Part shown: positions 1-64,000 of the stretch, one piece after another
Numbering within the stretch: the first letter of the stretch is position 1
Layout: each line of letters starts with the position of its first letter
DNA from: Deltaproteobacteria bacterium
GTDB taxonomy: Bacteria > Myxococcota_A > Polyangia > Haliangiales > SHYZ01
Assembly (NCBI GenBank): GCA_016210055.1
Contig: JACQUZ010000103.1
Span: 1 to 64,000 of the forward strand
DNA: 64,000 nt
Reading direction: 5' to 3'
Notes under the pieces: model-generated
What the model was told of the DNA's origin: nothing
Databases searched by the model: none
Seen by the model: the letters and a program-made list of their open reading frames with translations, nothing else
Position numbers and translations under genes: made by a program

Positions 1-75
1 CGCGCCTCCCACCCCAGGTGCGAGGGGCAAGCTCGAGCTGGGCAGGCATGCTTGGGCGAGATCTGCGTCGGGGAG

Positions 76-105
76 TTGTCATTTCTTGATTGGGGCAACT
101 ATAGC
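76..105 (+). promoter_or_regulatory. Possible sigma-70-type promoter upstream of the FAD oxidoreductase
   Basis: TTGTCA (76-81) matches the -35 consensus at five of six bases. It is followed after 18 bp by TATAGC (100-105), four of six for the -10. The gene begins about 150 bp downstream, so the leader would be long. The rest of 1-256 shows no convincing coding signal or RNA. Motif matching only. Confidence 0.3.
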
Positions 106-256
106 AGGGCACTCTGACATCCGGCGGCCGACGACAACCCGGTACTGGCCACGCCCGACTCGCGCCCGGAGGCAGCGGGGAGAAGGGAATGCGGACGATC
201 GCATGGCGATGGTAGGCGTATCCATGATGTTCCTCACGCGCTAATCTCGTGGGCGC

Positions 257-1693
257 ATGGAATCCATCTCGGTCGACATTGCGGTTGTAGGGGCGGGGCC
301 TGCAGGGGCCGCATGTGCAGCATTCCTTGCCGAGGGAGGCCGCACGGTCGTTCTCCTTGACGCCCGGCCCATGGCACAGGCAGGAGCACAGTGGGTCAAT
401 GGGGTGGCCTCTTGGATGTTCGATCAGGTTGGCGTGGCGCGTCCCAAGTCCCCAGAGTGCAGGGGGGGAGAACATGCCTTCGTGGCGGTTTCACCGTCGG
501 GGAAGAAGAGGGTACGCGTCGACGAAAACCCAGTCCTCGACGTCGACATCCGACTCCTTGGATCAAGGCTTAGAGAACGCGCACGGTCTGCGGGTGCGCG
601 GCTCTTCGGTGAGACGCACGTCGACCAAGTTGAGCTCGATCTAAGCGGGCGACCCACGGCGCTGCTTGCTTCCACTCCAAGCGGGCGACTTCGGGTGGAT
701 GCGCGCCTGTTCATCGACGCATCAGGGCTCAAGGCGGTGCTCCGAAGGGAGGTCCCCGTCCTTGCCAGGGCGTGCCCCGATCCTGATCGACGGGACCTGT
801 GCACGGCTGCGCAGGAAGTGAGGAGCGTCGTCGATTCCGACGGGGCGCGCAGGTTCCTTAACGCCCATGGGGTACGTCCGGGTGAGGCCATTGGCTATTC
901 GGGCTTGGCCGGCCCTTACTCGGTGCTCGTGGCCACCGTCTCCGAAGATCTTCGTTCCGTCGGTATCCTGACTGGATCCATCGCCAATGATGGCTATCGG
1001 AGCGGGCTCAAGATGCTGCGCGACTTTGCGAGCGAGCACCGCTGGATCGGTGACGTTGAGCTCGGAGGGAGCGGGGTGGTGCCGCTACGCAGGCCATACG
1101 CACGCCTCGTGGCACCTGGCGTGGCGTTGGTCGGCGACTCGGCGTGCCAGGTCTTCTCGCTCCACGGCAGCGGCATAGGGCTGGGGATGATTGCGGCACG
1201 TCTCTTGGCCAACGCAGTGGGCGGCTCGCCCGATCCAGGGGACCTCCGCGCGCTTTGGTCCTACGCGTGCGAGTTTCACAACGAATGGGGAGGGCTCCTC
1301 GCCGTGTCGGATGCGTGCCGTCGTCATGCCCAAGGGCTCGCCGCATCGGATGTCGAGCGCCTTTGCGACAGTGGACTGGTCACTCCCGGGCTCTTCTGGG
1401 ACACCTTGGCCCAGAAGCTTCCCCGCCTCCGCCCGCGCGAGCTCCCGGTGCAGATCAAGGCGCTCATGCGCTCCCCGAGGACGGCGTGGAAAATGATGCC
1501 CATGGTCGCCCGCGGGGCAATGGCGCTCGTGGCCGCTCGGGGGTATCCCGAGGAGCCTGATGAGGCGGCGCTGTCTGCCTATGAGCGGCGAATGCGACTA
1601 GCAGTCGCCGGGCCAGTCATGGGTCCATTGCTGGCGAGGGCTCGCCCGGCTCACCGCGGGCCACGTAGACCGCCGCAGCCAGATCCCCAGTGA
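257..1693 (+). CDS. FAD-dependent oxidoreductase, geranylgeranyl reductase/halogenase-like
   Basis: A 478-residue flavoprotein. The N-terminus carries the Rossmann dinucleotide-binding motif GAGPAG (about residues 13-18) after a beta strand. A second FAD-contact motif, VALVGDSACQVF followed by HGSGIGLGM, lies in the middle, as in the geranylgeranyl reductase and p-hydroxybenzoate hydroxylase-like superfamily. These enzymes oxidise or reduce hydrophobic substrates such as isoprenoids; the substrate here cannot be read from sequence. There is no signal peptide, so it is probably cytoplasmic or membrane-associated. The C-terminus is Arg/Pro-rich and its last 25 or so codons overlap the converging symporter gene by 77 bp. 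The ATG at 257 is taken because the FAD motif follows directly. Confidence 0.8.
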   Translation: MESISVDIAVVGAGPAGAACAAFLAEGGRTVVLLDARPMAQAGAQWVNGVASWMFDQVGVARPKSPECRGGEHAFVAVSPSGKKRVRVDENPVLDVDIRLLGSRLRERARSAGARLFGETHVDQVELDLSGRPTALLASTPSGRLRVDARLFIDASGLKAVLRREVPVLARACPDPDRRDLCTAAQEVRSVVDSDGARRFLNAHGVRPGEAIGYSGLAGPYSVLVATVSEDLRSVGILTGSIANDGYRSGLKMLRDFASEHRWIGDVELGGSGVVPLRRPYARLVAPGVALVGDSACQVFSLHGSGIGLGMIAARLLANAVGGSPDPGDLRALWSYACEFHNEWGGLLAVSDACRRHAQGLAASDVERLCDSGLVTPGLFWDTLAQKLPRLRPRELPVQIKALMRSPRTAWKMMPMVARGAMALVAARGYPEEPDEAALSAYERRMRLAVAGPVMGPLLARARPAHRGPRRPPQPDPQ

Positions 1694-2888
1694 CGTTGAG
1701 CGTCGTGCGGCACATGTCGAGGAACCGATCGACTCCTAGAATCAAGCCCAAGCCCTCCGGCGGAATCCCGAACAGGCCCAAAATCATGGCAATGACCGGA
1801 ATCGAGCCTGCCGGCACGCCGGCGGTGCCAATCCCAGCGAGCACGCAGATGGCCATGATCAGAGCTTGTTGCCCAACTCCGAGGGGGATGCCAAAGAGCT
1901 GCGCCAGGAACAGCACCGTGACCCCCTCGAAGAGGGCTGTGCCGTTTTGGTTCATGGCCGACCCAGCGGTGAGGACAAAGCGGCTCACGTGCCGCGGGAG
2001 GCGCAGTTGTTCCTCGGCGACCTTGATGGCCGTCGGCAGCGTCGCGCTGGAAGAGGCGGTCGAGAACGCCGTGAGCATGGCGAGGCGCACGTCGCGAAAG
2101 AAGGCCACGGGGTTCCGTCCACCAAGGAAATAGACGGAAAGCGAGTACACCACGAACATGTGGAGCGCGAGGCCGAGAAGCACCACGCCGACGTAAGCGG
2201 CAAGCTGGGCAATGACCTGGGTGCCCATGCGCGCCGTCATGGTGAAGAGGAGCGCTCCAACCCCTAGTGGAGCCAGGGCCAGCACTCCGTCGATGAGCCG
2301 CATGGTTACATCGTAGAGCCCCTGGATGGTCTGCCTGAGGCGAGCCGCAGGCTCGGTCGCCGTGAGGGAGAGACCGATCCCAAACAGCAACGAAAACACC
2401 ATGAGGCCAATCATGTCCCCCGAGGCTGCGGCCCTGATGGGATTGTCGGGCACCAGGGCGATCAACAGGGCAATGGGCGACGAGTCAGCTGGCGCCGCAG
2501 CGGCCCGAGGAGCGGTGGCCTGCCTGGCCATTTCCAGCACCTCCGGGGAGAGGCCATGCCCTGGCGCCAATACATTGACCAATCCGAGCCCAATCGCTAC
2601 TGCAATGGTCGATACCACGACGGTATAGCCCAAGGTCCTGGCACCAAGGCGACCCAGCTGGCGCAGGTCGAGCTCGCTCACGCCGACGACGAGCGCAGAG
2701 AATAGGAGCGGTACCACGAGCATGAACAAGAGGCGCAGGAAGATCTGCCCTATCGGGTGGGTGATGTGGTCGACGGTCCATTGAAGCGCTGGGTTTCCCG
2801 CAGCCACCGTGTTCAGGGCCAAGCCCAGGAGCGCGCCGACGAGTATCCCGAGGATCATCCTCCGCTGTGGAGACATGCGGCGGAACAT
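1617..2888 (-). CDS. Dicarboxylate/amino acid:cation symporter (DAACS family)
   Basis: A 423-residue multi-pass inner-membrane transporter of the GltP/GltT/DctA fold, of normal family length. Visible signatures are the serine-rich re-entrant loop (FSTASSSATLPTAIK), the second loop region with GIGTAGVPAGS, and the C-terminal substrate/cation-binding helix with NVTGD. The usual NMDGT motif reads NQNGT, so cation coordination may differ from classical sodium/glutamate carriers. I place the start at the ATG at 2888, just after a GAGGTGGGG ribosome-binding site; a TTG at 2900 and an ATG at 2876 are alternatives. It converges on the flavoprotein gene and overlaps its 3' end. The likely role is uptake of C4-dicarboxylates or acidic or neutral amino acids; the substrate is not assigned. 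Confidence 0.88.
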   Translation of the reverse strand: MFRRMSPQRRMILGILVGALLGLALNTVAAGNPALQWTVDHITHPIGQIFLRLLFMLVVPLLFSALVVGVSELDLRQLGRLGARTLGYTVVVSTIAVAIGLGLVNVLAPGHGLSPEVLEMARQATAPRAAAAPADSSPIALLIALVPDNPIRAAASGDMIGLMVFSLLFGIGLSLTATEPAARLRQTIQGLYDVTMRLIDGVLALAPLGVGALLFTMTARMGTQVIAQLAAYVGVVLLGLALHMFVVYSLSVYFLGGRNPVAFFRDVRLAMLTAFSTASSSATLPTAIKVAEEQLRLPRHVSRFVLTAGSAMNQNGTALFEGVTVLFLAQLFGIPLGVGQQALIMAICVLAGIGTAGVPAGSIPVIAMILGLFGIPPEGLGLILGVDRFLDMCRTTLNVTGDLAAAVYVARGEPGEPSPAMDP

Positions 2889-2968
2889 ACCCCACCTCAA
2901 AGGAGGCTGCCGACCTCTTCGCGACTGTCTTCGAGACTCGCCCAGAGCAGTGGTACCTTTGAGATTGC

Positions 2969-3232
2969 ATGAGACGCGACCCTCCTGACCCAGGCCGAGA
3001 CGTGGACTCGGAAGACACGGCTTGCGTAAGGAGAAGGACGCCCGAGCCCGAGTTCCGGCCTGGCGAATCCCTTGGTGGATACGTGGTGGACGGTTGCCTC
3101 GGCGAAGGTGGCGGTGGGGCAGGCATCGCGAAGCTCGTCGAGCCGGAACATCGAGATGGCCTGCTCACCACGGTGGGTCACTTTCTGGGGACTCCTTTTG
3201 CCATGGCTGCATGGCCACCCATGTGCGATTGA
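2969..3232 (+). pseudogene. Remnant of a Ser/Thr protein kinase N-terminus
   Basis: An 87-codon frame beginning with an ATG. After an acidic/basic N-terminus it reads FRPGESLGGYVVDGCLGEGG, which resembles the start of bacterial Hanks-type kinase domains (a P-G-x-x-L-G-x-Y leader, then the glycine-rich ATP loop LGEGGGG). After the loop the similarity ends: there is no VAVK lysine, HRD or DFG motif in this frame, nor any convincing continuation in other frames before the next gene at 3338. I read it as a decayed or truncated kinase gene. The alternative is chance resemblance in a 440-bp gene-free stretch (2889-3337). Confidence 0.45.
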
Positions 3233-3337
3233 CGCAGGTTTTCGGACCCCCAGCTGGGCGCCGAAATCATCCTGCATCACCCCCCCAGGCCTCCTCCGCT
3301 TGGAGACATCCTGGGAAAGCGACGTCTCGGTCCTCGA

Positions 3338-4528
3338 TTACTTGTCGCCGTCACCTGGGTAGTGAGGAGAAGTCGCTATCTCACAAGTTGGCTTGTGGTA
3401 TCCCGTGCATTTCCCCGACTTGCGGCAGTCGAGAACTCGGAGGCTCTCGAAGCCCCCTTCGCCTAGCCTCATGTGCAAGTTAAGAAAGCCGAGCACGCGG
3501 TTGTCCGCTGGATTTCGGCACACGTCAACCGATGCGGATAGCTGCTTATACTCGTCCTCGCAATGGAACTTTTTCCGCCAGGTGGCGAGCAGCCTGCCAT
3601 CGTCCGCACGGGCCTCTCCGCTCTCTCCCAGGCCGAACCCGGTGGGATTGGCTTGCACCCTGTAGGTCATGCCATAACCACCCCAGCGGTTGATCTCGAA
3701 CTCGGCGGGCGGGCCCGATGGAGCCACTTCGAACGCGACCTGGAACTTGCCATGCCGATCGAGCCCCGCCCAGGGCTTGCTGACCCTGCAGGAGAAGTCC
3801 CCCGAGTCATCAAAGTTGCCGCGCACGTCCTTCGCCAGCGTGAATTCGAGCTCCCCAGGCCCCGACTCCCACCAGATCATCTCGGCTGGGTGTATCTCCT
3901 GCTTATCGTTATGCCCACGGTCGTTAACCCAGGGTCCGTAGGCACAGACCGGCTGCCCGTTCTTGATGCCAAGGCGGTAGTGGTTGCATGCGTTGACTCG
4001 GGAACGGTCGCCCACGGAGATCTCCGCCTCGAACTCCCTGCTCGGGTTGTAGCCGTAAAGATCCGGCCCACCATAGAGCGAGTCATCGGTGGTTAGGTAG
4101 AAGTTGAAGTCGTTGTCATCGCGGAACCAGCCAAACGAATGGAGGAAGCCACAGTATGTCTCCTTTCTCCCGGTGATCGGGAACCACTTGTCCTCCCCGA
4201 TTCCGTAGGAACCCTGCGCGGCGCACCAGCCGATGTTCGATCCCACGGGATCGCTCGCCACGGCACCCAGCTTCCGTTGCGCCTGTTCCCAATCATGGAT
4301 CTGATAGGAGTTGCAGGTCGGCGGATTCTGGCGCGGGGTCGGCGTGGGCGACGGTTTCGGTTTCGGCTTGGGCTTTGGCCTCGGCTCGGGAGGCCCGTCG
4401 CTGGGGTCGTCGTCATTTCGTATCTGTGAGGACTGCTCGCCGATCAATCCCTCGTCAATATTGCTGCCGCAGCCCAAGGGCAGGAGGAATGCGAGCCCCA
4501 AGATGGGGGAATACCGGAAGGTTGCCAT
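3338..4528 (-). CDS. Secreted lipoprotein with Pro/Lys linker, function unknown
   Basis: A 396-residue protein with an N-terminal hydrophobic segment ending in a lipobox (FLLPLGCG), so it should be lipidated on Cys20 by Lgt/Lsp. Residues about 46-66 form a disordered spacer of alternating Pro and Lys/Thr (PRPKPKPKPKPSPTPTP). The globular part is rich in Trp, Tyr, Gly and Cys (for example GWCAAQGSYGIG), suggesting a disulfide-stabilised beta-rich extracellular domain. I do not recognise a family. It stands alone, divergent from nothing obvious, with about 260 bp of non-coding sequence (4529-4790) upstream. The kind of protein suggests surface display, and binding or degradation of external material is possible, but the sequence does not establish either. 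Confidence 0.7.
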   Translation of the reverse strand: MATFRYSPILGLAFLLPLGCGSNIDEGLIGEQSSQIRNDDDPSDGPPEPRPKPKPKPKPSPTPTPRQNPPTCNSYQIHDWEQAQRKLGAVASDPVGSNIGWCAAQGSYGIGEDKWFPITGRKETYCGFLHSFGWFRDDNDFNFYLTTDDSLYGGPDLYGYNPSREFEAEISVGDRSRVNACNHYRLGIKNGQPVCAYGPWVNDRGHNDKQEIHPAEMIWWESGPGELEFTLAKDVRGNFDDSGDFSCRVSKPWAGLDRHGKFQVAFEVAPSGPPAEFEINRWGGYGMTYRVQANPTGFGLGESGEARADDGRLLATWRKKFHCEDEYKQLSASVDVCRNPADNRVLGFLNLHMRLGEGGFESLRVLDCRKSGKCTGYHKPTCEIATSPHYPGDGDK

Positions 4529-4790
4529 TTGTCAGCTCCTTTGTTCGCTTGGCCACGTGAGCAATGGGCGTGCCCAAGTGAGGCGTGTTGCCAAGCAGGC
4601 GAAATGGCTTATCTGCTGATGGCGGATTCGGGAGTCCGATTGGTTTTCCTTGGGCCTGTCGTCTAATGAAACCGCGCTGGCATCATGACAATTGAGCTAT
4701 TTCGGCGTGATTTTCGCCGTGCAACCTGGAACGCAACAGGTTGCACTTGGGTGGTTGCGCGCTTCTTCACTCTGCCCGGAGCGGCTTCCT

Positions 4791-6659
4791 CTAGAGAGTC
4801 ATGCTAGACGGGGGGCCAGAAAGCCGCTCACCAAGCCCCGAAAACCGCTCCACCTTGCGCTCAATTCCCAGGCGAAGGAGCTCCTTCTTCCCCACGATGA
4901 CCACCGATGCCCTTGCCCGCGTGACCGCCGTGTAGACCGACTCCCTGCAAAGGAGCGCGATGTCCTCGTCGGGGAGGAGCAGGGCAACGTGCTCGAACTC
5001 CGAGCCTTGGGACTTGTGGACGGTCATGGCGTACGAGAGCGCAATGTCGCCCTCGAGCGACTCCAGGGGGAAGAGGGCGAGCTCGTTCCCGCGTCGAAAA
5101 ACCGCCATGGCCCTTCTACCGCCCGCGGTCCTCGCCCTAATCACTACACCCTGGTCGCCATTCATGATTCCACGCACGTAATCATTACGCTGCATGATCA
5201 CCGGCTCGCCGGGGAGGAATCCTGATGCCCGCGTGGATCCATGGTTCCTGCCCATTCGGGCGTGGAAAAACGCGTTCACCGACCCCACGCTGGTGTCGTG
5301 CGATTCGGCCCTCCAAAGGCACAGGACACGCGCCCTCTCGTAGTGACGGAGCAGCTCTTCGGCATGCTCCTCGGAGACGCCATGAATGCCAGAAATCCAC
5401 TCGTCCCACCAGCGTTCGAGGAACGCCACGCGCTCGCTCGGGCCGCCGTCCAAGTGCTCGACCTTGCGGAACGCCACGTCTCTCGCCTCGCGGCGCGGTG
5501 CAATGGGCAGCTCCGCATGGCCATCCCGGATGGCCATGGCGACTTCGTAGATGTTCCGCCCTTCCTCCCTGCTTTCGTCCATGCGAAAGCTCTTTCGCAG
5601 GTGCACGCCAGCTCCGCGTCGTGAGGCAACAAGGTCACGGAAGACGGCGCCAGGCTCCACCGAGGGGAGCTGGTCCGCATCGCCGAGGAGGACGAGGTGC
5701 GTCGTAGGCGAAAGAGCCCGGACCAAGCGTTCCATGAGAGCCAGGTCAATCATTGAGCACTCGTCGACAATCACCACGTCTTGTGCGAGCGGGTGGTTCT
5801 CGTGGTGACGGAATCGCCGCCCATCCGAGGAGGCGCCGAGCAGGCGATGCAATGTCGTCGGCTCGCGGGGCGCCGTGGCGGTCAGCTGGCTCATCATGGC
5901 GTCTTTCATTCGCTGGGCAGCTTTCCCGGTGGGTGCTGCCAGGGCGACGCGTTCCATCGGCAGGCCAAGACAGTCCAAGACACGCAGGATCGAGACCACG
6001 ATCGATGTCTTGCCCGTGCCCGGCCCCCCTGTGATGACGGACAGCGGCCAATTGAATGGCGCGAGGATGGCTTCCTGTTGCTCCGACGTTAGCCCGAACG
6101 GCGTCCCATGCCCTCGAGGCGGTGAACTCATGACTTGCTGAAGCGCCTGCCACGCGCGCTCGCGATCCCAAAGGGTGCGTGCCGCTTGCATGCGCCCGCG
6201 CAAGGCCGTGGCCAGGCGGCCTTCAAGGGCAAGGAGACGCTGATGGTAGAGATGGTCCCCGTCGAGAATCAGCGGCTTGAACTCACCTGGCTGCCCAACG
6301 GTGACCCTTGCTCTCGCAAGGACCTCGCACGCGCGCGTGGCCAGAGAGGGTACCCCGAGCCTCTCGAGGAACGTGGAGAGCCAGCGAACCTGGGCGCCAC
6401 GCAAGGGGAGACGGGTGCTCCCTTCGCGCACGCTCACCAGGGAAGCCAAGGTAAGGAGGAGCAACTCCTCTTGCTCCAGGGCGGAAAAGCCGTCCTCGAG
6501 GCGGGCGATCTCCCAGGCCACGATGAGCAGGTGGTCCTCCACATCTAGCGTGGCCAGAGCAGGCAAGACCGCGCTCGGGAAGTGGAGCGTGCCGACGTCT
6601 CGCACGCCCGTCGCAGGCCGCGCGGCTCCCGAGGGGGAGAAAAGGCCCCGCCCTTTCAT
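4791..6659 (-). CDS. recD: Exodeoxyribonuclease V alpha subunit RecD
   Basis: The 5'-3' SF1B helicase subunit of RecBCD, 622 residues, close to the usual RecD length. Visible motifs are Walker A (GGPGTGKTS), the DEAD-like VIVDECSMID, the late helicase motif AMTVHKSQGSEF, and YTAVTRARASVVIVG near the C-terminus. The ATG at 6659 overlaps the recB stop as ATGA; the open frame extends further upstream to 7193, but that stretch only mirrors the recB coding frame. RecD drives the fast motor in double-strand-end processing before RecA loading. It is the last gene of recC-recB-recD and is translationally coupled to recB. Confidence 0.95.
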   Translation of the reverse strand: MKGRGLFSPSGAARPATGVRDVGTLHFPSAVLPALATLDVEDHLLIVAWEIARLEDGFSALEQEELLLLTLASLVSVREGSTRLPLRGAQVRWLSTFLERLGVPSLATRACEVLARARVTVGQPGEFKPLILDGDHLYHQRLLALEGRLATALRGRMQAARTLWDRERAWQALQQVMSSPPRGHGTPFGLTSEQQEAILAPFNWPLSVITGGPGTGKTSIVVSILRVLDCLGLPMERVALAAPTGKAAQRMKDAMMSQLTATAPREPTTLHRLLGASSDGRRFRHHENHPLAQDVVIVDECSMIDLALMERLVRALSPTTHLVLLGDADQLPSVEPGAVFRDLVASRRGAGVHLRKSFRMDESREEGRNIYEVAMAIRDGHAELPIAPRREARDVAFRKVEHLDGGPSERVAFLERWWDEWISGIHGVSEEHAEELLRHYERARVLCLWRAESHDTSVGSVNAFFHARMGRNHGSTRASGFLPGEPVIMQRNDYVRGIMNGDQGVVIRARTAGGRRAMAVFRRGNELALFPLESLEGDIALSYAMTVHKSQGSEFEHVALLLPDEDIALLCRESVYTAVTRARASVVIVGKKELLRLGIERKVERFSGLGERLSGPPSSMTL

Positions 6660-9600
6660 GACTTCCGCCCGGCGAGGTCCATCTCCCATTCCGTGATCTC
6701 CGACCACGTGGGCCGGCGGAAATCCACCCCCGCGCCGCTCGCGTCCATTCCCCGAACGAAGAAATAGAACATCCCACCGAATCGGGCATCGTGATCGCCC
6801 CGCGAGCGCGCCCCAAGCACTTTCACGAGCGCGAGGGAATAAAGCCTGACCTGGAGCACGTAGTGCTCGTCGACATGCCGCCGGATCGTCTCCCTGTCCC
6901 AGGAAGGGAGGAGATCGCTTTTCCAATCCGCAATGTACACGAGCCCTTCGTGCTCGAAGACGAGGTCTACAAAACCCTTGATAAAGCGATCCGTTCCGCT
7001 CGGATACAGGAATTCCATCTCTCTCAAGGTCTTGAGCCGCGAGATGGGCGGAATGATGTGATTGCCCGCCGCGACAGGAGTCGTAAGGGCCCGGTAAGCG
7101 ATCTCGGCTGCCCGTGGTCCGTGCGTCCTTTTCACGCCGTTTCTCTGCGCCACCTCCTCGATCAAGCGATTGACCTGCGGCAAGGAATACCACGCGTCAA
7201 AGGATGGGGCGCTCGCAAGCGTGCCAAGGTCGACCGTCTCGAAGAGTTCGTGCAAGAAGATCCCCGTGGTCGCGCCGCCTGGCAGATCGCTGGCCGGTAG
7301 CGGATCGGCCTGCGCGGCTGGCACTCTTGGCCCCTGACGAACCGGGGGCCCATCGCGAAGCCTGGAGTATGACGTCACCACGAACCCTCGGTGTCTCAGC
7401 TTCGCTTGCTGGAAGCTTGGGAGCGCGGGCTCGTCGAGGAGCCCGCTCGGCGGGACCCAATCTGCGAGCGAAGGCACGTCCTTTGCCCCTGCTTCGGGGC
7501 CATTCATCGGAACGTTTTCCGAGGAGAAGAGCCCTTCCCAAGCGTGCCCCGTGCCCATGATCGCCTGAAGCCGACGGTTCACGCATCCATACCCACCGGC
7601 GAGGTTCCCCTTGGAAAAGTACGGGAGATAGAGCCGTGCCCTTGCCCGGGTGAGCGCGACGTAGTAAAGGCGCTCATCTTCCCTTGCGGCCTCGGCGTTC
7701 ACCGCTTCCTTGATCGCCGCAGGGGGGCGCCCCATCCAAGCCTTGCGCCGGCCATCTTCGTGGAACGCGTGCACCACCTGCCGTCCGTTGGACCTGGAGA
7801 ATCCCCCGACGAGAAAGACGACATCCGCCTCGAGTCCCTTGGACTTGTGGATGGTCATGATCTGCACCGCGTCCCGATCTGTCTCCAAGCGCTGCAGGTC
7901 GCCGCTGCTGGCGCTGGGCGACTTGGGGACCGCGCGTCCGTCCACAAAGGACTTCAGCAAGAACCAGAGCTCTCGCAGGGGCATCCGGCCGCGCCCGGCT
8001 TCTTCTGCCAGGAGCTCAAAGAGATGGAGGTAATTGGTGAGCTCCCGCTCGCTGTCGCGAAAGAACAGCTCCCGCCGGATGACCCCGCTTTCCTCGATAA
8101 TGCGAGAAAAGAGCGCCCCGTAGTTCATGCTCCCGGCGAGGCGATTCCATCGCGACAGTCGGGCAATTAGGGGGTGGTGGTCGGGCACGTCGGCGGCCTG
8201 ACGGAGCTCCTCGAGAGAAAGACCGAAGAAGGGCGTGAGCCAGGCACGGAAGCGCTTCGACCGATCCTCGGGCTCGTCGATGCCGGCGAGGAGATCGAGC
8301 ACGTGCATGGCCTCCTCACCCGAGAACAGGCCTTCTTGCTTGTAAAACGCGCGGGGCACGCCATGGGCGCGGAGGGCCTCTCCGACCTCACGGCCTTCTC
8401 TTTCCGTGCGGGTGAGCACGAAGATGTCGCTCGCGCGCACGCGACGACGCTTTCCAGCCGCGCACAGCTCGATGGGGCGAGCGCCGAGCAGGGCCCTAAC
8501 CTCGATGGCGATGAGGCGAACCAGCGTCCGTGCCGCGCCCCTCATGTTCTCGGCGTCGTCCAGGGAGAACAGGTGGATCGGCGGGAGCTCGACCTGTCCG
8601 CGAAAGGAGGTGAGGCCGGGGTTTCCGCAGCGCACCGGCGTGTCGTAACGGATGTCGCCGGTGAAAAAGGGGGGCGCGCCCTGCTGATCGAGGATCAGGT
8701 TGCAGGCGTCGATCATCTTGGCCGTGGAGCGATGATTGGCCTGGAGCGCGACAAGGGCACCGCCGGCATCCTCGATGCATTGGCGGGCCGCGAGATAGAC
8801 GTGCACGTCGGCGCCGCGGAAGCCGTAGATCGCCTGCTTCGGGTCGCCGATGAGGTACAAGGTGTTTTCCCCCGCCCTCTCGAAGAACAGCTTGCGGAAG
8901 ATCGCCCACTGCGTCTCGTCCGTGTCCTGAAACTCGTCGATGAGGGCGTAGCGGTAGCGGGCCCGCACCAGGCGCACGAGCTCCATGCCGTGGGGACCTT
9001 CAAGTCCTTCACGCACGAGCGTCAGCATGTCATCGAAGTCAACGAGGCCCCGCTCCGCCTTGCTGCGCCAGAGGTCCTCGAGCGTCGCCGGAAGGAGCTC
9101 GCTCGCCAGCGCGGCGGTAAAGGGGACCACCGCTTCTCCGAGAGAGCGCACCCCCTCCTGAAAACGAAGGGCCGTTCCGTCGGGAAGCAGCCGTCCTCCC
9201 ATCTTCTCGACGAGATACCCGAGGAAACCGCCTTGCGTTTCCGACTCGAGGACCTGGAGATCCGAGAGAAACGTCGCCAGATCCCCGCTCTCGCGTGCCC
9301 GCCGTGCGACCTCGCGTAGCTTCGTGAGCCGCCGAGCGACCGCGGGCGCCGTCTGGGCGTTCACCTTGGCTGCCTTGAGCTCAAGGACGAGCTCTCGTTC
9401 ATCGAATGGCTCTTCCGGAAAAGCGCCGAGCGCCGCTTGGAGCCGCTCGGGATCGTACTTGGGGAATCGTTCCCCTCGCTCGCGCGCGACGGCGTGGAGC
9501 ACCTCCGCGAGCTTGGGAACGGCAAGCCCACTCCTTAGCGCCGCCGAGACGAAACGGCCAGGCCGCTCCTCCTTGGCCAGGCGATGGCGCAAGGTATCCC

Positions 9601-10066
9601 TGAACGAGCGCGAGAACGCCTCGAGGGAAGGTACCTGTTCCTGCACGAGCAGTCGGCGATGCAGGAACGCGTGCTCTCCGAGCAAGCGCTGGCAGAACGC
9701 GTGGATCGTGCAGATGGTGGCGAGGTCAAGCGTCGACAGGGCGTGCGCGAGCTTTCCCCGCGCTTGGTCATCGATGATCCAGTGGCATGCCGTGTGAAGG
9801 TGGTCTGGCGGCGTCGTGACGGGTGGTAAGTCTACGAGCTCCTCGAGCTTCGCACGCACCCGCGACCTGAGCTCCCCTGTCGCCTTTTCGGTGAATGTGA
9901 CCACGAGCATCTGGTCGAGCGTCGTGTCCGTGGTAAGGAGCAGCTCGACGATCAGGTGCTCGAGCGTGTAGGTCTTGCCCGTGCCCGCAGAGGCCTCGAT
10001 GACGGCGTGCCGCCCCCTTGGGAGCGCGCTCAGGACCTGCGGCCTTGGGTACAGGGCAAGGGGCAT
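6656..10066 (-). CDS. recB: Exodeoxyribonuclease V beta subunit RecB
   Basis: A 1136-residue UvrD-type 3'-5' helicase fused to a C-terminal nuclease. Near the N-terminus is Walker A (EASAGTGKTYTLEHL), in the middle YALIDEFQDTDETQW (motif II) and MTIHKSKGLEADVVFL (motif V), and at the C-terminus GFVDLVF...YIADWKSD, the RecB-family nuclease core that supplies the metal-binding Asp and the catalytic Asp-x-Lys. The start is the ATG at 10066, one base after the recC stop, giving the expected MPLALYPRP-type N-terminus. The enzyme unwinds and resects DNA ends and, in the holoenzyme, responds to Chi sequences. It is somewhat shorter than the E. coli protein. Confidence 0.95.
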   Translation of the reverse strand: MPLALYPRPQVLSALPRGRHAVIEASAGTGKTYTLEHLIVELLLTTDTTLDQMLVVTFTEKATGELRSRVRAKLEELVDLPPVTTPPDHLHTACHWIIDDQARGKLAHALSTLDLATICTIHAFCQRLLGEHAFLHRRLLVQEQVPSLEAFSRSFRDTLRHRLAKEERPGRFVSAALRSGLAVPKLAEVLHAVARERGERFPKYDPERLQAALGAFPEEPFDERELVLELKAAKVNAQTAPAVARRLTKLREVARRARESGDLATFLSDLQVLESETQGGFLGYLVEKMGGRLLPDGTALRFQEGVRSLGEAVVPFTAALASELLPATLEDLWRSKAERGLVDFDDMLTLVREGLEGPHGMELVRLVRARYRYALIDEFQDTDETQWAIFRKLFFERAGENTLYLIGDPKQAIYGFRGADVHVYLAARQCIEDAGGALVALQANHRSTAKMIDACNLILDQQGAPPFFTGDIRYDTPVRCGNPGLTSFRGQVELPPIHLFSLDDAENMRGAARTLVRLIAIEVRALLGARPIELCAAGKRRRVRASDIFVLTRTEREGREVGEALRAHGVPRAFYKQEGLFSGEEAMHVLDLLAGIDEPEDRSKRFRAWLTPFFGLSLEELRQAADVPDHHPLIARLSRWNRLAGSMNYGALFSRIIEESGVIRRELFFRDSERELTNYLHLFELLAEEAGRGRMPLRELWFLLKSFVDGRAVPKSPSASSGDLQRLETDRDAVQIMTIHKSKGLEADVVFLVGGFSRSNGRQVVHAFHEDGRRKAWMGRPPAAIKEAVNAEAAREDERLYYVALTRARARLYLPYFSKGNLAGGYGCVNRRLQAIMGTGHAWEGLFSSENVPMNGPEAGAKDVPSLADWVPPSGLLDEPALPSFQQAKLRHRGFVVTSYSRLRDGPPVRQGPRVPAAQADPLPASDLPGGATTGIFLHELFETVDLGTLASAPSFDAWYSLPQVNRLIEEVAQRNGVKRTHGPRAAEIAYRALTTPVAAGNHIIPPISRLKTLREMEFLYPSGTDRFIKGFVDLVFEHEGLVYIADWKSDLLPSWDRETIRRHVDEHYVLQVRLYSLALVKVLGARSRGDHDARFGGMFYFFVRGMDASGAGVDFRRPTWSEITEWEMDLAGRKS

Positions 10067-10067
10067 G

Positions 10068-13000
10068 CTATTTCCCCGTTGTCCCGAGGCGGTCCAAGAA
10101 CGGGCCAAATCGCCGCGCCACGATCGCTCGCGCCTCGTCCTCGGGTGGTGGGGCGAAGCGCTCCGCCATGGGAATCGGTCCGAACCTGGAGCTGGAACTT
10201 TCTCTCTCGATGGCGGCTTCCACGCACTCGCAGAGGCTCATCCGTCCTTCGTGGTGCCAGTAGAGGAACACCGCTTCGCACGGAAGGAGGTAGGCGTGAG
10301 GGTGCCCAAGAAGGTCGGCAACGATATTCGTCAGGTACCCCTTGGCCTCCTTCTGGGACATCGGAGCCAGGGAAACCGTCACGGGCGCCCCCTGCGCCTC
10401 GTCGGCAAAACACAAGTGTGCCTGATGGGGGCCTTCGTGCGAGCCAGCCGCCGCGCGCAAGACCTGGTCGAGAAACGCCCGCAGGACATCCCGCTGGTTG
10501 CGCACGGAAGCGTCGACATCTTTTCCATGGCGGCGAGCGCCGAGCAAGAGCGAGCCATCGGGTTCACCAACAAGGACTTCGGTCTTGCCCACGATCTCGG
10601 CAAAGCGCCTGGTAGATCCCTGCCCGCCTGGAAGATCGACTTCCAGGCAGATGGGCGGCAGCACGGTGCCCGAGGTGGTGTGCTCGTCGGCGCAGCCAAA
10701 GCATTCCAGGTGGGCACTCGGAGCCATTCCATGACCCAGTGCGCTGACCTGGCGAGACCAAGCCGTGAGCCAGGACCGGTGCTTGGCGCGTTCCGCATCG
10801 CCGAAAATCCCCGTCGGGACGAGCCCCTTGAGCTCCAGCGTGCCCGCCCTCTCGGCATGCAAGGACAGCGGGTCACAGCCTCGAATGAGCGAGTCGACCA
10901 TGATGCGACGCGTGATTCCCACCCCGGCCCCAAGATCGGTCATGAGGGGCTCGTCCTCGAGGGAACCCAGGTCCTCCTCGAGCTCCTCGAGGCGGAGCCA
11001 GAACCGTGCGTGTCCCTGAAGTGGGCACTCGAGGAAACGGCGCAGGACAGTGACCGGAATGCGAACCACCCCCTCGGGACCCACGCGCTCTTGCGAAGCG
11101 GGTGGCGAGACGATGCGAAGGCATTCCTCGAGGCGTTTCCAGATGGGGGCGCGCACCTCCTTTTCGAGTCGCACGCGGTCGGGCAGGCGCCCCTCATGCA
11201 AGTAAGCCCTCAGGTGGTTCCCCAATGCCAAAGCCTGCGCCTCCCTTCGTGCCTCGGGATGCGCGCTCCATAGCGGCCCATCGCCGGAAAAATAGCCCGC
11301 GTCGTGTCGACGGAGCGGGTGGCGCACGACCTCTTGTTGGAGCGCCTCGCGAGACGTGTAGCCACGCAGGATCTGCATGAGCTCGAGGACCACTGGCGAT
11401 GCAGAGAGGGGTTCTCCTGTCGTGGGCTCCCTCGCCACGTGGGAGAGGTATAGCCGGTCCCTCGTGGAGAGAAGCGTTTCGAGGAACATGTACTTGTCCC
11501 GCTCACGGGGGCTGACGTCGCCAGGACGACGGCTTGCCGCGCGCAGGTCCAAGTGGTGCGCGTGATCTGGGGCAGGGAACAGGCCTTCTCCCATGCCCAG
11601 GAGGAACACGACCTTGAAAGGGACAGCACGCATGGGGAGGAGTGAAGAGACGACGACCCCGTCGGCAAGGTAGTGGCCGCTCTCCGCTGAAAGTCCAACG
11701 AGCGCCTCCTTGGCGAGCTCGTGCGCGATCCGGTAAGAGACCTTGGCCTCACCAAAGGCGTGGCTTCCAATCTGTCCAAGGGCATGCTGGCAGCGCAGCA
11801 GCGCCCGCTGCTCCTCCTCGTCCTGGGGGGCGAGGTAGGCGCCAAGGAAGGACTGGAGAAAATGGGCCCATTCCGAAAGCGTGAGGCGCGCGGACCTGGC
11901 ATGACGGGAGTCGGCAATGAGCGAGCGGACGAGGAGAATCAGCCACCCGGCGTTCTCATGGGCAGAGAGCGGCTGCTCGTCCGGGAAATAACGCTCCCCT
12001 CCGAGGGAAAACGCCCGCTCGTCCCCGCTCGACTCACCAGTCATGAACACTCCGAGGGCGGCTCGGCGCATGCCCTGGTCCCAGTTGTACAGGTCGCGTT
12101 GGATATAGGTCTCAGCGTGGTCGGAGCGGTCGGCGCCGTGGAAGATCCCCAGACGATCACACATGGTGATCCACTCCCTTGGATCCACGCCTGGGAACCT
12201 CCGTGCGACGAGCCCGTGGGTCGCCACGGACAAGAGCTCCCTGCGCGTGAAGGTCCCGAGGGGAAGGGCAAGGAGCTTGAGGCCCGCGTCGACCACGCGG
12301 TTCTCCCTGGAGAGGGGCAGGTCCACGAAGTGGCAGGGGAGCTCATGGCACTCGTCAAATACCGCTGCGACATGCGGGATGTATCGCTCGGCCGCTTGGC
12401 TGGGCACGATCACCGCGATGTCGTTCAGCCGCAGGCTCGGCGTTTCCTCTCGTGCATCACTCTCGAGGAGAAGGCGCCAGATCTCGCTGGCCACGATCTC
12501 CACCTCACGCCTGATTCCCGGCGCCTCGAGAAGCCGGATGCTCCCGTCGTGGAGCGACAGCGGGTCACTGTCCGCCCGGTCCGGGTGGCGATACAGGATG
12601 TCGCGCTGGACCTGGCGCAGGAGCGACGTCCCGTCGGCGCACGGGTCAACGAACCGCGCTTCGAAATCGCAGTCGGCGAGGGAGTTGAGGAGACGGATGT
12701 TCTCCCGTCCTGGCCTTCCCCAAAGCCTGAGCGCGGGGGTGTCGGCGCGCTCGAGGGAGAACGGGTCCTCACAAGGCGGCGTCCTCGGCGCGAGGGCCAC
12801 GTCTTCCCAGTACTCCTCGCAGGGGTTTGGTGCGTACACGCGAAGCTCGCGCTGCGTCGCGAGCTGGGCCATGAGCCTGTGGAAGACCGACGCGACATAG
12901 GAGAACCCAAACACGTGCAGGCGTCTTGGCGCCTTCGACAGGGACAGGGGCGCCCTCGCGTCCACCAGGTCATGGAGCAACGCCCAGGTTTCGCCGTTCT

Positions 13001-13580
13001 CGCGGCGTCGTGGGAATGCACCTCCTTCGCCGAAGAGATCGAGCCACAGGCGACGTTGCCAGCGCTCAACGCCCGCATGTGGCGTCCCGGAAAGCACCAG
13101 GTGACCGTCCCGCCACGCGCCGAGCATGTCGGGTCGAGAGTAGCTGTACTCCTCAAAGAGGCGCGAGAGCTCTGTCGCCAGCTGGTACCGACGGATGTCC
13201 AGGGCATCGGGAGCCGCACCCGCAGCAAGGAGGTAACCTTGGACCGGGGCCAGCTCCTCGTGAGACATGGCGCTCGCGTCGTGGAAATGCATGAGGAGCA
13301 TCCCTCTGAGCGTCGCTCCGTCGACCAGGCGAACGTGGGTGCCTTGGGCTCTCAAGACGTCGGCGACGCACCCAGTAAGGAAGTGAAACTCCAGCCCAGC
13401 CGAAATGCCGACTTTTTGTGCGATCCCCAGCTTGAGGTAGGCCTCGACGTTGCGATTCGGCACCACAACCTGGGGCCGGAGAAAGAGGCTCGCGCCCGGG
13501 AGTGCTCGTTCCTCCTCGAGCTCCTCCACCAACGCGGCGAGGAGCTGTTCGGTGCGGTTGGAGTAGTAGAGTCGGAGCAT
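10068..13580 (-). CDS. recC: Exodeoxyribonuclease V gamma subunit RecC
   Basis: A 1170-residue RecC, the scaffold subunit of RecBCD that recognises Chi and splits the duplex. The N-terminus MLRLYYSNRTEQLLAAL and the following LFLRPQVVVPNRNVEAYLKLGIA are typical of RecC (the inactive helicase-like domain), and the C-terminal half carries the inactive nuclease-like fold. I start it at the ATG at 13580; the open frame runs to 14024 on the same strand, but that extension mirrors the opposite-strand vWA gene. It is the first gene of a minus-strand operon: the recC stop and recB start are separated by one base, and recB overlaps recD by four. Confidence 0.93.
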   Translation of the reverse strand: MLRLYYSNRTEQLLAALVEELEEERALPGASLFLRPQVVVPNRNVEAYLKLGIAQKVGISAGLEFHFLTGCVADVLRAQGTHVRLVDGATLRGMLLMHFHDASAMSHEELAPVQGYLLAAGAAPDALDIRRYQLATELSRLFEEYSYSRPDMLGAWRDGHLVLSGTPHAGVERWQRRLWLDLFGEGGAFPRRRENGETWALLHDLVDARAPLSLSKAPRRLHVFGFSYVASVFHRLMAQLATQRELRVYAPNPCEEYWEDVALAPRTPPCEDPFSLERADTPALRLWGRPGRENIRLLNSLADCDFEARFVDPCADGTSLLRQVQRDILYRHPDRADSDPLSLHDGSIRLLEAPGIRREVEIVASEIWRLLLESDAREETPSLRLNDIAVIVPSQAAERYIPHVAAVFDECHELPCHFVDLPLSRENRVVDAGLKLLALPLGTFTRRELLSVATHGLVARRFPGVDPREWITMCDRLGIFHGADRSDHAETYIQRDLYNWDQGMRRAALGVFMTGESSGDERAFSLGGERYFPDEQPLSAHENAGWLILLVRSLIADSRHARSARLTLSEWAHFLQSFLGAYLAPQDEEEQRALLRCQHALGQIGSHAFGEAKVSYRIAHELAKEALVGLSAESGHYLADGVVVSSLLPMRAVPFKVVFLLGMGEGLFPAPDHAHHLDLRAASRRPGDVSPRERDKYMFLETLLSTRDRLYLSHVAREPTTGEPLSASPVVLELMQILRGYTSREALQQEVVRHPLRRHDAGYFSGDGPLWSAHPEARREAQALALGNHLRAYLHEGRLPDRVRLEKEVRAPIWKRLEECLRIVSPPASQERVGPEGVVRIPVTVLRRFLECPLQGHARFWLRLEELEEDLGSLEDEPLMTDLGAGVGITRRIMVDSLIRGCDPLSLHAERAGTLELKGLVPTGIFGDAERAKHRSWLTAWSRQVSALGHGMAPSAHLECFGCADEHTTSGTVLPPICLEVDLPGGQGSTRRFAEIVGKTEVLVGEPDGSLLLGARRHGKDVDASVRNQRDVLRAFLDQVLRAAAGSHEGPHQAHLCFADEAQGAPVTVSLAPMSQKEAKGYLTNIVADLLGHPHAYLLPCEAVFLYWHHEGRMSLCECVEAAIERESSSSRFGPIPMAERFAPPPEDEARAIVARRFGPFLDRLGTTGK

Positions 13581-13609
13581 CCGAGCAAGGCATGGTAGCC
13601 GATTGGGTG

Positions 13610-13637
13610 CGGCCCATCCACGGCCCATCCACGGCCC
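13610..13637. repeat. Short 11-bp tandem repeat between recC and the vWA gene
   Basis: The unit cggcccatcca occurs twice in tandem, followed by a partial third copy, within the 94-bp divergent gap between the recC and vWA starts. It could be slippage-prone sequence or part of a promoter; nothing further can be said. Confidence 0.5.
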
Positions 13638-13674
13638 TAGCCCATTACTCCCCGCCGTGCTATGCAACGGGCCC

Positions 13675-14679
13675 ATGAGGGGCGTGGGGATCCTCGTGGG
13701 GTCGTCCGTTTTTCCCTGGAGCGTGGCCTTGATCTTGGCCTCGTGCCTGGCGACCTCCATTGGGTGTGGTCCGCCATTGGGAGAAGACGGTGAGAACAAC
13801 GGCGCGGAGGGATCCCCACCCCCCTCTTCCGATTCTCCCCGATCTCCCATCGTGCACGGGGGTGGGGAATGCCCCTTGGCGGCGGACCTGGTGCTCGTGC
13901 TCGACATCTCGAGCTCCATGGGCTTCCTAACGGAAATCCTCGACCGCGAGCTCGATGGAATCGTTGAGGAGGCGAACCGGGCGGGAAGGAGCACCCGTTT
14001 CGGGCTGATTCCGTTCGTCGACAACTACCGAATCGACATGACCGGAAACCTGGCGTCGGGGCGGGTCCACACGACGAGCCACGGGCTTAGGAGGGCGGTC
14101 CAGTATTACCGACGGAATTACACGGGCACCAACCGAAATCCCGGTGACGGAATCAGCGGCCCCGCGAAACAGAATCCCTTGTGTGAGGAGAACGCGCTCG
14201 ACGCGCTCCATGCGGCGGCCGAGGAGTTCCCATGGCGTTCTTACGCAGGCCGGATCGTAGTCGTGGCCACCGACGACACCTTTCTCGAGAACCCCGACAA
14301 CTACGGCGATCGAGACAGCGACGGTGACACGAGCAGCAAGGACTTCCCGACGGAAGGGAACTACCCGGCGCGACGAACCCTCTCCGAGACGGTCCGGGCC
14401 CTGCGCGACAGGAACGCGCGCGTGTTCTCCATCACGCGTCTCGCCCCACCCGCGGCTTCAGACAAGACGGCTCCTCGCTGCGCCGGAGATCGAAGGCTCT
14501 CTAGGTCGGCGGTCTCCGACGGCTGGAGTACCCCTTACAAGGGGCAGCCACCGATCCCCGAGCAACTGGGGGGGCGCAACTACGACCTCGATGAGGTTCG
14601 CAAGGGGAACCTGTCACTTTCTCGGACACTCCTCGACGTTGTAGCCGCAGGCGGGGTGTGCGCCCTTGCCGGCGACTAA
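13675..14679 (+). CDS. Lipoprotein with von Willebrand factor A domain
   Basis: A 334-residue exported protein. The N-terminus is a signal peptide with a lipobox-like end (ATSIGCG), followed by a Gly/Pro/Ser-rich spacer. The vWA domain starts at ADLVLVLDISSSM, the DxSxS metal-ion-dependent adhesion site, and continues with conserved core strands (RFGLIPF, GRIVVVATDD). vWA domains bind protein partners through a metal ion, often in adhesion or surface complexes. Several acidic repeats (DRDSDGDTSSKD) could bind calcium. I chose the ATG at 13675 rather than an upstream in-frame start because the signal peptide follows it directly. It is divergent from recC and overlaps the next gene by 14 bp. 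The partner is unknown. Confidence 0.8.
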   Translation: MRGVGILVGSSVFPWSVALILASCLATSIGCGPPLGEDGENNGAEGSPPPSSDSPRSPIVHGGGECPLAADLVLVLDISSSMGFLTEILDRELDGIVEEANRAGRSTRFGLIPFVDNYRIDMTGNLASGRVHTTSHGLRRAVQYYRRNYTGTNRNPGDGISGPAKQNPLCEENALDALHAAAEEFPWRSYAGRIVVVATDDTFLENPDNYGDRDSDGDTSSKDFPTEGNYPARRTLSETVRALRDRNARVFSITRLAPPAASDKTAPRCAGDRRLSRSAVSDGWSTPYKGQPPIPEQLGGRNYDLDEVRKGNLSLSRTLLDVVAAGGVCALAGD

Positions 14680-15340
14680 TGAAACCGCGTCGCCCATCGT
14701 CCTTTTCCGCGACGACGACATCGTCGCGATAAACAAGCCCTCGGGCATGCTGGTCCACCGAGGATGGGGGAACGACGCCGTGGTCGCGTTGACCTGGGTG
14801 CGCGACTTCGTGGAGAAGCGCGTGTACCCCGTGCATCGACTGGATCGTGGTACGAGTGGCGTGCTGGTCTTTGCCCTATCGACCGTTGCCGCCAGTGCGC
14901 TGAGCGAGCAATTTGCGGCAGGAAAGGCGACCAAGCGCTACCTTGCCCTGGTGCGCGGGGTTGCACCAGAGCACGGGGTCATCGATCATCCCATTCCCCG
15001 GCGCGAAGGCGGTCCCAGGGTGTCCGCCGTGACCGAGTTCCGCCGAGTTGCGGTTTCCGGCCGCTACTCACTGGTGGAAGCGACGCCGCGCACGGGAAGG
15101 CTCCATCAAGTGCGGCGGCACCTCAAGCACATCAGCCACCCAATCATCGGCGACGTCAACTACGGCAAGGGAGAGCACAACAGGCTGTTTCGAGAACAGC
15201 ACGGGCTCATGCGGCTCGCTCTCCATGCGGCGATGCTGGAACTCCTCCACCCAACGTCTCACCAACCCATCTTGCTCTCAGCCCCAGTGCCGAGGGACCT
15301 CGCTGAGCCGCTCCAAAGCGCCGGGTTTCGGCTGGGGTAG
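14666..15340 (+). CDS. RluA-family RNA pseudouridine synthase (TruC/RluC-like)
   Basis: A 224-residue pseudouridine synthase without an S4 domain. The catalytic motif HRLDRGTSGVLVFA holds the invariant Asp; the supporting motifs are INKPSGMLVHRG near the N-terminus and GRLHQVRRHLKHI further on. Proteins of this length and layout resemble E. coli TruC (tRNA uridine 65), but RluA-type rRNA/tRNA enzymes are equally possible. The best start is a TTG at 14666 that overlaps the upstream vWA gene by 14 bp; no nearby in-frame ATG precedes the conserved region. Cytoplasmic RNA modification enzyme; the coupling with the vWA lipoprotein probably has no functional meaning. Confidence 0.87.
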   Translation: MPATNETASPIVLFRDDDIVAINKPSGMLVHRGWGNDAVVALTWVRDFVEKRVYPVHRLDRGTSGVLVFALSTVAASALSEQFAAGKATKRYLALVRGVAPEHGVIDHPIPRREGGPRVSAVTEFRRVAVSGRYSLVEATPRTGRLHQVRRHLKHISHPIIGDVNYGKGEHNRLFREQHGLMRLALHAAMLELLHPTSHQPILLSAPVPRDLAEPLQSAGFRLG

Positions 15341-15373
15341 GAGCCGGGGTGGTGGACAAGCGGTTTTCCTGAG

Positions 15374-15394
15374 AGACAGTGCACCGGACTGTCT
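15374..15394. other. Inverted repeat in the 150-bp gap before the beta-helix gene
   Basis: Perfect 7-bp arms AGACAGT and ACTGTCT flank a 7-nt loop. No T-tract follows, so it is not a typical intrinsic terminator for the pseudouridine synthase gene; it could be a protein-binding site for the downstream lipoprotein operon. Confidence 0.3.
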
Positions 15395-15490
15395 ATTCCA
15401 CTGCGCTCCACGGCGGTTTCCACGGAAATCCAAGAGATAGGTGAGGCGCCACCGGGTATCCGCGTTGCTTAAGCCCTTTATTAGGAGGCA

Positions 15491-17122
15491 ATGGTCGTGC
15501 GCGATTTGACTACCTTATCTTCCATTATCGCGGTGCTCCTTTGCGGTTGCAGCCCAGTGCATTCCACGCTTGTACCGGTAGAGGATGCCGGGGCCGACAA
15601 GGACGCCATTCGCGGGGGTGACGCGTTCCCAGATGCGCCCCCTAATTCGACTCCACCCCCAGACGCTCGATCCGATCCTTCACCGCCAGATGCCCGGCCC
15701 GATTCTCCACCCCCAGGCGATGGGCGCGTCGACTGCACGCACCGCGAGGGCGGCAACTTGCATTCCGTTGGACCCGACCAACAGCTGAAAACGCTGGGCG
15801 AGGTCCCCTGGAACCAGCTAGGGGCCGGGGACATGGTGCGGATCGACTGGCGGCCGGAGCCGTACACCGAAAAAATTCTGGTCTCCAAGAGAGGCACCAC
15901 CGAGCGTCCCATTCGGATCTGCGGCGTCCCTGGCCCGAACGGCGAGCAACCGGTGCTCGAAGGTCGCAATGCAACCACGGCCGGAAACACGCATTGGTCA
16001 AGTTGGACGCCCCTTCAGGATCTCGGCGTAGTGGTCTTTTCGAGAGACGCTGACCAGCCTACCTACTCGACGCGGCCAGGCCACGTCGTGATCGAAGGTC
16101 TCGAGATTCGAGGCGCGCACCGAGACAACACGTACACTGCCTCGACGGGCGAGACCCGGACATATGCCAACGGGGCAGCGTCAATTGCCATCACGCCGGG
16201 CGATAACATAATGATCCGCGGTTGCACTCTTACCGGCAGCGGCCAGGGGATCTTCACGCTGTCCAAGTCGGAACACGAGAACACCCTGGTCCGTGAAATC
16301 GTTATCGAGCGGAATCGCATCTTCGGCAACGGTGTCGTCGGGAGCGACCGCCAGCACAATGCCTACATCCAAGCACTCGGTGTCCTTGTGCAATACAACT
16401 ACTTTGGCCCGACCCGCCAAGGAGCCCTGGGAGGCAATCTCAAGGATCGCTCCGCGGGCACGGTGATTCGATACAACTACATCGACGGCGGAGCGCGAAC
16501 CGTCGACCTCGTTGACGCTCAGGAGCACGTGACCCACGCCTTGGCCGATCCGCGATACCGCACCACGTTCCTTTACGGCAATATCTTAATCGCCAGGCCT
16601 GGGGCAGCGGCCAACATTATCCATTTCGGTGGCGACACGCAGGGGTTCGAGCAGAACTTCCGCAAGGGCACCCTCTACGCCTACCAGAACACGATCCTCA
16701 TCGAACGGAACCTCGACGAGAACTACACGGTGCAGGTCGTGGACGCCTCGACAATGGATGAGACCGTCGACTTCCGCAACAACATCGTGCACCGCACGGG
16801 CTCCTCGGGCCTCTACCTCATGCGCTACTCGGGCGTTGCTCAATTGGGCGTCAATTGGATAACCGCAGGGTGGCAACCAGGGAGGTCAAGTTTTTCGGGC
16901 ACGGTGAATGGCGCTGAGAACGCCCTGTCGGGACCTTCGCCGGGGCTTGACGCCACCACGCTCCGCCCCCGCGCCGGTTCTCCAATCATCGACAATGCCG
17001 GTCCATTGGCGGCGGCTGCAGGCGACCATCCAGTGGGTGCTGAGTACATCATGCACGCGACGGGGCGTACGCGGCTCCTCACCGGAAATGGTCTTGACCT
17101 TGGCGCCCTGGAGCTCGAATGA
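15491..17122 (+). CDS. Lipoprotein with right-handed parallel beta-helix domain
   Basis: A 543-residue exported protein. Residues 1-20 form a signal peptide ending in the lipobox VLLCGC. A spacer of Asp/Pro repeats (PDAPPNSTPPPDARSDPSPP) follows, typical of myxobacterial surface lipoproteins. The body has the repeat pattern of a parallel beta-helix: HVVIEGLEIRG, NIMIRGCTLTGSGQGI, EIVIERNRIFGNG, VLVQYNYFG, TVIRYNYIDGG, VDFRNNIVHRT. Such folds occur in polysaccharide lyases, pectinases and adhesins. I see no certain catalytic signature, so carbohydrate binding or cleavage is a guess. The stop overlaps the next start as ATGA, making it the first of a coupled trio with the stalk lipoprotein and a LuxR regulator. 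Confidence 0.8.
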   Translation: MVVRDLTTLSSIIAVLLCGCSPVHSTLVPVEDAGADKDAIRGGDAFPDAPPNSTPPPDARSDPSPPDARPDSPPPGDGRVDCTHREGGNLHSVGPDQQLKTLGEVPWNQLGAGDMVRIDWRPEPYTEKILVSKRGTTERPIRICGVPGPNGEQPVLEGRNATTAGNTHWSSWTPLQDLGVVVFSRDADQPTYSTRPGHVVIEGLEIRGAHRDNTYTASTGETRTYANGAASIAITPGDNIMIRGCTLTGSGQGIFTLSKSEHENTLVREIVIERNRIFGNGVVGSDRQHNAYIQALGVLVQYNYFGPTRQGALGGNLKDRSAGTVIRYNYIDGGARTVDLVDAQEHVTHALADPRYRTTFLYGNILIARPGAAANIIHFGGDTQGFEQNFRKGTLYAYQNTILIERNLDENYTVQVVDASTMDETVDFRNNIVHRTGSSGLYLMRYSGVAQLGVNWITAGWQPGRSSFSGTVNGAENALSGPSPGLDATTLRPRAGSPIIDNAGPLAAAAGDHPVGAEYIMHATGRTRLLTGNGLDLGALELE

Positions 17123-17532
17123 CGAACCTCGGCTCGATGCTCGTATCGTTGGGACTTCTGGGGCTCGCCTGCACGAGGTCAGACCTGCTCTTGGACGGGC
17201 CATCCCCCCTGGGACCCGACGCTCATCCCGAAGCGCACGACGCCAGGACCGGCCTGGAAGACGGGGCCGCAGCAATTGACGCCCACGTCGCTCTCGATGC
17301 GCCCAGTGAAGATGCAGCCATGCCGGATGCGGTGGTTTCTTCGGAGCCGATGATGCAACCCATTGGCATGATCGTGAGTAGACCATCGAGCATGAAAACC
17401 GTGATTCGGATCACGGTAGAAAATCACGCTTGCCTTTGGTCTTTTAAGTCCCAAAAAACCGATCCAGCGTGCACCATGCGCTTGTACCGCGGTAGGCGAT
17501 CGTGCAAGTTCCCCGGTGGTAGGCGGTCGTGA
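17119..17532 (+). CDS. Short stalk-like lipoprotein, possibly truncated
   Basis: A 137-codon frame whose ATG overlaps the previous stop (ATGA). Its N-terminus is a plausible lipoprotein signal (LVSLGLLGLAC) followed by an Asp/Ala/His-rich spacer (GPDAHPEAHDAR, DAPSEDAAMPDAV) like the one in the beta-helix lipoprotein. After about residue 85 the composition turns basic and low in pattern (LYRGRRSCKFPGGRRS) and no domain follows. It may be the remains of a lipoprotein that lost its globular domain, or a genuine small stalk protein. The 3' part contains a perfect hairpin and a direct repeat, described separately, so it may instead serve as leader for the LuxR gene, whose GTG overlaps this stop. 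Confidence 0.5.
   Translation: MTNLGSMLVSLGLLGLACTRSDLLLDGPSPLGPDAHPEAHDARTGLEDGAAAIDAHVALDAPSEDAAMPDAVVSSEPMMQPIGMIVSRPSSMKTVIRITVENHACLWSFKSQKTDPACTMRLYRGRRSCKFPGGRRS
17398..17417. promoter_or_regulatory. Perfect hairpin ahead of the LuxR-family gene
   Basis: ACCGTGAT and ATCACGGT form perfect 8-bp arms around a 4-nt TCGG loop, inside the 3' part of the stalk-lipoprotein frame and about 110 bp before the regulator start. It could be a dyad operator or an RNA stem; no T-tract follows. Confidence 0.4.
17491..17531. repeat. Imperfect 14-bp direct repeat at the LuxR start
   Basis: ggtaggcgatcgtg (17491-17504) recurs as ggtaggcggtcgtg (17518-17531), 13 of 14 identical and 27 bp apart start to start. 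The second copy includes the GTG start of the regulator gene. It may be an autoregulatory binding site or a small duplication. Confidence 0.45.
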
Positions 17533-18308
17533 GCGGTTTTGGATATGACGTGGCGTGTGCGGCCCTTGCATGCGAGTCCGCCGAGGAGTTTGCGCGGTTC
17601 GCTCTGCGCCGAATCGGTGAAGCCGTTGCGTACGACAGCGCGGTGTACGTTTTCTTTCCTCCCCATGTCGTCGTGACCGTCAACACCGACCCCGTGTACA
17701 TGCAGCGCTTCGTGTCGCGCTCGCGAAGCTACGGTGACGAGCTCGACAAGGGGCGGCGCACGGCCATGCGCAACGGAGGCGTTTATATTGATACTGAGGT
17801 CTTCTCTCCGACCGAGCGCAAGTCCCTCGCGTTTTACCGAGACATCATTCAGCCCCAAGGGATTGGAAGCCAGTTGGCCCTGTACTTGATGCTTAGGCGT
17901 CGCATGTTCGGGGTCGTACATCTTTGCCGTCGCATGGGGCGTCCAGGATTCCGCGAGATGGACTTGAGCGTGCTTCGCCCAATGCTCCCCATCCTCGTCA
18001 CGTCCCACGCGGCAGTGATGGCTGCTGAAGGACTCCGCGCGTGCGGCCAGCAGCAGGGGCCCATGGAATGCACGCTGGCGAGCTTGAGTGGTAGGGAGCG
18101 CGAAGTGGCCCATTACGTGGCACACGGGCTTAGCAACAAGGAGATCGCGAGCTTCTTGGGGACCTCGCCGAACACCGTGCGAAACCAGCTCGTACGTATC
18201 TTTGAGAAGTTAGGCGTCTCGAGTCGAGCTGAGCTCGCTTCTCAGTTGGCCCGTGGCGGGCTCGCGGACTTCCCCATGCCCGTCCCGGATCTCAGCGCGG
18301 CTGGGTAG
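17529..18308 (+). CDS. LuxR-family transcriptional regulator
   Basis: A 259-residue cytoplasmic regulator. The C-terminal LuxR/GerE helix-turn-helix spans about residues 185-243: LSGREREVAHYVAHGLSNKEIASFLGTS followed by PNTVRNQLVRIFEKLGVSSR, with the conserved Glu, the NKEIA turn and the TVR recognition start. The N-terminal 170 residues have the feel of a PAS/GAF-type sensory domain but no receiver Asp, so it is not a classical response regulator. The GTG start overlaps the upstream stop (GTGA), so it is probably translated from the lipoprotein transcript. It may control the upstream lipoprotein genes or itself. The ligand is unknown. Confidence 0.87.
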   Translation: MSGFGYDVACAALACESAEEFARFALRRIGEAVAYDSAVYVFFPPHVVVTVNTDPVYMQRFVSRSRSYGDELDKGRRTAMRNGGVYIDTEVFSPTERKSLAFYRDIIQPQGIGSQLALYLMLRRRMFGVVHLCRRMGRPGFREMDLSVLRPMLPILVTSHAAVMAAEGLRACGQQQGPMECTLASLSGREREVAHYVAHGLSNKEIASFLGTSPNTVRNQLVRIFEKLGVSSRAELASQLARGGLADFPMPVPDLSAAG

Positions 18309-18315
18309 TCGCGCC

Positions 18316-19260
18316 TTAGGCGGGACACCCTTCCTCATGAAGGAACGCCTCGATAGCGGGCACCACGATCTCTGGCCTCTCGAGGAGCGCGAAGTGGCCA
18401 GCGCGCACGAGGTGCAGGTGGCGAGCCCGTTTCATCCTTCGGGCCATGTGGGCCGACTGGAAGGAGGGCGTGAGTGCATCGAGGAGCCCGCTGACGACGA
18501 GCGAAGGCGCATCGATCTCGGGCAGGAGGTGGTATACGGAGTGGGCATCGAGCTCCTGAAACAAGCGGAGGTACGTGACGAAGCTCGGTCCGGTGACGTC
18601 GGACATGTATTGCCGCAACATGGGGATCAGCTCGGGCGAACGAGTCCCTGCAGTGAGAATGAACAAGGCTGCGGTGGGCCACTCCAGGGTACGGCTCACC
18701 CTCGCCAGGTACTCGGCCAGGTGGGGGTGCTCGCGCAACCATTCAACGATGGCGTGCAGGCGTCGCGGTAGCCAGGGGATGGACAGCACCGGCTGGAAGC
18801 CGGTGGAGAACACGTGCCCATAGGTCCCGTTCAAGAGGACGAGGCCGGTCACCCGTGAAGGTAGGGTGGCGGCGAAGTCCAGGCATACTTGCACTCCCAT
18901 CGACCAACCCACCAAGGCCGCCCGGCCAATCCCCTCGGCGTCGAGGACGGCTCGCGCATCATCGACGTGGTCCGCGAGGGATAGGCGACGGTTCGATGTC
19001 GGGCAATCCGAGTGAAAAAGGCCTCGGTAGTCCCATGTGACGAAGCGGTACTTCGCCCACAGCGCATCGAGAAGCGGGCGCCATGCGTAAAGACGCCCAC
19101 CCAGCCCATTGGCGAGTAGCACAACGTTCCGACCTTGGCCGACCACTTCGTAGTGGATGCCCGTCCCGTCAGGAGCCCTGGCGCGCCCGACGCGCACGGT
19201 AGGGGCCCAGACCGCTGTCGACAGGGGCGGAGTGTCAGGTGACTCGGCGAACCGCCTCAT
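18316..19260 (-). CDS. Alpha/beta-fold hydrolase
   Basis: About 314 residues from the ATG at 19260; a GTG at 19287 is an alternative and neither has a clear ribosome-binding site. The alpha/beta-hydrolase core is visible: an oxyanion-side motif LLANGLGG, the strand motif FVTWDYRGLFHS, the nucleophile elbow GWSMG (Ser), an acid in SGLLDALT, and the catalytic His in VRAGHFALLERPE. Such enzymes cleave esters, lactones or peptides, or act as peroxidases; no substrate can be inferred. Soluble, no signal peptide. It converges on the LuxR regulator with only 7 bp between the stops. Confidence 0.85.
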   Translation of the reverse strand: MRRFAESPDTPPLSTAVWAPTVRVGRARAPDGTGIHYEVVGQGRNVVLLANGLGGRLYAWRPLLDALWAKYRFVTWDYRGLFHSDCPTSNRRLSLADHVDDARAVLDAEGIGRAALVGWSMGVQVCLDFAATLPSRVTGLVLLNGTYGHVFSTGFQPVLSIPWLPRRLHAIVEWLREHPHLAEYLARVSRTLEWPTAALFILTAGTRSPELIPMLRQYMSDVTGPSFVTYLRLFQELDAHSVYHLLPEIDAPSLVVSGLLDALTPSFQSAHMARRMKRARHLHLVRAGHFALLERPEIVVPAIEAFLHEEGCPA

Positions 19261-19341
19261 GTGTCGACGGTACAGTACGGACACCACCCGAGGCCAGCGG
19301 GTTGTGATGGCGGCACGCGGGCGCCCTGGAATGGATTCGCC

Positions 19342-20271
19342 TCACGTACCCTGTCCGACATGCCGCCATGCGGCTTCCCGACGCTTCTCTCGCGCGTTAC
19401 CAGCCACGCCAAGAATCAACTTGTCCCTCTCCCATCGATCGAGCTCCTGATCGGGGCTTGACCTCCAAATCTCCTCTATTGAAGGGATAAGGCGGGTAAT
19501 TCCGGCAATGAGTCCTGCCAGGCCAATGTGGACCCAAGCACTCCGGGGGCTTTCCTCGGCGAGGGCACGAGCAAGCCATAGGGTTGCGATCAACTCCTCC
19601 TTGATCGGAGCAGGCCAGCCTCGGCGTGAAGAAACGCCCAGCAAGTACCCCGCGAGGCCTGTCATGACGTAGAGGTCCTCGACCGTGCGAAATGGCTTGA
19701 GGAAATCGTCGTACCCATCTCCGGCAAGGACTTGCCCCAACGGAATACGCACGTCTTGAAGCCGAACGACCGCGTGGGGGATCTCTGGTGCAAAAGGGGG
19801 CGTCGCCATGGGGAGGATTTCCACGCCGGGTGCTCGCGCATCGACGAGCGCAGCATTTAGTCGGTTGCGCCCCTGGTCATCCGTCCCTGTCGTGCCGATA
19901 ATGACGAGCACTTCGGCTAGCGCTGCGCAGGTTGCCCAGCGTTTTTCGCCACGGATGATCACGTCGCCACCCAGTGGCGTGAACTGCGTCCTAATTGCCC
20001 TTGGGTGGGCCCCCTGGGCCTCGGTAGCGCAGAGAGAGGCAATAACGCCGTGGGGTAACGAAGGCACGAGTGCTCGAAGAGCTGCGTGGTAGCCGGCTGC
20101 GAAGGCGAACCCAAGCCGATCGGCTTGAAATCCCCCCATGGCCGCGAGCTCAAAGGGGGACGTGGAACCTGCAGCTTGCTCCTCTCGTGCGCCCCACCAA
20201 TCCAATAGAGACACGGGGCGATTGCCGGGAGAGGAATGGAGGGAGAAGAGATTCTTGAGCAGCGAGTCCAT
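19342..20271 (-). CDS. Short acyl-CoA dehydrogenase-like flavoprotein
   Basis: A 309-residue protein starting at the ATG at 20271; an in-frame GTG/TTG extension to 20376 would run into egtB. It resembles acyl-CoA dehydrogenases: the central beta domain is suggested by SLCATEAQGAHPRAIRT...GGDVIIRGEKRWATCA (the canonical pattern is T-E-x-x-x-G followed by GxKxWxT), and the C-terminus WERDKLILGVAGNAREKRREAAW resembles the last helix of the fold. It is about 70 residues shorter than usual, mainly at the N-terminal helical domain, and I cannot identify the catalytic Glu. It may be a divergent or inactive oxidase. It lies 76 bp downstream of egtB on the same strand, so the two may be co-transcribed. 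Confidence 0.7.
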   Translation of the reverse strand: MDSLLKNLFSLHSSPGNRPVSLLDWWGAREEQAAGSTSPFELAAMGGFQADRLGFAFAAGYHAALRALVPSLPHGVIASLCATEAQGAHPRAIRTQFTPLGGDVIIRGEKRWATCAALAEVLVIIGTTGTDDQGRNRLNAALVDARAPGVEILPMATPPFAPEIPHAVVRLQDVRIPLGQVLAGDGYDDFLKPFRTVEDLYVMTGLAGYLLGVSSRRGWPAPIKEELIATLWLARALAEESPRSAWVHIGLAGLIAGITRLIPSIEEIWRSSPDQELDRWERDKLILGVAGNAREKRREAAWRHVGQGT

Positions 20272-20347
20272 GCAACCGAGCTTGCCATGTCCCACTGTAC
20301 CTGCGGTGCTACTTGGCCTAGGCCGGCCATTCCTACCGAGGCACAGC

Positions 20348-21724
20348 TCACCTCGCGCACGTCCTAAACCCTGCAAAGATGTCGTTCCGATAAGGCTGGA
20401 AGAAGTTGCGATAGGTATTGTTCACCAAGCGTGCGCGGGTCGCCCAGGCTCCGCCGCGGAGCACCTTCCGATAGCCAAACCAAGGCGCCGAGTACTCTCG
20501 ATATGGGTAGTCGACCACGTACCCTGGGAAAGGGAAGAACGACGACGCGGTCCACTCCCAAGCATTGCCCAGCATCTGGCGGCACCCGAAGGCGCTGTCC
20601 CCGTCCGGATAGGCGCCCACGTCCACCGCGCCGTGGTGCCACGCGTCGAGATTCGCCCGGGTCGGCGACGGCGGCTCGTTGCCCCATGGAACCTTCCGCT
20701 TGGAGACGCTGAGTCCTTTTCCATCTGCCTTTGGCTCGCCGCTCGCCGCGAGCTCCCACTCGGTCTCGGTGGGTAATCTCCTCCCCGCCCAGTGGCAATA
20801 GGCCTCAGCCTCGTACCAGCTCACGTGCAAGACTGGCGCGTGCGGCTCGAGGGGCACCATCTGGTCGAAATGCCGCCTCAGCCATCCCTTGCCATTGCGG
20901 CACCAATAGATCGGGTGCTGTTGCCCTTTTTTTAGCCGCCAGGTCCAACCCTGGTGGCTCCAATGTTCGGGCCGTGCATAACCACCGTCTTCCACGAACT
21001 GTGCGAACTCGCTGCTTGTGACTGGGGCGCGTGCAATGCGAAAAGGGGCCACTTCCACGGCGTGGGTGTGGGCCCACTTCTCGTTGTCAAAGACAAAGGC
21101 TGCATCGCGTGAGGCACCAAGTTGAAACGTGCCGCCTGGGATTTCCACGTCACCAGGGAGCGGCCCATCGCCGACGCCATCAGAATGCGCGGTCCCACCC
21201 GCGATTTGAGGCTCCTTTTGCCCCAGCGTCTGCCGCATGTACGCAATCGCTTCGCCATGCATGTCTTCGTGCAGCACCGAGAGCATGTAGAGGTAGGTTT
21301 CCTGGGCGCTGGGCTTGCTCGTCAGCGTCGACAGCACGAGGTCCTCTACCTGACTCAAGTACTCCAGCGTCTGCTGTCGGCTGGGCAGGGGCAGCCCCCA
21401 CCGATCGTCATGATCGACCTTGAAGGAGTCGTAGAGACGGTCCACGTGGGCGAGCCCGGGCTCCTTCCTGCCTAGACCGCGGAGGAGAAACACCTGGTAG
21501 AAATACGCGATGTGGCCCAGCTCCCAGCGAAACGGGTTGAGGATCTCGAGCATGGGCACCGTCAGCTGCTCTTCGCTCAGATCGGAAACGAGCTCCAAAG
21601 TGCGTCGGCGAGCATCGCTTACCCACTCGGCAAGCTCCGATGCTGGCAGCCGGAAGCACTTGTCAGCAAGCTCCGCCGGGCTATCGCCGACGTGCAGCCG
21701 AAGCTCGGAAAGCCCTGGTTCCAT
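20348..21724 (-). CDS. egtB: EgtB-type iron-dependent sulfoxide synthase
   Basis: A 458-residue protein with the two-domain layout of ergothioneine sulfoxide synthases. The N-terminal DinB-like domain supplies the iron-binding facial triad: His71 in WELGHIAYFYQ and the HxxxH of VLHEDMHGEA (His152, His156). The C-terminal FGE-sulfatase (SUMF1-like) domain has LHVSWYEAEAYCHWAGRRLP and ends GGAWATR...DIFAGFRTCAR. EgtB joins trimethylhistidine with cysteine or gamma-glutamylcysteine using oxygen. The ATG at 21724 follows the ribosome-binding site AAAGGGGG; the GTG at 21763 would put the hairpin inside the gene. No EgtD methyltransferase or EgtE lyase is in the window, so a related EgtB-like activity remains possible. 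Confidence 0.82.
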   Translation of the reverse strand: MEPGLSELRLHVGDSPAELADKCFRLPASELAEWVSDARRRTLELVSDLSEEQLTVPMLEILNPFRWELGHIAYFYQVFLLRGLGRKEPGLAHVDRLYDSFKVDHDDRWGLPLPSRQQTLEYLSQVEDLVLSTLTSKPSAQETYLYMLSVLHEDMHGEAIAYMRQTLGQKEPQIAGGTAHSDGVGDGPLPGDVEIPGGTFQLGASRDAAFVFDNEKWAHTHAVEVAPFRIARAPVTSSEFAQFVEDGGYARPEHWSHQGWTWRLKKGQQHPIYWCRNGKGWLRRHFDQMVPLEPHAPVLHVSWYEAEAYCHWAGRRLPTETEWELAASGEPKADGKGLSVSKRKVPWGNEPPSPTRANLDAWHHGAVDVGAYPDGDSAFGCRQMLGNAWEWTASSFFPFPGYVVDYPYREYSAPWFGYRKVLRGGAWATRARLVNNTYRNFFQPYRNDIFAGFRTCAR

Positions 21725-21737
21725 GATTGCCCCCTTT

Positions 21738-21760
21738 GCAGTCCGCGAGGAACGGACTGC
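21738..21760 (-). promoter_or_regulatory. Hairpin directly upstream of the egtB ribosome-binding site
   Basis: Perfect 8-bp arms GCAGTCCG and CGGACTGC with a 7-nt loop, ending about 13 bases before the egtB ATG. On the transcript the stem is followed at once by AAAGGGGG, the presumed Shine-Dalgarno, so it could modulate initiation, stabilise the 5' end or be an operator. Confidence 0.45.
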
Positions 21761-21843
21761 CACGTAGACATAGAGCTAGAGGGCGGCTAGGGAAGACCTG
21801 GGGAAAGAAACCGAACGGGAGCCAGGCGTGAGTGCCTAAGAGG

Positions 21844-22935
21844 CTACGGCCGATTCTTCTTCGCAAACTCCTCCATGAACCCGCACAGCTTCTTCACGTC
21901 ATCCACGGTTACCGCGTTGTAGGTTGACGCGCGCATGCCACCGACGCTGCGGTGTCCCTTGAGCCCGACCAGTCCCGCCGAAGTGGCGTCCTTGACGAAC
22001 TTCTCCTCCAACGCCTCCGACGGTAGCCGCCACACGACGTTCATGAGGCTGCGGCTCTCATTCTCCACAGGGGACGTGTAGTAGTCCGGATGGGCATCTA
22101 TCGTTCCGTAGAGCAGGCGACCTTTCTCCTTGTTCCACGCTTCGATCTGCGGGAGGCCACCGACCTCCTTGATCCACGCCATGACGTTGCGAACCATGTA
22201 CACGGCGAAGCTCGGCGGCGTGTTGAAGAGCGAGTTGTGCTCGGCGAACGTGCTGTAGCGCAGGATGGTCGGGATGTCCTTGCGGCCCGAAGCTACGAGG
22301 TCCTTGCGTGCGATGACCACCACCACTCCAGATGGTCCGATGTTCTTTTGGGCGCCCGCATAGATGAGTCCGTAGCGGGACACGTCAATCCGGCGGGACA
22401 AGATATCCGACGACGCATCGGCGACCAGCGGGACAGCACCCGTGTCTGGCTCGACCTGCCATTGGGTGCCCTCGATCGTGTTGTTGGTCGTCGTGTGCAC
22501 GTACGCGGCGGCTGGATCGACTTGGATCTCGCCCGGCTTGGGAACCCTGGGGAACGTCTTGCCAACCTTCGTAGAACCAGCAATGCGTACCTTGCCAATG
22601 AGCTGCGTCTCTTCAATGGCTCGCTCGCTCCAGTGGCCGGTGTTGATGTAGTCGGCGCTTTTCCCTGCACCGAGGAAATTCATGGGCACCATCGCAAACT
22701 GCAGGGAGGCCCCACCTTGAAGGAAGAGCACGTGGTGGGTCTCTGGAATCGCGAGGATTTCACGAAGGAGCGCGATCGCTTCATTGTGCACCCCTTCGTA
22801 CGCCTTGCCTCGATGGCTGTGCTCCATGATCGACATGCCGCTCTTTCCGAATTCCAAGAGCTCGTCGCGGGCACGTTCAAGAACGGGGACAGGAAGGGCG
22901 GCGGGACCAGCGTTGAAATTGGCTACTCGCGTCAT
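21844..22935 (-). CDS. serC: Phosphoserine aminotransferase
   Basis: A 363-residue class V PLP aminotransferase of normal SerC length. It transfers an amino group from glutamate to 3-phosphohydroxypyruvate in serine biosynthesis, and to the 4-phospho-erythronate-derived ketoacid in pyridoxal phosphate synthesis. Characteristic segments are [14 protein letters not shown] at the N-terminus, [26 protein letters not shown], the PLP-lysine region [14 protein letters not shown], and the end MRASTYNAV. The ATG at 22935 gives this standard N-terminus; upstream in-frame starts add an unsupported 31 residues. It stands alone, and 22936-23171 upstream shows a GC-rich stem but no recognised riboswitch. 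Confidence 0.95.
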
Positions 22936-23171
22936 GGCGGTATGGAACCACTTCCTTGGCCCGGGGGGAAGGGGGGCATCATGATTTGACGTGCGCATGC
23001 GGTTCGACAGATGTTGGGAACTTGCCACTCGGTGGCCATCCGCGTTGGCTGGATACCGATGAAATCACCCGGAAAGCCTGCGGTCTTGTCGTGGCCCGTG
23101 CGTGGCCCCGCACTTGCAGCGGGGCGGGGCAGGGCGGCCAGTCGGTCGCCAGAACAACCACGAGGTGATTC

Positions 23172-23981
23172 ATGCGCTCCCGATTCTCGCTTCCCGGCTT
23201 TCTCGCGTTGTCCTTGATGCTCCCTGGACTAGCCCGTGGCCAGGCCGCTCCTGCGTACTCCCAACCCACCATGCCGAGCGGTGCGCTCGCGGATCCAAAC
23301 ATCGACCGAAGCTTCGTCATGCCAACCGCGGAGACCCAGCCCAAGGGGGCCCTGGTCTTCAACGACTACGAGCTGCTCCTCATGGGGCTCACCTACGGTG
23401 TCACGGACAACTTCCAAATTACGGGTACAACCCTGGTCCCGATCGCCCGCGACATGCCACTCGTGATTCAGGGGAGTCTCAAGTTCAAGCTGCTCGATAC
23501 TTCCCAGGTCAAGCTGGCCGCCATGGCAGGCGCGTGGATTCTGGACGACAACGACAGTGGCGAGAATGACGACGAGGCGGCGATCATCCTTAACCTGGGC
23601 GGAGTGGCCAGCTTCTGCCTCGACGCTGGCTGTGACTCCATGCTCTCAGCAGGTGTCACCGCCGCGAAGGGGAGGAACGTCAAGGAGTTCGTCGATAGCG
23701 ACGATGGGACCCAAAACGACGACATTGGCTTTGTATACGGGGCCACGCTCCTCACCAAGATCGGAAGGCATGCCAAGCTCGTTCTCGAGGCGGACTCGGC
23801 GTTTTCCTTCGCAGGCAGGACGTGGGAATCGGCGGACGGTTTCCTTTTGAACTACGGCGTCCGATTCTTTACCCAAAACATCGCTGGCGACATCGGGTTC
23901 TTAAAACCCATAGGAGAGGACGTCGACTCAGACTTGCTTCTCGGGTGGCCCTTCATCAACTTCACCTACCGCTCCATGTGA
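23172..23981 (+). CDS. Exported, probably outer-membrane beta-barrel-like protein
   Basis: A 269-residue protein with a clear Sec signal peptide (residues 1-23, LALSLMLPGLARGQA) and no lipobox. The mature part has alternating short beta strands and turns (NFQITGTTLVPIA, GALVFNDYELLLMGLTYGV, GFVYGATLLTKIG, GFLLNYGVRFFTQNIAGDIGFLKP) and ends in an aromatic-rich FINFTYRSM, which fits a small outer-membrane barrel. I do not recognise a named family. It converges on the MacB-like permease operon with two bases between stops, so any joint role in export is speculative. Confidence 0.7.
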   Translation: MRSRFSLPGFLALSLMLPGLARGQAAPAYSQPTMPSGALADPNIDRSFVMPTAETQPKGALVFNDYELLLMGLTYGVTDNFQITGTTLVPIARDMPLVIQGSLKFKLLDTSQVKLAAMAGAWILDDNDSGENDDEAAIILNLGGVASFCLDAGCDSMLSAGVTAAKGRNVKEFVDSDDGTQNDDIGFVYGATLLTKIGRHAKLVLEADSAFSFAGRTWESADGFLLNYGVRFFTQNIAGDIGFLKPIGEDVDSDLLLGWPFINFTYRSM

Positions 23982-23983
23982 TC

Positions 23984-25219
23984 TCACTCATGCCGCATCG
24001 CCTCGACGGGATCCAGTCTCGAGGCGCGGACGGCGGGATACAGCCCGAAGACGAGCCCGACGGTCCCAGCACTCGCCATCGACAGGACAACCGCCCATCC
24101 CGGGACTACGGTGGGTATCCCGACGAGCACCTTGACCAAGGCCGCAATTGCTGCCCCCAAGAGCACGCCGAGCGCGCCGCCCAAGCTGGTGAGGGTGAAG
24201 GCTTCGATGAGAAACTGCCCCAGGATGCGCCTTCGACGCGCCCCCAGCGCCCGGCGAAGGCCGATTTCGGAGGTGCGCTCGGTGACCGACACGAGCATGA
24301 TGTTCATGACCCCGATGCCGCCAATGAGCAGGGCAATCGCGCACGTGCCGATGGACGCCGCCGCAATGGTGCTGGAGAGCTCGCTGAACGTGTCCTGCAT
24401 CGACTGGTTGGAGAACATGTCAAAGTCGTTCTCCTTGTCCGGCGGGACACCCCGCGCCTTGCGGAGGATGGTCACCACTTGGTCCTGGGCCCGGCCCATG
24501 TGCTGCGGGTCCCGTGCTTGAACGGTGATGTTCAGGGACTGCCTTGAACCAAAAAGCGGTAAGAAAGTCGCGATGGGGATCACCGCCAAGCTATCCCAGG
24601 ACTCGCCTCCCAGGCCCGAGCCTCGTCGCTCGAGGGTCCCTATGACGCGGAGGGGTCTTGCCTGCACCTGCACGATCTTCCCGAGGGGACTCTCGTCGGG
24701 AAACAGGAGGTCTACGACATCCGACCCTAGCACCACCACGTCGGCTCCGTGCACGCCTTCGGCCTCGCTGAAGCCGCGGCCGCTGGCGAAGCCGTACCCG
24801 TTGTTGTCAAAGAAGCCGGAAGTCCCTCCTGCGAGCGCAACCCGACCGCTCGTCACGCGGTCTCCTGCGCGGATTGGTTTTCCGAAGGTCCACGCCTCTC
24901 CGGCCACGCGCTCGCACTCGGTGCATCGCGCCTCGATGAGCGCGACATCCGCAAGAGTGAGGTTCTTCCGCTTCTCGTACTTCCCGCGCTCGCGCGGACC
25001 AAAGCTGATCGCCGGGTATTTCTGCACCTGAAACACGCCAGTCCCCAAGCCGGCGAGATCCTCTTCGATTTTTCGCCTGAGCCCCTCGACGGTCGCGGTC
25101 ATGGCGACCACCGAAACGATCCCAATGACGATGCCTAGGAGCGTGAGCGCGGATCGCAGCTTATGGGCCCGGAGGGACCGGAACGCAGACCGAAGGGTGT
25201 CGACGAGGGGGAGCATCAT
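23984..25219 (-). CDS. MacB-like ABC transporter permease, second copy
   Basis: About 411 residues. MacB/FtsX topology: one N-terminal membrane helix (LRSALTLLGIVIGIVSVVAMTATVEG), a large periplasmic domain, then three C-terminal helices around IGTCAIALLIGGIGVMNIMLVSVTERTSEIGLRRALGARRRRILGQFLIE, the conserved permease coupling segment. It has no ATPase domain of its own. The ATG overlaps the upstream permease stop (TGATG), so both permeases are made from one mRNA and probably form a heterodimer served by the ATPase encoded two genes upstream. Such exporters move lipoproteins, peptides or small molecules across or out of the inner membrane. It is the last gene of a five-gene operon. Confidence 0.88.
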   Translation of the reverse strand: MMLPLVDTLRSAFRSLRAHKLRSALTLLGIVIGIVSVVAMTATVEGLRRKIEEDLAGLGTGVFQVQKYPAISFGPRERGKYEKRKNLTLADVALIEARCTECERVAGEAWTFGKPIRAGDRVTSGRVALAGGTSGFFDNNGYGFASGRGFSEAEGVHGADVVVLGSDVVDLLFPDESPLGKIVQVQARPLRVIGTLERRGSGLGGESWDSLAVIPIATFLPLFGSRQSLNITVQARDPQHMGRAQDQVVTILRKARGVPPDKENDFDMFSNQSMQDTFSELSSTIAAASIGTCAIALLIGGIGVMNIMLVSVTERTSEIGLRRALGARRRRILGQFLIEAFTLTSLGGALGVLLGAAIAALVKVLVGIPTVVPGWAVVLSMASAGTVGLVFGLYPAVRASRLDPVEAMRHE

Positions 25220-26463
25220 CACTCGTACCGAAGGGATTCAATGGGGTCCAGCTTGGCCGCGCGGTAGGCTGGCCAGGTGCCAAACGCCAGGCCGATAATC
25301 GCGGAGAAAAGAAGGCCAACCGCCACGATCTCGGGTGTCACCGACGCCGACATGGGCGACACTAGGGCGAGCACGCGTGCCCCCCCGAGCCCGGCAGCGG
25401 TGCCTGCGGCGCCTCCGACGAGCGTCACCATGCTCGCCTCGAGGAGGAATTGCATGAGAATCGTGCGCTGCTTGGCCCCCAGCGCTCGGCGGACCCCTAT
25501 TTCTCGGGTTCTCTCGGTGACCGCCACGAGCATGATGTTCATCACGCCGATCCCGCCAACCAGAAGCGTGATTAGCCCGACTGCGATAGCGACACCGAAG
25601 AGGGCCCCGGTCTCCTCCTGAAACATCTTCACGAGCGCGTCCTGGCGGTTTACCGAGAAGTTGTCCTCCTCGTGCGCTTGAAGACCGCGCGAGCGCCTGA
25701 GCACCTCTATGACCTGGTCCTCGGCCGAATGTAGCTTATCCCCGGGGGCAGTGACCGCGACGAGAAGGCTCCGCCTTTCGCCGAACATGCGGCCGAAGTT
25801 TCCCAATGGGATGATCACCTGGTTGTCCAGAGGCTGTCCGAAACGTTTCCCTTGGGCCTTGAGAACGCCGATTACCGTAAACCTCTGCTTTCCAATGCGT
25901 ACTCGCGCGCCCAGGGCGTTTCCGCCGCGGAACAGGTGCGACTTGACATCGGCCCCGAGGACGACGACCGGACTCTCGAGCTCCACGTCGATCGACGTGA
26001 GGAAGCGGCCCTGTTCGATCTTGGAATCGACGGTGTCGATGAACTCGTTCGTGGTACCCCGAACCTGGACCATCGGTGCGCTTCGATCGAGGTGAGACAC
26101 CTCTGCCGTGGTGGTGACCACCGGCGCAACGGCGCTCAAGAGCTCCGCGTCTCGCTGGAGCGCCGCCACGTCTCGGAGCGTGATCGGCGGGCGATTCCGG
26201 TACTTCCACCAGTCACTGCCGTGCACCCACGGCCGGCTCGAGATGTAGAGCGTGTTGGCGCCAAGCTGTCCGAGCTGCGACCCGACCGAATCGGAAAGCC
26301 CTTGGACCATGGCCATGATGGCCATGAGCGTGGCAATGCCGATGCCGATGCCCAGGGTGCTCAGGAACGCGCGCATCCGATTGGCGAGCATGCCGCTGAG
26401 CGCCGTGCCCATGATCGCTCGGCCAGAGATGAGCGCCCGCCTGGAATACGCGATCATCCCCAT
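25219..26463 (-). CDS. MacB-like ABC transporter permease, first copy
   Basis: A 414-residue permease paralogous to its downstream neighbour, starting at the ATG at 26463, two bases after the ATPase stop. The N-terminal helix follows LANRMRAFLSTLGIGIGIATLMAIMAM; the coupling region is VGGIGVMNIMLVAVTERTREIGVRRALGAKQRTILMQFLLEASMV. The periplasmic domain between them is about 230 residues, as expected for MacB-type mechanotransmission. A longer in-frame reading to 26559 only mirrors the ATPase gene. The two permeases differ clearly in the periplasmic part, supporting a heterodimeric exporter with the HlyD-like adaptor. Confidence 0.88.
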   Translation of the reverse strand: MGMIAYSRRALISGRAIMGTALSGMLANRMRAFLSTLGIGIGIATLMAIMAMVQGLSDSVGSQLGQLGANTLYISSRPWVHGSDWWKYRNRPPITLRDVAALQRDAELLSAVAPVVTTTAEVSHLDRSAPMVQVRGTTNEFIDTVDSKIEQGRFLTSIDVELESPVVVLGADVKSHLFRGGNALGARVRIGKQRFTVIGVLKAQGKRFGQPLDNQVIIPLGNFGRMFGERRSLLVAVTAPGDKLHSAEDQVIEVLRRSRGLQAHEEDNFSVNRQDALVKMFQEETGALFGVAIAVGLITLLVGGIGVMNIMLVAVTERTREIGVRRALGAKQRTILMQFLLEASMVTLVGGAAGTAAGLGGARVLALVSPMSASVTPEIVAVGLLFSAIIGLAFGTWPAYRAAKLDPIESLRYE

Positions 26464-26465
26464 GC

Positions 26466-27218
26466 CTAGCTCGCGATCCGCGTGGCCGCTGTCGCTACCC
26501 GGTCGCCAGGGCCGTCGTCTACCACGGCCCCGTCGGAGAGCCGGATGGCGCGTGGACACTGTGCGGCGATGGCGGGCTCATGAGTGACGAGGAGGATCGT
26601 GTTGCCAGCGCGGTTAAGCTCCGCGAACAGGGCAAGGATCTCTCGCCCGGTGGACGAGTCGAGGTTCCCCGTGGGCTCGTCAGCCAAGAGGATGGACGGC
26701 TCCGAGACCAGTGCCCTGGCGATGGCGACCCGCTGGCGCTGGCCTCCCGACAATTCGTTCGGCTTGTGGGAGAGGCGCCGTCCGAGACCGACCCTTTCTA
26801 GGGCCAAGACGGCGCGCTTGCGTCGTTCCTTGGCGGCCACGCCCCGATAGACGAGAGGCAGCTCCACGTTCTCGACGGCGGTCGTGCGCGGGAGGAGCTG
26901 GAACGTTTGGAAGACGAATCCGATCTCGCGGTTCCTAAGGTCCGACAGAGCGTCGTCGGACAGGCCGCGCACGTCGCGGCCACGAAGGCTATAGGTCCCC
27001 TCGGTGGGCGTATCCAGGCAGCCCAGAATATTAAGAAGCGTGCTCTTGCCCGAGCCGGACGCTCCGATAATCGCGACGTACTCCCCCTTGCACACCGCGA
27101 ACCTAACGCCGCGAAGCGCATGGATTGTCTCGCTCCCCATCTGATACCGACGGCACACGCCGTCAAGCTCCAGGAGCGGCACGAGAGCCGGTGAATCAGA
27201 ATTCGACGTGGGTGCCAT
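26466..27218 (-). CDS. ABC transporter ATPase (MacB/LolD-type)
   Basis: A 250-residue ATPase. Walker A is [12 protein letters not shown], the signature [16 protein letters not shown], Walker [16 protein letters not shown], and the H-loop [10 protein letters not shown]. The sequence around the Q-loop ([12 protein letters not shown]) is typical of the LolD/MacB/FtsE branch that serves FtsX-like permeases. It energises export by the two permeases encoded immediately downstream. The start overlaps the 3' end of the adaptor gene by 23 bp, so translation is probably coupled. The substrate is unknown. Confidence 0.93.
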
Positions 27219-28392
27219 CCTTGAGCTCGCGGGCGAGTGTTCGATATGGCCCCTCGACGACCTGTTCCCCCTCGGAAAGACCGGACGTAACCTCGATCAT
27301 GCTTTCAGATGAGAGCCCCACGGTGACCTTGCGCTTGTGGGCCGTTTTGTCCGTCACGACAAAGACCACCTTGTCCATGCGTGCGCCGCGACGGGGAGGC
27401 CCTCCATCTTTCTTCTCCTGCCCTTCCGGACGAACAGTGACGGCCTGAATCGGAACGGCCACCACGTCGGCGTGGGTTTCGGTCTCGATGGTGACTTGCG
27501 CGCTCATTCCTGAAAGGGCGGACGGCGGTGGCTTGTCGATGGCAATCCACACCGGGAAGCTCGTCACTTCGCTCTCGGTGCCCGCATTGCGGATGATCGC
27601 GTCGCGACCGTTATCGATGACCTTCCCTGGAATCACCAGTTCCGGGAGAGCGTCGATCTCAATCTTCGCAGCCTGTCCTGGGCGCACGAACACCACGTCG
27701 TGCTCGCCAACCTCGATACGGACGTCCATCTGGGACAGGGACCCGAGCACGAGCACTACGTCCTCGGAGAAATCAGAGCCACGGATGCGCTCGCCGACCC
27801 GGTGATTGACCGCCAGGACTGTTCCGTCCACCGGGGATCGGAGTGTTCCCCAGTCGACGCTGTTCTGGGCGTCGCCCAAGGAAGCCCGGACCACCTGCAC
27901 GCGGCTTTTCGCCGAATCGATCTGCGCCTCGGCTGCCTTGACCTGCGAGCGGGCCTGCTCCACTTCGCCCAGCTGGACAATCTTCTGCTCAAACAGCTTT
28001 TCGCTGCGCTCGAGCTCGCCCTTCAAGCGATCGAGCCCGGCCTGCTCTCGGTTTACTTCGGCGAGCGCCGCTTCGAGCTGCGCCCGCTGACGCGCGACTT
28101 CGGCGAGGTACCTCGAAGTGTCAATTTGCCCCAGAAATTGCCCCTTTTTCACCTCGGAGCCCATCCCGACTTGGAGGTCCGTAAGGATACCCGTGATGTT
28201 CGACGACACGTTCACCTTGCGCATGGGTTCGAGTTTCCCAGCGCCGGTGACATGGCGGGTAATGGTCGTCTTGCTAGCCTTGGTGACTTGCACGGAAACC
28301 GGGCGCTCCGGGCGAGGTTTGAGGCTTCCCATCGTTGCTACGACGATGAGCCCGGTGATGAGGAGCGTGATGATCCAGCGAAACCACGTCAT
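27196..28392 (-). CDS. MacA/HlyD-type periplasmic adaptor protein
   Basis: A 398-residue membrane-fusion protein. It has an N-terminal membrane anchor ([21 protein letters not shown]), a lipoyl/barrel half beginning [26 protein letters not shown], a long alpha-helical hairpin rich in Gln/Glu/Ala (about residues 95-175), the matching lipoyl half [20 protein letters not shown], and C-terminal barrel domains. It links the inner-membrane ABC permeases to an outer-membrane channel; no TolC-like gene is visible here. The ATG overlaps the upstream Yip1-like gene as ATGA, and it is followed by the ATPase and two permeases in one operon. Confidence 0.9.
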
Positions 28393-29165
28393 TTCGGGCC
28401 CCCTGTGGGGGGCGTACCCCCGAGGAGAAAACGGGTCACCATCAGGTACAGGACGAAACCGAAGAACACCGTTAGGGCAGACTTGCCTCGTCCGATCCGC
28501 GTGGCGGACGAAAACCCAAGGATGAGGAGCAAGACCGACCAGAGCGTGAAGAGGTCAACTCCCTGGAGCAGTCGAGGCAGGAAGAGCCCGCGGGTCGGGG
28601 CCAATTGCGGCAGCACGACCAGCCGATCAATGGCGTCGGGCAAGATCCTTGGCGTCTTGAGTGCGACTGCAGTGGCGATGATCGACTTCACGCCGCTTGG
28701 CAGAGCGGCGTGCGCGGCGGCCGCCAGCGCCCGAGGGAACGTGGGGCGCCCACCCACAAAGCGTCCCACCGCGAGGATGCCGACCCCAAGAAAAAAGAGC
28801 GAAACCGGAGTTCCGAGTCCCGCGGCAAGGCCTAGGGTGACTTGCTTCACGGTCCGTGATTTGGCCGCCTCTTCACCAAGCTCGCGCTCGCTCATTCTCT
28901 CACCTGCAGCCGACATCCCTGGCCGTCTCGATCGGTCTGCCGACATGTCGAGCCTGTCCCCGATGACTAGTGCGGCGGTGAGCGCGAGGGCGGTGACCAC
29001 GAGGATGGCGGCGCCATAGCGCCCTGCCTCGACTTCAGCTGGGATCGTGCGGTCTGGGACAAAAATGGCGCCGAGAAGCCGTCGGGGAGGATCAAGCATC
29101 CGCTTGAACCGGAACCCGATCGTGGGTGGAAGGTCTGACTCCTCTATTGCCTTGGCGACAACCAT
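28389..29165 (-). CDS. Yip1-like multi-pass membrane protein
   Basis: A 258-residue integral membrane protein starting at the ATG at 29165; a longer reading to 29201 is possible. It has an N-terminal amphipathic stretch (FKRMLDPPRRLLGAIFVP) followed by about five hydrophobic segments, including AAILVVTALALTAALVI, LGTPVSLFFLGVGILAV, LFTLWSVLLLILGFS and LTVFFGFVLYLMV, the layout of the Yip1 domain family. Bacterial Yip1 proteins are poorly characterised and often sit beside ABC exporters. It is the first gene of the exporter operon and is coupled to the adaptor gene (ATGA), so an assembly or accessory role in export is likely but not shown. Confidence 0.7.
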   Translation of the reverse strand: MVVAKAIEESDLPPTIGFRFKRMLDPPRRLLGAIFVPDRTIPAEVEAGRYGAAILVVTALALTAALVIGDRLDMSADRSRRPGMSAAGERMSERELGEEAAKSRTVKQVTLGLAAGLGTPVSLFFLGVGILAVGRFVGGRPTFPRALAAAAHAALPSGVKSIIATAVALKTPRILPDAIDRLVVLPQLAPTRGLFLPRLLQGVDLFTLWSVLLLILGFSSATRIGRGKSALTVFFGFVLYLMVTRFLLGGTPPTGGPK

Positions 29166-29249
29166 GGTGAAAGGGCAAGCCCTCCGACATGCATATCGCA
29201 TTTTTGCGGTCAGGTGGCAAAGACTGCCGATTCAAGGTACAGGTGACGC

Positions 29250-29792
29250 GTGGGGAAGTTGTTTCTTCTGTTTACGCTACTCCCGTTCCTGGAGCTGTAC
29301 TTTCTCCTCGTGATCGGGCGCCAAGTCGGCTTTTGGCCGACCCTTGGGCTCGTGATGGCCACGGGCATCATGGGCGCCGTGCTGGCCCGCGCAGAAGGAC
29401 TCCGGGTGCTTCGCCAGTGGCAGGAGGCCCTGTCCGAGGGGCGGGTGCCTGAAGAGGGAGTGCTTTCCAGCGTGTTGATCCTCGTCGGTGGCGTGCTCCT
29501 TGTCACGCCCGGCGTTCTTACTGACGTCGTGGGGTTCGTTCTTCTCTTCCCTCCCACAAGGCGGTGGGCCTGCCAGCTGGCCCGCAAGATCCTGGAAAGA
29601 AACATCCGCAAGGGGCGAATCCACGTCGTTGGCCTCTCTGGGGACCCCTTTTCCCCGTCACAGGGGGGACGCCGGGGAGTAGGGGTATCGTCCGGGCGAA
29701 TCATTGACGTGGAGCTCGTTGATTCCGAAGGCGGCGTCCGCCCCGCTGACGCCGCCCCGCCGACCGGGCGCTCCCAAGCGAGGCGACCATAA
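29250..29792 (+). CDS. fxsA: FxsA family membrane protein
   Basis: A 180-residue protein whose first 120 residues carry the FxsA domain: LFTLLPFLELYFLLVIG, then LVMATGIMGAVLARAEGLRVL, then GVLLVTPGVLTDVVGFVLLFPPTRR. E. coli FxsA suppresses F-plasmid exclusion of phage T7; its cellular role is otherwise unclear. The C-terminal 50 residues are polar and disordered. The GTG at 29250 is the start that places the first membrane helix at the N-terminus. It is divergent from the exporter operon across an 84-bp gap. Confidence 0.88.
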   Translation: MGKLFLLFTLLPFLELYFLLVIGRQVGFWPTLGLVMATGIMGAVLARAEGLRVLRQWQEALSEGRVPEEGVLSSVLILVGGVLLVTPGVLTDVVGFVLLFPPTRRWACQLARKILERNIRKGRIHVVGLSGDPFSPSQGGRRGVGVSSGRIIDVELVDSEGGVRPADAAPPTGRSQARRP

Positions 29793-29915
29793 GTCGGGTG
29801 ATTTCCACGAGTGGAAGCCTCCTGGTCCAGGAGTTTCTCTGGTATGATCAGCGTGCCTCAGCCAGGTCGGTGGGTCTTGAGGGTGGGGGGGAACCCGGCG
29901 AGGCGGAGCGCGGTG

Positions 29916-30476
29916 ATGAACGACAACACCCCTGAACAATCAGGCATGCCCCTCGAGGATTTCTATGAAGACGGCAAGAAGCTGAGCGTCGTGAAGTTCC
30001 AGGAGCGGCATGGCGAGGCCTTCCTGCTCCACAGGAGCGACGGTGGTTCATTGAGACCGCCTCAAGGGCCGCAGCGGACTGTCGCAGCGGATGGTTCCCA
30101 GCTCCCCGGCAATCCGGGCGGCGGCATGAAAACATCGTACGTTGTCTTTCCCGTCAAGCAGACCGGGCGCTCCATGTTCGCCCAGCTCATTTCGGTGGGG
30201 CGGACGAAGAACAACGACGTGATCATCTCGGACGTATCGATCTCAAAGTTTCATGCGTTCTTCAAGAAAGGCGAGAACGGCAAGTTCTTCGTGCAGGATG
30301 CGGGCTCGCGGAACGGCACGTTCGTGAACGGGAAGAAAGTGCCCGAGAGTGGAAAGGGCGATCCCGTCCTCATACAGCCGGGGGCCAAGATCAGGTTCGG
30401 TGCAGTGGAGCTCACCTTTCAGGAGGCAGCCGAGCTCCATGACCTCGTGTCCTGGATCGCGCGAGGTGGTCGCTAG
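29916..30476 (+). CDS. FHA-domain protein
   Basis: A 186-residue protein. The C-terminal forkhead-associated domain (about residues 85-175) has the phosphothreonine-binding signatures: ISVGRTKNNDVIISDVSISKFHAFF (the GR and SxxH elements) and DAGSRNGTFVNGKKV (the NG turn). The N-terminal 80 residues are low-complexity, with GSLRPPQGPQR and Gly/Gln-rich stretches. FHA proteins read Ser/Thr kinase signals, and this genome has Hanks-type kinases (62548-63858). The ATG at 29916 follows GGAGCGCGGTG; an upstream in-frame start would add 35 residues without pattern. It converges on the unknown exported protein, one base apart. Confidence 0.88.
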   Translation: MNDNTPEQSGMPLEDFYEDGKKLSVVKFQERHGEAFLLHRSDGGSLRPPQGPQRTVAADGSQLPGNPGGGMKTSYVVFPVKQTGRSMFAQLISVGRTKNNDVIISDVSISKFHAFFKKGENGKFFVQDAGSRNGTFVNGKKVPESGKGDPVLIQPGAKIRFGAVELTFQEAAELHDLVSWIARGGR

Positions 30477-30477
30477 C

Positions 30478-31734
30478 TTACTTGCACCTTATCCACCGAA
30501 ATCGCTTGCCAATCTCCACCTGGTCGACCTTGCGGTAGGTCCCTCCGCCAGCGTGCTCTTCCACGTAGCGGAACGAGACATGCCGGCACCACTTCTCGTC
30601 GGGGAGCTGGAAAAGGATATTCCCAGCGCGAAACCTATGCGTGGGCAGGTCTGCGGCGTTTTTAACGATCTCCCACCCAGCGTGCCTGAGAACGACCTTC
30701 ATCGTCCTTGCGTTCGGACGGTCGGCGGTTATCTGCTTGCGCGCGAGCCCTTCAATTCGGGCATCTCGTCCCTTGGGCTCGGGAAATGTCCAGGTGGGGG
30801 TCGTTCCTTCCAACAGGTTCGCGGCTTCCACCGTAAGCCTCTCGATGTAGTCCATTAGCCCGGCAGGCATCTCCAGGCCGACGGCTTCGTAGTAAGGAAG
30901 GAGCTCCGCGCGGAGCTTTTCGGAGAGCCTTTTCGGGTCCCGCAAGCATGAAGCGACTTCTTCGTCGATGAACCCCGCGCTCCGATCGATCGACTGGCGC
31001 GGGCTTGACACGATTGAGGGGATGAGGACGAGTGCCCGATTGTTGATCGCCACTCGCGTGAAATCCTCTCGCCGCAAGGCGACCGCGCACCACGTTTCCG
31101 GGTACAAGGTCAGGTCGCCCTCGAGGAGCGGCGATTTCTTGTATGCGGCATATTTCCTCTCGCACAGGTCCGCCACTACCCCCATGTCGTCGAAGACTTT
31201 TCGCACCTCGGCCGGGTCGAGTTTCGCGGCAACATTCTCATGCTTGTCCCGGTACAGCGCGGCGAGGACAAGAAAAGAGCTCCGAGCGAACTCAACATCG
31301 CCGTAGAACGACTTGCGGAGCGTGAGTGCGTTCCTAATTTCGGTCATTCGCTTCCGCAGCGGTCCCCGATACCTCTCGAGCTCTTCCGCGCGCATGTAAT
31401 GAGGCCCGAGGCAGCCCTCGATATTGACGCCGGCGAGCAGCGCCTTGGCCTTATCCAGGGCAGGTTCGAGCTCGGCAAGCTGCTTCTCGGCCGCGTCGAC
31501 GAACTCCTCGGGCGAGAAATCCCACTCTTCGACTTTTCTCAAATCCCCGAATTTCCCGAGCGTACGATCGATCTCGCCGCAAGCAGCGACGACCGGATCG
31601 ACGGCGGGTGGTGCTTTGGGCGAGACGGCGGCTTTCTTCGTAGGAGGAGTGCCGAGCGCAGGCGTGGAGAATCCCAGGACTGCGACGGCAGCGAAGGCGA
31701 AAAGACGCAGCACGCTCGACAGGACACGTTGCAT
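30478..31734 (-). CDS. Exported protein of unknown function
   Basis: A 418-residue protein. The N-terminus MQRVLSSVLRLFAFAAVAVLGFSTPALG is a Sec signal peptide cleaved near ALG-TP. The rest is alpha/beta with several charged helices (PALDKAKALLAG, RYRGPLRKRMTEIRNAL), three single Cys residues and a C-terminus ending in basic residues (GKRFRWIRCK). I do not recognise a family. It lies between the FHA gene and the respiratory operon but on the opposite strand, and 250 bp separate its start from actA. A periplasmic or surface location is likely; function is open. Confidence 0.65.
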   Translation of the reverse strand: MQRVLSSVLRLFAFAAVAVLGFSTPALGTPPTKKAAVSPKAPPAVDPVVAACGEIDRTLGKFGDLRKVEEWDFSPEEFVDAAEKQLAELEPALDKAKALLAGVNIEGCLGPHYMRAEELERYRGPLRKRMTEIRNALTLRKSFYGDVEFARSSFLVLAALYRDKHENVAAKLDPAEVRKVFDDMGVVADLCERKYAAYKKSPLLEGDLTLYPETWCAVALRREDFTRVAINNRALVLIPSIVSSPRQSIDRSAGFIDEEVASCLRDPKRLSEKLRAELLPYYEAVGLEMPAGLMDYIERLTVEAANLLEGTTPTWTFPEPKGRDARIEGLARKQITADRPNARTMKVVLRHAGWEIVKNAADLPTHRFRAGNILFQLPDEKWCRHVSFRYVEEHAGGGTYRKVDQVEIGKRFRWIRCK

Positions 31735-31887
31735 GGTGACTCTTAGGAGAGCGATGGGCTCTCCGCAGGCATTCAAATTGTAGATATCTTTCGGTCTCTT
31801 TCGCAATCCCTGGCTTGGGCGACGCCTGCCATGGGGTCCGGATGACGGGCTGCGGCAAAGCGCCGCACTGGTGCGGCAACAAATTAC

Positions 31888-31917
31888 TTGCGTTTCGACC
31901 TTCGAATTGAAGATATA
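31888..31917 (+). promoter_or_regulatory. Possible promoter of the act-cox operon
   Basis: TTGCGT (31888-31893), an 18-bp spacer and GATATA (31912-31917) in an AT-richer patch 70-95 bp before actA, the only sizeable gap (31735-31983) ahead of a long run of coupled genes. This is a weak match and a RegA-type activator might be needed. The rest of the gap shows nothing else recognisable. Confidence 0.3.
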
Positions 31918-31983
31918 TGGCGTCGCTTTGTTTTCCCCCTGCCGGCCCGCCGGTAGCTACAGCCCCAAGGTGCTAGAACCCAA

Positions 31984-32643
31984 ATGGAGCGGTATCTTTT
32001 TCCTAGGTGGTCAAACAAGGTCGTTCCCATCGTCGTCTTTCTGGTGCTCGGTCCGTTGGGCACGGCCGCCATCGCTGCGGTCTGGTACTACGGCGGAAAC
32101 AAGCACATCGAGGTGGGCTATCAGCCAGCCCAGCCAGTGCCGTACAGCCACAAGCTGCACGCCGGTGACCTCGGGATCGATTGTCGGTACTGTCACACGG
32201 GGGTAGAGACGACGCCGTACGCGACGGTCCCTCCGACGCAGACCTGCATGAATTGCCACGCGAAGGTGAAAAGCGACAGCCTCAAGCTTCTTCCCGTGAG
32301 AGAGAGCTACGCCTCGGACAATCCGATTCCTTGGGTCCGAGTTCACAACCTACCGGACTATGTCTATTTCGACCACAGCGTCCACGTGAAGGTAGGCGTT
32401 GGCTGCGCGAGCTGCCACGGGCGCGTAGACCAGATGATTGAGGTGCAGCAAGTTCAGTCCTTGTCCATGGGCTGGTGCTTGGAATGCCACCGCAACCCTG
32501 GTCCGCACCTGCGCGACCCATCGGAGGTCACGAAGATGGACTGGCAACCCTCGCCTGAGCAACTGGAGAAGCGTGGTCCTGCCACGAGCAAGAGTGGACG
32601 CAAGGTCGAACCGCCGCAGCATTGCTCAGGGTGTCACCGATGA
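31984..32643 (+). CDS. actA: Alternative complex III pentaheme cytochrome c subunit ActA
   Basis: A 219-residue protein with one N-terminal membrane helix (IVVFLVLGPLGTAAIAAVW) and exactly five CxxCH heme c sites: CRYCH, CMNCH, CASCH, CLECH and CSGCH (first Cys at residues 67, 88, 141, 165, 214). Five hemes on one anchor is the hallmark of ActA. In the quinol:cytochrome c/HiPIP oxidoreductase ACIII it conducts electrons from the Fe-S subunit ActB towards the final acceptor on the periplasmic side. It heads the operon actABCDEF and its stop overlaps the actB start (ATGA). Confidence 0.95.
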   Translation: MERYLFPRWSNKVVPIVVFLVLGPLGTAAIAAVWYYGGNKHIEVGYQPAQPVPYSHKLHAGDLGIDCRYCHTGVETTPYATVPPTQTCMNCHAKVKSDSLKLLPVRESYASDNPIPWVRVHNLPDYVYFDHSVHVKVGVGCASCHGRVDQMIEVQQVQSLSMGWCLECHRNPGPHLRDPSEVTKMDWQPSPEQLEKRGPATSKSGRKVEPPQHCSGCHR

Positions 32644-35630
32644 AGCACAAGCCCAACGAAATTGCCGACGACCTCTCGGGCAAGGCATATTGGCGCAGCC
32701 TGCGCGAGCTGGAGAACCACCCCGAGCTCGCAGAGGCGCTCGCGAACGAGTTCCCAGAAGGCGCGACCTTGCCGCCCGACGGCGTGTCCCGGCGTACCTT
32801 CCTCTCGCTCATGGGCGCGTCTTTTGGACTCGCAGGCCTGGTGGGCTGTCGCCGTCCCGACGAGAAGATCCTCCCGTACGCCAGGGCGCCCGAGCAGATC
32901 ATTCCGGGCAAGCCTCTCTTCTTCGCGACCGCCATGCCATTTCATGGAACGGCGCTCGGTCTCCTCGTAGAGAGCCATGAAGGACGACCGACGAAGATCG
33001 AGGGGAATCCACGTCACCCAGAATCCTTGGGAAGCTCCAACCTCTATGCCCAGGCGTCGGTGCTCGATCTGTACGATCCCGATCGAAGCGATTCGCCGCG
33101 GCGAAGTGACGTCAAGGAGACCTGGGGCGCGGCTGCTGCATTCCTCGAAGGGCTGGGCTCCAAGACCAGGGAACGGGGTGGGCAAGGGCTTGCCATCCTT
33201 ACCGAGGCTCATCGATCGCCCACGCTTGCTGCTGCGCTGGCAGAGCTCAAGCAGCAGCTTCCCCAGGCTCGAGTGTTTCGCTATGAGCCGTTCAATCGCG
33301 ACAACGCCCGTGAAGGCGCCAAGCTAGCGCTTGGGCGCCCGCTCGAGTCGATCCTCGACGTGGCGAAGGCCCGGATCATCCTTGCCCTCGACGCCGACAT
33401 TCTTCATGCCGACGGAAGCCCAATCAAGCAGCTCCGCGGATATGCCGAGGGACGCAAGGTAGAAGGGAAAGACGCCAGTCGCATCAATCGCCTCTACGCC
33501 GTTGAGAGCAAGTTCTCCATCACCGGCACGGCCGCCGACCATCGCCTCCGAATGGCAAGTCGCGACGTGGTGGGCTTTGCAGGCGCGCTCGTGCGCGAGC
33601 TCTCTGCACACGGCGTGAACGTTGGCGCCGAGGTCTTGGCCGCCAGTGAGGCTCAGCCGCAACCCCTCGCGGAAAAGGCGAAGAAGTGGGTTTCTGCGGT
33701 AGCCAAGGACTTGGCAGGCCATCGAGGGCAGTCGCTGGTCGTCGTCGGCGCCAAGCAGCCACCGGTCGTCCATGCACTCGCATGCCTCATTAATCATGCT
33801 CTCGGCAACGTGGGGCAGACCATCGCCCACGTGCAAGCGTTTGACGAGGCGCCAGAAGGTGCTCGAGGAATCGTCGATCTCGTCAATGCCATTCGGGGTG
33901 GCGCGGTTGACACGCTCATCATCCTTGGCGGAAACCCGGTCTTCAACGCGCCCCACGACGTGAAGTTCGCCGAAGCCCTGGGAAGCGTACGTCAGACAAT
34001 CCATCTTTCGACGCACTTTGACGACACGAGCCAGGCGTCGAAGTGGCATCTCAATCGCGCGCATTACCTCGAGTCCTGGAGTGATGTCCGTTCCGAGGAC
34101 GGCACGGCATCGATCATTCAGCCCCTCATCGCCCCCCTCCTCGATGGCAGGACCGATGCAGAGGTGGTGCACATGCTGCTCGGCAAGCCACTCAAGGCCC
34201 ATGACCTGGTGCGCAGCACCTGGCAGAAGGTCGTTGCCCTGGATTTCGAAAAGGCGTGGCGCCGTGCCCTGCATGATGGAGCTTGGGAGGGAAGCGCATA
34301 TCGGCGTGAGGACGTCACTCCTACCGGAGGCCCGGTCGCCGAAGCCTGGCGCGCGCAGGCCGTGCCCGCGGGCGGCTATGAAATCGTCTTTCATCCCGAC
34401 CACCACGCGTGGGACGGCCGCTTCGCCAACAACGGGTGGTTGCAAGAGCTGCCCGAGCCGATGACGAAATTGACCTGGGGAAACGTGGCGCTCCTCTCGC
34501 CTGCGACCGCCAAGAAGCTGGGAGTCGGCGACGGAGATGTTGTGTCCCTCGGCCTCCCGGGGGCGGCTTCCGTTGCACTCCCCGTTATCGTGGCGCCAGG
34601 CCACGCGGACGATTCGATCGCCGTTTCAATCGGTCAAGGCCGTAGCGCGGTCGGTCGCGTGGGAACCAACGTGGGGGTCAGCACTGCGCCCCTTCGTTCC
34701 AGCGCCGCTTTCTTCATCGCTGGCGGAGCCACCGTAAAGAAGACCGGCCAAAGCGTGGAGCTCGCGCGGACACAGGAGCATTTTGCCATGGAGGGGCGTC
34801 CTCTCGTCAGAGAGGCGGGCGTCGACGCCTTTCATTCGGATCCCGAGTTCGCCAAGAAGGCGGTCAAGCACCCTGAGCTTCTCAACTTGTGGCAAGAGTA
34901 CAAGTACGACGGACACAAGTGGGGGATGACCATTGACCTCAACGCCTGCGTGGGCTGTGGCGCCTGCACGGTCGCATGTCAGGCGGAAAACAACATCCCT
35001 CTGGTCGGGCCTGAGGGCGTGAAGAAGTCCCGCGAGATGCACTGGATCCGACTCGATAGGTACTTCGAGGGATCTCTGGAGGACCCGCGCTCGGTCAGTC
35101 AACCGATGAGCTGCAGCCATTGCGAGAACGCGCCCTGCGAGCAGGTGTGCCCGGTGGGTGCCACCGCCCACAGCCCAGAGGGGCTGAACGACATGGCCTA
35201 TAACCGCTGCGTGGGCACCCGCTATTGCGCCAACAATTGCCCATTCAAGGTGAGGCGGTTCAATTACTTCGATTACACCAAGAAAACCCCCGAGATCGGG
35301 CGCATGCAATTCAACCCGGACGTGACTGTTCGCATGCGCGGAGTCATGGAGAAGTGCACGTACTGCGTGCAGCGGATCAACCACGCCAAGATCGAGGCCA
35401 AGAACGAGGGGCACGAGAGAGTGGCCGACGGAAGGATCACGACCGCCTGCCAACAAGCTTGTCCTGCAAAGGCCATCGCCTTTGGGGACCTGAACGACAA
35501 GAACAGCGAGGTCACGCGCAAGGCATGGGATCCAAGATCCTACGTGCTTCTCGCAGAGCTCAACATTCGGCCACGCACCTCGTACCTAGCAAGAATTCGC
35601 AATCCCAACCCGGAGCTTGAGCGCGCATGA
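32640..35630 (+). CDS. actB: Alternative complex III molybdopterin-like/Fe-S subunit ActB
   Basis: A 996-residue fusion. Near the N-terminus is a twin-arginine-type signal ([10 protein letters not shown]) with a Cys at position 70 that could be lipidated. The central 650 residues resemble a molybdopterin oxidoreductase without evident cofactor residues. The C-terminal third is a ferredoxin module with four Cys clusters: [35 protein letters not shown] and CTYCVQ...CQQAC, as for three [4Fe-4S] and one [3Fe-4S]. This is the ActB arrangement of ACIII, where it accepts electrons from quinol through ActC and passes them to the ActA/ActE hemes. The ATG at 32640 overlaps the actA stop; the TTG at 32622 is an unlikely alternative. 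Confidence 0.95.
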
Positions 35631-37066
35631 GCATCACTGTCGCCAACAACACGAACGACGACAATCCGTCAGTCCGCGCGCCGCTGGTCCTTGGGAACAA
35701 CGACTTCCACTCGGTGACCAACAAGATCGCCGAGATTGCGGAGCGTAAGACCCCCAAGCAGTGGCTGGTCCTTTTTGGCCTCGCCTTCAGCATTCTGTTG
35801 GTCCTCCTCGGATCCCTCGGTAAGCTGGTGTGGACGGGCGTCGGGGTGTGGGGACTCAACCATCCCGTCGGATGGGCATGGGACATTACCGGTTTCGTCT
35901 TCTGGATCGGTATTGGTCACGCGGGAACACTCATCAGCGCCATCTTGTTTTTGTTTCGGCAGAAGTGGCGCACGAGCATCAACCGAGCTGCCGAGGCGAT
36001 GACGATCTTCGCCGTCATGGCTGCTGGCTTGTATCCCCTGTTTCACGTGGGCCGTGTTTGGCTGATGTACTGGGCGTTCCCGCTTCCGAACCAAATGGAC
36101 ATGTGGCCGAACTTCAAGAGCCCGCTCGTTTGGGACGTGTTTGCGGTGTCCACCTACGCGACGGTGTCGGTGCTCTTTTGGTTCGTGGGTCTTGTCCCCG
36201 ACCTGGCGACACTGAGGGATCGAGCGAAGACCAAGACCAGGCAGATCGTTTTTGGGATCCTGTCCCTGGGTTGGCGCGGCTCCCACCGCCATTGGCTCAA
36301 CTACGAGAAGGCGTACCTCATCCTCGCCGGTCTTTCGACGCCGCTGGTGCTGTCGGTTCACACGATCGTGTCGTTCGACTTTGCGGTTTCGGTCGTCCCC
36401 GGTTGGCACACCACGATTTTCCCGCCTTACTTCGTCGCAGGGGCCATCTTCAGCGGGTTCGCCATGGTCATGACGCTCATGGTAATCGCGCGGAAGGCGT
36501 TTGGCCTCCAGGAGCTCGTCACGGTTCGTCACCTCGAGAACATGTGCAAGATCATGCTCGCGACGGGAACCATGGTCGGCTACGCCTACGGCATTGAGTT
36601 CTTCATCGCCTGGTACAGCGGCAACGACTACGAGCGATTTGCCTTCATTAACCGTGCGTTTGGTCCCTATTCGTGGGCCTATTGGACCATGGTGAGCTGC
36701 AACGTCATATTCCCGCAGCTCTTCTGGTTCAAGAAGATCCGCACCAGCATTCCGGTGATGTTCGTCATGAGCATCATCGTCAACATCGGCATGTGGTTTG
36801 AGCGTTTCGTCATCATCGTGACGGGCTTGCACCGGGATTTCATCCCCTCGAGCTGGAGCTATTTCAGGCCAACGGTTTGGGATATCTCGTTGTTTGTCGG
36901 CACGTTTGGTCTCTTCTTCACCATGTTCCTATTGTTTGTCCGGTTCCTCCCAATGATGGCCATTAGCGAGGTCAAGGGCGTTCTGCCGGCGGCCGACCCG
37001 CACGGCGCGCATGACCATCACGCGGAGGCGGCACCGGGGACGCTTCGGGAGGCGGCCCATGGCTGA
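35627..37066 (+). CDS. actC: Alternative complex III quinol-binding membrane subunit ActC
   Basis: A 479-residue polytopic membrane protein of the NrfD/PsrC type with about ten transmembrane helices, for example [52 protein letters not shown] and [32 protein letters not shown]. The conserved His in the GIGHAG helix and the [17 protein letters not shown] loop are typical of ActC, the subunit thought to bind and oxidise quinol next to ActB. The His/Asp/Gly-rich C-terminal tail is polar. The start overlaps actB (ATGA) and the stop overlaps actD by 8 bp. Confidence 0.95.
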
Positions 37067-37598
37067 GCATTACACCCCCTTTGCGGTGGTCGGCTACTTT
37101 GACACGCCGGCCCAGCTTTACCACGCGTGCGAGGGGCTTCGCGACGCGGGCTACAAGAACTTCGACGCGCACACGCCGTTCGCAGTGCACGGGCTCGAGA
37201 AAGCCATGGGGCTGAGGCCCTCCAAGCTTCCTTGGGTTGTGCTGACTTGTGGAACGCTCGGCCTTCTCGGCGGGATCCTCCTGGCCTGGTACACGCAGGC
37301 CTATGACTACCCGCAGAACATCAGCGGCAAGCAGCCGTTTTCCTACCAGGCGTACGTGCCAATCTTTTTCGAGCTAACCGTCCTATTGGCGGCGTTTGGC
37401 GCGTTCTTTGGACTTTGGACCTTGAACAAGCAGCCGGCTTTTTATCACCCTGTGATGAAGCACCCATCGTTTCCACGGGCCTCCGACGACAAGTTTTTGC
37501 TCAGCATAGAGACGAGCGATCCCATGTTTCACGCTACCGAGACGCGGAATTTCCTAGAAAAGCTCGGGGCTCAAGAGATCCAAGAGGTGGCTTCATGA
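37059..37598 (+). CDS. actD: Alternative complex III membrane subunit ActD
   Basis: A 179-residue protein beginning with the typical ActD domain [48 protein letters not shown], followed by two transmembrane helices ([24 protein letters not shown] and [20 protein letters not shown]) with a conserved [11 protein letters not shown] between them. ActD is a small structural subunit of ACIII; it carries no heme or Fe-S. The ATG at 37059 overlaps actC by 8 bp and is favoured over a GTG-like reading at 37011. Its stop overlaps actE (ATGA). Confidence 0.93.
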
Positions 37599-38209
37599 AG
37601 CGCGCTGCTTGGACAAGCGTAGCTCTGGTAACCCTGCTGGCGGGGTGCCGCGGTCAACCGAGCGAAAAATCTCCTGTCCACCTTATCGAGGACATGGACT
37701 TCCAGCCCAAGTACCAGGCCATGGAGGCCAGCTCGTTCTTTGCCGACGGACGGTCAATGAGGCCGCTCGTGGCGGGGACCATCGCTCAAGGGATGCTCGA
37801 GGAAGACGACGCGTATTTCCGTGGGAAGAACGGCGACTCCTTTGTCTCCAAGGCGCCAATCGAAGTCACCGAGGGGGTCTTGCATCGTGGCCAGGAGCGC
37901 TTTGACATCTTCTGCGCGCCGTGTCACGACCGGAGCGGCAGCGGACGCGGAATGGCCGTGCGACGCGGATTCCCACCGCCCATTGACCTATCCTCCGAGC
38001 GAGGATTGACCATGCCCGATGGAGAGATCTTTCAGGTGATATCCAATGGCGTGCGAAACATGCCTTCCTACCGGAGCCAGATTCCTGTGGACGATCGCTG
38101 GGCGATCGTGGCTTGGGTGCGCGTCCTTCAGCGCAGCCAGCACGGTAGCCTCGAAGACGTGCCCGAGCAGCACAAGAAAAGCATCGAATCGGAGAGCGGA
38201 GCCAAATGA
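37595..38209 (+). CDS. actE: Alternative complex III monoheme cytochrome c lipoprotein ActE
   Basis: A 204-residue lipoprotein with signal peptide and lipobox (VTLLAGC, Cys18). The single heme site is CAPCH (residues 107-111), followed by Met-bearing loops that could supply the axial ligand (RNMPSYRSQIP). The N-terminal half contains DMDFQPKYQAMEAS, conserved in ActE. It collects electrons from ActA and may deliver them to the cytochrome c domain of CoxB. The start at 37595 overlaps the actD stop; the longer reading from 37415 mirrors actD. It is coupled to actF (ATGA). Confidence 0.94.
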   Translation: MKRAAWTSVALVTLLAGCRGQPSEKSPVHLIEDMDFQPKYQAMEASSFFADGRSMRPLVAGTIAQGMLEEDDAYFRGKNGDSFVSKAPIEVTEGVLHRGQERFDIFCAPCHDRSGSGRGMAVRRGFPPPIDLSSERGLTMPDGEIFQVISNGVRNMPSYRSQIPVDDRWAIVAWVRVLQRSQHGSLEDVPEQHKKSIESESGAK

Positions 38210-39432
38210 GCAGTGCGGTGAACATGCACGCGGTCGCTTCGGCGCCTGCTGTAATCGACGCTACTCAACTCGAGGAAGCCAAGGGGAAGAAGCTGGTCAG
38301 CGCGGCCACCGCGTTGCTGGTGGTAGGCGTGCTCTTGTGCGTGGCCGCGGCCCTGGTGGATAAGAAGAGGTTCGCCTTTTCCTACCTGGTTGGCTTCTCT
38401 TGGGTCGTCACCACGGGGCTGGGGGCGCTTTTCTTTATACTCGTTCAGCATCTCACCCGGGCAGGCTGGTCGGTTGCCGCGAGAAGGCACATGGAGTGGA
38501 TAGCGACCGTACTGCCTTGGTGCGTGGTGCTGTTCGTTCCCATCCTGATTTTCCGGCACGACCTGTTTCACCACTGGATGGGCCCACAGGCGGCGCACGA
38601 TGAGCTCATTCAAAAGAAAGCCGGCTACCTGAACGAACCGTTCTTCTTCGCGCGTGCGGCCCTCTATTTCCTTGTTTGGACCCTTGTTTCTCTTTTTTAT
38701 GCCAAGATGTCGCGCAAGCAAGACGAGACCGGAGATCACGAGCTGACGCTAAAGATGCAGGCTTTCTCCGCTCCAGCGACGCTCCTCTTCGGTATCACGT
38801 TGACCTTCGCCGGGTTCGATTGGCTCATGACGCTCGACCCGCATTGGTTTTCAACGATCTTTGGCGTGTACGTATTCTCGGGCGCGGCAGTGAGCTCGCT
38901 CGCCTTGCTTCTCATTATCACGGTGGTCTTACAGGAATCAGGATACCTGAAAAAGGTGAGCAACGTTGAGCACCGGCAGGACATCGGCAAGCTGCTCTTC
39001 GGCTTCGTCGTGTTCTGGGCGTACATCGCCTTTTCGCAGTACCTCCTGTACTGGTACGCGAACATTCCCGAGGAGACGATCTATTTCCGTCATCGCTGGG
39101 AAGGTTCGTGGAAAGCCGTAAGCCTCATCCTCCTGTTCGGGCATTTTGTCGTCCCGTTTCTATTCCTGCTCTCACGGCACACCAAGCGGAATCCGACGAC
39201 TGCGCTCGTGGGGGCTGCGTTCATGTTGATCATGCATTACGTGGACCTGTACTGGTTGGTGATGCCCACGCTCGATCATCACGGTGCCCATCCCAGCTGG
39301 ATTGACCTGGCTGGTCTCCTTGGTCCCCTGGGCCTCTTGGCGTTTCACGTGGCCAAAAAGGCGGCAGATGGGCCCTTGTATCCGCTCAAGGACCCAAGGC
39401 TCGCCGAGACAAAGAAAGTCGAGAACCTCTAA
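38206..39432 (+). CDS. actF: Alternative complex III membrane subunit ActF (NrfD-like)
   Basis: A 408-residue polytopic protein with about ten helices, related to ActC but shorter and without the conserved quinol-site histidine pattern. Segments include LVVGVLLCVAAALVDKKRFAFSYLVGFSWVVTTGLGALFF, FFARAALYFLVWTLVSLFYAKMS, TLTFAGFDWLMTLDPHWFSTIFGVYVFSG and FVVFWAYIAFSQYLLYWYANIPEETIYF, which is a strong ActF signature. ActF completes the ACIII membrane core and has been proposed to help in proton translocation. It overlaps actE by four bases. Confidence 0.94.
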   Translation: MSSAVNMHAVASAPAVIDATQLEEAKGKKLVSAATALLVVGVLLCVAAALVDKKRFAFSYLVGFSWVVTTGLGALFFILVQHLTRAGWSVAARRHMEWIATVLPWCVVLFVPILIFRHDLFHHWMGPQAAHDELIQKKAGYLNEPFFFARAALYFLVWTLVSLFYAKMSRKQDETGDHELTLKMQAFSAPATLLFGITLTFAGFDWLMTLDPHWFSTIFGVYVFSGAAVSSLALLLIITVVLQESGYLKKVSNVEHRQDIGKLLFGFVVFWAYIAFSQYLLYWYANIPEETIYFRHRWEGSWKAVSLILLFGHFVVPFLFLLSRHTKRNPTTALVGAAFMLIMHYVDLYWLVMPTLDHHGAHPSWIDLAGLLGPLGLLAFHVAKKAADGPLYPLKDPRLAETKKVENL

Positions 39433-39449
39433 TCGTGGGCGGTGGAACT

Positions 39450-39848
39450 GTGAGCGAGCAGGACAAGCCAAAGAACAAGCAGATCCTCGTTTACTTGATA
39501 GCTACTCTTCTGGCGCTCGGCGTAACGGTGATTCTTGTGATCGAGCTCTTCAATCACACCATGAGAAGAGAGATCGCCCAGAAGGTCCTCGAGCGCCCAG
39601 GGACAGAAATACGCAAGCTGCGAGTGCACGAGGGGGAGCGGTTGTCACGCTACCAATGGGCGAGCCAAGAGGACGGCATCGTGCGCCTGCCACTCGATCG
39701 GGCCGTCGAGTTGACGTTGAGGGACTGGGAGAAGAGGCCATCGGTGCCCCCACAACCAGCTTCCGATGTGGCGGCTCCCGATCAGGCAGCTTCTACGACA
39801 CATGGCACTCCACCTGCGCCCCCTGCACCAAGCGGTACATCGAGGTAA
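39450..39848 (+). CDS. Small membrane protein between actF and sco, unknown function
   Basis: A 132-residue protein with one transmembrane helix (ILVYLIATLLALGVTVILVIELF) near the N-terminus, then a soluble part with charged helices (RREIAQKVLERPGTEIRKLRVHE, SQEDGIVRLPLDRAVELTLRDWE) and a Pro/Ala-rich tail (PPAPPAPSGTSR). It is single-pass with a periplasmic domain of about 100 residues. GTG starts at 39435 and 39450 are both possible; the latter gives a charged cytoplasmic start (MSEQDKPKNKQ). Sitting inside the coupled respiratory operon, it could be an accessory or assembly factor of ACIII or the oxidase. I do not recognise a named family. Confidence 0.75.
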   Translation: MSEQDKPKNKQILVYLIATLLALGVTVILVIELFNHTMRREIAQKVLERPGTEIRKLRVHEGERLSRYQWASQEDGIVRLPLDRAVELTLRDWEKRPSVPPQPASDVAAPDQAASTTHGTPPAPPAPSGTSR

Positions 39849-39851
39849 TCG

Positions 39852-40691
39852 TTGCGACGAGGAGTGCACAGGCTGCTGTCAGCACTCGTGTTCCTGAGTG
39901 CGCTGAGCGCGCTGAGCCCGGGTAGAGCTCTCGGAGAGACGTCCGTCCCCAAGCCCCTGCAGGGAATTGACATCGTCGAGAAGCCGGGCTCGAGATTGCC
40001 CCTTGACCTCTCGCTGCGCGATCAGTCGGGCCAAGTCGTGTCGCTGGGCAGCTATTTCGGGGAAAAGCCGGTTGTCCTCGTTCTCGCCTATTACCAATGC
40101 CCCATGCTTTGCACGCTCGTCCTAAATGGCGTGACCGAGGGGCTCAAGGGACTGGCGTGGGCGGCTGGAAACGAATTCCGAGTGCTCACCGTGAGCATTG
40201 ACCCGCGCGATAGCGCGTCGCTGGCCCGCGAGAAGCGCCAGAACTACTTGGCGGCGTACGGGCGTCCCGTTTCAGAGAAGGGCTGGGACTTCTTGACAGG
40301 TGACGAAGGGACGGTGCGGGCGTTGGCTGAATCCGTTGGCTTTGGCTACCGCTGGGACGGGGAGACGAAGCAATTTGCCCACGCTGCTGGCCTGTTTGTC
40401 CTTACCCCAGATGGGCGGCTTTCGCGCACCCTCTACGGTGTTCGCTTCAAGTCAAGCGACCTGCGCTTGGCGCTCCTCGAGGCCTCGCAGGGAAAACTCG
40501 GATCAGCATGGGAGCGCGTCATCCTATTCTGTTTTCACTATGACCCCAGTGCGCGTGGCTATGTCCTGGCCACCACCCGGATCGTGAAGGCCTCGGGAGT
40601 CCTCACGATTCTCATTCTTGGCGGTTTTCTTCTCCGGCTATGGCGCAGGGAGCGGAGACAGGCCACTGGATCCCCGGAGCATGGACAATGA
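39852..40691 (+). CDS. Sco1/SenC family copper chaperone
   Basis: A 279-residue periplasmic protein with an N-terminal signal peptide/anchor and a thioredoxin-like Sco domain. The copper motif is CPMLC (Cys83 and Cys87, CxxxC), and the downstream His of KQFAHAAGLFVLTP is the third ligand. A C-terminal membrane helix (VLTILILGGFLLRLW) is an extra feature. Sco proteins deliver copper to, or reduce the cysteines of, the CuA site in CoxB. The gene begins with a TTG at 39852 and its stop overlaps coxB (ATGA), which fits a role in maturing that subunit. Confidence 0.9.
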   Translation: MRRGVHRLLSALVFLSALSALSPGRALGETSVPKPLQGIDIVEKPGSRLPLDLSLRDQSGQVVSLGSYFGEKPVVLVLAYYQCPMLCTLVLNGVTEGLKGLAWAAGNEFRVLTVSIDPRDSASLAREKRQNYLAAYGRPVSEKGWDFLTGDEGTVRALAESVGFGYRWDGETKQFAHAAGLFVLTPDGRLSRTLYGVRFKSSDLRLALLEASQGKLGSAWERVILFCFHYDPSARGYVLATTRIVKASGVLTILILGGFLLRLWRRERRQATGSPEHGQ

Positions 40692-41650
40692 GCGCATTTG
40701 AACCGAAAAAAGTGCCGCCAGTAGAGATCGATTCGTTCTGGCTCCCCAAGCAGGCATCCACCCTAGCCAAGGATATTGACGCGGGATGGGACGCGGCCAT
40801 GCTCGTGTCCATCATCTTCTTCGTGCTTGTGGTGGGGCTAGCCGCGTACTTCTTGGTAAGGTACAAGCGGCGCAGCGCCTCAGACGTTACAAGTGAGGTC
40901 GACCATTCGACCAAGCTCGAGCTCACCTGGAGCGTGATCCCGCTGGGAATCGTGATCGCGCTGTTTTTCATTGGGCTCAAGGGGTATGTCAACGCGGCCG
41001 TTGCACCGGCCGAGGCCTATGAAATCAACGTGACCGCTGCCCAGTGGAGCTGGTCGTTTTCTTACCCCAACGGGACGATCTCCGACGAGCTCCACGTGCC
41101 CAAGGGACGCCCGGTGCGGCTCATCATGAGCTCAACCGATGTCGTGCATAGCTTCTACATCCCCGAGTTCCGCGTGAAGTCCGACATTATTCCCGGCCAG
41201 TACACGACCGTGTGGTTCGAGGCCACGGAGGCCAAGGAAACGACCCTGTTCTGCACTGAATACTGCGGGAAGGCCCACTCGAACATGCTCGCCAAGGTGG
41301 TGATCGACGAGGAAGAGAAGTTCAACGAGTGGGTGGAATCGGGGGGCGGCACCAAGGAGGTCTCGCCTGCTGAGCTAGGCAAGTCGCTGCATGAGAGCCG
41401 GTGCGCGCCCTGTCACACCATCGACGGCACGAGGACCATCGGGCCTTCGTTTAAAGGGCTATTCGGCCGTGAAGAGGCCCTGGCCGACGGATCTAAGGTA
41501 ATGGTAGATGAGAATTATCTTCGCGAGAGCATCCTGGAGCCGACCAAGAAGGTGGTGCAAGGCTACCCAGCGGCCATGCCCACGTTTTCCGGGATGCTAA
41601 CGGACAAGCAAATCGACGCTCTCATCGCGTTCATCAAAACCCTGAAGTAA
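40688..41650 (+). CDS. coxB: Cytochrome c oxidase subunit II with fused cytochrome c (caa3-type)
   Basis: A 320-residue CoxB. There are two N-terminal membrane helices (about residues 36-57 and 81-100) and a periplasmic cupredoxin domain with the CuA ligands His154, Cys189, Cys193, His197, Met200 ([12 protein letters not shown]). A cytochrome c domain is fused C-terminally, with CAPCH (239-243) and a probable axial Met in AAMPTF (Met297). The fused heme defines a caa3-type oxidase and lets ACIII donate without a soluble cytochrome. The ATG at 40688 overlaps the Sco stop; the listed upstream frame adds residues without support. Confidence 0.95.
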
Positions 41651-41685
41651 GAAAGCCGATTACGCCGATTACGGACGGAAAAACC

Positions 41686-43323
41686 ATGTCGCAGAGCATG
41701 CTAGCAGACGCGCCACAACCAGAATTCCTTCCGCCGAGGGAGTCTAGCTACCTCACCGCGTATCGAGGAATCACGTCGTGGCTCACCACGCTCGATCACA
41801 AGCGGATCGGGCTCATGTACCTTGGGAGCACCTTCGCGGCATTCCTGGTCGGGGGCCTGCTCGCGCTGCTCGTGCGCCTGGAGCTCTTGCATCCTGGCCA
41901 GCAGTTCATGAGCGCCGAGCTTTACAACCAGGCGTTCACGCTGCACGGCGCGATCATGGTGTTCCTCTTCATTATTCCAAGCATCCCAGGCGCGATTGGC
42001 AACTTCATCCTGCCCATGATGCTGGGGGCCAAGGACGTGGCGTTTCCCCGTCTCAACTTGATGAGCCTCTACTTGTACTGGATCGGGGCGGCGTTCAGCA
42101 TCGCGGCGATCGTGCTGGGTGGATTCGACACGGGGTGGACTTTCTACGTCCCCTATTCCGTGAAGACGAGCGGTGCCGTCATTGCGGTCACTTTAGGCGT
42201 CTTCGTTATCGGATTCTCGAGCATCCTGACGGGCCTCAACTTTATCGTGACCATCCACAAGCTGCGCGCGCCGGGGATGGGTTTTTACAAGATGCCGCTC
42301 CTCCTCTGGGCGCTCTACTCCAGCAGCGTGGTGCAGATCCTCGCGACCCCGGTGCTGGCCATCACGCTCCTTCTGCTCGTGTTCGAGCGTGCCTTCCACG
42401 TAGGCATTTTCGACCCGGCCCTTGGCGGCGACGCGGTCCTCTTCCAGCACTTCTTTTGGTTCTACAGCCACCCCGCCGTGTACATCATGATCCTGCCGGG
42501 GATGGGCATGATCAACGAAATCATCTCGGTTCACGCGCGCCGCAAGATCTATGGCTACAAGATGATCGCTTACTCGAGCGTGGCGATCGCCCTCATCGGC
42601 TTCCTCGTGTGGGGACACCACATGTTCGTGGCGGGACAGAGCGAGCTAGCATCCACGATCTTTTCGGCTCTGACGTTCCTCGTCGCGATTCCGTCTGGGA
42701 TAAAGGTCTTCAACTGGGTGGCGACCCTGTGGCGAAGCTCCATTGCCTACACGACGCCCATGTTTTTTGCGCTCTCCTTCCTCTTCCTATTCGTGATCGG
42801 GGGCTTGACCGGCGTCTTCTTGGGGATGCTCGGCGTGAACATGCACCTCCACGACACGTATTTCGTGGTGGCCCACTTCCATTACACCATGATGGGAGGG
42901 ACGGTTATCGCGTTCCTTGGCGGCCTGTTCCACTGGTGGCCCAAGATGACGGGCCGGATGTACTCCGAGAGGCTTGGCAAGATCTCCTGCCTGCTCATTT
43001 TCATTGGCTTCAACATGACCTTCTTCTCGCAGTTTATTCTCGGAAGCCGTGGGATGCCGCGGCGCTACTACAACTACCTCGACCAGTACCAACCTCTCCA
43101 CGCGTTCTCCACGTTTGGTTCATGGGTCCTCGGGGCCGGCTTCCTGGTCATGATCTACGCGTTGTTGATTTCGCTGAAGAACGGTGCAAGAGCGCCAGCC
43201 AATCCATGGGGCGGAATGAGCCTCGAGTGGAAGACCTCATCGCCGCCTCCGCCAGACAACTTCCACGAAACGCCGGCCATTGTGCATGGGCCGTATGACT
43301 TCAACGCGGGGGTGGCCAAGTGA
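41686..43323 (+). CDS. coxA: Cytochrome c oxidase subunit I, type A2
   Basis: A 545-residue heme-copper oxidase subunit with twelve or more helices. Metal ligands are visible: His87 (TLHGAIM, heme a), His262, His311 and His312 (CuB), Tyr266 (the cross-linked tyrosine, in SHPAVY), and His397/His399 (VAHFHY, heme a3 and heme a). The position of the D-channel Glu of type A1 enzymes (GHPEVY) reads YSHPAVY, the tyrosine-serine motif of type A2 oxidases such as Thermus caa3. It reduces oxygen to water and pumps protons. It sits 35 bp after coxB, and its stop overlaps coxC (GTGA). A long reading in another frame (41778-43298) is a GC artefact. Confidence 0.96.
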
Positions 43324-44009
43324 GCTCGCACGGTGTTGCCCACGAAGGGCGTGGTGCCCATGACGCGGGCGCAGGCTCGCCACAGTTTCAAGTCGCGCAC
43401 CACTTCGACTCTCCCGAGACCCAATTTGCTTCGGGTCGGATGGGGACCTGGCTCTTCCTGGTGACGGAGATCCTCTTCTTCGGCGGCCTATTCTGCGCCT
43501 TCTTCATCTATCGAAGCTGGTACCTCGACGCCTTCGTCGAGGGGCACAAGCACTTGGATAAGGTCATGGGCGCCGTCAACACGATGGTGCTCATCTTGTC
43601 GAGCCTCACGATGGCGCTGGCAGTTCGCGCCTCGCAGCTCTCCAAGAAGCAGCAGGCATTTCATTTCCTGCTTGCCACCTTCGTCCTGGCGGCCGTCTTC
43701 CTCGTTATCAAGTATCTAGAGTACAGCCACAAGGTTCATGACGGTTTGCTCCCTGGCAAGTACTTCACTGGGCAGGGATTCCAGCACGCGGAAGCGAGCA
43801 TCTTCTTTGCGCTCTACTTCGTCATGACGGGTATCCACGGCCTCCACGTGGTCGTCGGGATGGGACTCATCCTTTGGCTCTTGATTCGTAATCAAAAAGG
43901 CCATTTCTCGAGCCGATACCATGCTCCCGTCGAAAACGTGGGGCTCTACTGGCACCTGGTGGACATGATCTGGATTTACCTCTTTCCATTGCTTTACCTG
44001 GTCGGGTGA
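43320..44009 (+). CDS. coxC: Cytochrome c oxidase subunit III
   Basis: A 229-residue polytopic subunit, starting at a GTG overlapping the coxA stop. Conserved subunit III segments are visible: [59 protein letters not shown] and [22 protein letters not shown] (the HxxDxxW pattern). It supports the stability and proton uptake of CoxA. It is followed 12 bp later by the subunit IV-like gene. Confidence 0.95.
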
Positions 44010-44021
44010 CCGGAGGCTGTG

Positions 44022-44444
44022 ATGACACATCAAGGATCTCACGCGGGGAACGGGCAAGATCACGTCTCGCACGTACTTCCGACAAAAGCCTACTTGAAGA
44101 CGTGGTTGGCCCTGGTTGTTCTGACCGCGATAACCGTGGCGGTGAGTTACCTGAGCTTTGGCACGTTCAACCTGGTCATCGCCCTCCTCATCGCGACGAT
44201 CAAGGCGACGGTGGTCGGGGCGGTCTTCATGCACCTTTTCTTTGACCACAAGTTCCATTCCCTAATTTTCGCCAGCTCGATCATCTTTCTCGGGATTTTT
44301 ATTGGATTCACCATGAGCGACACCGAGGCGCGAGGGCGAGCGGAGAGGATTGAGCGGGAGCGGCCGGCGGATGTCTCGAAGCCTTTCTCGGGGACTCGCA
44401 GTGAGGCCGCCCAAAAAGCAGCTCACGCTCCGTCCGCACGCTGA
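44022..44444 (+). CDS. coxD: Cytochrome c oxidase subunit IV-like (CoxD)
   Basis: A 140-residue membrane protein with about three helices (TWLALVVLTAITVAVSYLSFGTFNLVIALLIATIKATVVGAVFMHLFFDH and LIFASSIIFLGIFIGFTM), the prokaryotic cytochrome c oxidase subunit IV profile. The N-terminal TKAYLKTW and the HLFFDHKFH motif fit the family. The ATG at 44022 follows GGAGG; a GTG at 44019 is one codon earlier. The polar C-terminus may be disordered. Last gene of the coupled act-cox operon. Confidence 0.88.
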   Translation: MTHQGSHAGNGQDHVSHVLPTKAYLKTWLALVVLTAITVAVSYLSFGTFNLVIALLIATIKATVVGAVFMHLFFDHKFHSLIFASSIIFLGIFIGFTMSDTEARGRAERIERERPADVSKPFSGTRSEAAQKAAHAPSAR

Positions 44445-44533
44445 TCGCCTCGCGCACCTGACCTTCGCCCTGGGGCAGCCTTCCTGTTGGGACGCGAACT
44501 GGATGCCATGAAGGCGCGCTAGAATGGCGACCC

Positions 44534-45328
44534 ATGTCCATGCTCCGCGTTCCGCATCTCAAGAGATACCGGCCTGGCGCTGAGAACGACATCGCGCCCC
44601 CTTCCCAGGAAGCCCTCTCGTTTTCCTTCAAGTGGTTCGCTGCTCTCGACGCGTACCACCGCTACCGGATCGAGGGGCTCGAGCACGTCCCTCGCTCGGG
44701 ACCCGGGCTCATCGTGAGCCACCACAGCTATATCGTCATCGACACGATGCTTCTCTTCCGCCGGATCTACCTCCGCGACGGCCGCATTCCTCGGTCCCTC
44801 ACCGACCACGCCATGTTCAAGATTCCAGTGATCAGGGATCTCTTTTACACGTGGGGCGTTCTCGACGGGACCCCGGAAAATGGTCTCCGAGTGCTCGCTG
44901 ATGGGCAATTGGCCCTCGTGATGCCCGGCGGTGGGCTCGAGTGGTCGCGGCCTTCGACCCAGGCGCAGAGTCTTCGCTGGGGGGAACACCGAGGCTACGC
45001 CCGTCTCGCGATTCGCGCCGGAGTGCCGATTATCCCGACCGCGTGCCCATCTGCCGACCACCTCTACATCGTTCCCTTTGACGCCTGGAAGGTCGCCAAG
45101 ACCTTGGAGCAGTGGCTCGGCATGCACCGAATTCCGCCGATGCCTATTGGCTTCGGCCTCGGGCCTTTGCCATTTCCGGTTCGCCTCACCCAATACGTGG
45201 CTCCCCCCATCCTTCCCGACGTGTCCCCCGAGGCGGCTGATGATGAGGTGGCGGTGAAACGACTCGACGACAGGGTTCGTGAGGCCATCACCGAGTTGCT
45301 CCACCGGCGATCGCCGGCGGGCAGCTGA
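44534..45328 (+). CDS. 1-acyl-glycerol-3-phosphate acyltransferase-like protein
   Basis: A 264-residue PlsC-superfamily acyltransferase. The catalytic block reads GLIVSHHSYIVIDTM: His and Asp are five residues apart, as in the TMEM68/DGAT-like subgroup rather than the classic HxxxxD. The glycine motif LVMPGGGLEWSR (the GGxxE acid) and VPIIPTACPSADHLYIVPFDAW are also typical of that subgroup. It probably transfers acyl groups to a glycerolipid at the inner membrane, or makes esters or triacylglycerols. It lies between coxD and the RegB-like kinase, with independent spacing (90 bp before, 75 after). Confidence 0.8.
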   Translation: MSMLRVPHLKRYRPGAENDIAPPSQEALSFSFKWFAALDAYHRYRIEGLEHVPRSGPGLIVSHHSYIVIDTMLLFRRIYLRDGRIPRSLTDHAMFKIPVIRDLFYTWGVLDGTPENGLRVLADGQLALVMPGGGLEWSRPSTQAQSLRWGEHRGYARLAIRAGVPIIPTACPSADHLYIVPFDAWKVAKTLEQWLGMHRIPPMPIGFGLGPLPFPVRLTQYVAPPILPDVSPEAADDEVAVKRLDDRVREAITELLHRRSPAGS

Positions 45329-45357
45329 AGCTCGGAAAGCTCAACCGGCGATCGCCG
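45303..45357. promoter_or_regulatory. Two palindromic GCGATCGC boxes upstream of regB
   Basis: The 14-bp sequence ACCGGCGATCGCCG occurs at 45303-45316 and again at 45344-45357, the first extending to the perfect palindrome CCGGCGATCGCCGG. The copies are 41 bp apart (start to start); the first covers the end of the acyltransferase gene and the second lies about 47 bp before the RegB-like start. They look like a duplicated operator; a terminator is less likely because no T-tract follows. Confidence 0.45.
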
Positions 45358-45403
45358 CCTCATTGCCCGGCGCGGCCAGTGCGGTAGTATTTTTCCGCGC
45401 TAG

Positions 45404-46684
45404 ATGCGGTTCCTCTTGAAAAAGCGCGCCGTGCACCTCGCCGGCGCCATGGCTTCACGAGAAGGAACAGCCCATCGCTGGTTGATCATCCTTCGGTGGG
45501 TCGCCGTCCTCGGGATGATTTCGACGACGGTCATCGCCGAGCACCTGGTGCCAGGACTAAGGACACTCCCTATCTTCGTCGCCATCTCGGCCATCGCCCT
45601 TGTCAACCTCGCGTGGTCTCTCGCCGAAAAGACGAGATCGTGGCGGCCAAGCGTGACGTGGCAGGTAGTCCTGGACGTACTAGCGCTCGTGCCAGTTCTC
45701 TGGTACTCGGGCGGGATAAGCAACCCCTTTGCTAGCTTCATTGCCTTCCAAATCGTGCTCGCAGGCCTCCTTTGCAGCGGACGCGCAACCATGGCCATTG
45801 CATCGCTCGCTCTCCTCGTCATCATGGCCCTTTGGCTTGCGCCACCTCTCCCACTCGAGACCGCACGGATTGGGGGCTCTGAAGTGCGGAAGATCGGCCA
45901 TTTCGTGTCGCTCACCGCCCTGAGCACGTTTGTGGGCCTCTTCGTGCTCGTGTACGCGAAGCAGCTCGGTGAGCTTCGTCAAGAAGGCGCGCGGAACGAG
46001 CGGCTCACCATGCTCGGGCGGCTCGTCGGTGGCCTTTCTCACGAGCTCAACACCCCGCTCGCCACGATACTCCTGGCGAGCAAGGACTTGGTCGCCGCGG
46101 GCCGCGAGCTCCAAGCGAGCGAGATCACCCACCTCTCCAAGACCATCGCGGAAGAGGCGCAGCGCGCAAGCGATATCATTGGAGTCATGCGAGGGCACGT
46201 CCGGCCGGACCAGTTCACAGACACCCTCGAGCTCAAGAGCTTCGTCACCGATTTCACCCAGAGGGAGCTCGACCGCCTTGGTTTCGATGGGGAACGAGTC
46301 ATCGTCGCCCAAGAGCCCGTGCATCTCTCGGTGCTCACGGCTGGCTTGTGCCAAGTCCTCTCGAGCGTGCTCACGAACGCCGTTGAGGCGACGGCTCCTC
46401 TTGCCCGCCGCCGCATTGAAGTGGGCGTGACCTTAGGTGACTCCCAGGTGGAGGTGAGCGTTAGGGACAATGGCCCGGGGATTAGCTCGGAGGTACTATC
46501 TCACCTCGGTGAGCCATTTCAGACTACCAAAGGCGGGCAGGGGGGGATGGGCTTAGGCCTGTACGTGAGCTCCACGCTCGCACGAAGGATGGACGCCCTC
46601 TTGCGCGTGGAGAGCCCCGAAGAAGGGGGAACCCTGGTGACGCTCAGCCTCAAGCGCGCGGCGTCGGTTTTCTCGGTGAGCTAG
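45404..46684 (+). CDS. regB: RegB/PrrB-like redox sensor histidine kinase
   Basis: A 426-residue membrane kinase. About six N-terminal helices enclose the loop GGISNPF (residues 103-109), the GGxxNPF quinone-binding heptapeptide of the RegB/PrrB family. The H-box is GLSHELNTPLATI (His213) and the ATPase core has DNGPGISSEVLSHLGEPFQTTK plus GMGLGLYVSS. The cytoplasmic redox-active Cys of RegB, in the RCR-IL segment after the H-box, is here Ala255 (EAQRASDII). RegB senses the quinone pool and phosphorylates RegA to control respiration and redox genes. The ATG at 45404 is used; an ATG at 45449 is possible. It is 3 bp from the regulator gene. Confidence 0.87.
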   Translation: MRFLLKKRAVHLAGAMASREGTAHRWLIILRWVAVLGMISTTVIAEHLVPGLRTLPIFVAISAIALVNLAWSLAEKTRSWRPSVTWQVVLDVLALVPVLWYSGGISNPFASFIAFQIVLAGLLCSGRATMAIASLALLVIMALWLAPPLPLETARIGGSEVRKIGHFVSLTALSTFVGLFVLVYAKQLGELRQEGARNERLTMLGRLVGGLSHELNTPLATILLASKDLVAAGRELQASEITHLSKTIAEEAQRASDIIGVMRGHVRPDQFTDTLELKSFVTDFTQRELDRLGFDGERVIVAQEPVHLSVLTAGLCQVLSSVLTNAVEATAPLARRRIEVGVTLGDSQVEVSVRDNGPGISSEVLSHLGEPFQTTKGGQGGMGLGLYVSSTLARRMDALLRVESPEEGGTLVTLSLKRAASVFSVS

Positions 46685-46687
46685 GCC

Positions 46688-47230
46688 ATGCGTTCCGTCA
46701 ACACCGCATTGCTCGTCGATGATGATGATGCCTTCCGCACCACGCTGCAGGGATCCCTCCGGCGCCGAGGAGTGCGCGCCCAGACGGCAGCCACGGTCGA
46801 GGAAGGACTGGTTTTGGTCGAGGATGAGCAGGTGGACTTGATCGTGCTCGACTATCGAATGCCGAGGGGGGACGGCCTGACCGCCTTGTCGCGATATCGG
46901 CGCCAATGTCCCGACGCGGCGATCATCATGCTGACCGGTTACGGCGACATCCCGCTCGCCGTCGCGGCCGTGAAAGAAGGGGCTGACACGCTGCTCAGCA
47001 AGCCCGTGGATGCAGACCGCCTGCTTCGGGAGGCCGAGGCGATTCGGGGGCGCCCGCGAGCCATCGCGTACCACCTGCCGCTTCCTCAGGGCTCCTACAA
47101 CCTCGACGAGCTCGAGCGGGAGGCCATCAAGGCGGCGCTCAAGCAGAGCGGGGGCGTCGTCGCCAATGCCGCCAAGCTCCTCGGGATCGACAGGCGCACC
47201 CTGCAGCGCAAGCTCAAGAAGATCGTGTAG
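46688..47230 (+). CDS. regA: RegA/PrrA-like response regulator with Fis-type HTH
   Basis: A 180-residue regulator of the same length and order as RegA/PrrA/ActR. The receiver domain contains the acidic triad (LLVDDDDAF, phospho-acceptor Asp55 in LIVLDYRMPRGDG, Thr/Lys in MLTGYGDIP and LSKPVD, Lys105). After a short Pro-containing linker (PLPQGS) comes a Fis-like helix-turn-helix (AIKAALKQSGGVVANAAKLLGIDRRTLQRKL) whose recognition helix RRTLQRKL is typical of RegA. It probably activates or represses respiratory operons such as act-cox. Its gene follows the kinase gene by 3 bp and overlaps the converging glycosylase gene by 17 bp at the 3' end. Confidence 0.9.
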   Translation: MRSVNTALLVDDDDAFRTTLQGSLRRRGVRAQTAATVEEGLVLVEDEQVDLIVLDYRMPRGDGLTALSRYRRQCPDAAIIMLTGYGDIPLAVAAVKEGADTLLSKPVDADRLLREAEAIRGRPRAIAYHLPLPQGSYNLDELEREAIKAALKQSGGVVANAAKLLGIDRRTLQRKLKKIV

Positions 47231-47915
47231 TGGATCGGCGCGCGCGCGCGCGCTGGTGCACCTCATGGCAGTCGCGGCGCAACGGGCACAGGTTGCACGC
47301 GGGCTTGCGTGCCGTGCACGTGGTCCTGCCGAGGTCAAGCATGGCCAGGTTGAAGCGAGCTGGATTTCCAGCAGCCCGCGCCATGGCGAGAGACAATGAC
47401 CGGATTTCTGGGCAGCGACGTGGGTCCCGGGGCCTTTGCAACCCGAGGAGCCGGCAGTAGAGTCGAATGGTATTGGAATCGAGGAGCACGTCTGTCAGGC
47501 CATGCCCGAACACCCGAACACAGCTCGCGGTGTAGTCCCCGACGTGTGGAAGGGACTCGAGGACCGTCTTATCAGACGGCACCACGCCTCCATGCCTCTC
47601 GGCGAGGAGCTTGCCTACTTGCTTGAGCGCGACCGAGCGTTTTCCCGACAGCCCGAGATCCCGAAGCAGGGTTGCCAGGGTGCCGACACGCGCCTCCGCC
47701 AATTTCTCTGGCGTGGGGTATCGCAGCATGAGCTCGTCGAACACGCCGACCACTTGCCCGGCGGTGGTCTTGCGGAGGAGCATTTCGGCCACGAGGATGG
47801 GGTATGGGCTTCGCGTGTTTCGCCACGGATAGCTGTCCTCGACGAGCCGGATCGTGTCACGCCAGGCGAGGGCGTTGCGAATGACGCGCGCGGCGCGGCG
47901 TGGGAGTGGTCCCAT
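47214..47915 (-). CDS. HhH-GPD DNA glycosylase, Mig-like G:T mismatch (thymine) glycosylase
   Basis: A 233-residue helix-hairpin-helix glycosylase. The hairpin motif is LPHVGDYTA (residues 122-130), in which the position of the endonuclease III lyase Lys is Tyr128, as in the thymine glycosylase Mig.MthI; the catalytic Asp is Asp146 in LLDSNTIR. A [4Fe-4S] site is complete: Cys200, 207, 210, 216 (C-x6-C-x2-C-x5-C). The segment MLLRKTTAGQV matches the Mig pattern, not the MutY QQT motif, and the MutY C-terminal 8-oxoG domain is absent. It probably removes T from G:T mismatches left by deamination of 5-methylcytosine. The gene is divergent from the cytosine methyltransferase by 47 bp. Substrate assignment is inference. 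Confidence 0.85.
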   Translation of the reverse strand: MGPLPRRAARVIRNALAWRDTIRLVEDSYPWRNTRSPYPILVAEMLLRKTTAGQVVGVFDELMLRYPTPEKLAEARVGTLATLLRDLGLSGKRSVALKQVGKLLAERHGGVVPSDKTVLESLPHVGDYTASCVRVFGHGLTDVLLDSNTIRLYCRLLGLQRPRDPRRCPEIRSLSLAMARAAGNPARFNLAMLDLGRTTCTARKPACNLCPLRRDCHEVHQRARARRSTTRSS

Positions 47916-47962
47916 GTTGACGAGAAAAAAGTGTAGGCCCTATCCTCGATGCGGGCAATCGA

Positions 47963-49099
47963 ATGGCATTGACGGTTCTCGACCTTTACAGCGGTTGTGG
48001 CGGCCTGAGCCTCGGGTTTGAGCTTTGCGGCGCGTACCGGGTGCTCGCAGGGCTCGACAAGTTTGAATGGGCGGTGAGATCCTTCTACGAGAACCACCCC
48101 GCGGCGTGCCGAGGGTTTTCGCTCCCCGTCGATATTGGCGCCACGACTGGAGACAAGATCGTCGAGATTCTGGGCGAGCGTCCCGACGTCGTCGTCGGTG
48201 GTCCTCCCTGTCAGGGGTTCAGCAAGGCGGGCCGGAGAACGGGTGCGGATCCGCGCAATGCCGAGGTCTGGAATTTCCAACGCCTGACCTGCGAGCTATC
48301 GCCCTCGGCGTTCGTCATGGAAAACGTCGACGGGCTGCTCACCACGGGGCAAGCGACCAGGGGATCCATCGTCTCGGAGCTGGCCGATCGCTTTGAAGGG
48401 CACGGCTATGCGATGCATTCCGCGATTCTTGATTCGGCACATTTTCGCGCGCCTCAGCGACGAAAACGCTTCTTCTTGGTGGGCCTTAAGGAGAAAGCCC
48501 ATTTCGCGTTTCCCTCGCCAGCCTGTGGCGACGAGGGGCCCGAGCCCTTCTGCACCGTATCGGATGCGCTCGATGATCTTCCGACCCCGTTGCCGCAGGA
48601 CCCTCAGCCCTATGGGCCCAAGCGACCGACCACTTGGTTGCAGCGTTTCTTGCGGGAAGGATCGCACGCGCTCCATCAGCACTCCTTGACCGCCCACGCG
48701 CCCGAAATGGTGCGTCGCCTGCGGGTGCTCAAGCAGGGAACCCGCCTTTACCCAAACTGGAACCACTCGTGGTACCGACTCGATCCCGAGCGCCCATCGC
48801 CCGCCGTCAAGGAGAACCACCGAGCGCCGTTCGTGCACCCTGCCGAGTCGCGCGTCGTCTCGGTGCGCGAGTGCGCCCGCCTGCAGACGTTCCCTGATCG
48901 CTATCGGATCTTGGGCACGAAAACCGCGCAGCTCATTCAGGTGGGAAATGCGGTTCCCGTGCTGCTTGCAGCAAGCGTGGCCACATCGCTCGCCCACGCT
49001 CTGGGTTGTGCCTCAGAGGTAACCTGTCCGGGTGGATTGCCGAGTCGCTTCTTGCCTTTCGTGAAAGCACCTGCGAGGCGAGTTGTCAGGAATGGTTAG
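47963..49099 (+). CDS. DNA (cytosine-5-)-methyltransferase
   Basis: A 378-residue m5C methyltransferase with all key motifs: I (DLYSGCGGLSLGFE, SAM binding), IV with the catalytic Cys83 (GGPPCQGFS), VI (VMENVDGLL), VIII (QRRKRFFLVG) and X (QVGNAVPVLLA). The target-recognition region lies between about residues 180 and 290; its specificity cannot be read. The length suits a stand-alone or type II modification enzyme. The divergent Mig-like glycosylase fits repair of deaminated 5-methylcytosine. No restriction endonuclease is recognisable in the neighbouring genes, so this may be an orphan or regulatory methyltransferase, or a reduced restriction-modification locus. Confidence 0.93.
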   Translation: MALTVLDLYSGCGGLSLGFELCGAYRVLAGLDKFEWAVRSFYENHPAACRGFSLPVDIGATTGDKIVEILGERPDVVVGGPPCQGFSKAGRRTGADPRNAEVWNFQRLTCELSPSAFVMENVDGLLTTGQATRGSIVSELADRFEGHGYAMHSAILDSAHFRAPQRRKRFFLVGLKEKAHFAFPSPACGDEGPEPFCTVSDALDDLPTPLPQDPQPYGPKRPTTWLQRFLREGSHALHQHSLTAHAPEMVRRLRVLKQGTRLYPNWNHSWYRLDPERPSPAVKENHRAPFVHPAESRVVSVRECARLQTFPDRYRILGTKTAQLIQVGNAVPVLLAASVATSLAHALGCASEVTCPGGLPSRFLPFVKAPARRVVRNG

Positions 49100-49244
49100 C
49101 CCCGTCGAGAAGCCGCCTTGAAACGCAACTTGGCGATGTGCAAGTGGTTGCCCTACTTGCCCCTGCTCCTTGACACCCTCTGTACCCCTGTAGTACAGCC
49201 GTGCGCAGGCCGAAACTTTACCCAATGAAAGAGGGCGGTCGTAG

Positions 49245-50429
49245 ATGAAGAACGCGATACTCGTGGGACTTGCGCTCGGTGCGAGCGTGGTCCCAAGGCT
49301 GGCGTTTTCGGAGACAGCGGAAGTCGAATCCAAGAAGTCGCTCCCCCTCTATGGGTTGAGCTTTGGGCTCGGCGTCGAAGACACATCGGGCGTCAATTTC
49401 GAGCCCGAGAATTACAACAACGTCCTCTCGTACAGCTTCTCCACGAGCTGGCAGGCCGGAAAGCTTCTCGCCAAGGACACGTTTTGGGAGCCGCTCAAGG
49501 CGTCTGCGAGCTTCAGCCTCTCGCACGAGCTTGCTGGTAATAGCGAGCTTTACCGTGGGACCCAGTTCTCTCCGTCGTCGCGTTATTACTCGAACCGCGC
49601 GGACTCGATCTTCATCGACGACACGGGCGGGATCGTGAACGTCGAGTCGGTGCCCCGTGGGGGATTCGACGGGGCTGACAAGCGACTCAACTACTCGGAC
49701 ATCTCCCTGTCGCTCGAGCATTCCAAGATCGCCGAGCTCGCGAGCCTCGGAGGAGCGAGGCTAAGCGGTGGCCTCCGCGGCGCTCTGCCGATCTCGGTAT
49801 CCAGCCGCAACGCAGACCTCTACACGAACTTGGCGCTGTCCATGGGTCTCCGGTGGAAGCTCATGGAAGATAAATTGTCGCTATCCCTGAATCTTGGGGC
49901 GACCAAGCACTTCGGTGCCTACAAGAACGCCAGTATTAAGACCAATGACGACACCATAGACGTCAACGGCGTGCCCTATGATCCCCCGACGATTTATCCT
50001 GCCAAGGGCGGCAAGAGCACGAACTTTGGACTTAGCAGCGGCCTCAGGGTGGGCTACGAAATTAGTGATAGCCTGAGCGCGAGCGCTCGCTATTCCCTGT
50101 CTGCAAGCAGGTCTTATGGGATTTCGGACTGCACCCTCGAGGTCGCCGGCTCGGGCACCGTGGACGTTTGCCAGAGCAACGAGGAGTTGGGCGTCACCGC
50201 GGGCGGCGATTGGAGGAACAGCCAGGCTTTTGGGATTGGGCTTTCCTATACGGTAAATGATTGGCTCGGCTTGGGTGCATCCTTGAGCACCGAGTCGCCT
50301 CTTCGTCAAGCAGACGGGCATGGTTACCGCCAGCCATTCGTCAATCTCAATCGAAATGGTTACACCAGCGTCGGCGTGAGTGCCGATATCACGGTGGAAG
50401 AGTTCTACAAGGTCGTGGCCAAGAGGTAG
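49245..50429 (+). CDS. Exported barrel-like protein of unknown function
   Basis: A 394-residue protein with a Sec signal peptide (residues 1-22) and no lipobox. The mature part is dominated by amphipathic beta strands with Ser/Gly/Thr (LSYSFSTSWQAG, ASFSLSHELAGNSELYRG, ALSMGLRWKLMEDKLSLSLNLGAT, SLSASARYSLSASRSYG, AFGIGLSYTVNDWLGLGASLS), consistent with a 12-16-strand outer-membrane barrel. I do not recognise a porin or TonB receptor motif. It precedes the large metzincin lipoprotein by only 27 bp on the same strand, so both may be surface components expressed together. Confidence 0.7.
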   Translation: MKNAILVGLALGASVVPRLAFSETAEVESKKSLPLYGLSFGLGVEDTSGVNFEPENYNNVLSYSFSTSWQAGKLLAKDTFWEPLKASASFSLSHELAGNSELYRGTQFSPSSRYYSNRADSIFIDDTGGIVNVESVPRGGFDGADKRLNYSDISLSLEHSKIAELASLGGARLSGGLRGALPISVSSRNADLYTNLALSMGLRWKLMEDKLSLSLNLGATKHFGAYKNASIKTNDDTIDVNGVPYDPPTIYPAKGGKSTNFGLSSGLRVGYEISDSLSASARYSLSASRSYGISDCTLEVAGSGTVDVCQSNEELGVTAGGDWRNSQAFGIGLSYTVNDWLGLGASLSTESPLRQADGHGYRQPFVNLNRNGYTSVGVSADITVEEFYKVVAKR

Positions 50430-50456
50430 TTATTGAAAACGGACATGGAGGCATCA

Positions 50457-53400
50457 ATGAGGTCGACGCTCCGAGTAGCCGCTGTTCTAGCCCTGGGAAT
50501 CGCGGCCGTAGGCTGCGCCGAGGAACGGGAACCTCGGTCTTACGTGCAGCCGAACGTGATCAAGAAGACGGATCTTGCCGGTACCTGGTACTACAAGGGG
50601 ACCGTCATCGACAACCCGGCGATTACCGGTCCAACGTTCAAAGGCTATTACGCCGCGGCGATGGACAAGATTACGTTCGAGATCCGCGAAGACGTGCTGA
50701 TCGCGCGGCGAACGTACGAGACGTTCCAGGGCGCCGAGGACGAGTTCCGGGAGAAGAAGGAGGGGGCGGTTGCGCAGCCGATCGCCGCATGGCGGGTCTC
50801 CCACCTCGACATCATTCGCGACTACAACGCGGCGACGGGCGAAGAGACGAACGTCATCCGTGAGTCCACGGAGCGACCTTGGTACGAGCGCGACTTTATC
50901 CGCGTGGATTGGAGCGAGAGCCTCATCACCAACTACTACGATCCGCTCTTCACGTTTGACGATATCCAGGTCGATCCTGTCAGCTACTTCGTGACGGATC
51001 CGAACGATCCGGATGCATTCCATGCTGAGCGCGACAAGAACAAGAGCATTACGTATTTCGACTTCGTCAACAAGCTGTCGATCAAGCCGCTCCAGCAGGC
51101 GTACGAAGACGAAGACGGGCACGTTCATTCCTTCCCGGCCTGCTACTTCCTGTACCAGCCCTGGGATTGCAACGCCCAGATCGCGCGGATTCGGTACTCG
51201 TTCCTCAAGGTGGATCCGCGGCGCCAGGAGCAGTTCGATTTCATTCCCTGGAGCGACCAGGATCAAAAGCTGTTCGGCTTCTTCGATTCAGAGCGGAAGA
51301 GCTACAACCGGCAATACGGCGCCACGCTGAGTGGCCGCGCCAAGCTTAACGGCCGCTTCAGACTCTGGAAGGAAGCCTACGAGAAGAACGCGGACGGCAC
51401 CCTGAAGCTCGTCGATGGCAAGGTGGTTCCGCTTGCGCACGACAAGCGCGAGGTAGAGCCGATCCTGTACTACCCGAACAGCGAGTTCCCGGATTCGCTC
51501 CGAAACGCTGGGCAAAAGATCATGGACGAGTGGGACGTGGCCTTCAAGGCCACGGTCACCGGGCTTGGCGGCCAGCTCCCGTCTGACGGTCATGTGGTCG
51601 TGTGGTGCCCGCACAACCCGACCCAGGCAGGGGATCCAAAACAGTGCCTCGAGCACGCGGCGAACGCAAAGCATCCAGACGGCGTGGGAGTCACCATCAA
51701 CGACGGCGACCTCCGCTTTAACCTGCTCGCGTGGGTCAACGAGCACCAGACCACGGGGCCGCTCGGATTCGGCCCGTCGTTCCAGGATCCGGAGACCGGT
51801 GAAACCATTCAGGCAGAAGCCTGGGTTTATGGCGCCGCCCTGGACACCTACGCGACGTGGGGGCGTGACCAGGTACTCCTCCTCCTCGGCAAGATCGATC
51901 CTAAGGAGTACATCAAGGGCGTAAACGTTAGCGATTACGTCAAGAAGATGCGCTACGGCAAGATGGATCAGCCGACGTACACGCCTGAGGATATCGCGAG
52001 GGCCTACAGCAAGATGCGGACGAGCTTCGTGAAGGATAGCAACACTCACGTCAAGCTCGACCTTTCCAATCCGTGGAAAATCGGACGATCGCTTCGCAAC
52101 CGCATCGAGGCAGTCACCGAAAGTGGCGTTCTCGGCGATGGGCTCAATCGCGTGGCCGACGCGCTAGCGAATCTCCGCGCCCGCGATCCTGGCCTCGAGC
52201 GACGCCTCTTGACTCCCGAGCTCATGCAGGCGAACGGTGACCTGCTCGCACAGCTCGGACTCGATCCGAGCACTGATCCTGCCCTCTTGCCTCAATCGGT
52301 GGTCGAGAAGGCCTCGCCGCTAAGCTATGGAAAGATGTTCCACAAGCGTGAGGCGCTCAGGCGTCGCGCAGCACGCCATGCCATCGATTTCTGGGAGCTG
52401 GATGCTGGATTTACCGATGATTCCGTCGCTGGCGTGGCGAAGGAGCTAGCCGCTAAGTTCAACCTCGATACGGAGGAAGGCAAGGAAGAGGCTCGCAAGT
52501 GGATTCGCGAGCAGGTGTATATCGGCGTCGCGCTCCACGAGGTTGGCCACAACTTCGGCCTGCGCCACAACTTCTCGGGCTCCTTTGACGCGATGAACTA
52601 CCACGACAAGTACTGGCAGCTCCGCACCAAGAATGGCGCTCTCAAGGACACCTTGAAGCCGCGGTTCGTCGATGCGGAGGGTGGAAAGATCACCCAGGAA
52701 GAAGTCGACGGACGTATTTCCGAGTACCAGTACTCGACTGTCATGGACTACGGCTCACGGTTTAATTCGGACATCCAATTCCTGGGCAAGTACGACATCG
52801 CGGCAATCAAGTACGGATACGGCCGCCTCGTCGAGGTGTTCGATAAGGTCAAGGAAGAGCAGGACATTATTCTCATTAATCTGTTTAATTCCTTCGGCTT
52901 CCCGACCCCGATTCGAGGGAACTTCAACAGCGCGATCAACTACTGGCACCTGCCGCGGCTGTTCGACAGCCTCGACGACATGAAGACCCGTTCCGACGTC
53001 AAGTTCCTAGACATGCAGTACGACCAGGAGTACGGCATCCCTTGGGCCGCGAAGGACGGCAGGATGCGCGTGCCCTACAAGTTCTGCAGCGACGAGTTCC
53101 GCGGCTTCGATCCTGACTGCAACGTGTACGATCAAGGGGCCGATTTCTACGAAATCGCCAACGACATCATCACGCGGTACAAGAACGATTACATCTTCAA
53201 CAACTTCAAGCGCGACCGCCTGCTTTGGTCGCACTCGGGCTACGTGAACCGCATCATGGGGCGCTACCTCGAGCCTCTGCGTGGGCAAATGCAGTACTTC
53301 GCCCTCTACAGCACGATTTTCGCTGAAGAGGCGCCCAAGTGGTTCTTTGGCGCAAGCACGCCAGAAGGGATCGACAAGGGCTGGGGGTTCTTTACGATGG

Positions 53401-54293
53401 CGGTCTCCGAGAGCTTCCAGCTCCTCGGCGACATCATCACGATGCCGGAGCCGGGAAAATACAGCAAGTTCCCGAAACAGATCCTGTCGGACGACCCGGG
53501 TAATCAGTCAACGACCATTGATCTCTATCTCCAGCAGTCGGAGGACGTGGAGGAGAGTGGCGAAATAGCGGTGCCGCTCGGAGAAGGGAAGTTCTTCAAC
53601 TTCACGTGGGACTACAACGCCAGCTATTACTGGTACGAGCGGCTGCTTCGCGTGGGCGCTTACCTCGATAAGATACTCGCGGTAAACACGATCACGAATC
53701 CCGATTCGAACTTCGTGGCAATCGACACCGGAGCGGAATCGCGGCGTTATGCCATGAACTACTTCCTGCTCTATCCAGAGCAGATGAAGAAGATGCTCGG
53801 CGCGGTCTTGACGCAGGAGTACAAGCAGTTCGCGCCGCAGGTGGTGAACCCAGGACAGCCCACTCAGTCCATCTATCGCCCCAATTGGTTGTTCGGGGAC
53901 GAGGCGACAGTGCAAAAGGGCATAGCGATCGATCCGTGGGCGTCGACCACCGTGCAGGATAACGTGGCCATCTATGGCGTCATTTTCATCCCAGCCTCGT
54001 GGGATACGACTTGGCGTGACGAGGCTCGTATCTTCCTTGCTGGCAACGGTGAGGCCATCGATCTCAAGAGCGACGACGTCACCACCTGCTACGATCCGAC
54101 GTCCGGGCGGACCTACGTGGCGAAGGAGACCTTCGTCGGCGCCGACGGGCAGGCGCACGAAGGAATTGGATCACGCATGCTTCGCAACCTATGCCGCCTG
54201 AAGACGGATCCGACGAAGCCGCAGTCGATCTCCTACCTCAACTACGTGGACAACATCGAGATCATGCGCCGGTTGACCCGGGATTACTTGTAG
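50457..54293 (+). CDS. Large zinc-dependent metzincin-type lipoprotein metalloprotease
   Basis: A 1278-residue lipoprotein (signal peptide ending in LGIAAVGC). The active site is HEVGHNFGLRH (zinc ligands His694, His698, His704; catalytic Glu695), followed about 70 residues later by a Met-turn YSTVMDYG (Met763): together a metzincin signature. This resembles the DUF4953/DUF5117-type zinc metalloproteases common in Bacteroidota and Myxococcota. The N- and C-terminal flanks (about 650 and 500 residues) lack recognisable domains but are rich in aromatic and Asp residues. The ATG at 50457 follows GGAGG; a TTG at 50433 is less likely. It probably degrades protein outside the cell or on the surface. 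Confidence 0.88.
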   Translation: MRSTLRVAAVLALGIAAVGCAEEREPRSYVQPNVIKKTDLAGTWYYKGTVIDNPAITGPTFKGYYAAAMDKITFEIREDVLIARRTYETFQGAEDEFREKKEGAVAQPIAAWRVSHLDIIRDYNAATGEETNVIRESTERPWYERDFIRVDWSESLITNYYDPLFTFDDIQVDPVSYFVTDPNDPDAFHAERDKNKSITYFDFVNKLSIKPLQQAYEDEDGHVHSFPACYFLYQPWDCNAQIARIRYSFLKVDPRRQEQFDFIPWSDQDQKLFGFFDSERKSYNRQYGATLSGRAKLNGRFRLWKEAYEKNADGTLKLVDGKVVPLAHDKREVEPILYYPNSEFPDSLRNAGQKIMDEWDVAFKATVTGLGGQLPSDGHVVVWCPHNPTQAGDPKQCLEHAANAKHPDGVGVTINDGDLRFNLLAWVNEHQTTGPLGFGPSFQDPETGETIQAEAWVYGAALDTYATWGRDQVLLLLGKIDPKEYIKGVNVSDYVKKMRYGKMDQPTYTPEDIARAYSKMRTSFVKDSNTHVKLDLSNPWKIGRSLRNRIEAVTESGVLGDGLNRVADALANLRARDPGLERRLLTPELMQANGDLLAQLGLDPSTDPALLPQSVVEKASPLSYGKMFHKREALRRRAARHAIDFWELDAGFTDDSVAGVAKELAAKFNLDTEEGKEEARKWIREQVYIGVALHEVGHNFGLRHNFSGSFDAMNYHDKYWQLRTKNGALKDTLKPRFVDAEGGKITQEEVDGRISEYQYSTVMDYGSRFNSDIQFLGKYDIAAIKYGYGRLVEVFDKVKEEQDIILINLFNSFGFPTPIRGNFNSAINYWHLPRLFDSLDDMKTRSDVKFLDMQYDQEYGIPWAAKDGRMRVPYKFCSDEFRGFDPDCNVYDQGADFYEIANDIITRYKNDYIFNNFKRDRLLWSHSGYVNRIMGRYLEPLRGQMQYFALYSTIFAEEAPKWFFGASTPEGIDKGWGFFTMAVSESFQLLGDIITMPEPGKYSKFPKQILSDDPGNQSTTIDLYLQQSEDVEESGEIAVPLGEGKFFNFTWDYNASYYWYERLLRVGAYLDKILAVNTITNPDSNFVAIDTGAESRRYAMNYFLLYPEQMKKMLGAVLTQEYKQFAPQVVNPGQPTQSIYRPNWLFGDEATVQKGIAIDPWASTTVQDNVAIYGVIFIPASWDTTWRDEARIFLAGNGEAIDLKSDDVTTCYDPTSGRTYVAKETFVGADGQAHEGIGSRMLRNLCRLKTDPTKPQSISYLNYVDNIEIMRRLTRDYL

Positions 54294-54312
54294 CTCACCT
54301 GGTAACTGCAAG

Positions 54313-54350
54313 ACGGCGGGCAGGTTTCGGCTTGCCCGCCGTTTTCTTTT
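54313..54350 (+). terminator. Intrinsic terminator after the metzincin gene
   Basis: A GC-rich 12-bp stem (one G-T pair) with arms acggcgggcagg and cttgcccgccgt, a short loop and a T-rich tract (ttttctttt) immediately after. It lies 20 bp past the stop at 54293. Confidence 0.9.
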
Positions 54351-54367
54351 CGGCCATCCAATCGACG

Positions 54368-55231
54368 ATGATCGCACCGCGCAAGCTCCGAGACCTGGAC
54401 CTCGCTGCGGCGAGCGGGATTGCCGCCCTCGGATCGCTCCTTTATGTCGTCGCCGACGACGAGACGGATCTCCGCGTGCTCGCTCGGGATGGGGCACCCC
54501 TCGGCACGATACCGCTCTTTGCCGAATCGCTCCCCGAAGATCCAGTGGCGCGAAAGGCGGCGAAGCCCGACCTCGAGGCAGTCACGCTCCTTCCCGACTC
54601 GCGCGTGCTCGTCCTTGGTTCGGGCTCGACACCGGCCAGGATGCGTGGAGCTGCGGTTCCCCCTTGGCCCTGTGCGGACTCCCCGCGATTGATCGACCTT
54701 GCGCCGCTTTATCAATCCCTGTCCCGCAAGATCCCTGAACTCAACATTGAGGGAGCTGCCGCGTCGCAGGGGCTGCTTCGTCTCTTTCACCGCGGCAATG
54801 GGGCAGCAGGGGTGAGCGCGGTCGTTGACCTTTCTCTCGACGGGGTTCTCGACGCCCTGTGCGCTTCGCGTCCCTGGGACCAAGGGCTAGTTCGTGAAAT
54901 TCACCGCGTGCAGCTCGGCTCCCTGCAAGGGATACCTCTCGGTTTCACTGACGCAGCCCCGCTCCCTGGCGGCCAACTCATTTTTTCCGCCGCTGCCGAA
55001 GACAGCCCAGACACCTACCGGGACGGACCCTGTGCTGGTTCGATCGTCGGCCTCATGGACGCGGACCTGAGGGTCCTTTGGACCAAGCTTATCGATACCC
55101 CGACGAAGATCGAAGGCCTCCATGCCTCCTTGTCGTCGCACGGCGCCTCCATCGAACTCCTCATGGTCGCCGACGCCGATGATCCACGACAGAAATCCCC
55201 GCTCCTCGAGGCGAGCATTCTCACGCGCTGA
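54368..55231 (+). CDS. Soluble beta-propeller-like protein of unknown function
   Basis: A 287-residue protein without a signal peptide. Repeated strand-turn-strand patterns occur (LYVVADDETDLRVLARDGAPLGTIPLF, LPDSRVLVLGSGSTPAR, LLRLFHRGNGAAGVSAVVDLSLDGVLDAL, GSIVGLMDADLRVLWTKLIDTPTKIEGL), suggesting a five- or six-bladed propeller; it may belong to the poorly described DUF6929-type group, but I am unsure. The ATG at 54368 follows the terminator; readings further upstream overlap the preceding gene. No catalytic residues stand out, and the neighbours give no clue. Confidence 0.6.
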   Translation: MIAPRKLRDLDLAAASGIAALGSLLYVVADDETDLRVLARDGAPLGTIPLFAESLPEDPVARKAAKPDLEAVTLLPDSRVLVLGSGSTPARMRGAAVPPWPCADSPRLIDLAPLYQSLSRKIPELNIEGAAASQGLLRLFHRGNGAAGVSAVVDLSLDGVLDALCASRPWDQGLVREIHRVQLGSLQGIPLGFTDAAPLPGGQLIFSAAAEDSPDTYRDGPCAGSIVGLMDADLRVLWTKLIDTPTKIEGLHASLSSHGASIELLMVADADDPRQKSPLLEASILTR

Positions 55232-55248
55232 GGCCCGATCCCGTTCCG

Positions 55249-55716
55249 CTAGTCCTCTTCCGATCCCTCAGGCTCATCCTCGCCCATGCGTGCAGATGGC
55301 TTGCTTACTTCCCTGAACACCCTCCCCGTCTGAAGGGGATCCTCCCGCTGCGCGATGTCGTGGAGACTAACGACCCCAACCACGGCGCCGTGCTCGTCGA
55401 CCACGGGCAATCGTCGGAGCTCTGCGTCTGCCAGCTTTCTTTCTACGTCGCCGAGATCCTCGTCTGGCGAGGCCGTGATGATTTCGCGGGAAGCCAGGTA
55501 GCCGACGGCGGTGCGCCTCGGGTCCCGATGCTCGGCCACGACCAGCATCGCAAGGTCGCGATCCGTGATGACCCCGACCAGGCGCCGCGACGTCTCGTCG
55601 GTGACGATGGGCACGAACCCGACATTTTCGTCGCGCATGATCCGCGCGACCTCCTCGGCCGTGGCGTTCTCTCGCGCGATAGGCGCGTCGCGTCGCATGA
55701 GGTCCTCGCAGCGCAT
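55249..55716 (-). CDS. CBS-domain protein
   Basis: A 155-residue protein with a CBS pair. The first CBS motif is DLMRRDAPIARENATAEEVARIMRDENVGFVPIVTDE...LVGVITDRDL, and the second is ITASPDEDLGDVERKLADAELRRLPVVDEHGAVVGVVSLHDIA. CBS pairs bind AMP, ATP or SAM and regulate partner proteins; as a stand-alone unit the partner is unknown. The ATG at 55716 follows GGGAGG; a longer reading to 55746 is unsupported. Divergent from the superoxide dismutase gene, with about 120 bp between. Confidence 0.9.
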   Translation of the reverse strand: MRCEDLMRRDAPIARENATAEEVARIMRDENVGFVPIVTDETSRRLVGVITDRDLAMLVVAEHRDPRRTAVGYLASREIITASPDEDLGDVERKLADAELRRLPVVDEHGAVVGVVSLHDIAQREDPLQTGRVFREVSKPSARMGEDEPEGSEED

Positions 55717-55840
55717 CCTCGACACCTCCCCTGTGATAGCGTGCACGGGTCGGGCCGCGGACCACGGCCCGGCTACACTGGGCCGGAGCGGTCGACTTGC
55801 CTCCCCTTGATCCTCCCGATCTTCGCCCTATAGTTAGGCG

Positions 55841-56449
55841 ATGCCCAGAGAACCCAAGAATTACGATCACCTTATCGGAAAGATCCCCGGACTCAGCGAG
55901 GCCCAGCTCAAGGCCCATTTCACCCTTTATCAGGGATACGTCAAGAAGCTCAACGAAATCGAAGAGAAACTAAGCACCGCGGACCGGAGCGCCCCCAATT
56001 ACTCATTTAACGAGTTCTCGGAGCTCAAGCGGCGAGAGCCCGTGGCGTTCAACGGCACCTACCTCCATGAGGCGTACTTCGAAAATCTCGCCGCCGACGG
56101 AGGAACGCCCCCCGAGTCGTTCAAGAAGGCCGCGACTGCGGCATTCGGCTCAGTGGACAACTGGCTCTCGGACGTGAAGGCAGGGCTCCTCTCCGCCCAT
56201 GGTTGGGTGCTCACCACGTGGAGCTATCCGGACAGCCGGCTGCGAAATGTCCTCGTGCAGAGCGAACACCACGTGGGTCATCTCATCGACCAGCAGGTCG
56301 TGATTGCCGTGGACGCGTGGGAGCATGCCTACTTCCTCGACTACGGAGCGAAGAAGGCTGACTACGTGGCCACGGTGCTCAAGTCCATCAACTGGAAGGC
56401 CGTGAGCGACCGGATCGCCATGTCCGGCTTGGCGATGACCTTCAAGTAG
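55841..56449 (+). CDS. Fe/Mn superoxide dismutase family protein
   Basis: A 202-residue SOD-like protein. The C-terminal metal motif is canonical: DAWEHAYFLDYG (Asp and His ligands, DxWEHA). Another His lies in TYLHEAYF. At the N-terminus the first ligand region reads LKAHFTLYQGYVKKLNE, in which the spacing from His to the conserved Tyr is one shorter than the classical HHxKHHxxYV. The second-sphere Gln position is not obvious and the segment SEHHVGHLIDQQ replaces the usual one. It therefore belongs to a divergent SOD branch; activity and metal preference are uncertain. No signal peptide, cytoplasmic. Confidence 0.85.
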   Translation: MPREPKNYDHLIGKIPGLSEAQLKAHFTLYQGYVKKLNEIEEKLSTADRSAPNYSFNEFSELKRREPVAFNGTYLHEAYFENLAADGGTPPESFKKAATAAFGSVDNWLSDVKAGLLSAHGWVLTTWSYPDSRLRNVLVQSEHHVGHLIDQQVVIAVDAWEHAYFLDYGAKKADYVATVLKSINWKAVSDRIAMSGLAMTFK

Positions 56450-56502
56450 CGCATCCGATGGGCAACCTTGACGATCCGACCGTCGACGAGTAGGCTACAT
56501 AC

Positions 56503-56769
56503 GTGGCGTCTCTCATCGACAACCCGCAGCGCGCACGCCAGCTCGCGCGTGCTATCGCCTCAGACCTCACGCTCTACCACGAGGCCAAGATCCTCGACGG
56601 GATCACCAACGACACCCTGTTTGAGGTGATGTCCGACGAGATCGAAGAAGGTCGCCATCTCTTCAAGAGTCGAGTGACCGAAGAGATCTTTCACCAGAAT
56701 ATCTACGACCGGGCCATCGTGGACGTCCTCATCAAGTCCAAGGGTCACGTCAAATCCAAGATCTGGTAG
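56503..56769 (+). CDS. Small conserved-looking protein of unknown function
   Basis: An 88-residue protein, all helical in appearance (RARQLARAIASDLTLYHEAKILDGI, LFEVMSDEIEEGRHLFKSRVTEEIF), with no Cys. The GTG at 56503 starts it. The stop overlaps the region where the RluD S4 domain begins, so the two genes are almost certainly translated together; this association may hint at an RNA or ribosome-related role, but the sequence does not show it. Confidence 0.65.
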   Translation: MASLIDNPQRARQLARAIASDLTLYHEAKILDGITNDTLFEVMSDEIEEGRHLFKSRVTEEIFHQNIYDRAIVDVLIKSKGHVKSKIW

Positions 56770-57719
56770 AGCACCGATTTGTCGTCTCGAGCGAGGAGTC
56801 CGGGCATAGGCTCGACCAGTTCCTCGCGGCAAGGGACCTTTCGTTTTCGCGCTCCCAAATCAAGCGCCGCATCGATGAAGGTGAGGTGACGGTCAACGGA
56901 GAGCCCGCTCGCCCCTCATGCAAGCTCCGGGGCGGCGACACGGTGCTCTTTCGCCCATCACCGCCGGAACCGACCGAATTGGTGCCCCAGGAGCTGCCGC
57001 TTCGGGTGCTCTACGAAGACCGCCACCTCATCGCCATCGACAAGCCTGCGGGCCTGGTCGTGCACCCAGCGGCAGGGCATGCGACGGGTACTCTCGTCAA
57101 CGCGCTCCTCTACCACGTGAAGGACCTCTCTGGGATCGGAGGCGAGGTGCGACCGGGGATCGTGCACCGGCTCGACAAGGACACTTCTGGGGTTCTCGTC
57201 TGCGCCAAGGACGACGCCACCCACGCGGCGCTTTCGGCCCTGTTCAAGAAGAAGGACCTGCTGCGCGTTTACCACGCCGTCGTCTTCCCGCCACCGCGCG
57301 CGGATTCGGGGACCATGAGCACCCTGTACGGCCGTCATCCGACAGATCGCAAGCGGTTCACGTCGCGCGTGAAAGAAGGAAAGCGCGCGGTGACGCATTG
57401 GAAAATCCTGGAGCGGCTTGGCAACCGCGCCGCCCTCGTGGAATGCCGACTGGAAACCGGTCGGACCCACCAAATCAGGGTGCACATGTCGGAGCATGGT
57501 CATCCAGTCCTGGGCGACCCCGTCTATGGCCGTCGCCCCGTCGATCCAATCCTGAGGGACCTGGCGAGCCAACTGGGGCGGCAAGCCCTGCACGCGTCGC
57601 GGCTGGCGTTCCATCATCCCATCACCGGCGCCTGGATCGACCTATCCACGCCCATTCCCGACGACATTCAGGCCGTGATTCGATCCCTTCGGCTTGCGGC
57701 GGCTCCTGCGAGACCCTAG
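56763..57719 (+). CDS. rluD: 23S rRNA pseudouridine synthase RluD (non-standard start)
   Basis: About 318 residues if read from a CTG at 56763, matching the usual RluD length (about 320). The S4 RNA-binding domain is intact in frame: GHRLDQFLAARDLSFSRSQIKRRIDEG (from about 56802) followed by VTVNGEPARPS. The catalytic domain has HRLDKDTSG with the nucleophilic Asp, ALHASRLAFHHP and ETGRTHQIRVHM. No ATG, GTG or TTG lies in frame between the upstream gene and a GTG at 56886, which would delete most of the S4 domain; I therefore favour a CTG (or other rare) start overlapping the previous stop. It modifies uridines of helix 69 in 23S rRNA. Confidence 0.8.
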   Translation: MVEHRFVVSSEESGHRLDQFLAARDLSFSRSQIKRRIDEGEVTVNGEPARPSCKLRGGDTVLFRPSPPEPTELVPQELPLRVLYEDRHLIAIDKPAGLVVHPAAGHATGTLVNALLYHVKDLSGIGGEVRPGIVHRLDKDTSGVLVCAKDDATHAALSALFKKKDLLRVYHAVVFPPPRADSGTMSTLYGRHPTDRKRFTSRVKEGKRAVTHWKILERLGNRAALVECRLETGRTHQIRVHMSEHGHPVLGDPVYGRRPVDPILRDLASQLGRQALHASRLAFHHPITGAWIDLSTPIPDDIQAVIRSLRLAAAPARP

Positions 57720-57739
57720 GTCACCTGGGGAGGAAAACC

Positions 57740-58063
57740 GTGGAGCCCCCTCTTCGGTGCCCCTCATGCGGGCACACGGATTTTTTCGTCATCTCGACGG
57801 GGGTCAGCTATTCTGGGGGAACAATCGTCGAGAGTTACCAGTGGCCCGAGGTGCAAAACGAGCTCTCGGACGAGGTAGAGGAGCTGCACGAGGTTCTTGC
57901 GCCTCACGTCCACGACGCCGGCTACCGCGTCGAACAAGAAATCCTGCGGGAGCCGGACATCGACGCCGTGGAGGGGCCCGTCAAGGCGCTGTGCGCAGGC
58001 TGTCTGAGCGACGTCACTGAGCTCTACTTGCAACTTGGGCGTGCAGAGTCCCTTCCGGTTTAG
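57740..58063 (+). CDS. Small zinc-ribbon protein of unknown function
   Basis: A 107-residue protein starting at a GTG 6 bp after a GGGGAGGA ribosome-binding site. CPSCGH at residues 7-12 and CAGCLSD near the C-terminus could form a Cys4 zinc site. Between them are an acidic helix (NELSDEVEELHEVLAPHVHDAG) and VEQEILREPDIDAVEGP. The long reading that starts at 56918 in this frame is an artefact over rluD. I do not recognise a family; a role in nucleic-acid binding or regulation is conceivable. Confidence 0.6.
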   Translation: MEPPLRCPSCGHTDFFVISTGVSYSGGTIVESYQWPEVQNELSDEVEELHEVLAPHVHDAGYRVEQEILREPDIDAVEGPVKALCAGCLSDVTELYLQLGRAESLPV

Positions 58064-58087
58064 ATAGGGCTGGCTATACTTCGGTTC

Positions 58088-59428
58088 GTGCCTTCCCCTC
58101 CTGATGCAGCACGTGCGCGCGAGCTCGTCGAAGAAACCCTTGCCAAGCTCGCGTCTTCGTCCCGTTCCTTCTATGGCCGAGCCCGCTCGCAGGCAGGTGT
58201 CGACCTGCGCCTGCTCTTGGATCCACGCGGCGAGGCGGTGGCGAGCCTCGTCGACGGAGAGCGCGCGCCGGGCGCCTCCCTCTTGGCGGTACCCATGGAT
58301 CTCATCCTCTTCGAGACATGGGTGCTCGGGCATTTCGGAGATCACGACGAGCTAGACCTCGACGTGAATACCCACCGCGACGTGTGGTTCTCGCTGGGCG
58401 CCTGGATCGGGGAGACCTTGCGGGATCGTCACGGCGGGTTCTGGCTGATGGGCGGAGAAGATCCCCGGGCATGGCGCATGGGATTGTCCAAGATCATGCT
58501 GGAAATCGCCCCTCACGTGTTTGCCGAGAAGCTCCTTCGCAGCGGGCAGGGGTTTGCCCGGCGCATGGTGAGCGAGATGGAGCGCATCCGGGCCACGCAC
58601 GAGGAGCAGGCGCAAGCGAGCGGCGGTAAGCTCAAGGATCGATACACACCTCAGCACTACGCACGCATGCACGCCGTCCCCTTTGGGCAGTGGCTGGTCC
58701 TCGACATGTCACGGCTCGAAAACGCGTGGGGGAAAAAGCCTGCCGGCGAGCTCTCGGCCGAAGTGTCTGCTGCCATCAAGAAGCTCCCTCCCGAAAACGC
58801 GGCGTTGCTCTCCCGTATCGACGAGGCACTCGGCAAGCTGGAAAAGGGCAAGCCTGCAGCGGAACAGGTTCAGGACCGTGGGCTCTACGAGGCCGTGGCG
58901 CAGCTCCTGGCGATGAAGCGGGCGACTCAGCCCGTGCCCATGGATCTCATGGAGAAGATCGCCATGCCGGCGCTCCATGTCGGGTTGCCCGACAAGTTCC
59001 CGCCCCTCGGCGACGACGATATCGAGAACATTAAAAAAGGGGCAGACCTCTTCGCTGTCTACGTGGATACCATCCCCTATGCCCATCCTGCAGAGGAGGG
59101 CGGCTTTTTGGGGACATTCAGCCCCCAGGACTTGGGAACGCCCTATCCTGATCGGCAAAACCTGGACCTGGGAAAAGGGGACTGGCTCGCGGTGAATCCG
59201 GCGCGCCTCGTTCCCATGATGCAGAGATTCGATCCGCGAAAGATGCTCGAGGCATTCGACAAGTTCGTCGATCACGTGCAGAGGCAGGACGGAGTGCCAC
59301 GAATCCGGGAGCACTCGCGCGGTCTGGCGGAGACCGCGGCACGGGCCATCTTTGAGCTCATGCACTGCGTGTCCAACGTGGACAAGGGGTCGGCGCTGGT
59401 GTTTCGACTCCTCCCACCACCGGCGTAG
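58088..59428 (+). CDS. Hypothetical protein, unknown function
   Basis: A 446-residue soluble protein starting at a GTG 24 bp after the zinc-ribbon gene. It has long helical stretches (ARARELVEETLAKLASSSRSFY, GFARRMVSEMERIRATHEEQAQ, KKLPPENAALLSRIDEALGKLEKG) and a well-conserved-looking C-terminus (DRQNLDLGKGDWLAVNPARLVPMMQRFDPRKMLEAFDKFVDHVQRQ, then TAARAIFELMHCVSNVDKGSALVFRLL). No signal peptide, no cofactor motif. Codon usage resembles its neighbours, so it is probably a real lineage-conserved protein whose job is unknown. Confidence 0.65.
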   Translation: MPSPPDAARARELVEETLAKLASSSRSFYGRARSQAGVDLRLLLDPRGEAVASLVDGERAPGASLLAVPMDLILFETWVLGHFGDHDELDLDVNTHRDVWFSLGAWIGETLRDRHGGFWLMGGEDPRAWRMGLSKIMLEIAPHVFAEKLLRSGQGFARRMVSEMERIRATHEEQAQASGGKLKDRYTPQHYARMHAVPFGQWLVLDMSRLENAWGKKPAGELSAEVSAAIKKLPPENAALLSRIDEALGKLEKGKPAAEQVQDRGLYEAVAQLLAMKRATQPVPMDLMEKIAMPALHVGLPDKFPPLGDDDIENIKKGADLFAVYVDTIPYAHPAEEGGFLGTFSPQDLGTPYPDRQNLDLGKGDWLAVNPARLVPMMQRFDPRKMLEAFDKFVDHVQRQDGVPRIREHSRGLAETAARAIFELMHCVSNVDKGSALVFRLLPPPA

Positions 59429-59501
59429 CGCAATTCCATGTTGCCCGTAACTGCGTAGAAAGATAGTCCGCGGGGCGAAGACGTGCTATCAAGAGGGCGA
59501 C

Positions 59502-60371
59502 ATGTTTCCGGTCATCGCTAAGATCGGGCCGCTCACGCTGCACACTTTTGGGGTGACGCTCGCCGTCGCCATTCTCGTCAGTAGCTGGTTTCTCACCAAG
59601 GAAGCGCGTCGCCTGGGTGATCCGCAGATCACCGAGGAAAAGCTCCAAAGGCTTGTTTGGTACATCGTGCTCGCCGTGGTCTTCGGTGGACGGCTGATGC
59701 ACGTGATCGTTGAGTACAAGGACTACCTCCGGCGTCCGCTCCACATCTTCGCGGTCTGGGAAGGCGGGCTGGTGATGTACGGTGGCCTCCTGGCGACGTT
59801 CTTCACGGTAGTCATGTTCGCCAGGAAGAACCGGATGCGGGTGACGCGGCTTTGTGACCTGATCGCGCCCGCGGCGTTCCTGGGTCAATCCATCGGGCGG
59901 TGGGGATGCTTTTTCGCCGGGGATGACTACGGCAAGCGGGCGGCCGAGGGGGCGTGGTATGCGGTACGCTTCACGCATCCAAATTCCCTCGTGCCCATGG
60001 AGCTCCGCGGGGTCCCGTTGTACCCCGTGCAGATATTCATGTCGCTCAAGGCCCTCACCATCTTCCTGGTCCTTCTCTGGATCACGCGACGCAAGAAATT
60101 CGACGGGCAGGTGGCAGGCTGGTCGTTCATCCTGTATGCGATGCTGCGCTCGGTGGTCGAGCTCTTCCGCGGAGACACGGACCGTGGATTCGTAGGTCCC
60201 CTGTCGACGGCGCAGTTCACGTCGCTGTTTGGGTTCCTCCTCGGCGTGGCGATCCTCTGGTTTTCGCCGCGAAGGATGCTCGAGGACGATCTCGCCGACG
60301 CCGAGCGTGCCGTTCAGGCGAGCGCGGCGGCCAAGCGGAGTCGGAAGGGCTCCGCTCCGACGACGATATAG
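59502..60371 (+). CDS. lgt: Prolipoprotein diacylglyceryl transferase
   Basis: A 289-residue seven-helix inner-membrane enzyme. The Lgt signature GRWGCFFAGDDYG follows the helix LIAPAAFLGQSI, and VFGGRLMHVIVEY, EGGLVMYGGLLA and MLRSVVELFRGDTDRGF are other conserved blocks (the catalytic Arg and His regions). Lgt attaches diacylglycerol to the lipobox Cys of prolipoproteins, the first step for the many lipoproteins in this window. The ATG at 59502 gives the standard FPVIAKIGPLTLHTFG start. It converges on yhbY. Confidence 0.95.
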   Translation: MFPVIAKIGPLTLHTFGVTLAVAILVSSWFLTKEARRLGDPQITEEKLQRLVWYIVLAVVFGGRLMHVIVEYKDYLRRPLHIFAVWEGGLVMYGGLLATFFTVVMFARKNRMRVTRLCDLIAPAAFLGQSIGRWGCFFAGDDYGKRAAEGAWYAVRFTHPNSLVPMELRGVPLYPVQIFMSLKALTIFLVLLWITRRKKFDGQVAGWSFILYAMLRSVVELFRGDTDRGFVGPLSTAQFTSLFGFLLGVAILWFSPRRMLEDDLADAERAVQASAAAKRSRKGSAPTTI

Positions 60372-60395
60372 ATCACGCGGCAGAACCAGGCCCAG

Positions 60396-60689
60396 CTACG
60401 GAAGCTCGATCTTTGGCTCCTCTGGGTGAGGGCGGTACAGGAGGATCGTCTTGCCCAGGATCTGAGCCACCTCGCTCCTCGTCCGGACGGCAAGGTCCTC
60501 GGCTGCGTCGTGGCGGTCAATGCTGGCGCCTTGCCCGATCTTTATCTTGACGAGCTCGTGCGTCGCCAGAGCGGCGTCTACCGCCGCGGCCATGGCGTCG
60601 GTGAGCCCCTCCTTGCCAAGCTGCACCACCGGCCTGAGGTCATGCCCCAGGGCTCGAAGGTAGCGCCTCTGCTTTCCTGAAAGCGTCAC
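60396..60689 (-). CDS. yhbY: YhbY-type CRM-domain RNA-binding protein
   Basis: A 97-residue protein, the same length as E. coli YhbY. LSGKQRRYLRALGHDLRPVVQLGKEGLTDAMAAAVDAALATHELVKIKI is the CRM domain, ending with AQILGKTILLYRPHPEEPKIELP. It associates with pre-50S ribosomal particles. The GTG at 60689 follows AGGGGG and gives the MTLSGKQ start; a longer ATG reading to 60746 adds 19 residues without similarity. It converges on lgt. Confidence 0.9.
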   Translation of the reverse strand: MTLSGKQRRYLRALGHDLRPVVQLGKEGLTDAMAAAVDAALATHELVKIKIGQGASIDRHDAAEDLAVRTRSEVAQILGKTILLYRPHPEEPKIELP

Positions 60690-61138
60690 TTGGCACCCCC
60701 TGGCCTGTTTCGTCGGGCGGCCAGGACGTGGTGCTCCGAGCCGCATTCAAAGTAGTCATCGCGCATGCGGTCGGGAGAGTCGTGGGCCCCCGGGGATCAG
60801 TCAAGCGGAAAGTACGCACAAGAGGCCCTTGACAGGCCGCTCGACAGGCCAAGGCCTCCAAGGCCTGGGGCATCGGCTTCCGCAAGAGCGAGATCTTCGT
60901 GAACCGAGGTATTGCCGGCTCAAAAGGAGTCCGGGGCGTGGATCTCGACGCCACTAGGACTGACGCTGACGCGGATACTTGCAGGATGACTGAGGAGAAC
61001 GAGCTTGCTGAGGCGATCCCGCAAGGCACCTAGCGAACTTCGACCCCGTCCTACGAAGGCTGCCAGCCAGCGACGTGGCTTTTTCCCTGGCGCGCCCTGT
61101 CCTCGCAAGTAAAGCTGAAATGGCCGAGGACGCGAGCC
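60690..61138. other. Gene-poor stretch upstream of yhbY and tnaA
   Basis: About 450 bp between two divergent genes. Readings in all frames lack conserved motifs. A minus-strand frame ending at 60920 gives LSKLVLLSHPASIRVSVSPSG, which looks slightly protein-like and might be a decayed small gene, but no start or family supports it. A direct repeat of aaggcct occurs near 60850-60870. No tRNA or riboswitch recognised. Confidence 0.4.
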
Positions 61139-62524
61139 ATGCGCGGAACAATGGAGCCGTACCGGATCAAGGTCGTAGAGCCCATCCCATTTACCACGCT
61201 CGAGGAACGAAAACGGGCGCTCATCGCCGCAGAGTGGAACCTCTTTAGGATTCCGTCCCACCTGGTCACGATTGACCTCCTCACGGACAGCGGCGTGACT
61301 GCGATGAGCGCGCACCAGTGGGCAGGCCTCCTCGACGGCGACGAGGCGTATGCGGGCGCCCGTAGCTTCAGGCGGCTGGACGAAGTCGTCAGGGATCTGA
61401 CCGGCCTGCCGCATGTCATTCCCACGCACCAAGGGCGCGCGGCGGAGAAACTCCTATTCGAGGCCGTCGTGCGGGCCGGGAACACCGTGCCCGGCAACAC
61501 TCATTTTGACACCACGAGGGCAAACCTCGAGCATGCCGGCGCACGCGCTGTGGATCTCCCCGTGGCCACCGCACGGCGCCCCGAGGTCGAGCATGCGTTC
61601 AAGGGGAATATCGATGTCACGGCGCTCGAAGAGCTCCTTACGGAGGTTCCGTCGGGAAGCGTGCCGATGGTCATCATGACCGTCACGTCGAATGGATGCG
61701 GCGGGCAGCCGGTATCCCTCGAGAACCTACGCCACGTGCGGCAGGCATGCGACCGGCATGGCGTGCTCCTGTTCCTCGACGCGGCCCGTTTTGCCGAGAA
61801 CGCGTGGCTGATTCGGGAGCGGGAGCCTGATCAGCTCGAGCGCTCGCCGAAGGCCATTGCCCGGGAGATGTTCGATCTCTCGGACGGATGTCTCATGAGC
61901 GCCAAGAAGGACGGACTGGTCAACATCGGTGGGTTTCTAGCGCTCCGCGACGCTTCAATTGCAGAGCGGCTCCGGCGCATCATGGTGCTCGGAGAGGGGT
62001 TTCCTACCTATGGCGGGCTCGCCGGGCGGGACCTCGAGGCCATGGCGACTGGACTTGAGGAGGTGCTCGATCCTGGGTACCTCGCCGACCGGATCTTGCA
62101 AGTCCGCACCCTGGGCGACAAGATGCACCGGCACGGAGTTCCCACCGTGCGCCCACCCGGCGGGCATGCGATCTACGTAGACAGCCGGGCGTTCGCTCCG
62201 CACCTGTCCCCTCTCGACTTCCCAGGGCAGGCCATTTCGTGCGCGCTGTATCTTCACGCCGGCATCCGCAGCGTGGAGATTGGACAGCTCATGAACGGCC
62301 GACGGAAGCCCGACGGAACCGAGGATCCCGTCGACCTCGACCTCGTTCGCCTCGCCATACCCAGGCGGGTGTACACCACCCGTCACCTGGACTACGTGGC
62401 CGAGGCTCTCTGCGAGATCCACGCTCAACGCGGCATGCTCACACCGCTCGAGATCGTGGAGGAGCCCACCTCCCTTCGGCATTTCGGCGCCAGGCTACGT
62501 CCCAAGGGAGCTCGGGTATCGTAG
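61139..62524 (+). CDS. tnaA: Tryptophanase (tryptophan indole-lyase)
   Basis: A 461-residue PLP beta-eliminating lyase of the tryptophanase/tyrosine phenol-lyase family. Shared blocks are IDLLTDSGVTAMS, GDEAYAGARSF, IPTHQGRAAEKL, TSNGCGGQPVSL, LDAARFAENAWLI, MSAKKDGLVNIGG with the PLP Lys, and EGFPTYGG. Discriminating residues favour tryptophanase: HFDTT rather than FTTT, RSVEIG rather than the tyrosine phenol-lyase SMERG, and RHFGARL near the C-terminus. The reaction splits tryptophan into indole, pyruvate and ammonia. The ATG at 61139 follows GAGGA; an ATG at 61151 is the alternative. No TnaC leader or tryptophan permease gene is visible. Confidence 0.85.
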   Translation: MRGTMEPYRIKVVEPIPFTTLEERKRALIAAEWNLFRIPSHLVTIDLLTDSGVTAMSAHQWAGLLDGDEAYAGARSFRRLDEVVRDLTGLPHVIPTHQGRAAEKLLFEAVVRAGNTVPGNTHFDTTRANLEHAGARAVDLPVATARRPEVEHAFKGNIDVTALEELLTEVPSGSVPMVIMTVTSNGCGGQPVSLENLRHVRQACDRHGVLLFLDAARFAENAWLIREREPDQLERSPKAIAREMFDLSDGCLMSAKKDGLVNIGGFLALRDASIAERLRRIMVLGEGFPTYGGLAGRDLEAMATGLEEVLDPGYLADRILQVRTLGDKMHRHGVPTVRPPGGHAIYVDSRAFAPHLSPLDFPGQAISCALYLHAGIRSVEIGQLMNGRRKPDGTEDPVDLDLVRLAIPRRVYTTRHLDYVAEALCEIHAQRGMLTPLEIVEEPTSLRHFGARLRPKGARVS

Positions 62525-62547
62525 CACTTGCCAAGCTTCCAGCTTGC

Positions 62548-63858
62548 CTATTTCTTGCCGGTCACTTCCACCGGAAGCGGCGGAGGGACCGTTGGCGCTC
62601 GGGGAAGCGGCGGACGGGGCTGGAGAACCGCCTTGGCGACGTCGTTCCAGGCAGATTCGTGTGAGAGCGGAATGCCCATGGCCTCTGGCGCCGCCGCTAC
62701 TTGCTCGAGCAGTCGTTGCGTGGACTGAAGCTGCGCTTGGTGGGCTTTGAGCCAATCGTCGAGCTCCTCGGTCAGGCGCTTGGGTCGCGGCGGTAGCTTC
62801 GTCTCGACGGAATTCGACGCGTCACGGCGATAGGCCACGCTGCCGTAGCAGTGCTGGAGCTCCTCCAGGAACTCGTCCATGCTCCGCTGTCGATCCTCTG
62901 GATCCTTGCTTAGCGACTTGAGAATCAGCTTCTCAGCCGTCTCGGTGATTTCGGCCTTGGGGTTGGCAATCCGCGGAAGAGGCGGTGGCTGCGCGATGTG
63001 CTTGGCCAGGATTTCAATTGGCGTGTTGCCGGTAAAGGGAACGCTTCCCGTGAGCATGTCGAAAAACATCACGCCCAGGGAGTAGATGTCCGCGCGGTGG
63101 TCGACCGGGAGCCCCTTTGCGGCCTCGGGGGACATGTACTCCGGGGTCCCGATGATCGTTCCGGCCATCGTGCTGCCCGGGCCTTCGCTGTGGGCGGCCT
63201 CGGGTTCCAAGACCTTCGCGATCCCGAAGTCGAGGACTTTGACGAAATCGAAGGCCTCTTCGCGCTCGATGACAAAACGCTGGGTCCCCGTCGCATCTCG
63301 CTCTGCTCGAATGATCTCACGACGGCCCGGACGGCGCGTGAGAACGATGTTCTCTGGCTTGAGGTCGCGGTGGACGATCCCCTTCTCATGCGCCGCCGAC
63401 AGCGCCGATGCGATCTGATAAATCACGTTGATCGTTCGGTGGAGCTCGATGGGGGCCTCCCGCTCGACGAGCGTCTCGAGGCTCTCCCCTTCGAGGTACT
63501 CCATCACGAAATAGACCCCACCGTCGGGCATGGGCCCAAAATCCGTGACATCAACGATGTTCGGGTGATTGATCGCGGAAGCGGCACGCGCTTCTCTCAA
63601 GAACCGCTTGACTGCCTCGTCGTAGCGGGCAAAGCGCTCGTGCAGGATCTTCACCGCGACCGGCTTGCCAATGTAGACGTGTTCTCCGCGGTAAACCGTA
63701 CCCATCCCGCCCCGGCCTAGAATGTCGAGCAGCTTGTAGTTGCCGATGGTCGAGCCCAGGCGGGCGAAGTCGGATTGCTCGACGAGAACGACTGCGTCCT
63801 TGGTGCAGAATCGCTCATTGCCTTCGTAGGCGGTGCTGCACCTGGGACAGAAGCGCAT
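62548..63858 (-). CDS. Ser/Thr protein kinase with N-terminal zinc ribbon
   Basis: A 436-residue Hanks-type kinase. MRFCPRCSTAYEGNERFCTKDA is a half-preserved zinc ribbon (fourth Cys replaced by Asp). The kinase domain has GRGGMGTVYRG, VAVKIL (Lys), HRDLKPENIVL, VLDFGIAK and GTPEYMSPEAAKGLPVDHRADIYSLG. About 30 residues rich in Arg and Glu are inserted between HRDLKPENIVL and DFG (RRPGRREIIRAERDATG and on), which is longer than usual. The C-terminal 110 residues are a Pro/Gln-rich tail without a transmembrane helix, so the enzyme is cytoplasmic. It may signal to FHA proteins such as the one at 29916-30476. Confidence 0.92.
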   Translation of the reverse strand: MRFCPRCSTAYEGNERFCTKDAVVLVEQSDFARLGSTIGNYKLLDILGRGGMGTVYRGEHVYIGKPVAVKILHERFARYDEAVKRFLREARAASAINHPNIVDVTDFGPMPDGGVYFVMEYLEGESLETLVEREAPIELHRTINVIYQIASALSAAHEKGIVHRDLKPENIVLTRRPGRREIIRAERDATGTQRFVIEREEAFDFVKVLDFGIAKVLEPEAAHSEGPGSTMAGTIIGTPEYMSPEAAKGLPVDHRADIYSLGVMFFDMLTGSVPFTGNTPIEILAKHIAQPPPLPRIANPKAEITETAEKLILKSLSKDPEDRQRSMDEFLEELQHCYGSVAYRRDASNSVETKLPPRPKRLTEELDDWLKAHQAQLQSTQRLLEQVAAAPEAMGIPLSHESAWNDVAKAVLQPRPPLPRAPTVPPPLPVEVTGKK

Positions 63859-63935
63859 CGCGGCGCTTAGGATAGCATGGCCCTTAGGGCCAGGGGTATT
63901 CGTAACAGCTCACGAGGGGGGGAACGGGAGGGGAA

Positions 63936-64000
63936 TTAGCGCTTGGCCTTCTTGGCGCCCTTGGCAGGCCTTGCGGCCTTCTTTGGCTTGGCCTTGGCCT
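63936..64000 (-). CDS. C-terminal end of a Lys/Ala/Pro-rich basic protein, cut by the window edge
   Basis: On the minus strand the frame reads AKAKPKKAARPAKGAK and ends KKAKR at a TAA (63936-63938). Such tails are typical of histone H1-like DNA-binding proteins and of Lys/Ala-rich C-termini on other bacterial proteins. Only the last 20 or so residues are in the window, so the identity of the protein cannot be settled. Confidence 0.5.
   Translation of the reverse strand, partial: AKAKPKKAARPAKGAKKAKR

What the first reader, a model, noticed from the sequence alone, without database searches (positions are those of the whole stretch)
47214..49099. Divergent Mig-like G:T glycosylase and m5C methyltransferase without a visible restriction enzyme
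Seen: a 233-residue HhH-GPD protein with the Mig-type motif LLRKTTAGQV, Tyr128 at the endonuclease III Lys position, Asp146 and a four-Cys iron-sulfur site, starting 47 bp from a complete m5C methyltransferase on the other strand. Known: Mig.MthI is encoded beside M.MthTI, and vsr-type repair enzymes often sit with cytosine methyltransferases to fix m5C deamination. Inference: the pair is a self-contained methylation-plus-repair module. With no endonuclease nearby it could be an orphan epigenetic mark, a decayed restriction system, or a defence unit in which the glycosylase attacks DNA with abnormal bases.
Basis: partly seen in the sequence, partly recalled or inferred. Interest (0 to 1): 0.62.

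Follow-up and report, generated by a model that had tools for sequence, protein, structure and literature searches.

The report
Methylation gene paired with mismatch repair
Two neighbouring bacterial genes appear to put a methyl mark on DNA and to repair the mutations that this mark causes; it is a divergent but ordinary example of a known pairing, unusual mainly in having no cutting enzyme beside it.

Summary
47214-47915 (-) encodes a 233-aa HhH-GPD/4Fe-4S glycosylase; 47 bp away 47963-49099 (+) encodes an m5C methyltransferase with all main motifs. The glycosylase is Mig-type, not MutY or endonuclease III. Its best sequence and fold match is Mig.MthI (1KEA). It keeps that enzyme's two substrate-selecting residues (A50 and L187, here A52 and L190), lacks the MutY C-terminal domain, and falls outside a 100/99-supported MutY clade that includes this genome's own MutY. 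The pairing is general: outside Thorarchaeota, 12 of 14 Mig-like genes from a genome-collection scan lie within 1.6 kb of an m5C methyltransferase gene, against 0 of 14 MutY-type genes. Relatives sit inside type II, McrBC-type, Mza-like and DISARM-like loci. Here no endonuclease is beside the pair, the flanking gaps leave no room for a remnant, and this is the only m5C methyltransferase found in the genome, which also lacks Vsr. Best reading: a Dcm/Vsr-like solitary methylation-plus-repair unit using a Mig glycosylase. Whether it is a kept orphan mark or what remains of a restriction system is unresolved, and no activity was measured. The defence-glycosylase idea has no support. New member of a known kind; low-to-moderate interest.

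The parts
47214..47915 (-). Mig-type HhH-GPD 4Fe-4S DNA glycosylase, 233 aa; E44, A52, Y128, D146, L190, C200/207/210/216
   Evidence: Pfam; best PDB sequence hit 1KEA Mig.MthI E 1.7e-30; residues; tree; AlphaFold2 pLDDT 94.4, top fold hit 1KEA; PADLOC PDLC03398 E 1.8e-30
47963..49099 (+). m5C DNA methyltransferase, 378 aa, motifs I, IV, VI, VIII, IX, X present, target motif unknown
   Evidence: PF00145 E 1e-53; TIGR00675 dcm superfamily above cut-off; only PF00145 gene found in this genome
47916..47962 (.). 47-bp divergent intergenic region; one weak sigma-70-like match on + strand (chance expectation 0.5), no proof of a promoter
49100..49244 (.). 145-bp gap between methyltransferase stop and next operon; too short for an endonuclease or a sizeable remnant

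Best explanation
A two-gene, divergently transcribed methylation-plus-repair unit. The methyltransferase puts 5-methylcytosine at its (unknown) target sequence. When a 5-methylcytosine deaminates to thymine, the Mig-type glycosylase recognises the T:G (or U:G) mismatch, flips out the T and cuts the N-glycosidic bond. Having Tyr instead of the catalytic Lys it should be monofunctional, leaving an AP site for the cell's ordinary AP endonuclease, polymerase and ligase to restore C:G. It does the job Vsr does for Dcm in E. coli, with a different enzyme class. Shown by sequence: the two genes, family assignments, specificity residues, recurrent linkage, absence of a neighbouring endonuclease and of Vsr. 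Inferred: G:T activity, target motif, and that the pair now acts without restriction.
For: Best PDB hit is Mig.MthI by sequence (E 1.7e-30) and by fold. A52/L190 equal Mig A50/L187, the residues whose change to V/Q turned Mig.MthI from T:G to A:G preference (PMC2714593); most MutY homologues have V (a few T, I, L or A) and Q. No MutY C-terminal domain: about 16 residues after the match against mostly 130-200 in MutY. MutY clade 100/99 excludes it. Own genome has separate MutY and Nth. Linkage: 12/14 non-Thorarchaeota Mig-likes near a methyltransferase versus 0/14 MutY-type, plus annotated plasmids and six relatives of the same order. No Vsr in this genome.
Against: No activity measured. Mig F27 and R47 are replaced by Y29 and K49. 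Swapping the two selecting residues into E. coli MutY did not create T:G activity (PMC2714593), so residues alone do not prove it. The query sits on a long branch and the Mig-like backbone is unresolved. The genome is a draft of 180 contigs with 5.85% estimated contamination, so an unlinked endonuclease cannot be excluded. Two UDG-family genes elsewhere could share the load.
Confidence: 0.82

Rival explanations
1. What remains of a type II restriction-modification system (or of an Mza/DISARM-like locus) whose endonuclease has been lost; methylation and repair persist without present use. (This shares the biochemistry of the best explanation and differs only in history and present use.)
For: Relatives of the glycosylase lie with endonucleases or restriction ATPases: NgoFVII-type, EcoO109I-type, FokI cleavage domain, HNH, Z1/AIPR/DUF4420, McrB/McrC, DrmA. 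The only same-family genome searched with the methyltransferase lacks a homologue, and its regBA orthologue locus was recovered without the pair, so the pair was probably acquired.
Against: Both genes are intact with complete catalytic motifs, and there is no endonuclease fragment: gaps of 47 and 145 bp and a convergent overlap with the upstream gene. Intact genes suggest selection still acts.
Confidence: 0.35
2. A complete restriction system whose endonuclease is encoded elsewhere in the genome or is of an unrecognised family.
For: Type II endonucleases are often unrecognisable by profile; genome is a draft. Several linked genes in relatives have no Pfam match.
Against: Cognate endonucleases are almost always adjacent (general knowledge); neighbours on both sides here are ordinary metabolic, signalling or envelope genes.
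Confidence: 0.1
3. A defence unit in which the glycosylase attacks phage DNA with abnormal bases (Brig-like) or acts as a restriction glycosylase (PabI-like).
For: Glycosylases with defence roles exist: Brig1, Brig3, PabI (PMC11078745, PMC13160076, PMC4081073); Mig-likes occur inside defence loci.
Against: Brig1 and Brig3 are of the UDG superfamily and PabI is a half-pipe fold; this is HhH-GPD with Mig mismatch-type residues. In relatives a separate nuclease or ATPase is often present, so the glycosylase looks like the accessory part.
Confidence: 0.04
4. The glycosylase is a MutY paralogue repairing A:8-oxoG, next to the methyltransferase by chance.
For: NCBIfam mutY is the best NCBIfam match (118 bits); annotators often call such proteins A/G-specific adenine glycosylase.
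Against: Match is far below the mutY cut-off of 286.5; no QQT, V or Q residues; no C-terminal domain; outside the MutY clade; own MutY elsewhere; recurrent linkage.
Confidence: 0.04

Closest known systems
Mig.MthI with M.MthTI (Methanothermobacter; PDB 1KEA)
   Same: Same size and fold, E, A, Y, D, L active-site residues, 4Fe-4S site, link to an m5C methyltransferase (linkage of Mig.MthI itself from general knowledge; its role against 5mC deamination from PMC2714593)
   Different: 31% identity; F27 to Y and R47 to K; no endonuclease beside it here, whereas the MthTI system has one (general knowledge); bacterial genome rather than a thermophilic archaeon
E. coli Dcm/Vsr
   Same: Solitary m5C methyltransferase with a linked T:G repair enzyme and no endonuclease (PMC12907096 introduction)
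   Different: Repair enzyme is an HhH-GPD glycosylase, not a Vsr nicking endonuclease; genes divergent rather than co-transcribed; target motif unknown
Caulobacter ScmA/VsrA (PMC12907096)
   Same: Solitary cytosine methyltransferase functionally tied to a T:G repair enzyme
   Different: VsrA is unlinked and Vsr-type; here linked and Mig-type
Mig-like genes of Caldicellulosiruptor pCALKR01 (L080) and of same-order relatives L156-L159
   Same: Mig-like gene plus m5C methyltransferase gene in one locus, divergent in L080, L156 and L158
   Different: Those have endonuclease, Z1, McrBC or DISARM-like genes alongside

Membership tests
Mig-type G:T mismatch glycosylase | HhH-GPD fold with C-terminal 4Fe-4S cluster | tested here: met
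   Pfam; model pLDDT 94.4 and top fold hit 1KEA
Mig-type G:T mismatch glycosylase | Substrate-selecting residues A50 and L187 | tested here: met
   A52 and L190; role from PMC2714593
Mig-type G:T mismatch glycosylase | Tyr126, Asp144 and Glu42 | tested here: met
   Y128, D146, E44; shared with many MutY, so not diagnostic
Mig-type G:T mismatch glycosylase | Accessory (not defining): F27 and R47 of the thymine-methyl pocket | tested here: not met
   Y29 and K49; PMC2714593 says they may not be absolutely required, so treated as accessory
Mig-type G:T mismatch glycosylase | Excises T from T:G | not testable with these tools
   needs enzyme assay
MutY adenine glycosylase | QQT motif, V45 and Q182 equivalents | tested here: not met
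   RKT, A52, L190
MutY adenine glycosylase | C-terminal 8-oxoG-recognition domain and place in MutY clade | tested here: not met
Endonuclease III | Catalytic Lys of the HhH | tested here: not met
   Tyr128 aligned to Lys of own Nth
m5C DNA methyltransferase | PF00145 with motifs I, IV, VI, VIII, IX, X | tested here: met
   and sequence
m5C DNA methyltransferase | Recognition sequence | tested here: inconclusive
   k-mer test in 385 kb of the genome against sister genome gave no convincing depletion
Type II restriction-modification system | Adjacent cognate endonuclease | tested here: not met
   no endonuclease or space for one next to the pair
Dcm/Vsr very-short-patch system | Vsr endonuclease | tested here: not met
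   no PF03852 match in genome
Brig-type defence glycosylase | Uracil-DNA-glycosylase superfamily fold | tested here: not met
   HhH-GPD; Brig fold from PMC11078745 and PMC13160076

The most novel reading that the evidence does not exclude
The glycosylase stabilises the solitary methyltransferase in an addiction-like way, as proposed for VsrA/ScmA in Caulobacter, so that the bare divergent pair persists as a selfish epigenetic unit without restriction, using a glycosylase instead of Vsr.
Probability: 0.08. Interest if true: 0.6.

Novelty: new member of a known kind. Interest (0 to 1): 0.25.

Why it matters
It adds a bacterial example in which a Mig-type glycosylase rather than Vsr accompanies a solitary m5C methyltransferase. 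The survey suggests that Mig-like glycosylases are a general repair accessory of m5C-based restriction and defence loci, including type II, McrBC-type, Mza-like and DISARM-like ones, in archaea and several bacterial phyla. They are sometimes annotated as A/G-specific adenine glycosylases or left hypothetical. Two residues plus the missing C-terminal domain separate them from MutY, which is useful for annotation.

Tried and rejected
The alignment of 16 Mig-likes was too diverse to use as a search pattern; a three-sequence alignment worked. Prediction of the methylated motif from k-mer depletion in 385 kb of the genome against 321 kb of the sister genome: CCGG is mildly low (o/e 0.92 against 1.00), but GC content differs (63% against 71%) and other words vary as much, so rejected as inconclusive. 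Empty-site comparison: the sister genome carries RegB (52%) and RegA (79%) orthologues on a contig where neither gene of the pair was found, and a more distant relative carries the barrel/metalloprotease pair elsewhere, so the pair looks inserted between two unrelated operons, but no same-genus genome was available to show a clean empty site. Base composition as a sign of recent transfer: GC3 of the pair (0.72-0.75) is only at the lower end of its neighbours, not informative. Viral collection: one relative only. Primary Mig.MthI paper asked for is not held.

Full report
OBSERVATION. The two ORFs exist at the stated coordinates: 47214-47915 on the minus strand (233 aa) and 47963-49099 on the plus strand (378 aa), start codons 47 bp apart. 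The first has HhH-GPD and EndIII_4Fe-2S domains; the second is a complete PF00145 methyltransferase. The pair sits between a RegB/RegA-like two-component pair downstream of a cytochrome oxidase cluster and an outer-membrane barrel/large protease-like operon. The glycosylase gene overlaps the RegA-like gene convergently by 17 bp, and 145 bp separate the methyltransferase from the next gene.

IDENTITY OF THE GLYCOSYLASE. By sequence the best solved structure is 1KEA, Mig.MthI (E 1.7e-30), ahead of MutY (best 3.3e-26) and endonuclease III (1.2e-14). An AlphaFold2 model (mean pLDDT 94.4) has 1KEA as top fold match, MutY cores close behind, so fold alone does not decide. Residues do: Mig.MthI A50 and L187 versus V45 and Q182 of E. 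coli MutY set T:G versus A:G preference, and A50V/L187Q makes Mig.MthI prefer A:G (PMC2714593). The query has A52 and L190. MutY homologues fetched here mostly carry QQ at the positions of R48/K49, V (some T, I, L or A) and Q, and most have 130-200 further residues of C-terminal domain; Mig-likes carry mostly A, L/W/Y/F and D194, with almost no tail. In a maximum-likelihood tree all MutY rows form one clade (100/99) that leaves out the query, 1KEA and 34 Mig-likes; the order of branching among Mig-likes is not resolved and the query has a long branch. Tyr128 at the endonuclease III Lys position predicts a monofunctional enzyme but is shared with many MutY. PADLOC's only match is one type II accessory model of 221 positions, PDLC03398, E 1.8e-30. 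The genome has its own MutY and Nth, two UDG-family genes and no Vsr.

IS THE PAIRING GENERAL? Yes. A scan of the genome collection with a three-sequence Mig alignment gave 52 loci: 14 MutY-type, 24 Mig-like from Thorarchaeota and 14 other Mig-like. A methyltransferase gene lies within 1.6 kb of 12 of these last 14, of none of the MutY-type and of none of the Thorarchaeota genes (my arithmetic gives about 3e-6 for 12/14 against 0/14, ignoring relatedness and differing contig lengths). Annotated plasmids of Thermus, Caldicellulosiruptor and haloarchaea show the same, while one cyanobacterial plasmid does not. So do six Mig-likes in genomes of the window's own order, four with a methyltransferase within about 1 kb and two within 8-12 kb. 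Over 22 pairs, glycosylase and methyltransferase distances correlate (Mantel r 0.62; 0.49 without near-duplicates; 0 of 5000 permutations as high), so partners tend to travel together. The Thorarchaeota genes show that Mig-like enzymes can also be retained without a linked methyltransferase.

THIRD GENES. In relatives the pair is accompanied by an NgoFVII-type endonuclease (L080), EcoO109I-type (L103), FokI cleavage domain (L120), HNH (L112), Z1/AIPR/DUF4420/GHKL genes as in Mza (L096, L125, L156, L157; GHKL ATPase without Z1 seen in L082, L164), McrB/McrC (L158) or DrmA (L159). Several others have neighbours without a Pfam match. In the window nothing of the kind is adjacent, the methyltransferase is the only PF00145 protein found in the 5.43-Mb draft, and the gaps leave no room for a remnant.

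ORIGIN. The only same-family genome has regBA orthologues, no methyltransferase homologue, and no Mig-like match of its own (its two matches are of MutY and Nth type by length and score); none of the relatives has a close homologue of either gene (best 40% and 38%). Horizontal acquisition is likely; composition does not date it.

MECHANISM. Best-supported: solitary methylation with dedicated repair of its own deamination products, analogous to Dcm/Vsr. Methylation and G:T excision are inferred from family and residues. The orphan and remnant readings are not separated by the evidence; intact catalytic motifs in both genes mildly favour current use. The target motif could not be predicted.

NOVELTY. 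Mig.MthI linked to M.MthTI (general knowledge), Dcm/Vsr and solitary methyltransferases are known. What is modestly new is a divergent bacterial member without an adjacent endonuclease, and the breadth of Mig-like linkage to several defence-locus types. I found no paper describing that breadth in the library searched, but most subscription literature and REBASE were not searchable.

Noticed in passing
24 Thorarchaeota loci among L090-L124: Thorarchaeota genomes commonly carry a Mig-like glycosylase (mostly A and W at the two selecting positions) with no cytosine methyltransferase within the fetched flanks, suggesting a general chromosomal deamination-repair role.
   Followed up: partly
L158 4514-9114: A Mig-like/methyltransferase divergent pair directly beside McrB-like AAA and McrC genes, in a relative of the same order; odd because classical McrBC cuts methylcytosine DNA.
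   Followed up: partly
L159 and L155: DISARM-like locus (DrmA helicase in L159) with a Mig-like gene and, in L159, a sigma-70 family protein gene next to it; L155 has a near-identical Mig-like and methyltransferase.
   Followed up: partly
L119 3464-6599 (Thermoanaerobacter thermocopriae): Upstream gene, methyltransferase and Mig-like gene all appear split in two frames; a decaying version of the L087-type locus, or sequencing error.
   Followed up: no
L087 171-1172, L085 2445-3557: Genes of 330-370 aa directly upstream of methyltransferase-Mig operons with no Pfam match; candidate unrecognised endonucleases.
   Followed up: no
window 40640-47230: RegB/RegA-like redox two-component genes downstream of cytochrome oxidase subunit genes and an acyltransferase gene.
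   Followed up: no
window 49245-54293: Outer-membrane barrel gene followed by a 1286-aa protein with a zinc-protease-like HExxH stretch; two copies of such a gene pair occur in relative G003 (L140, L141).
   Followed up: partly
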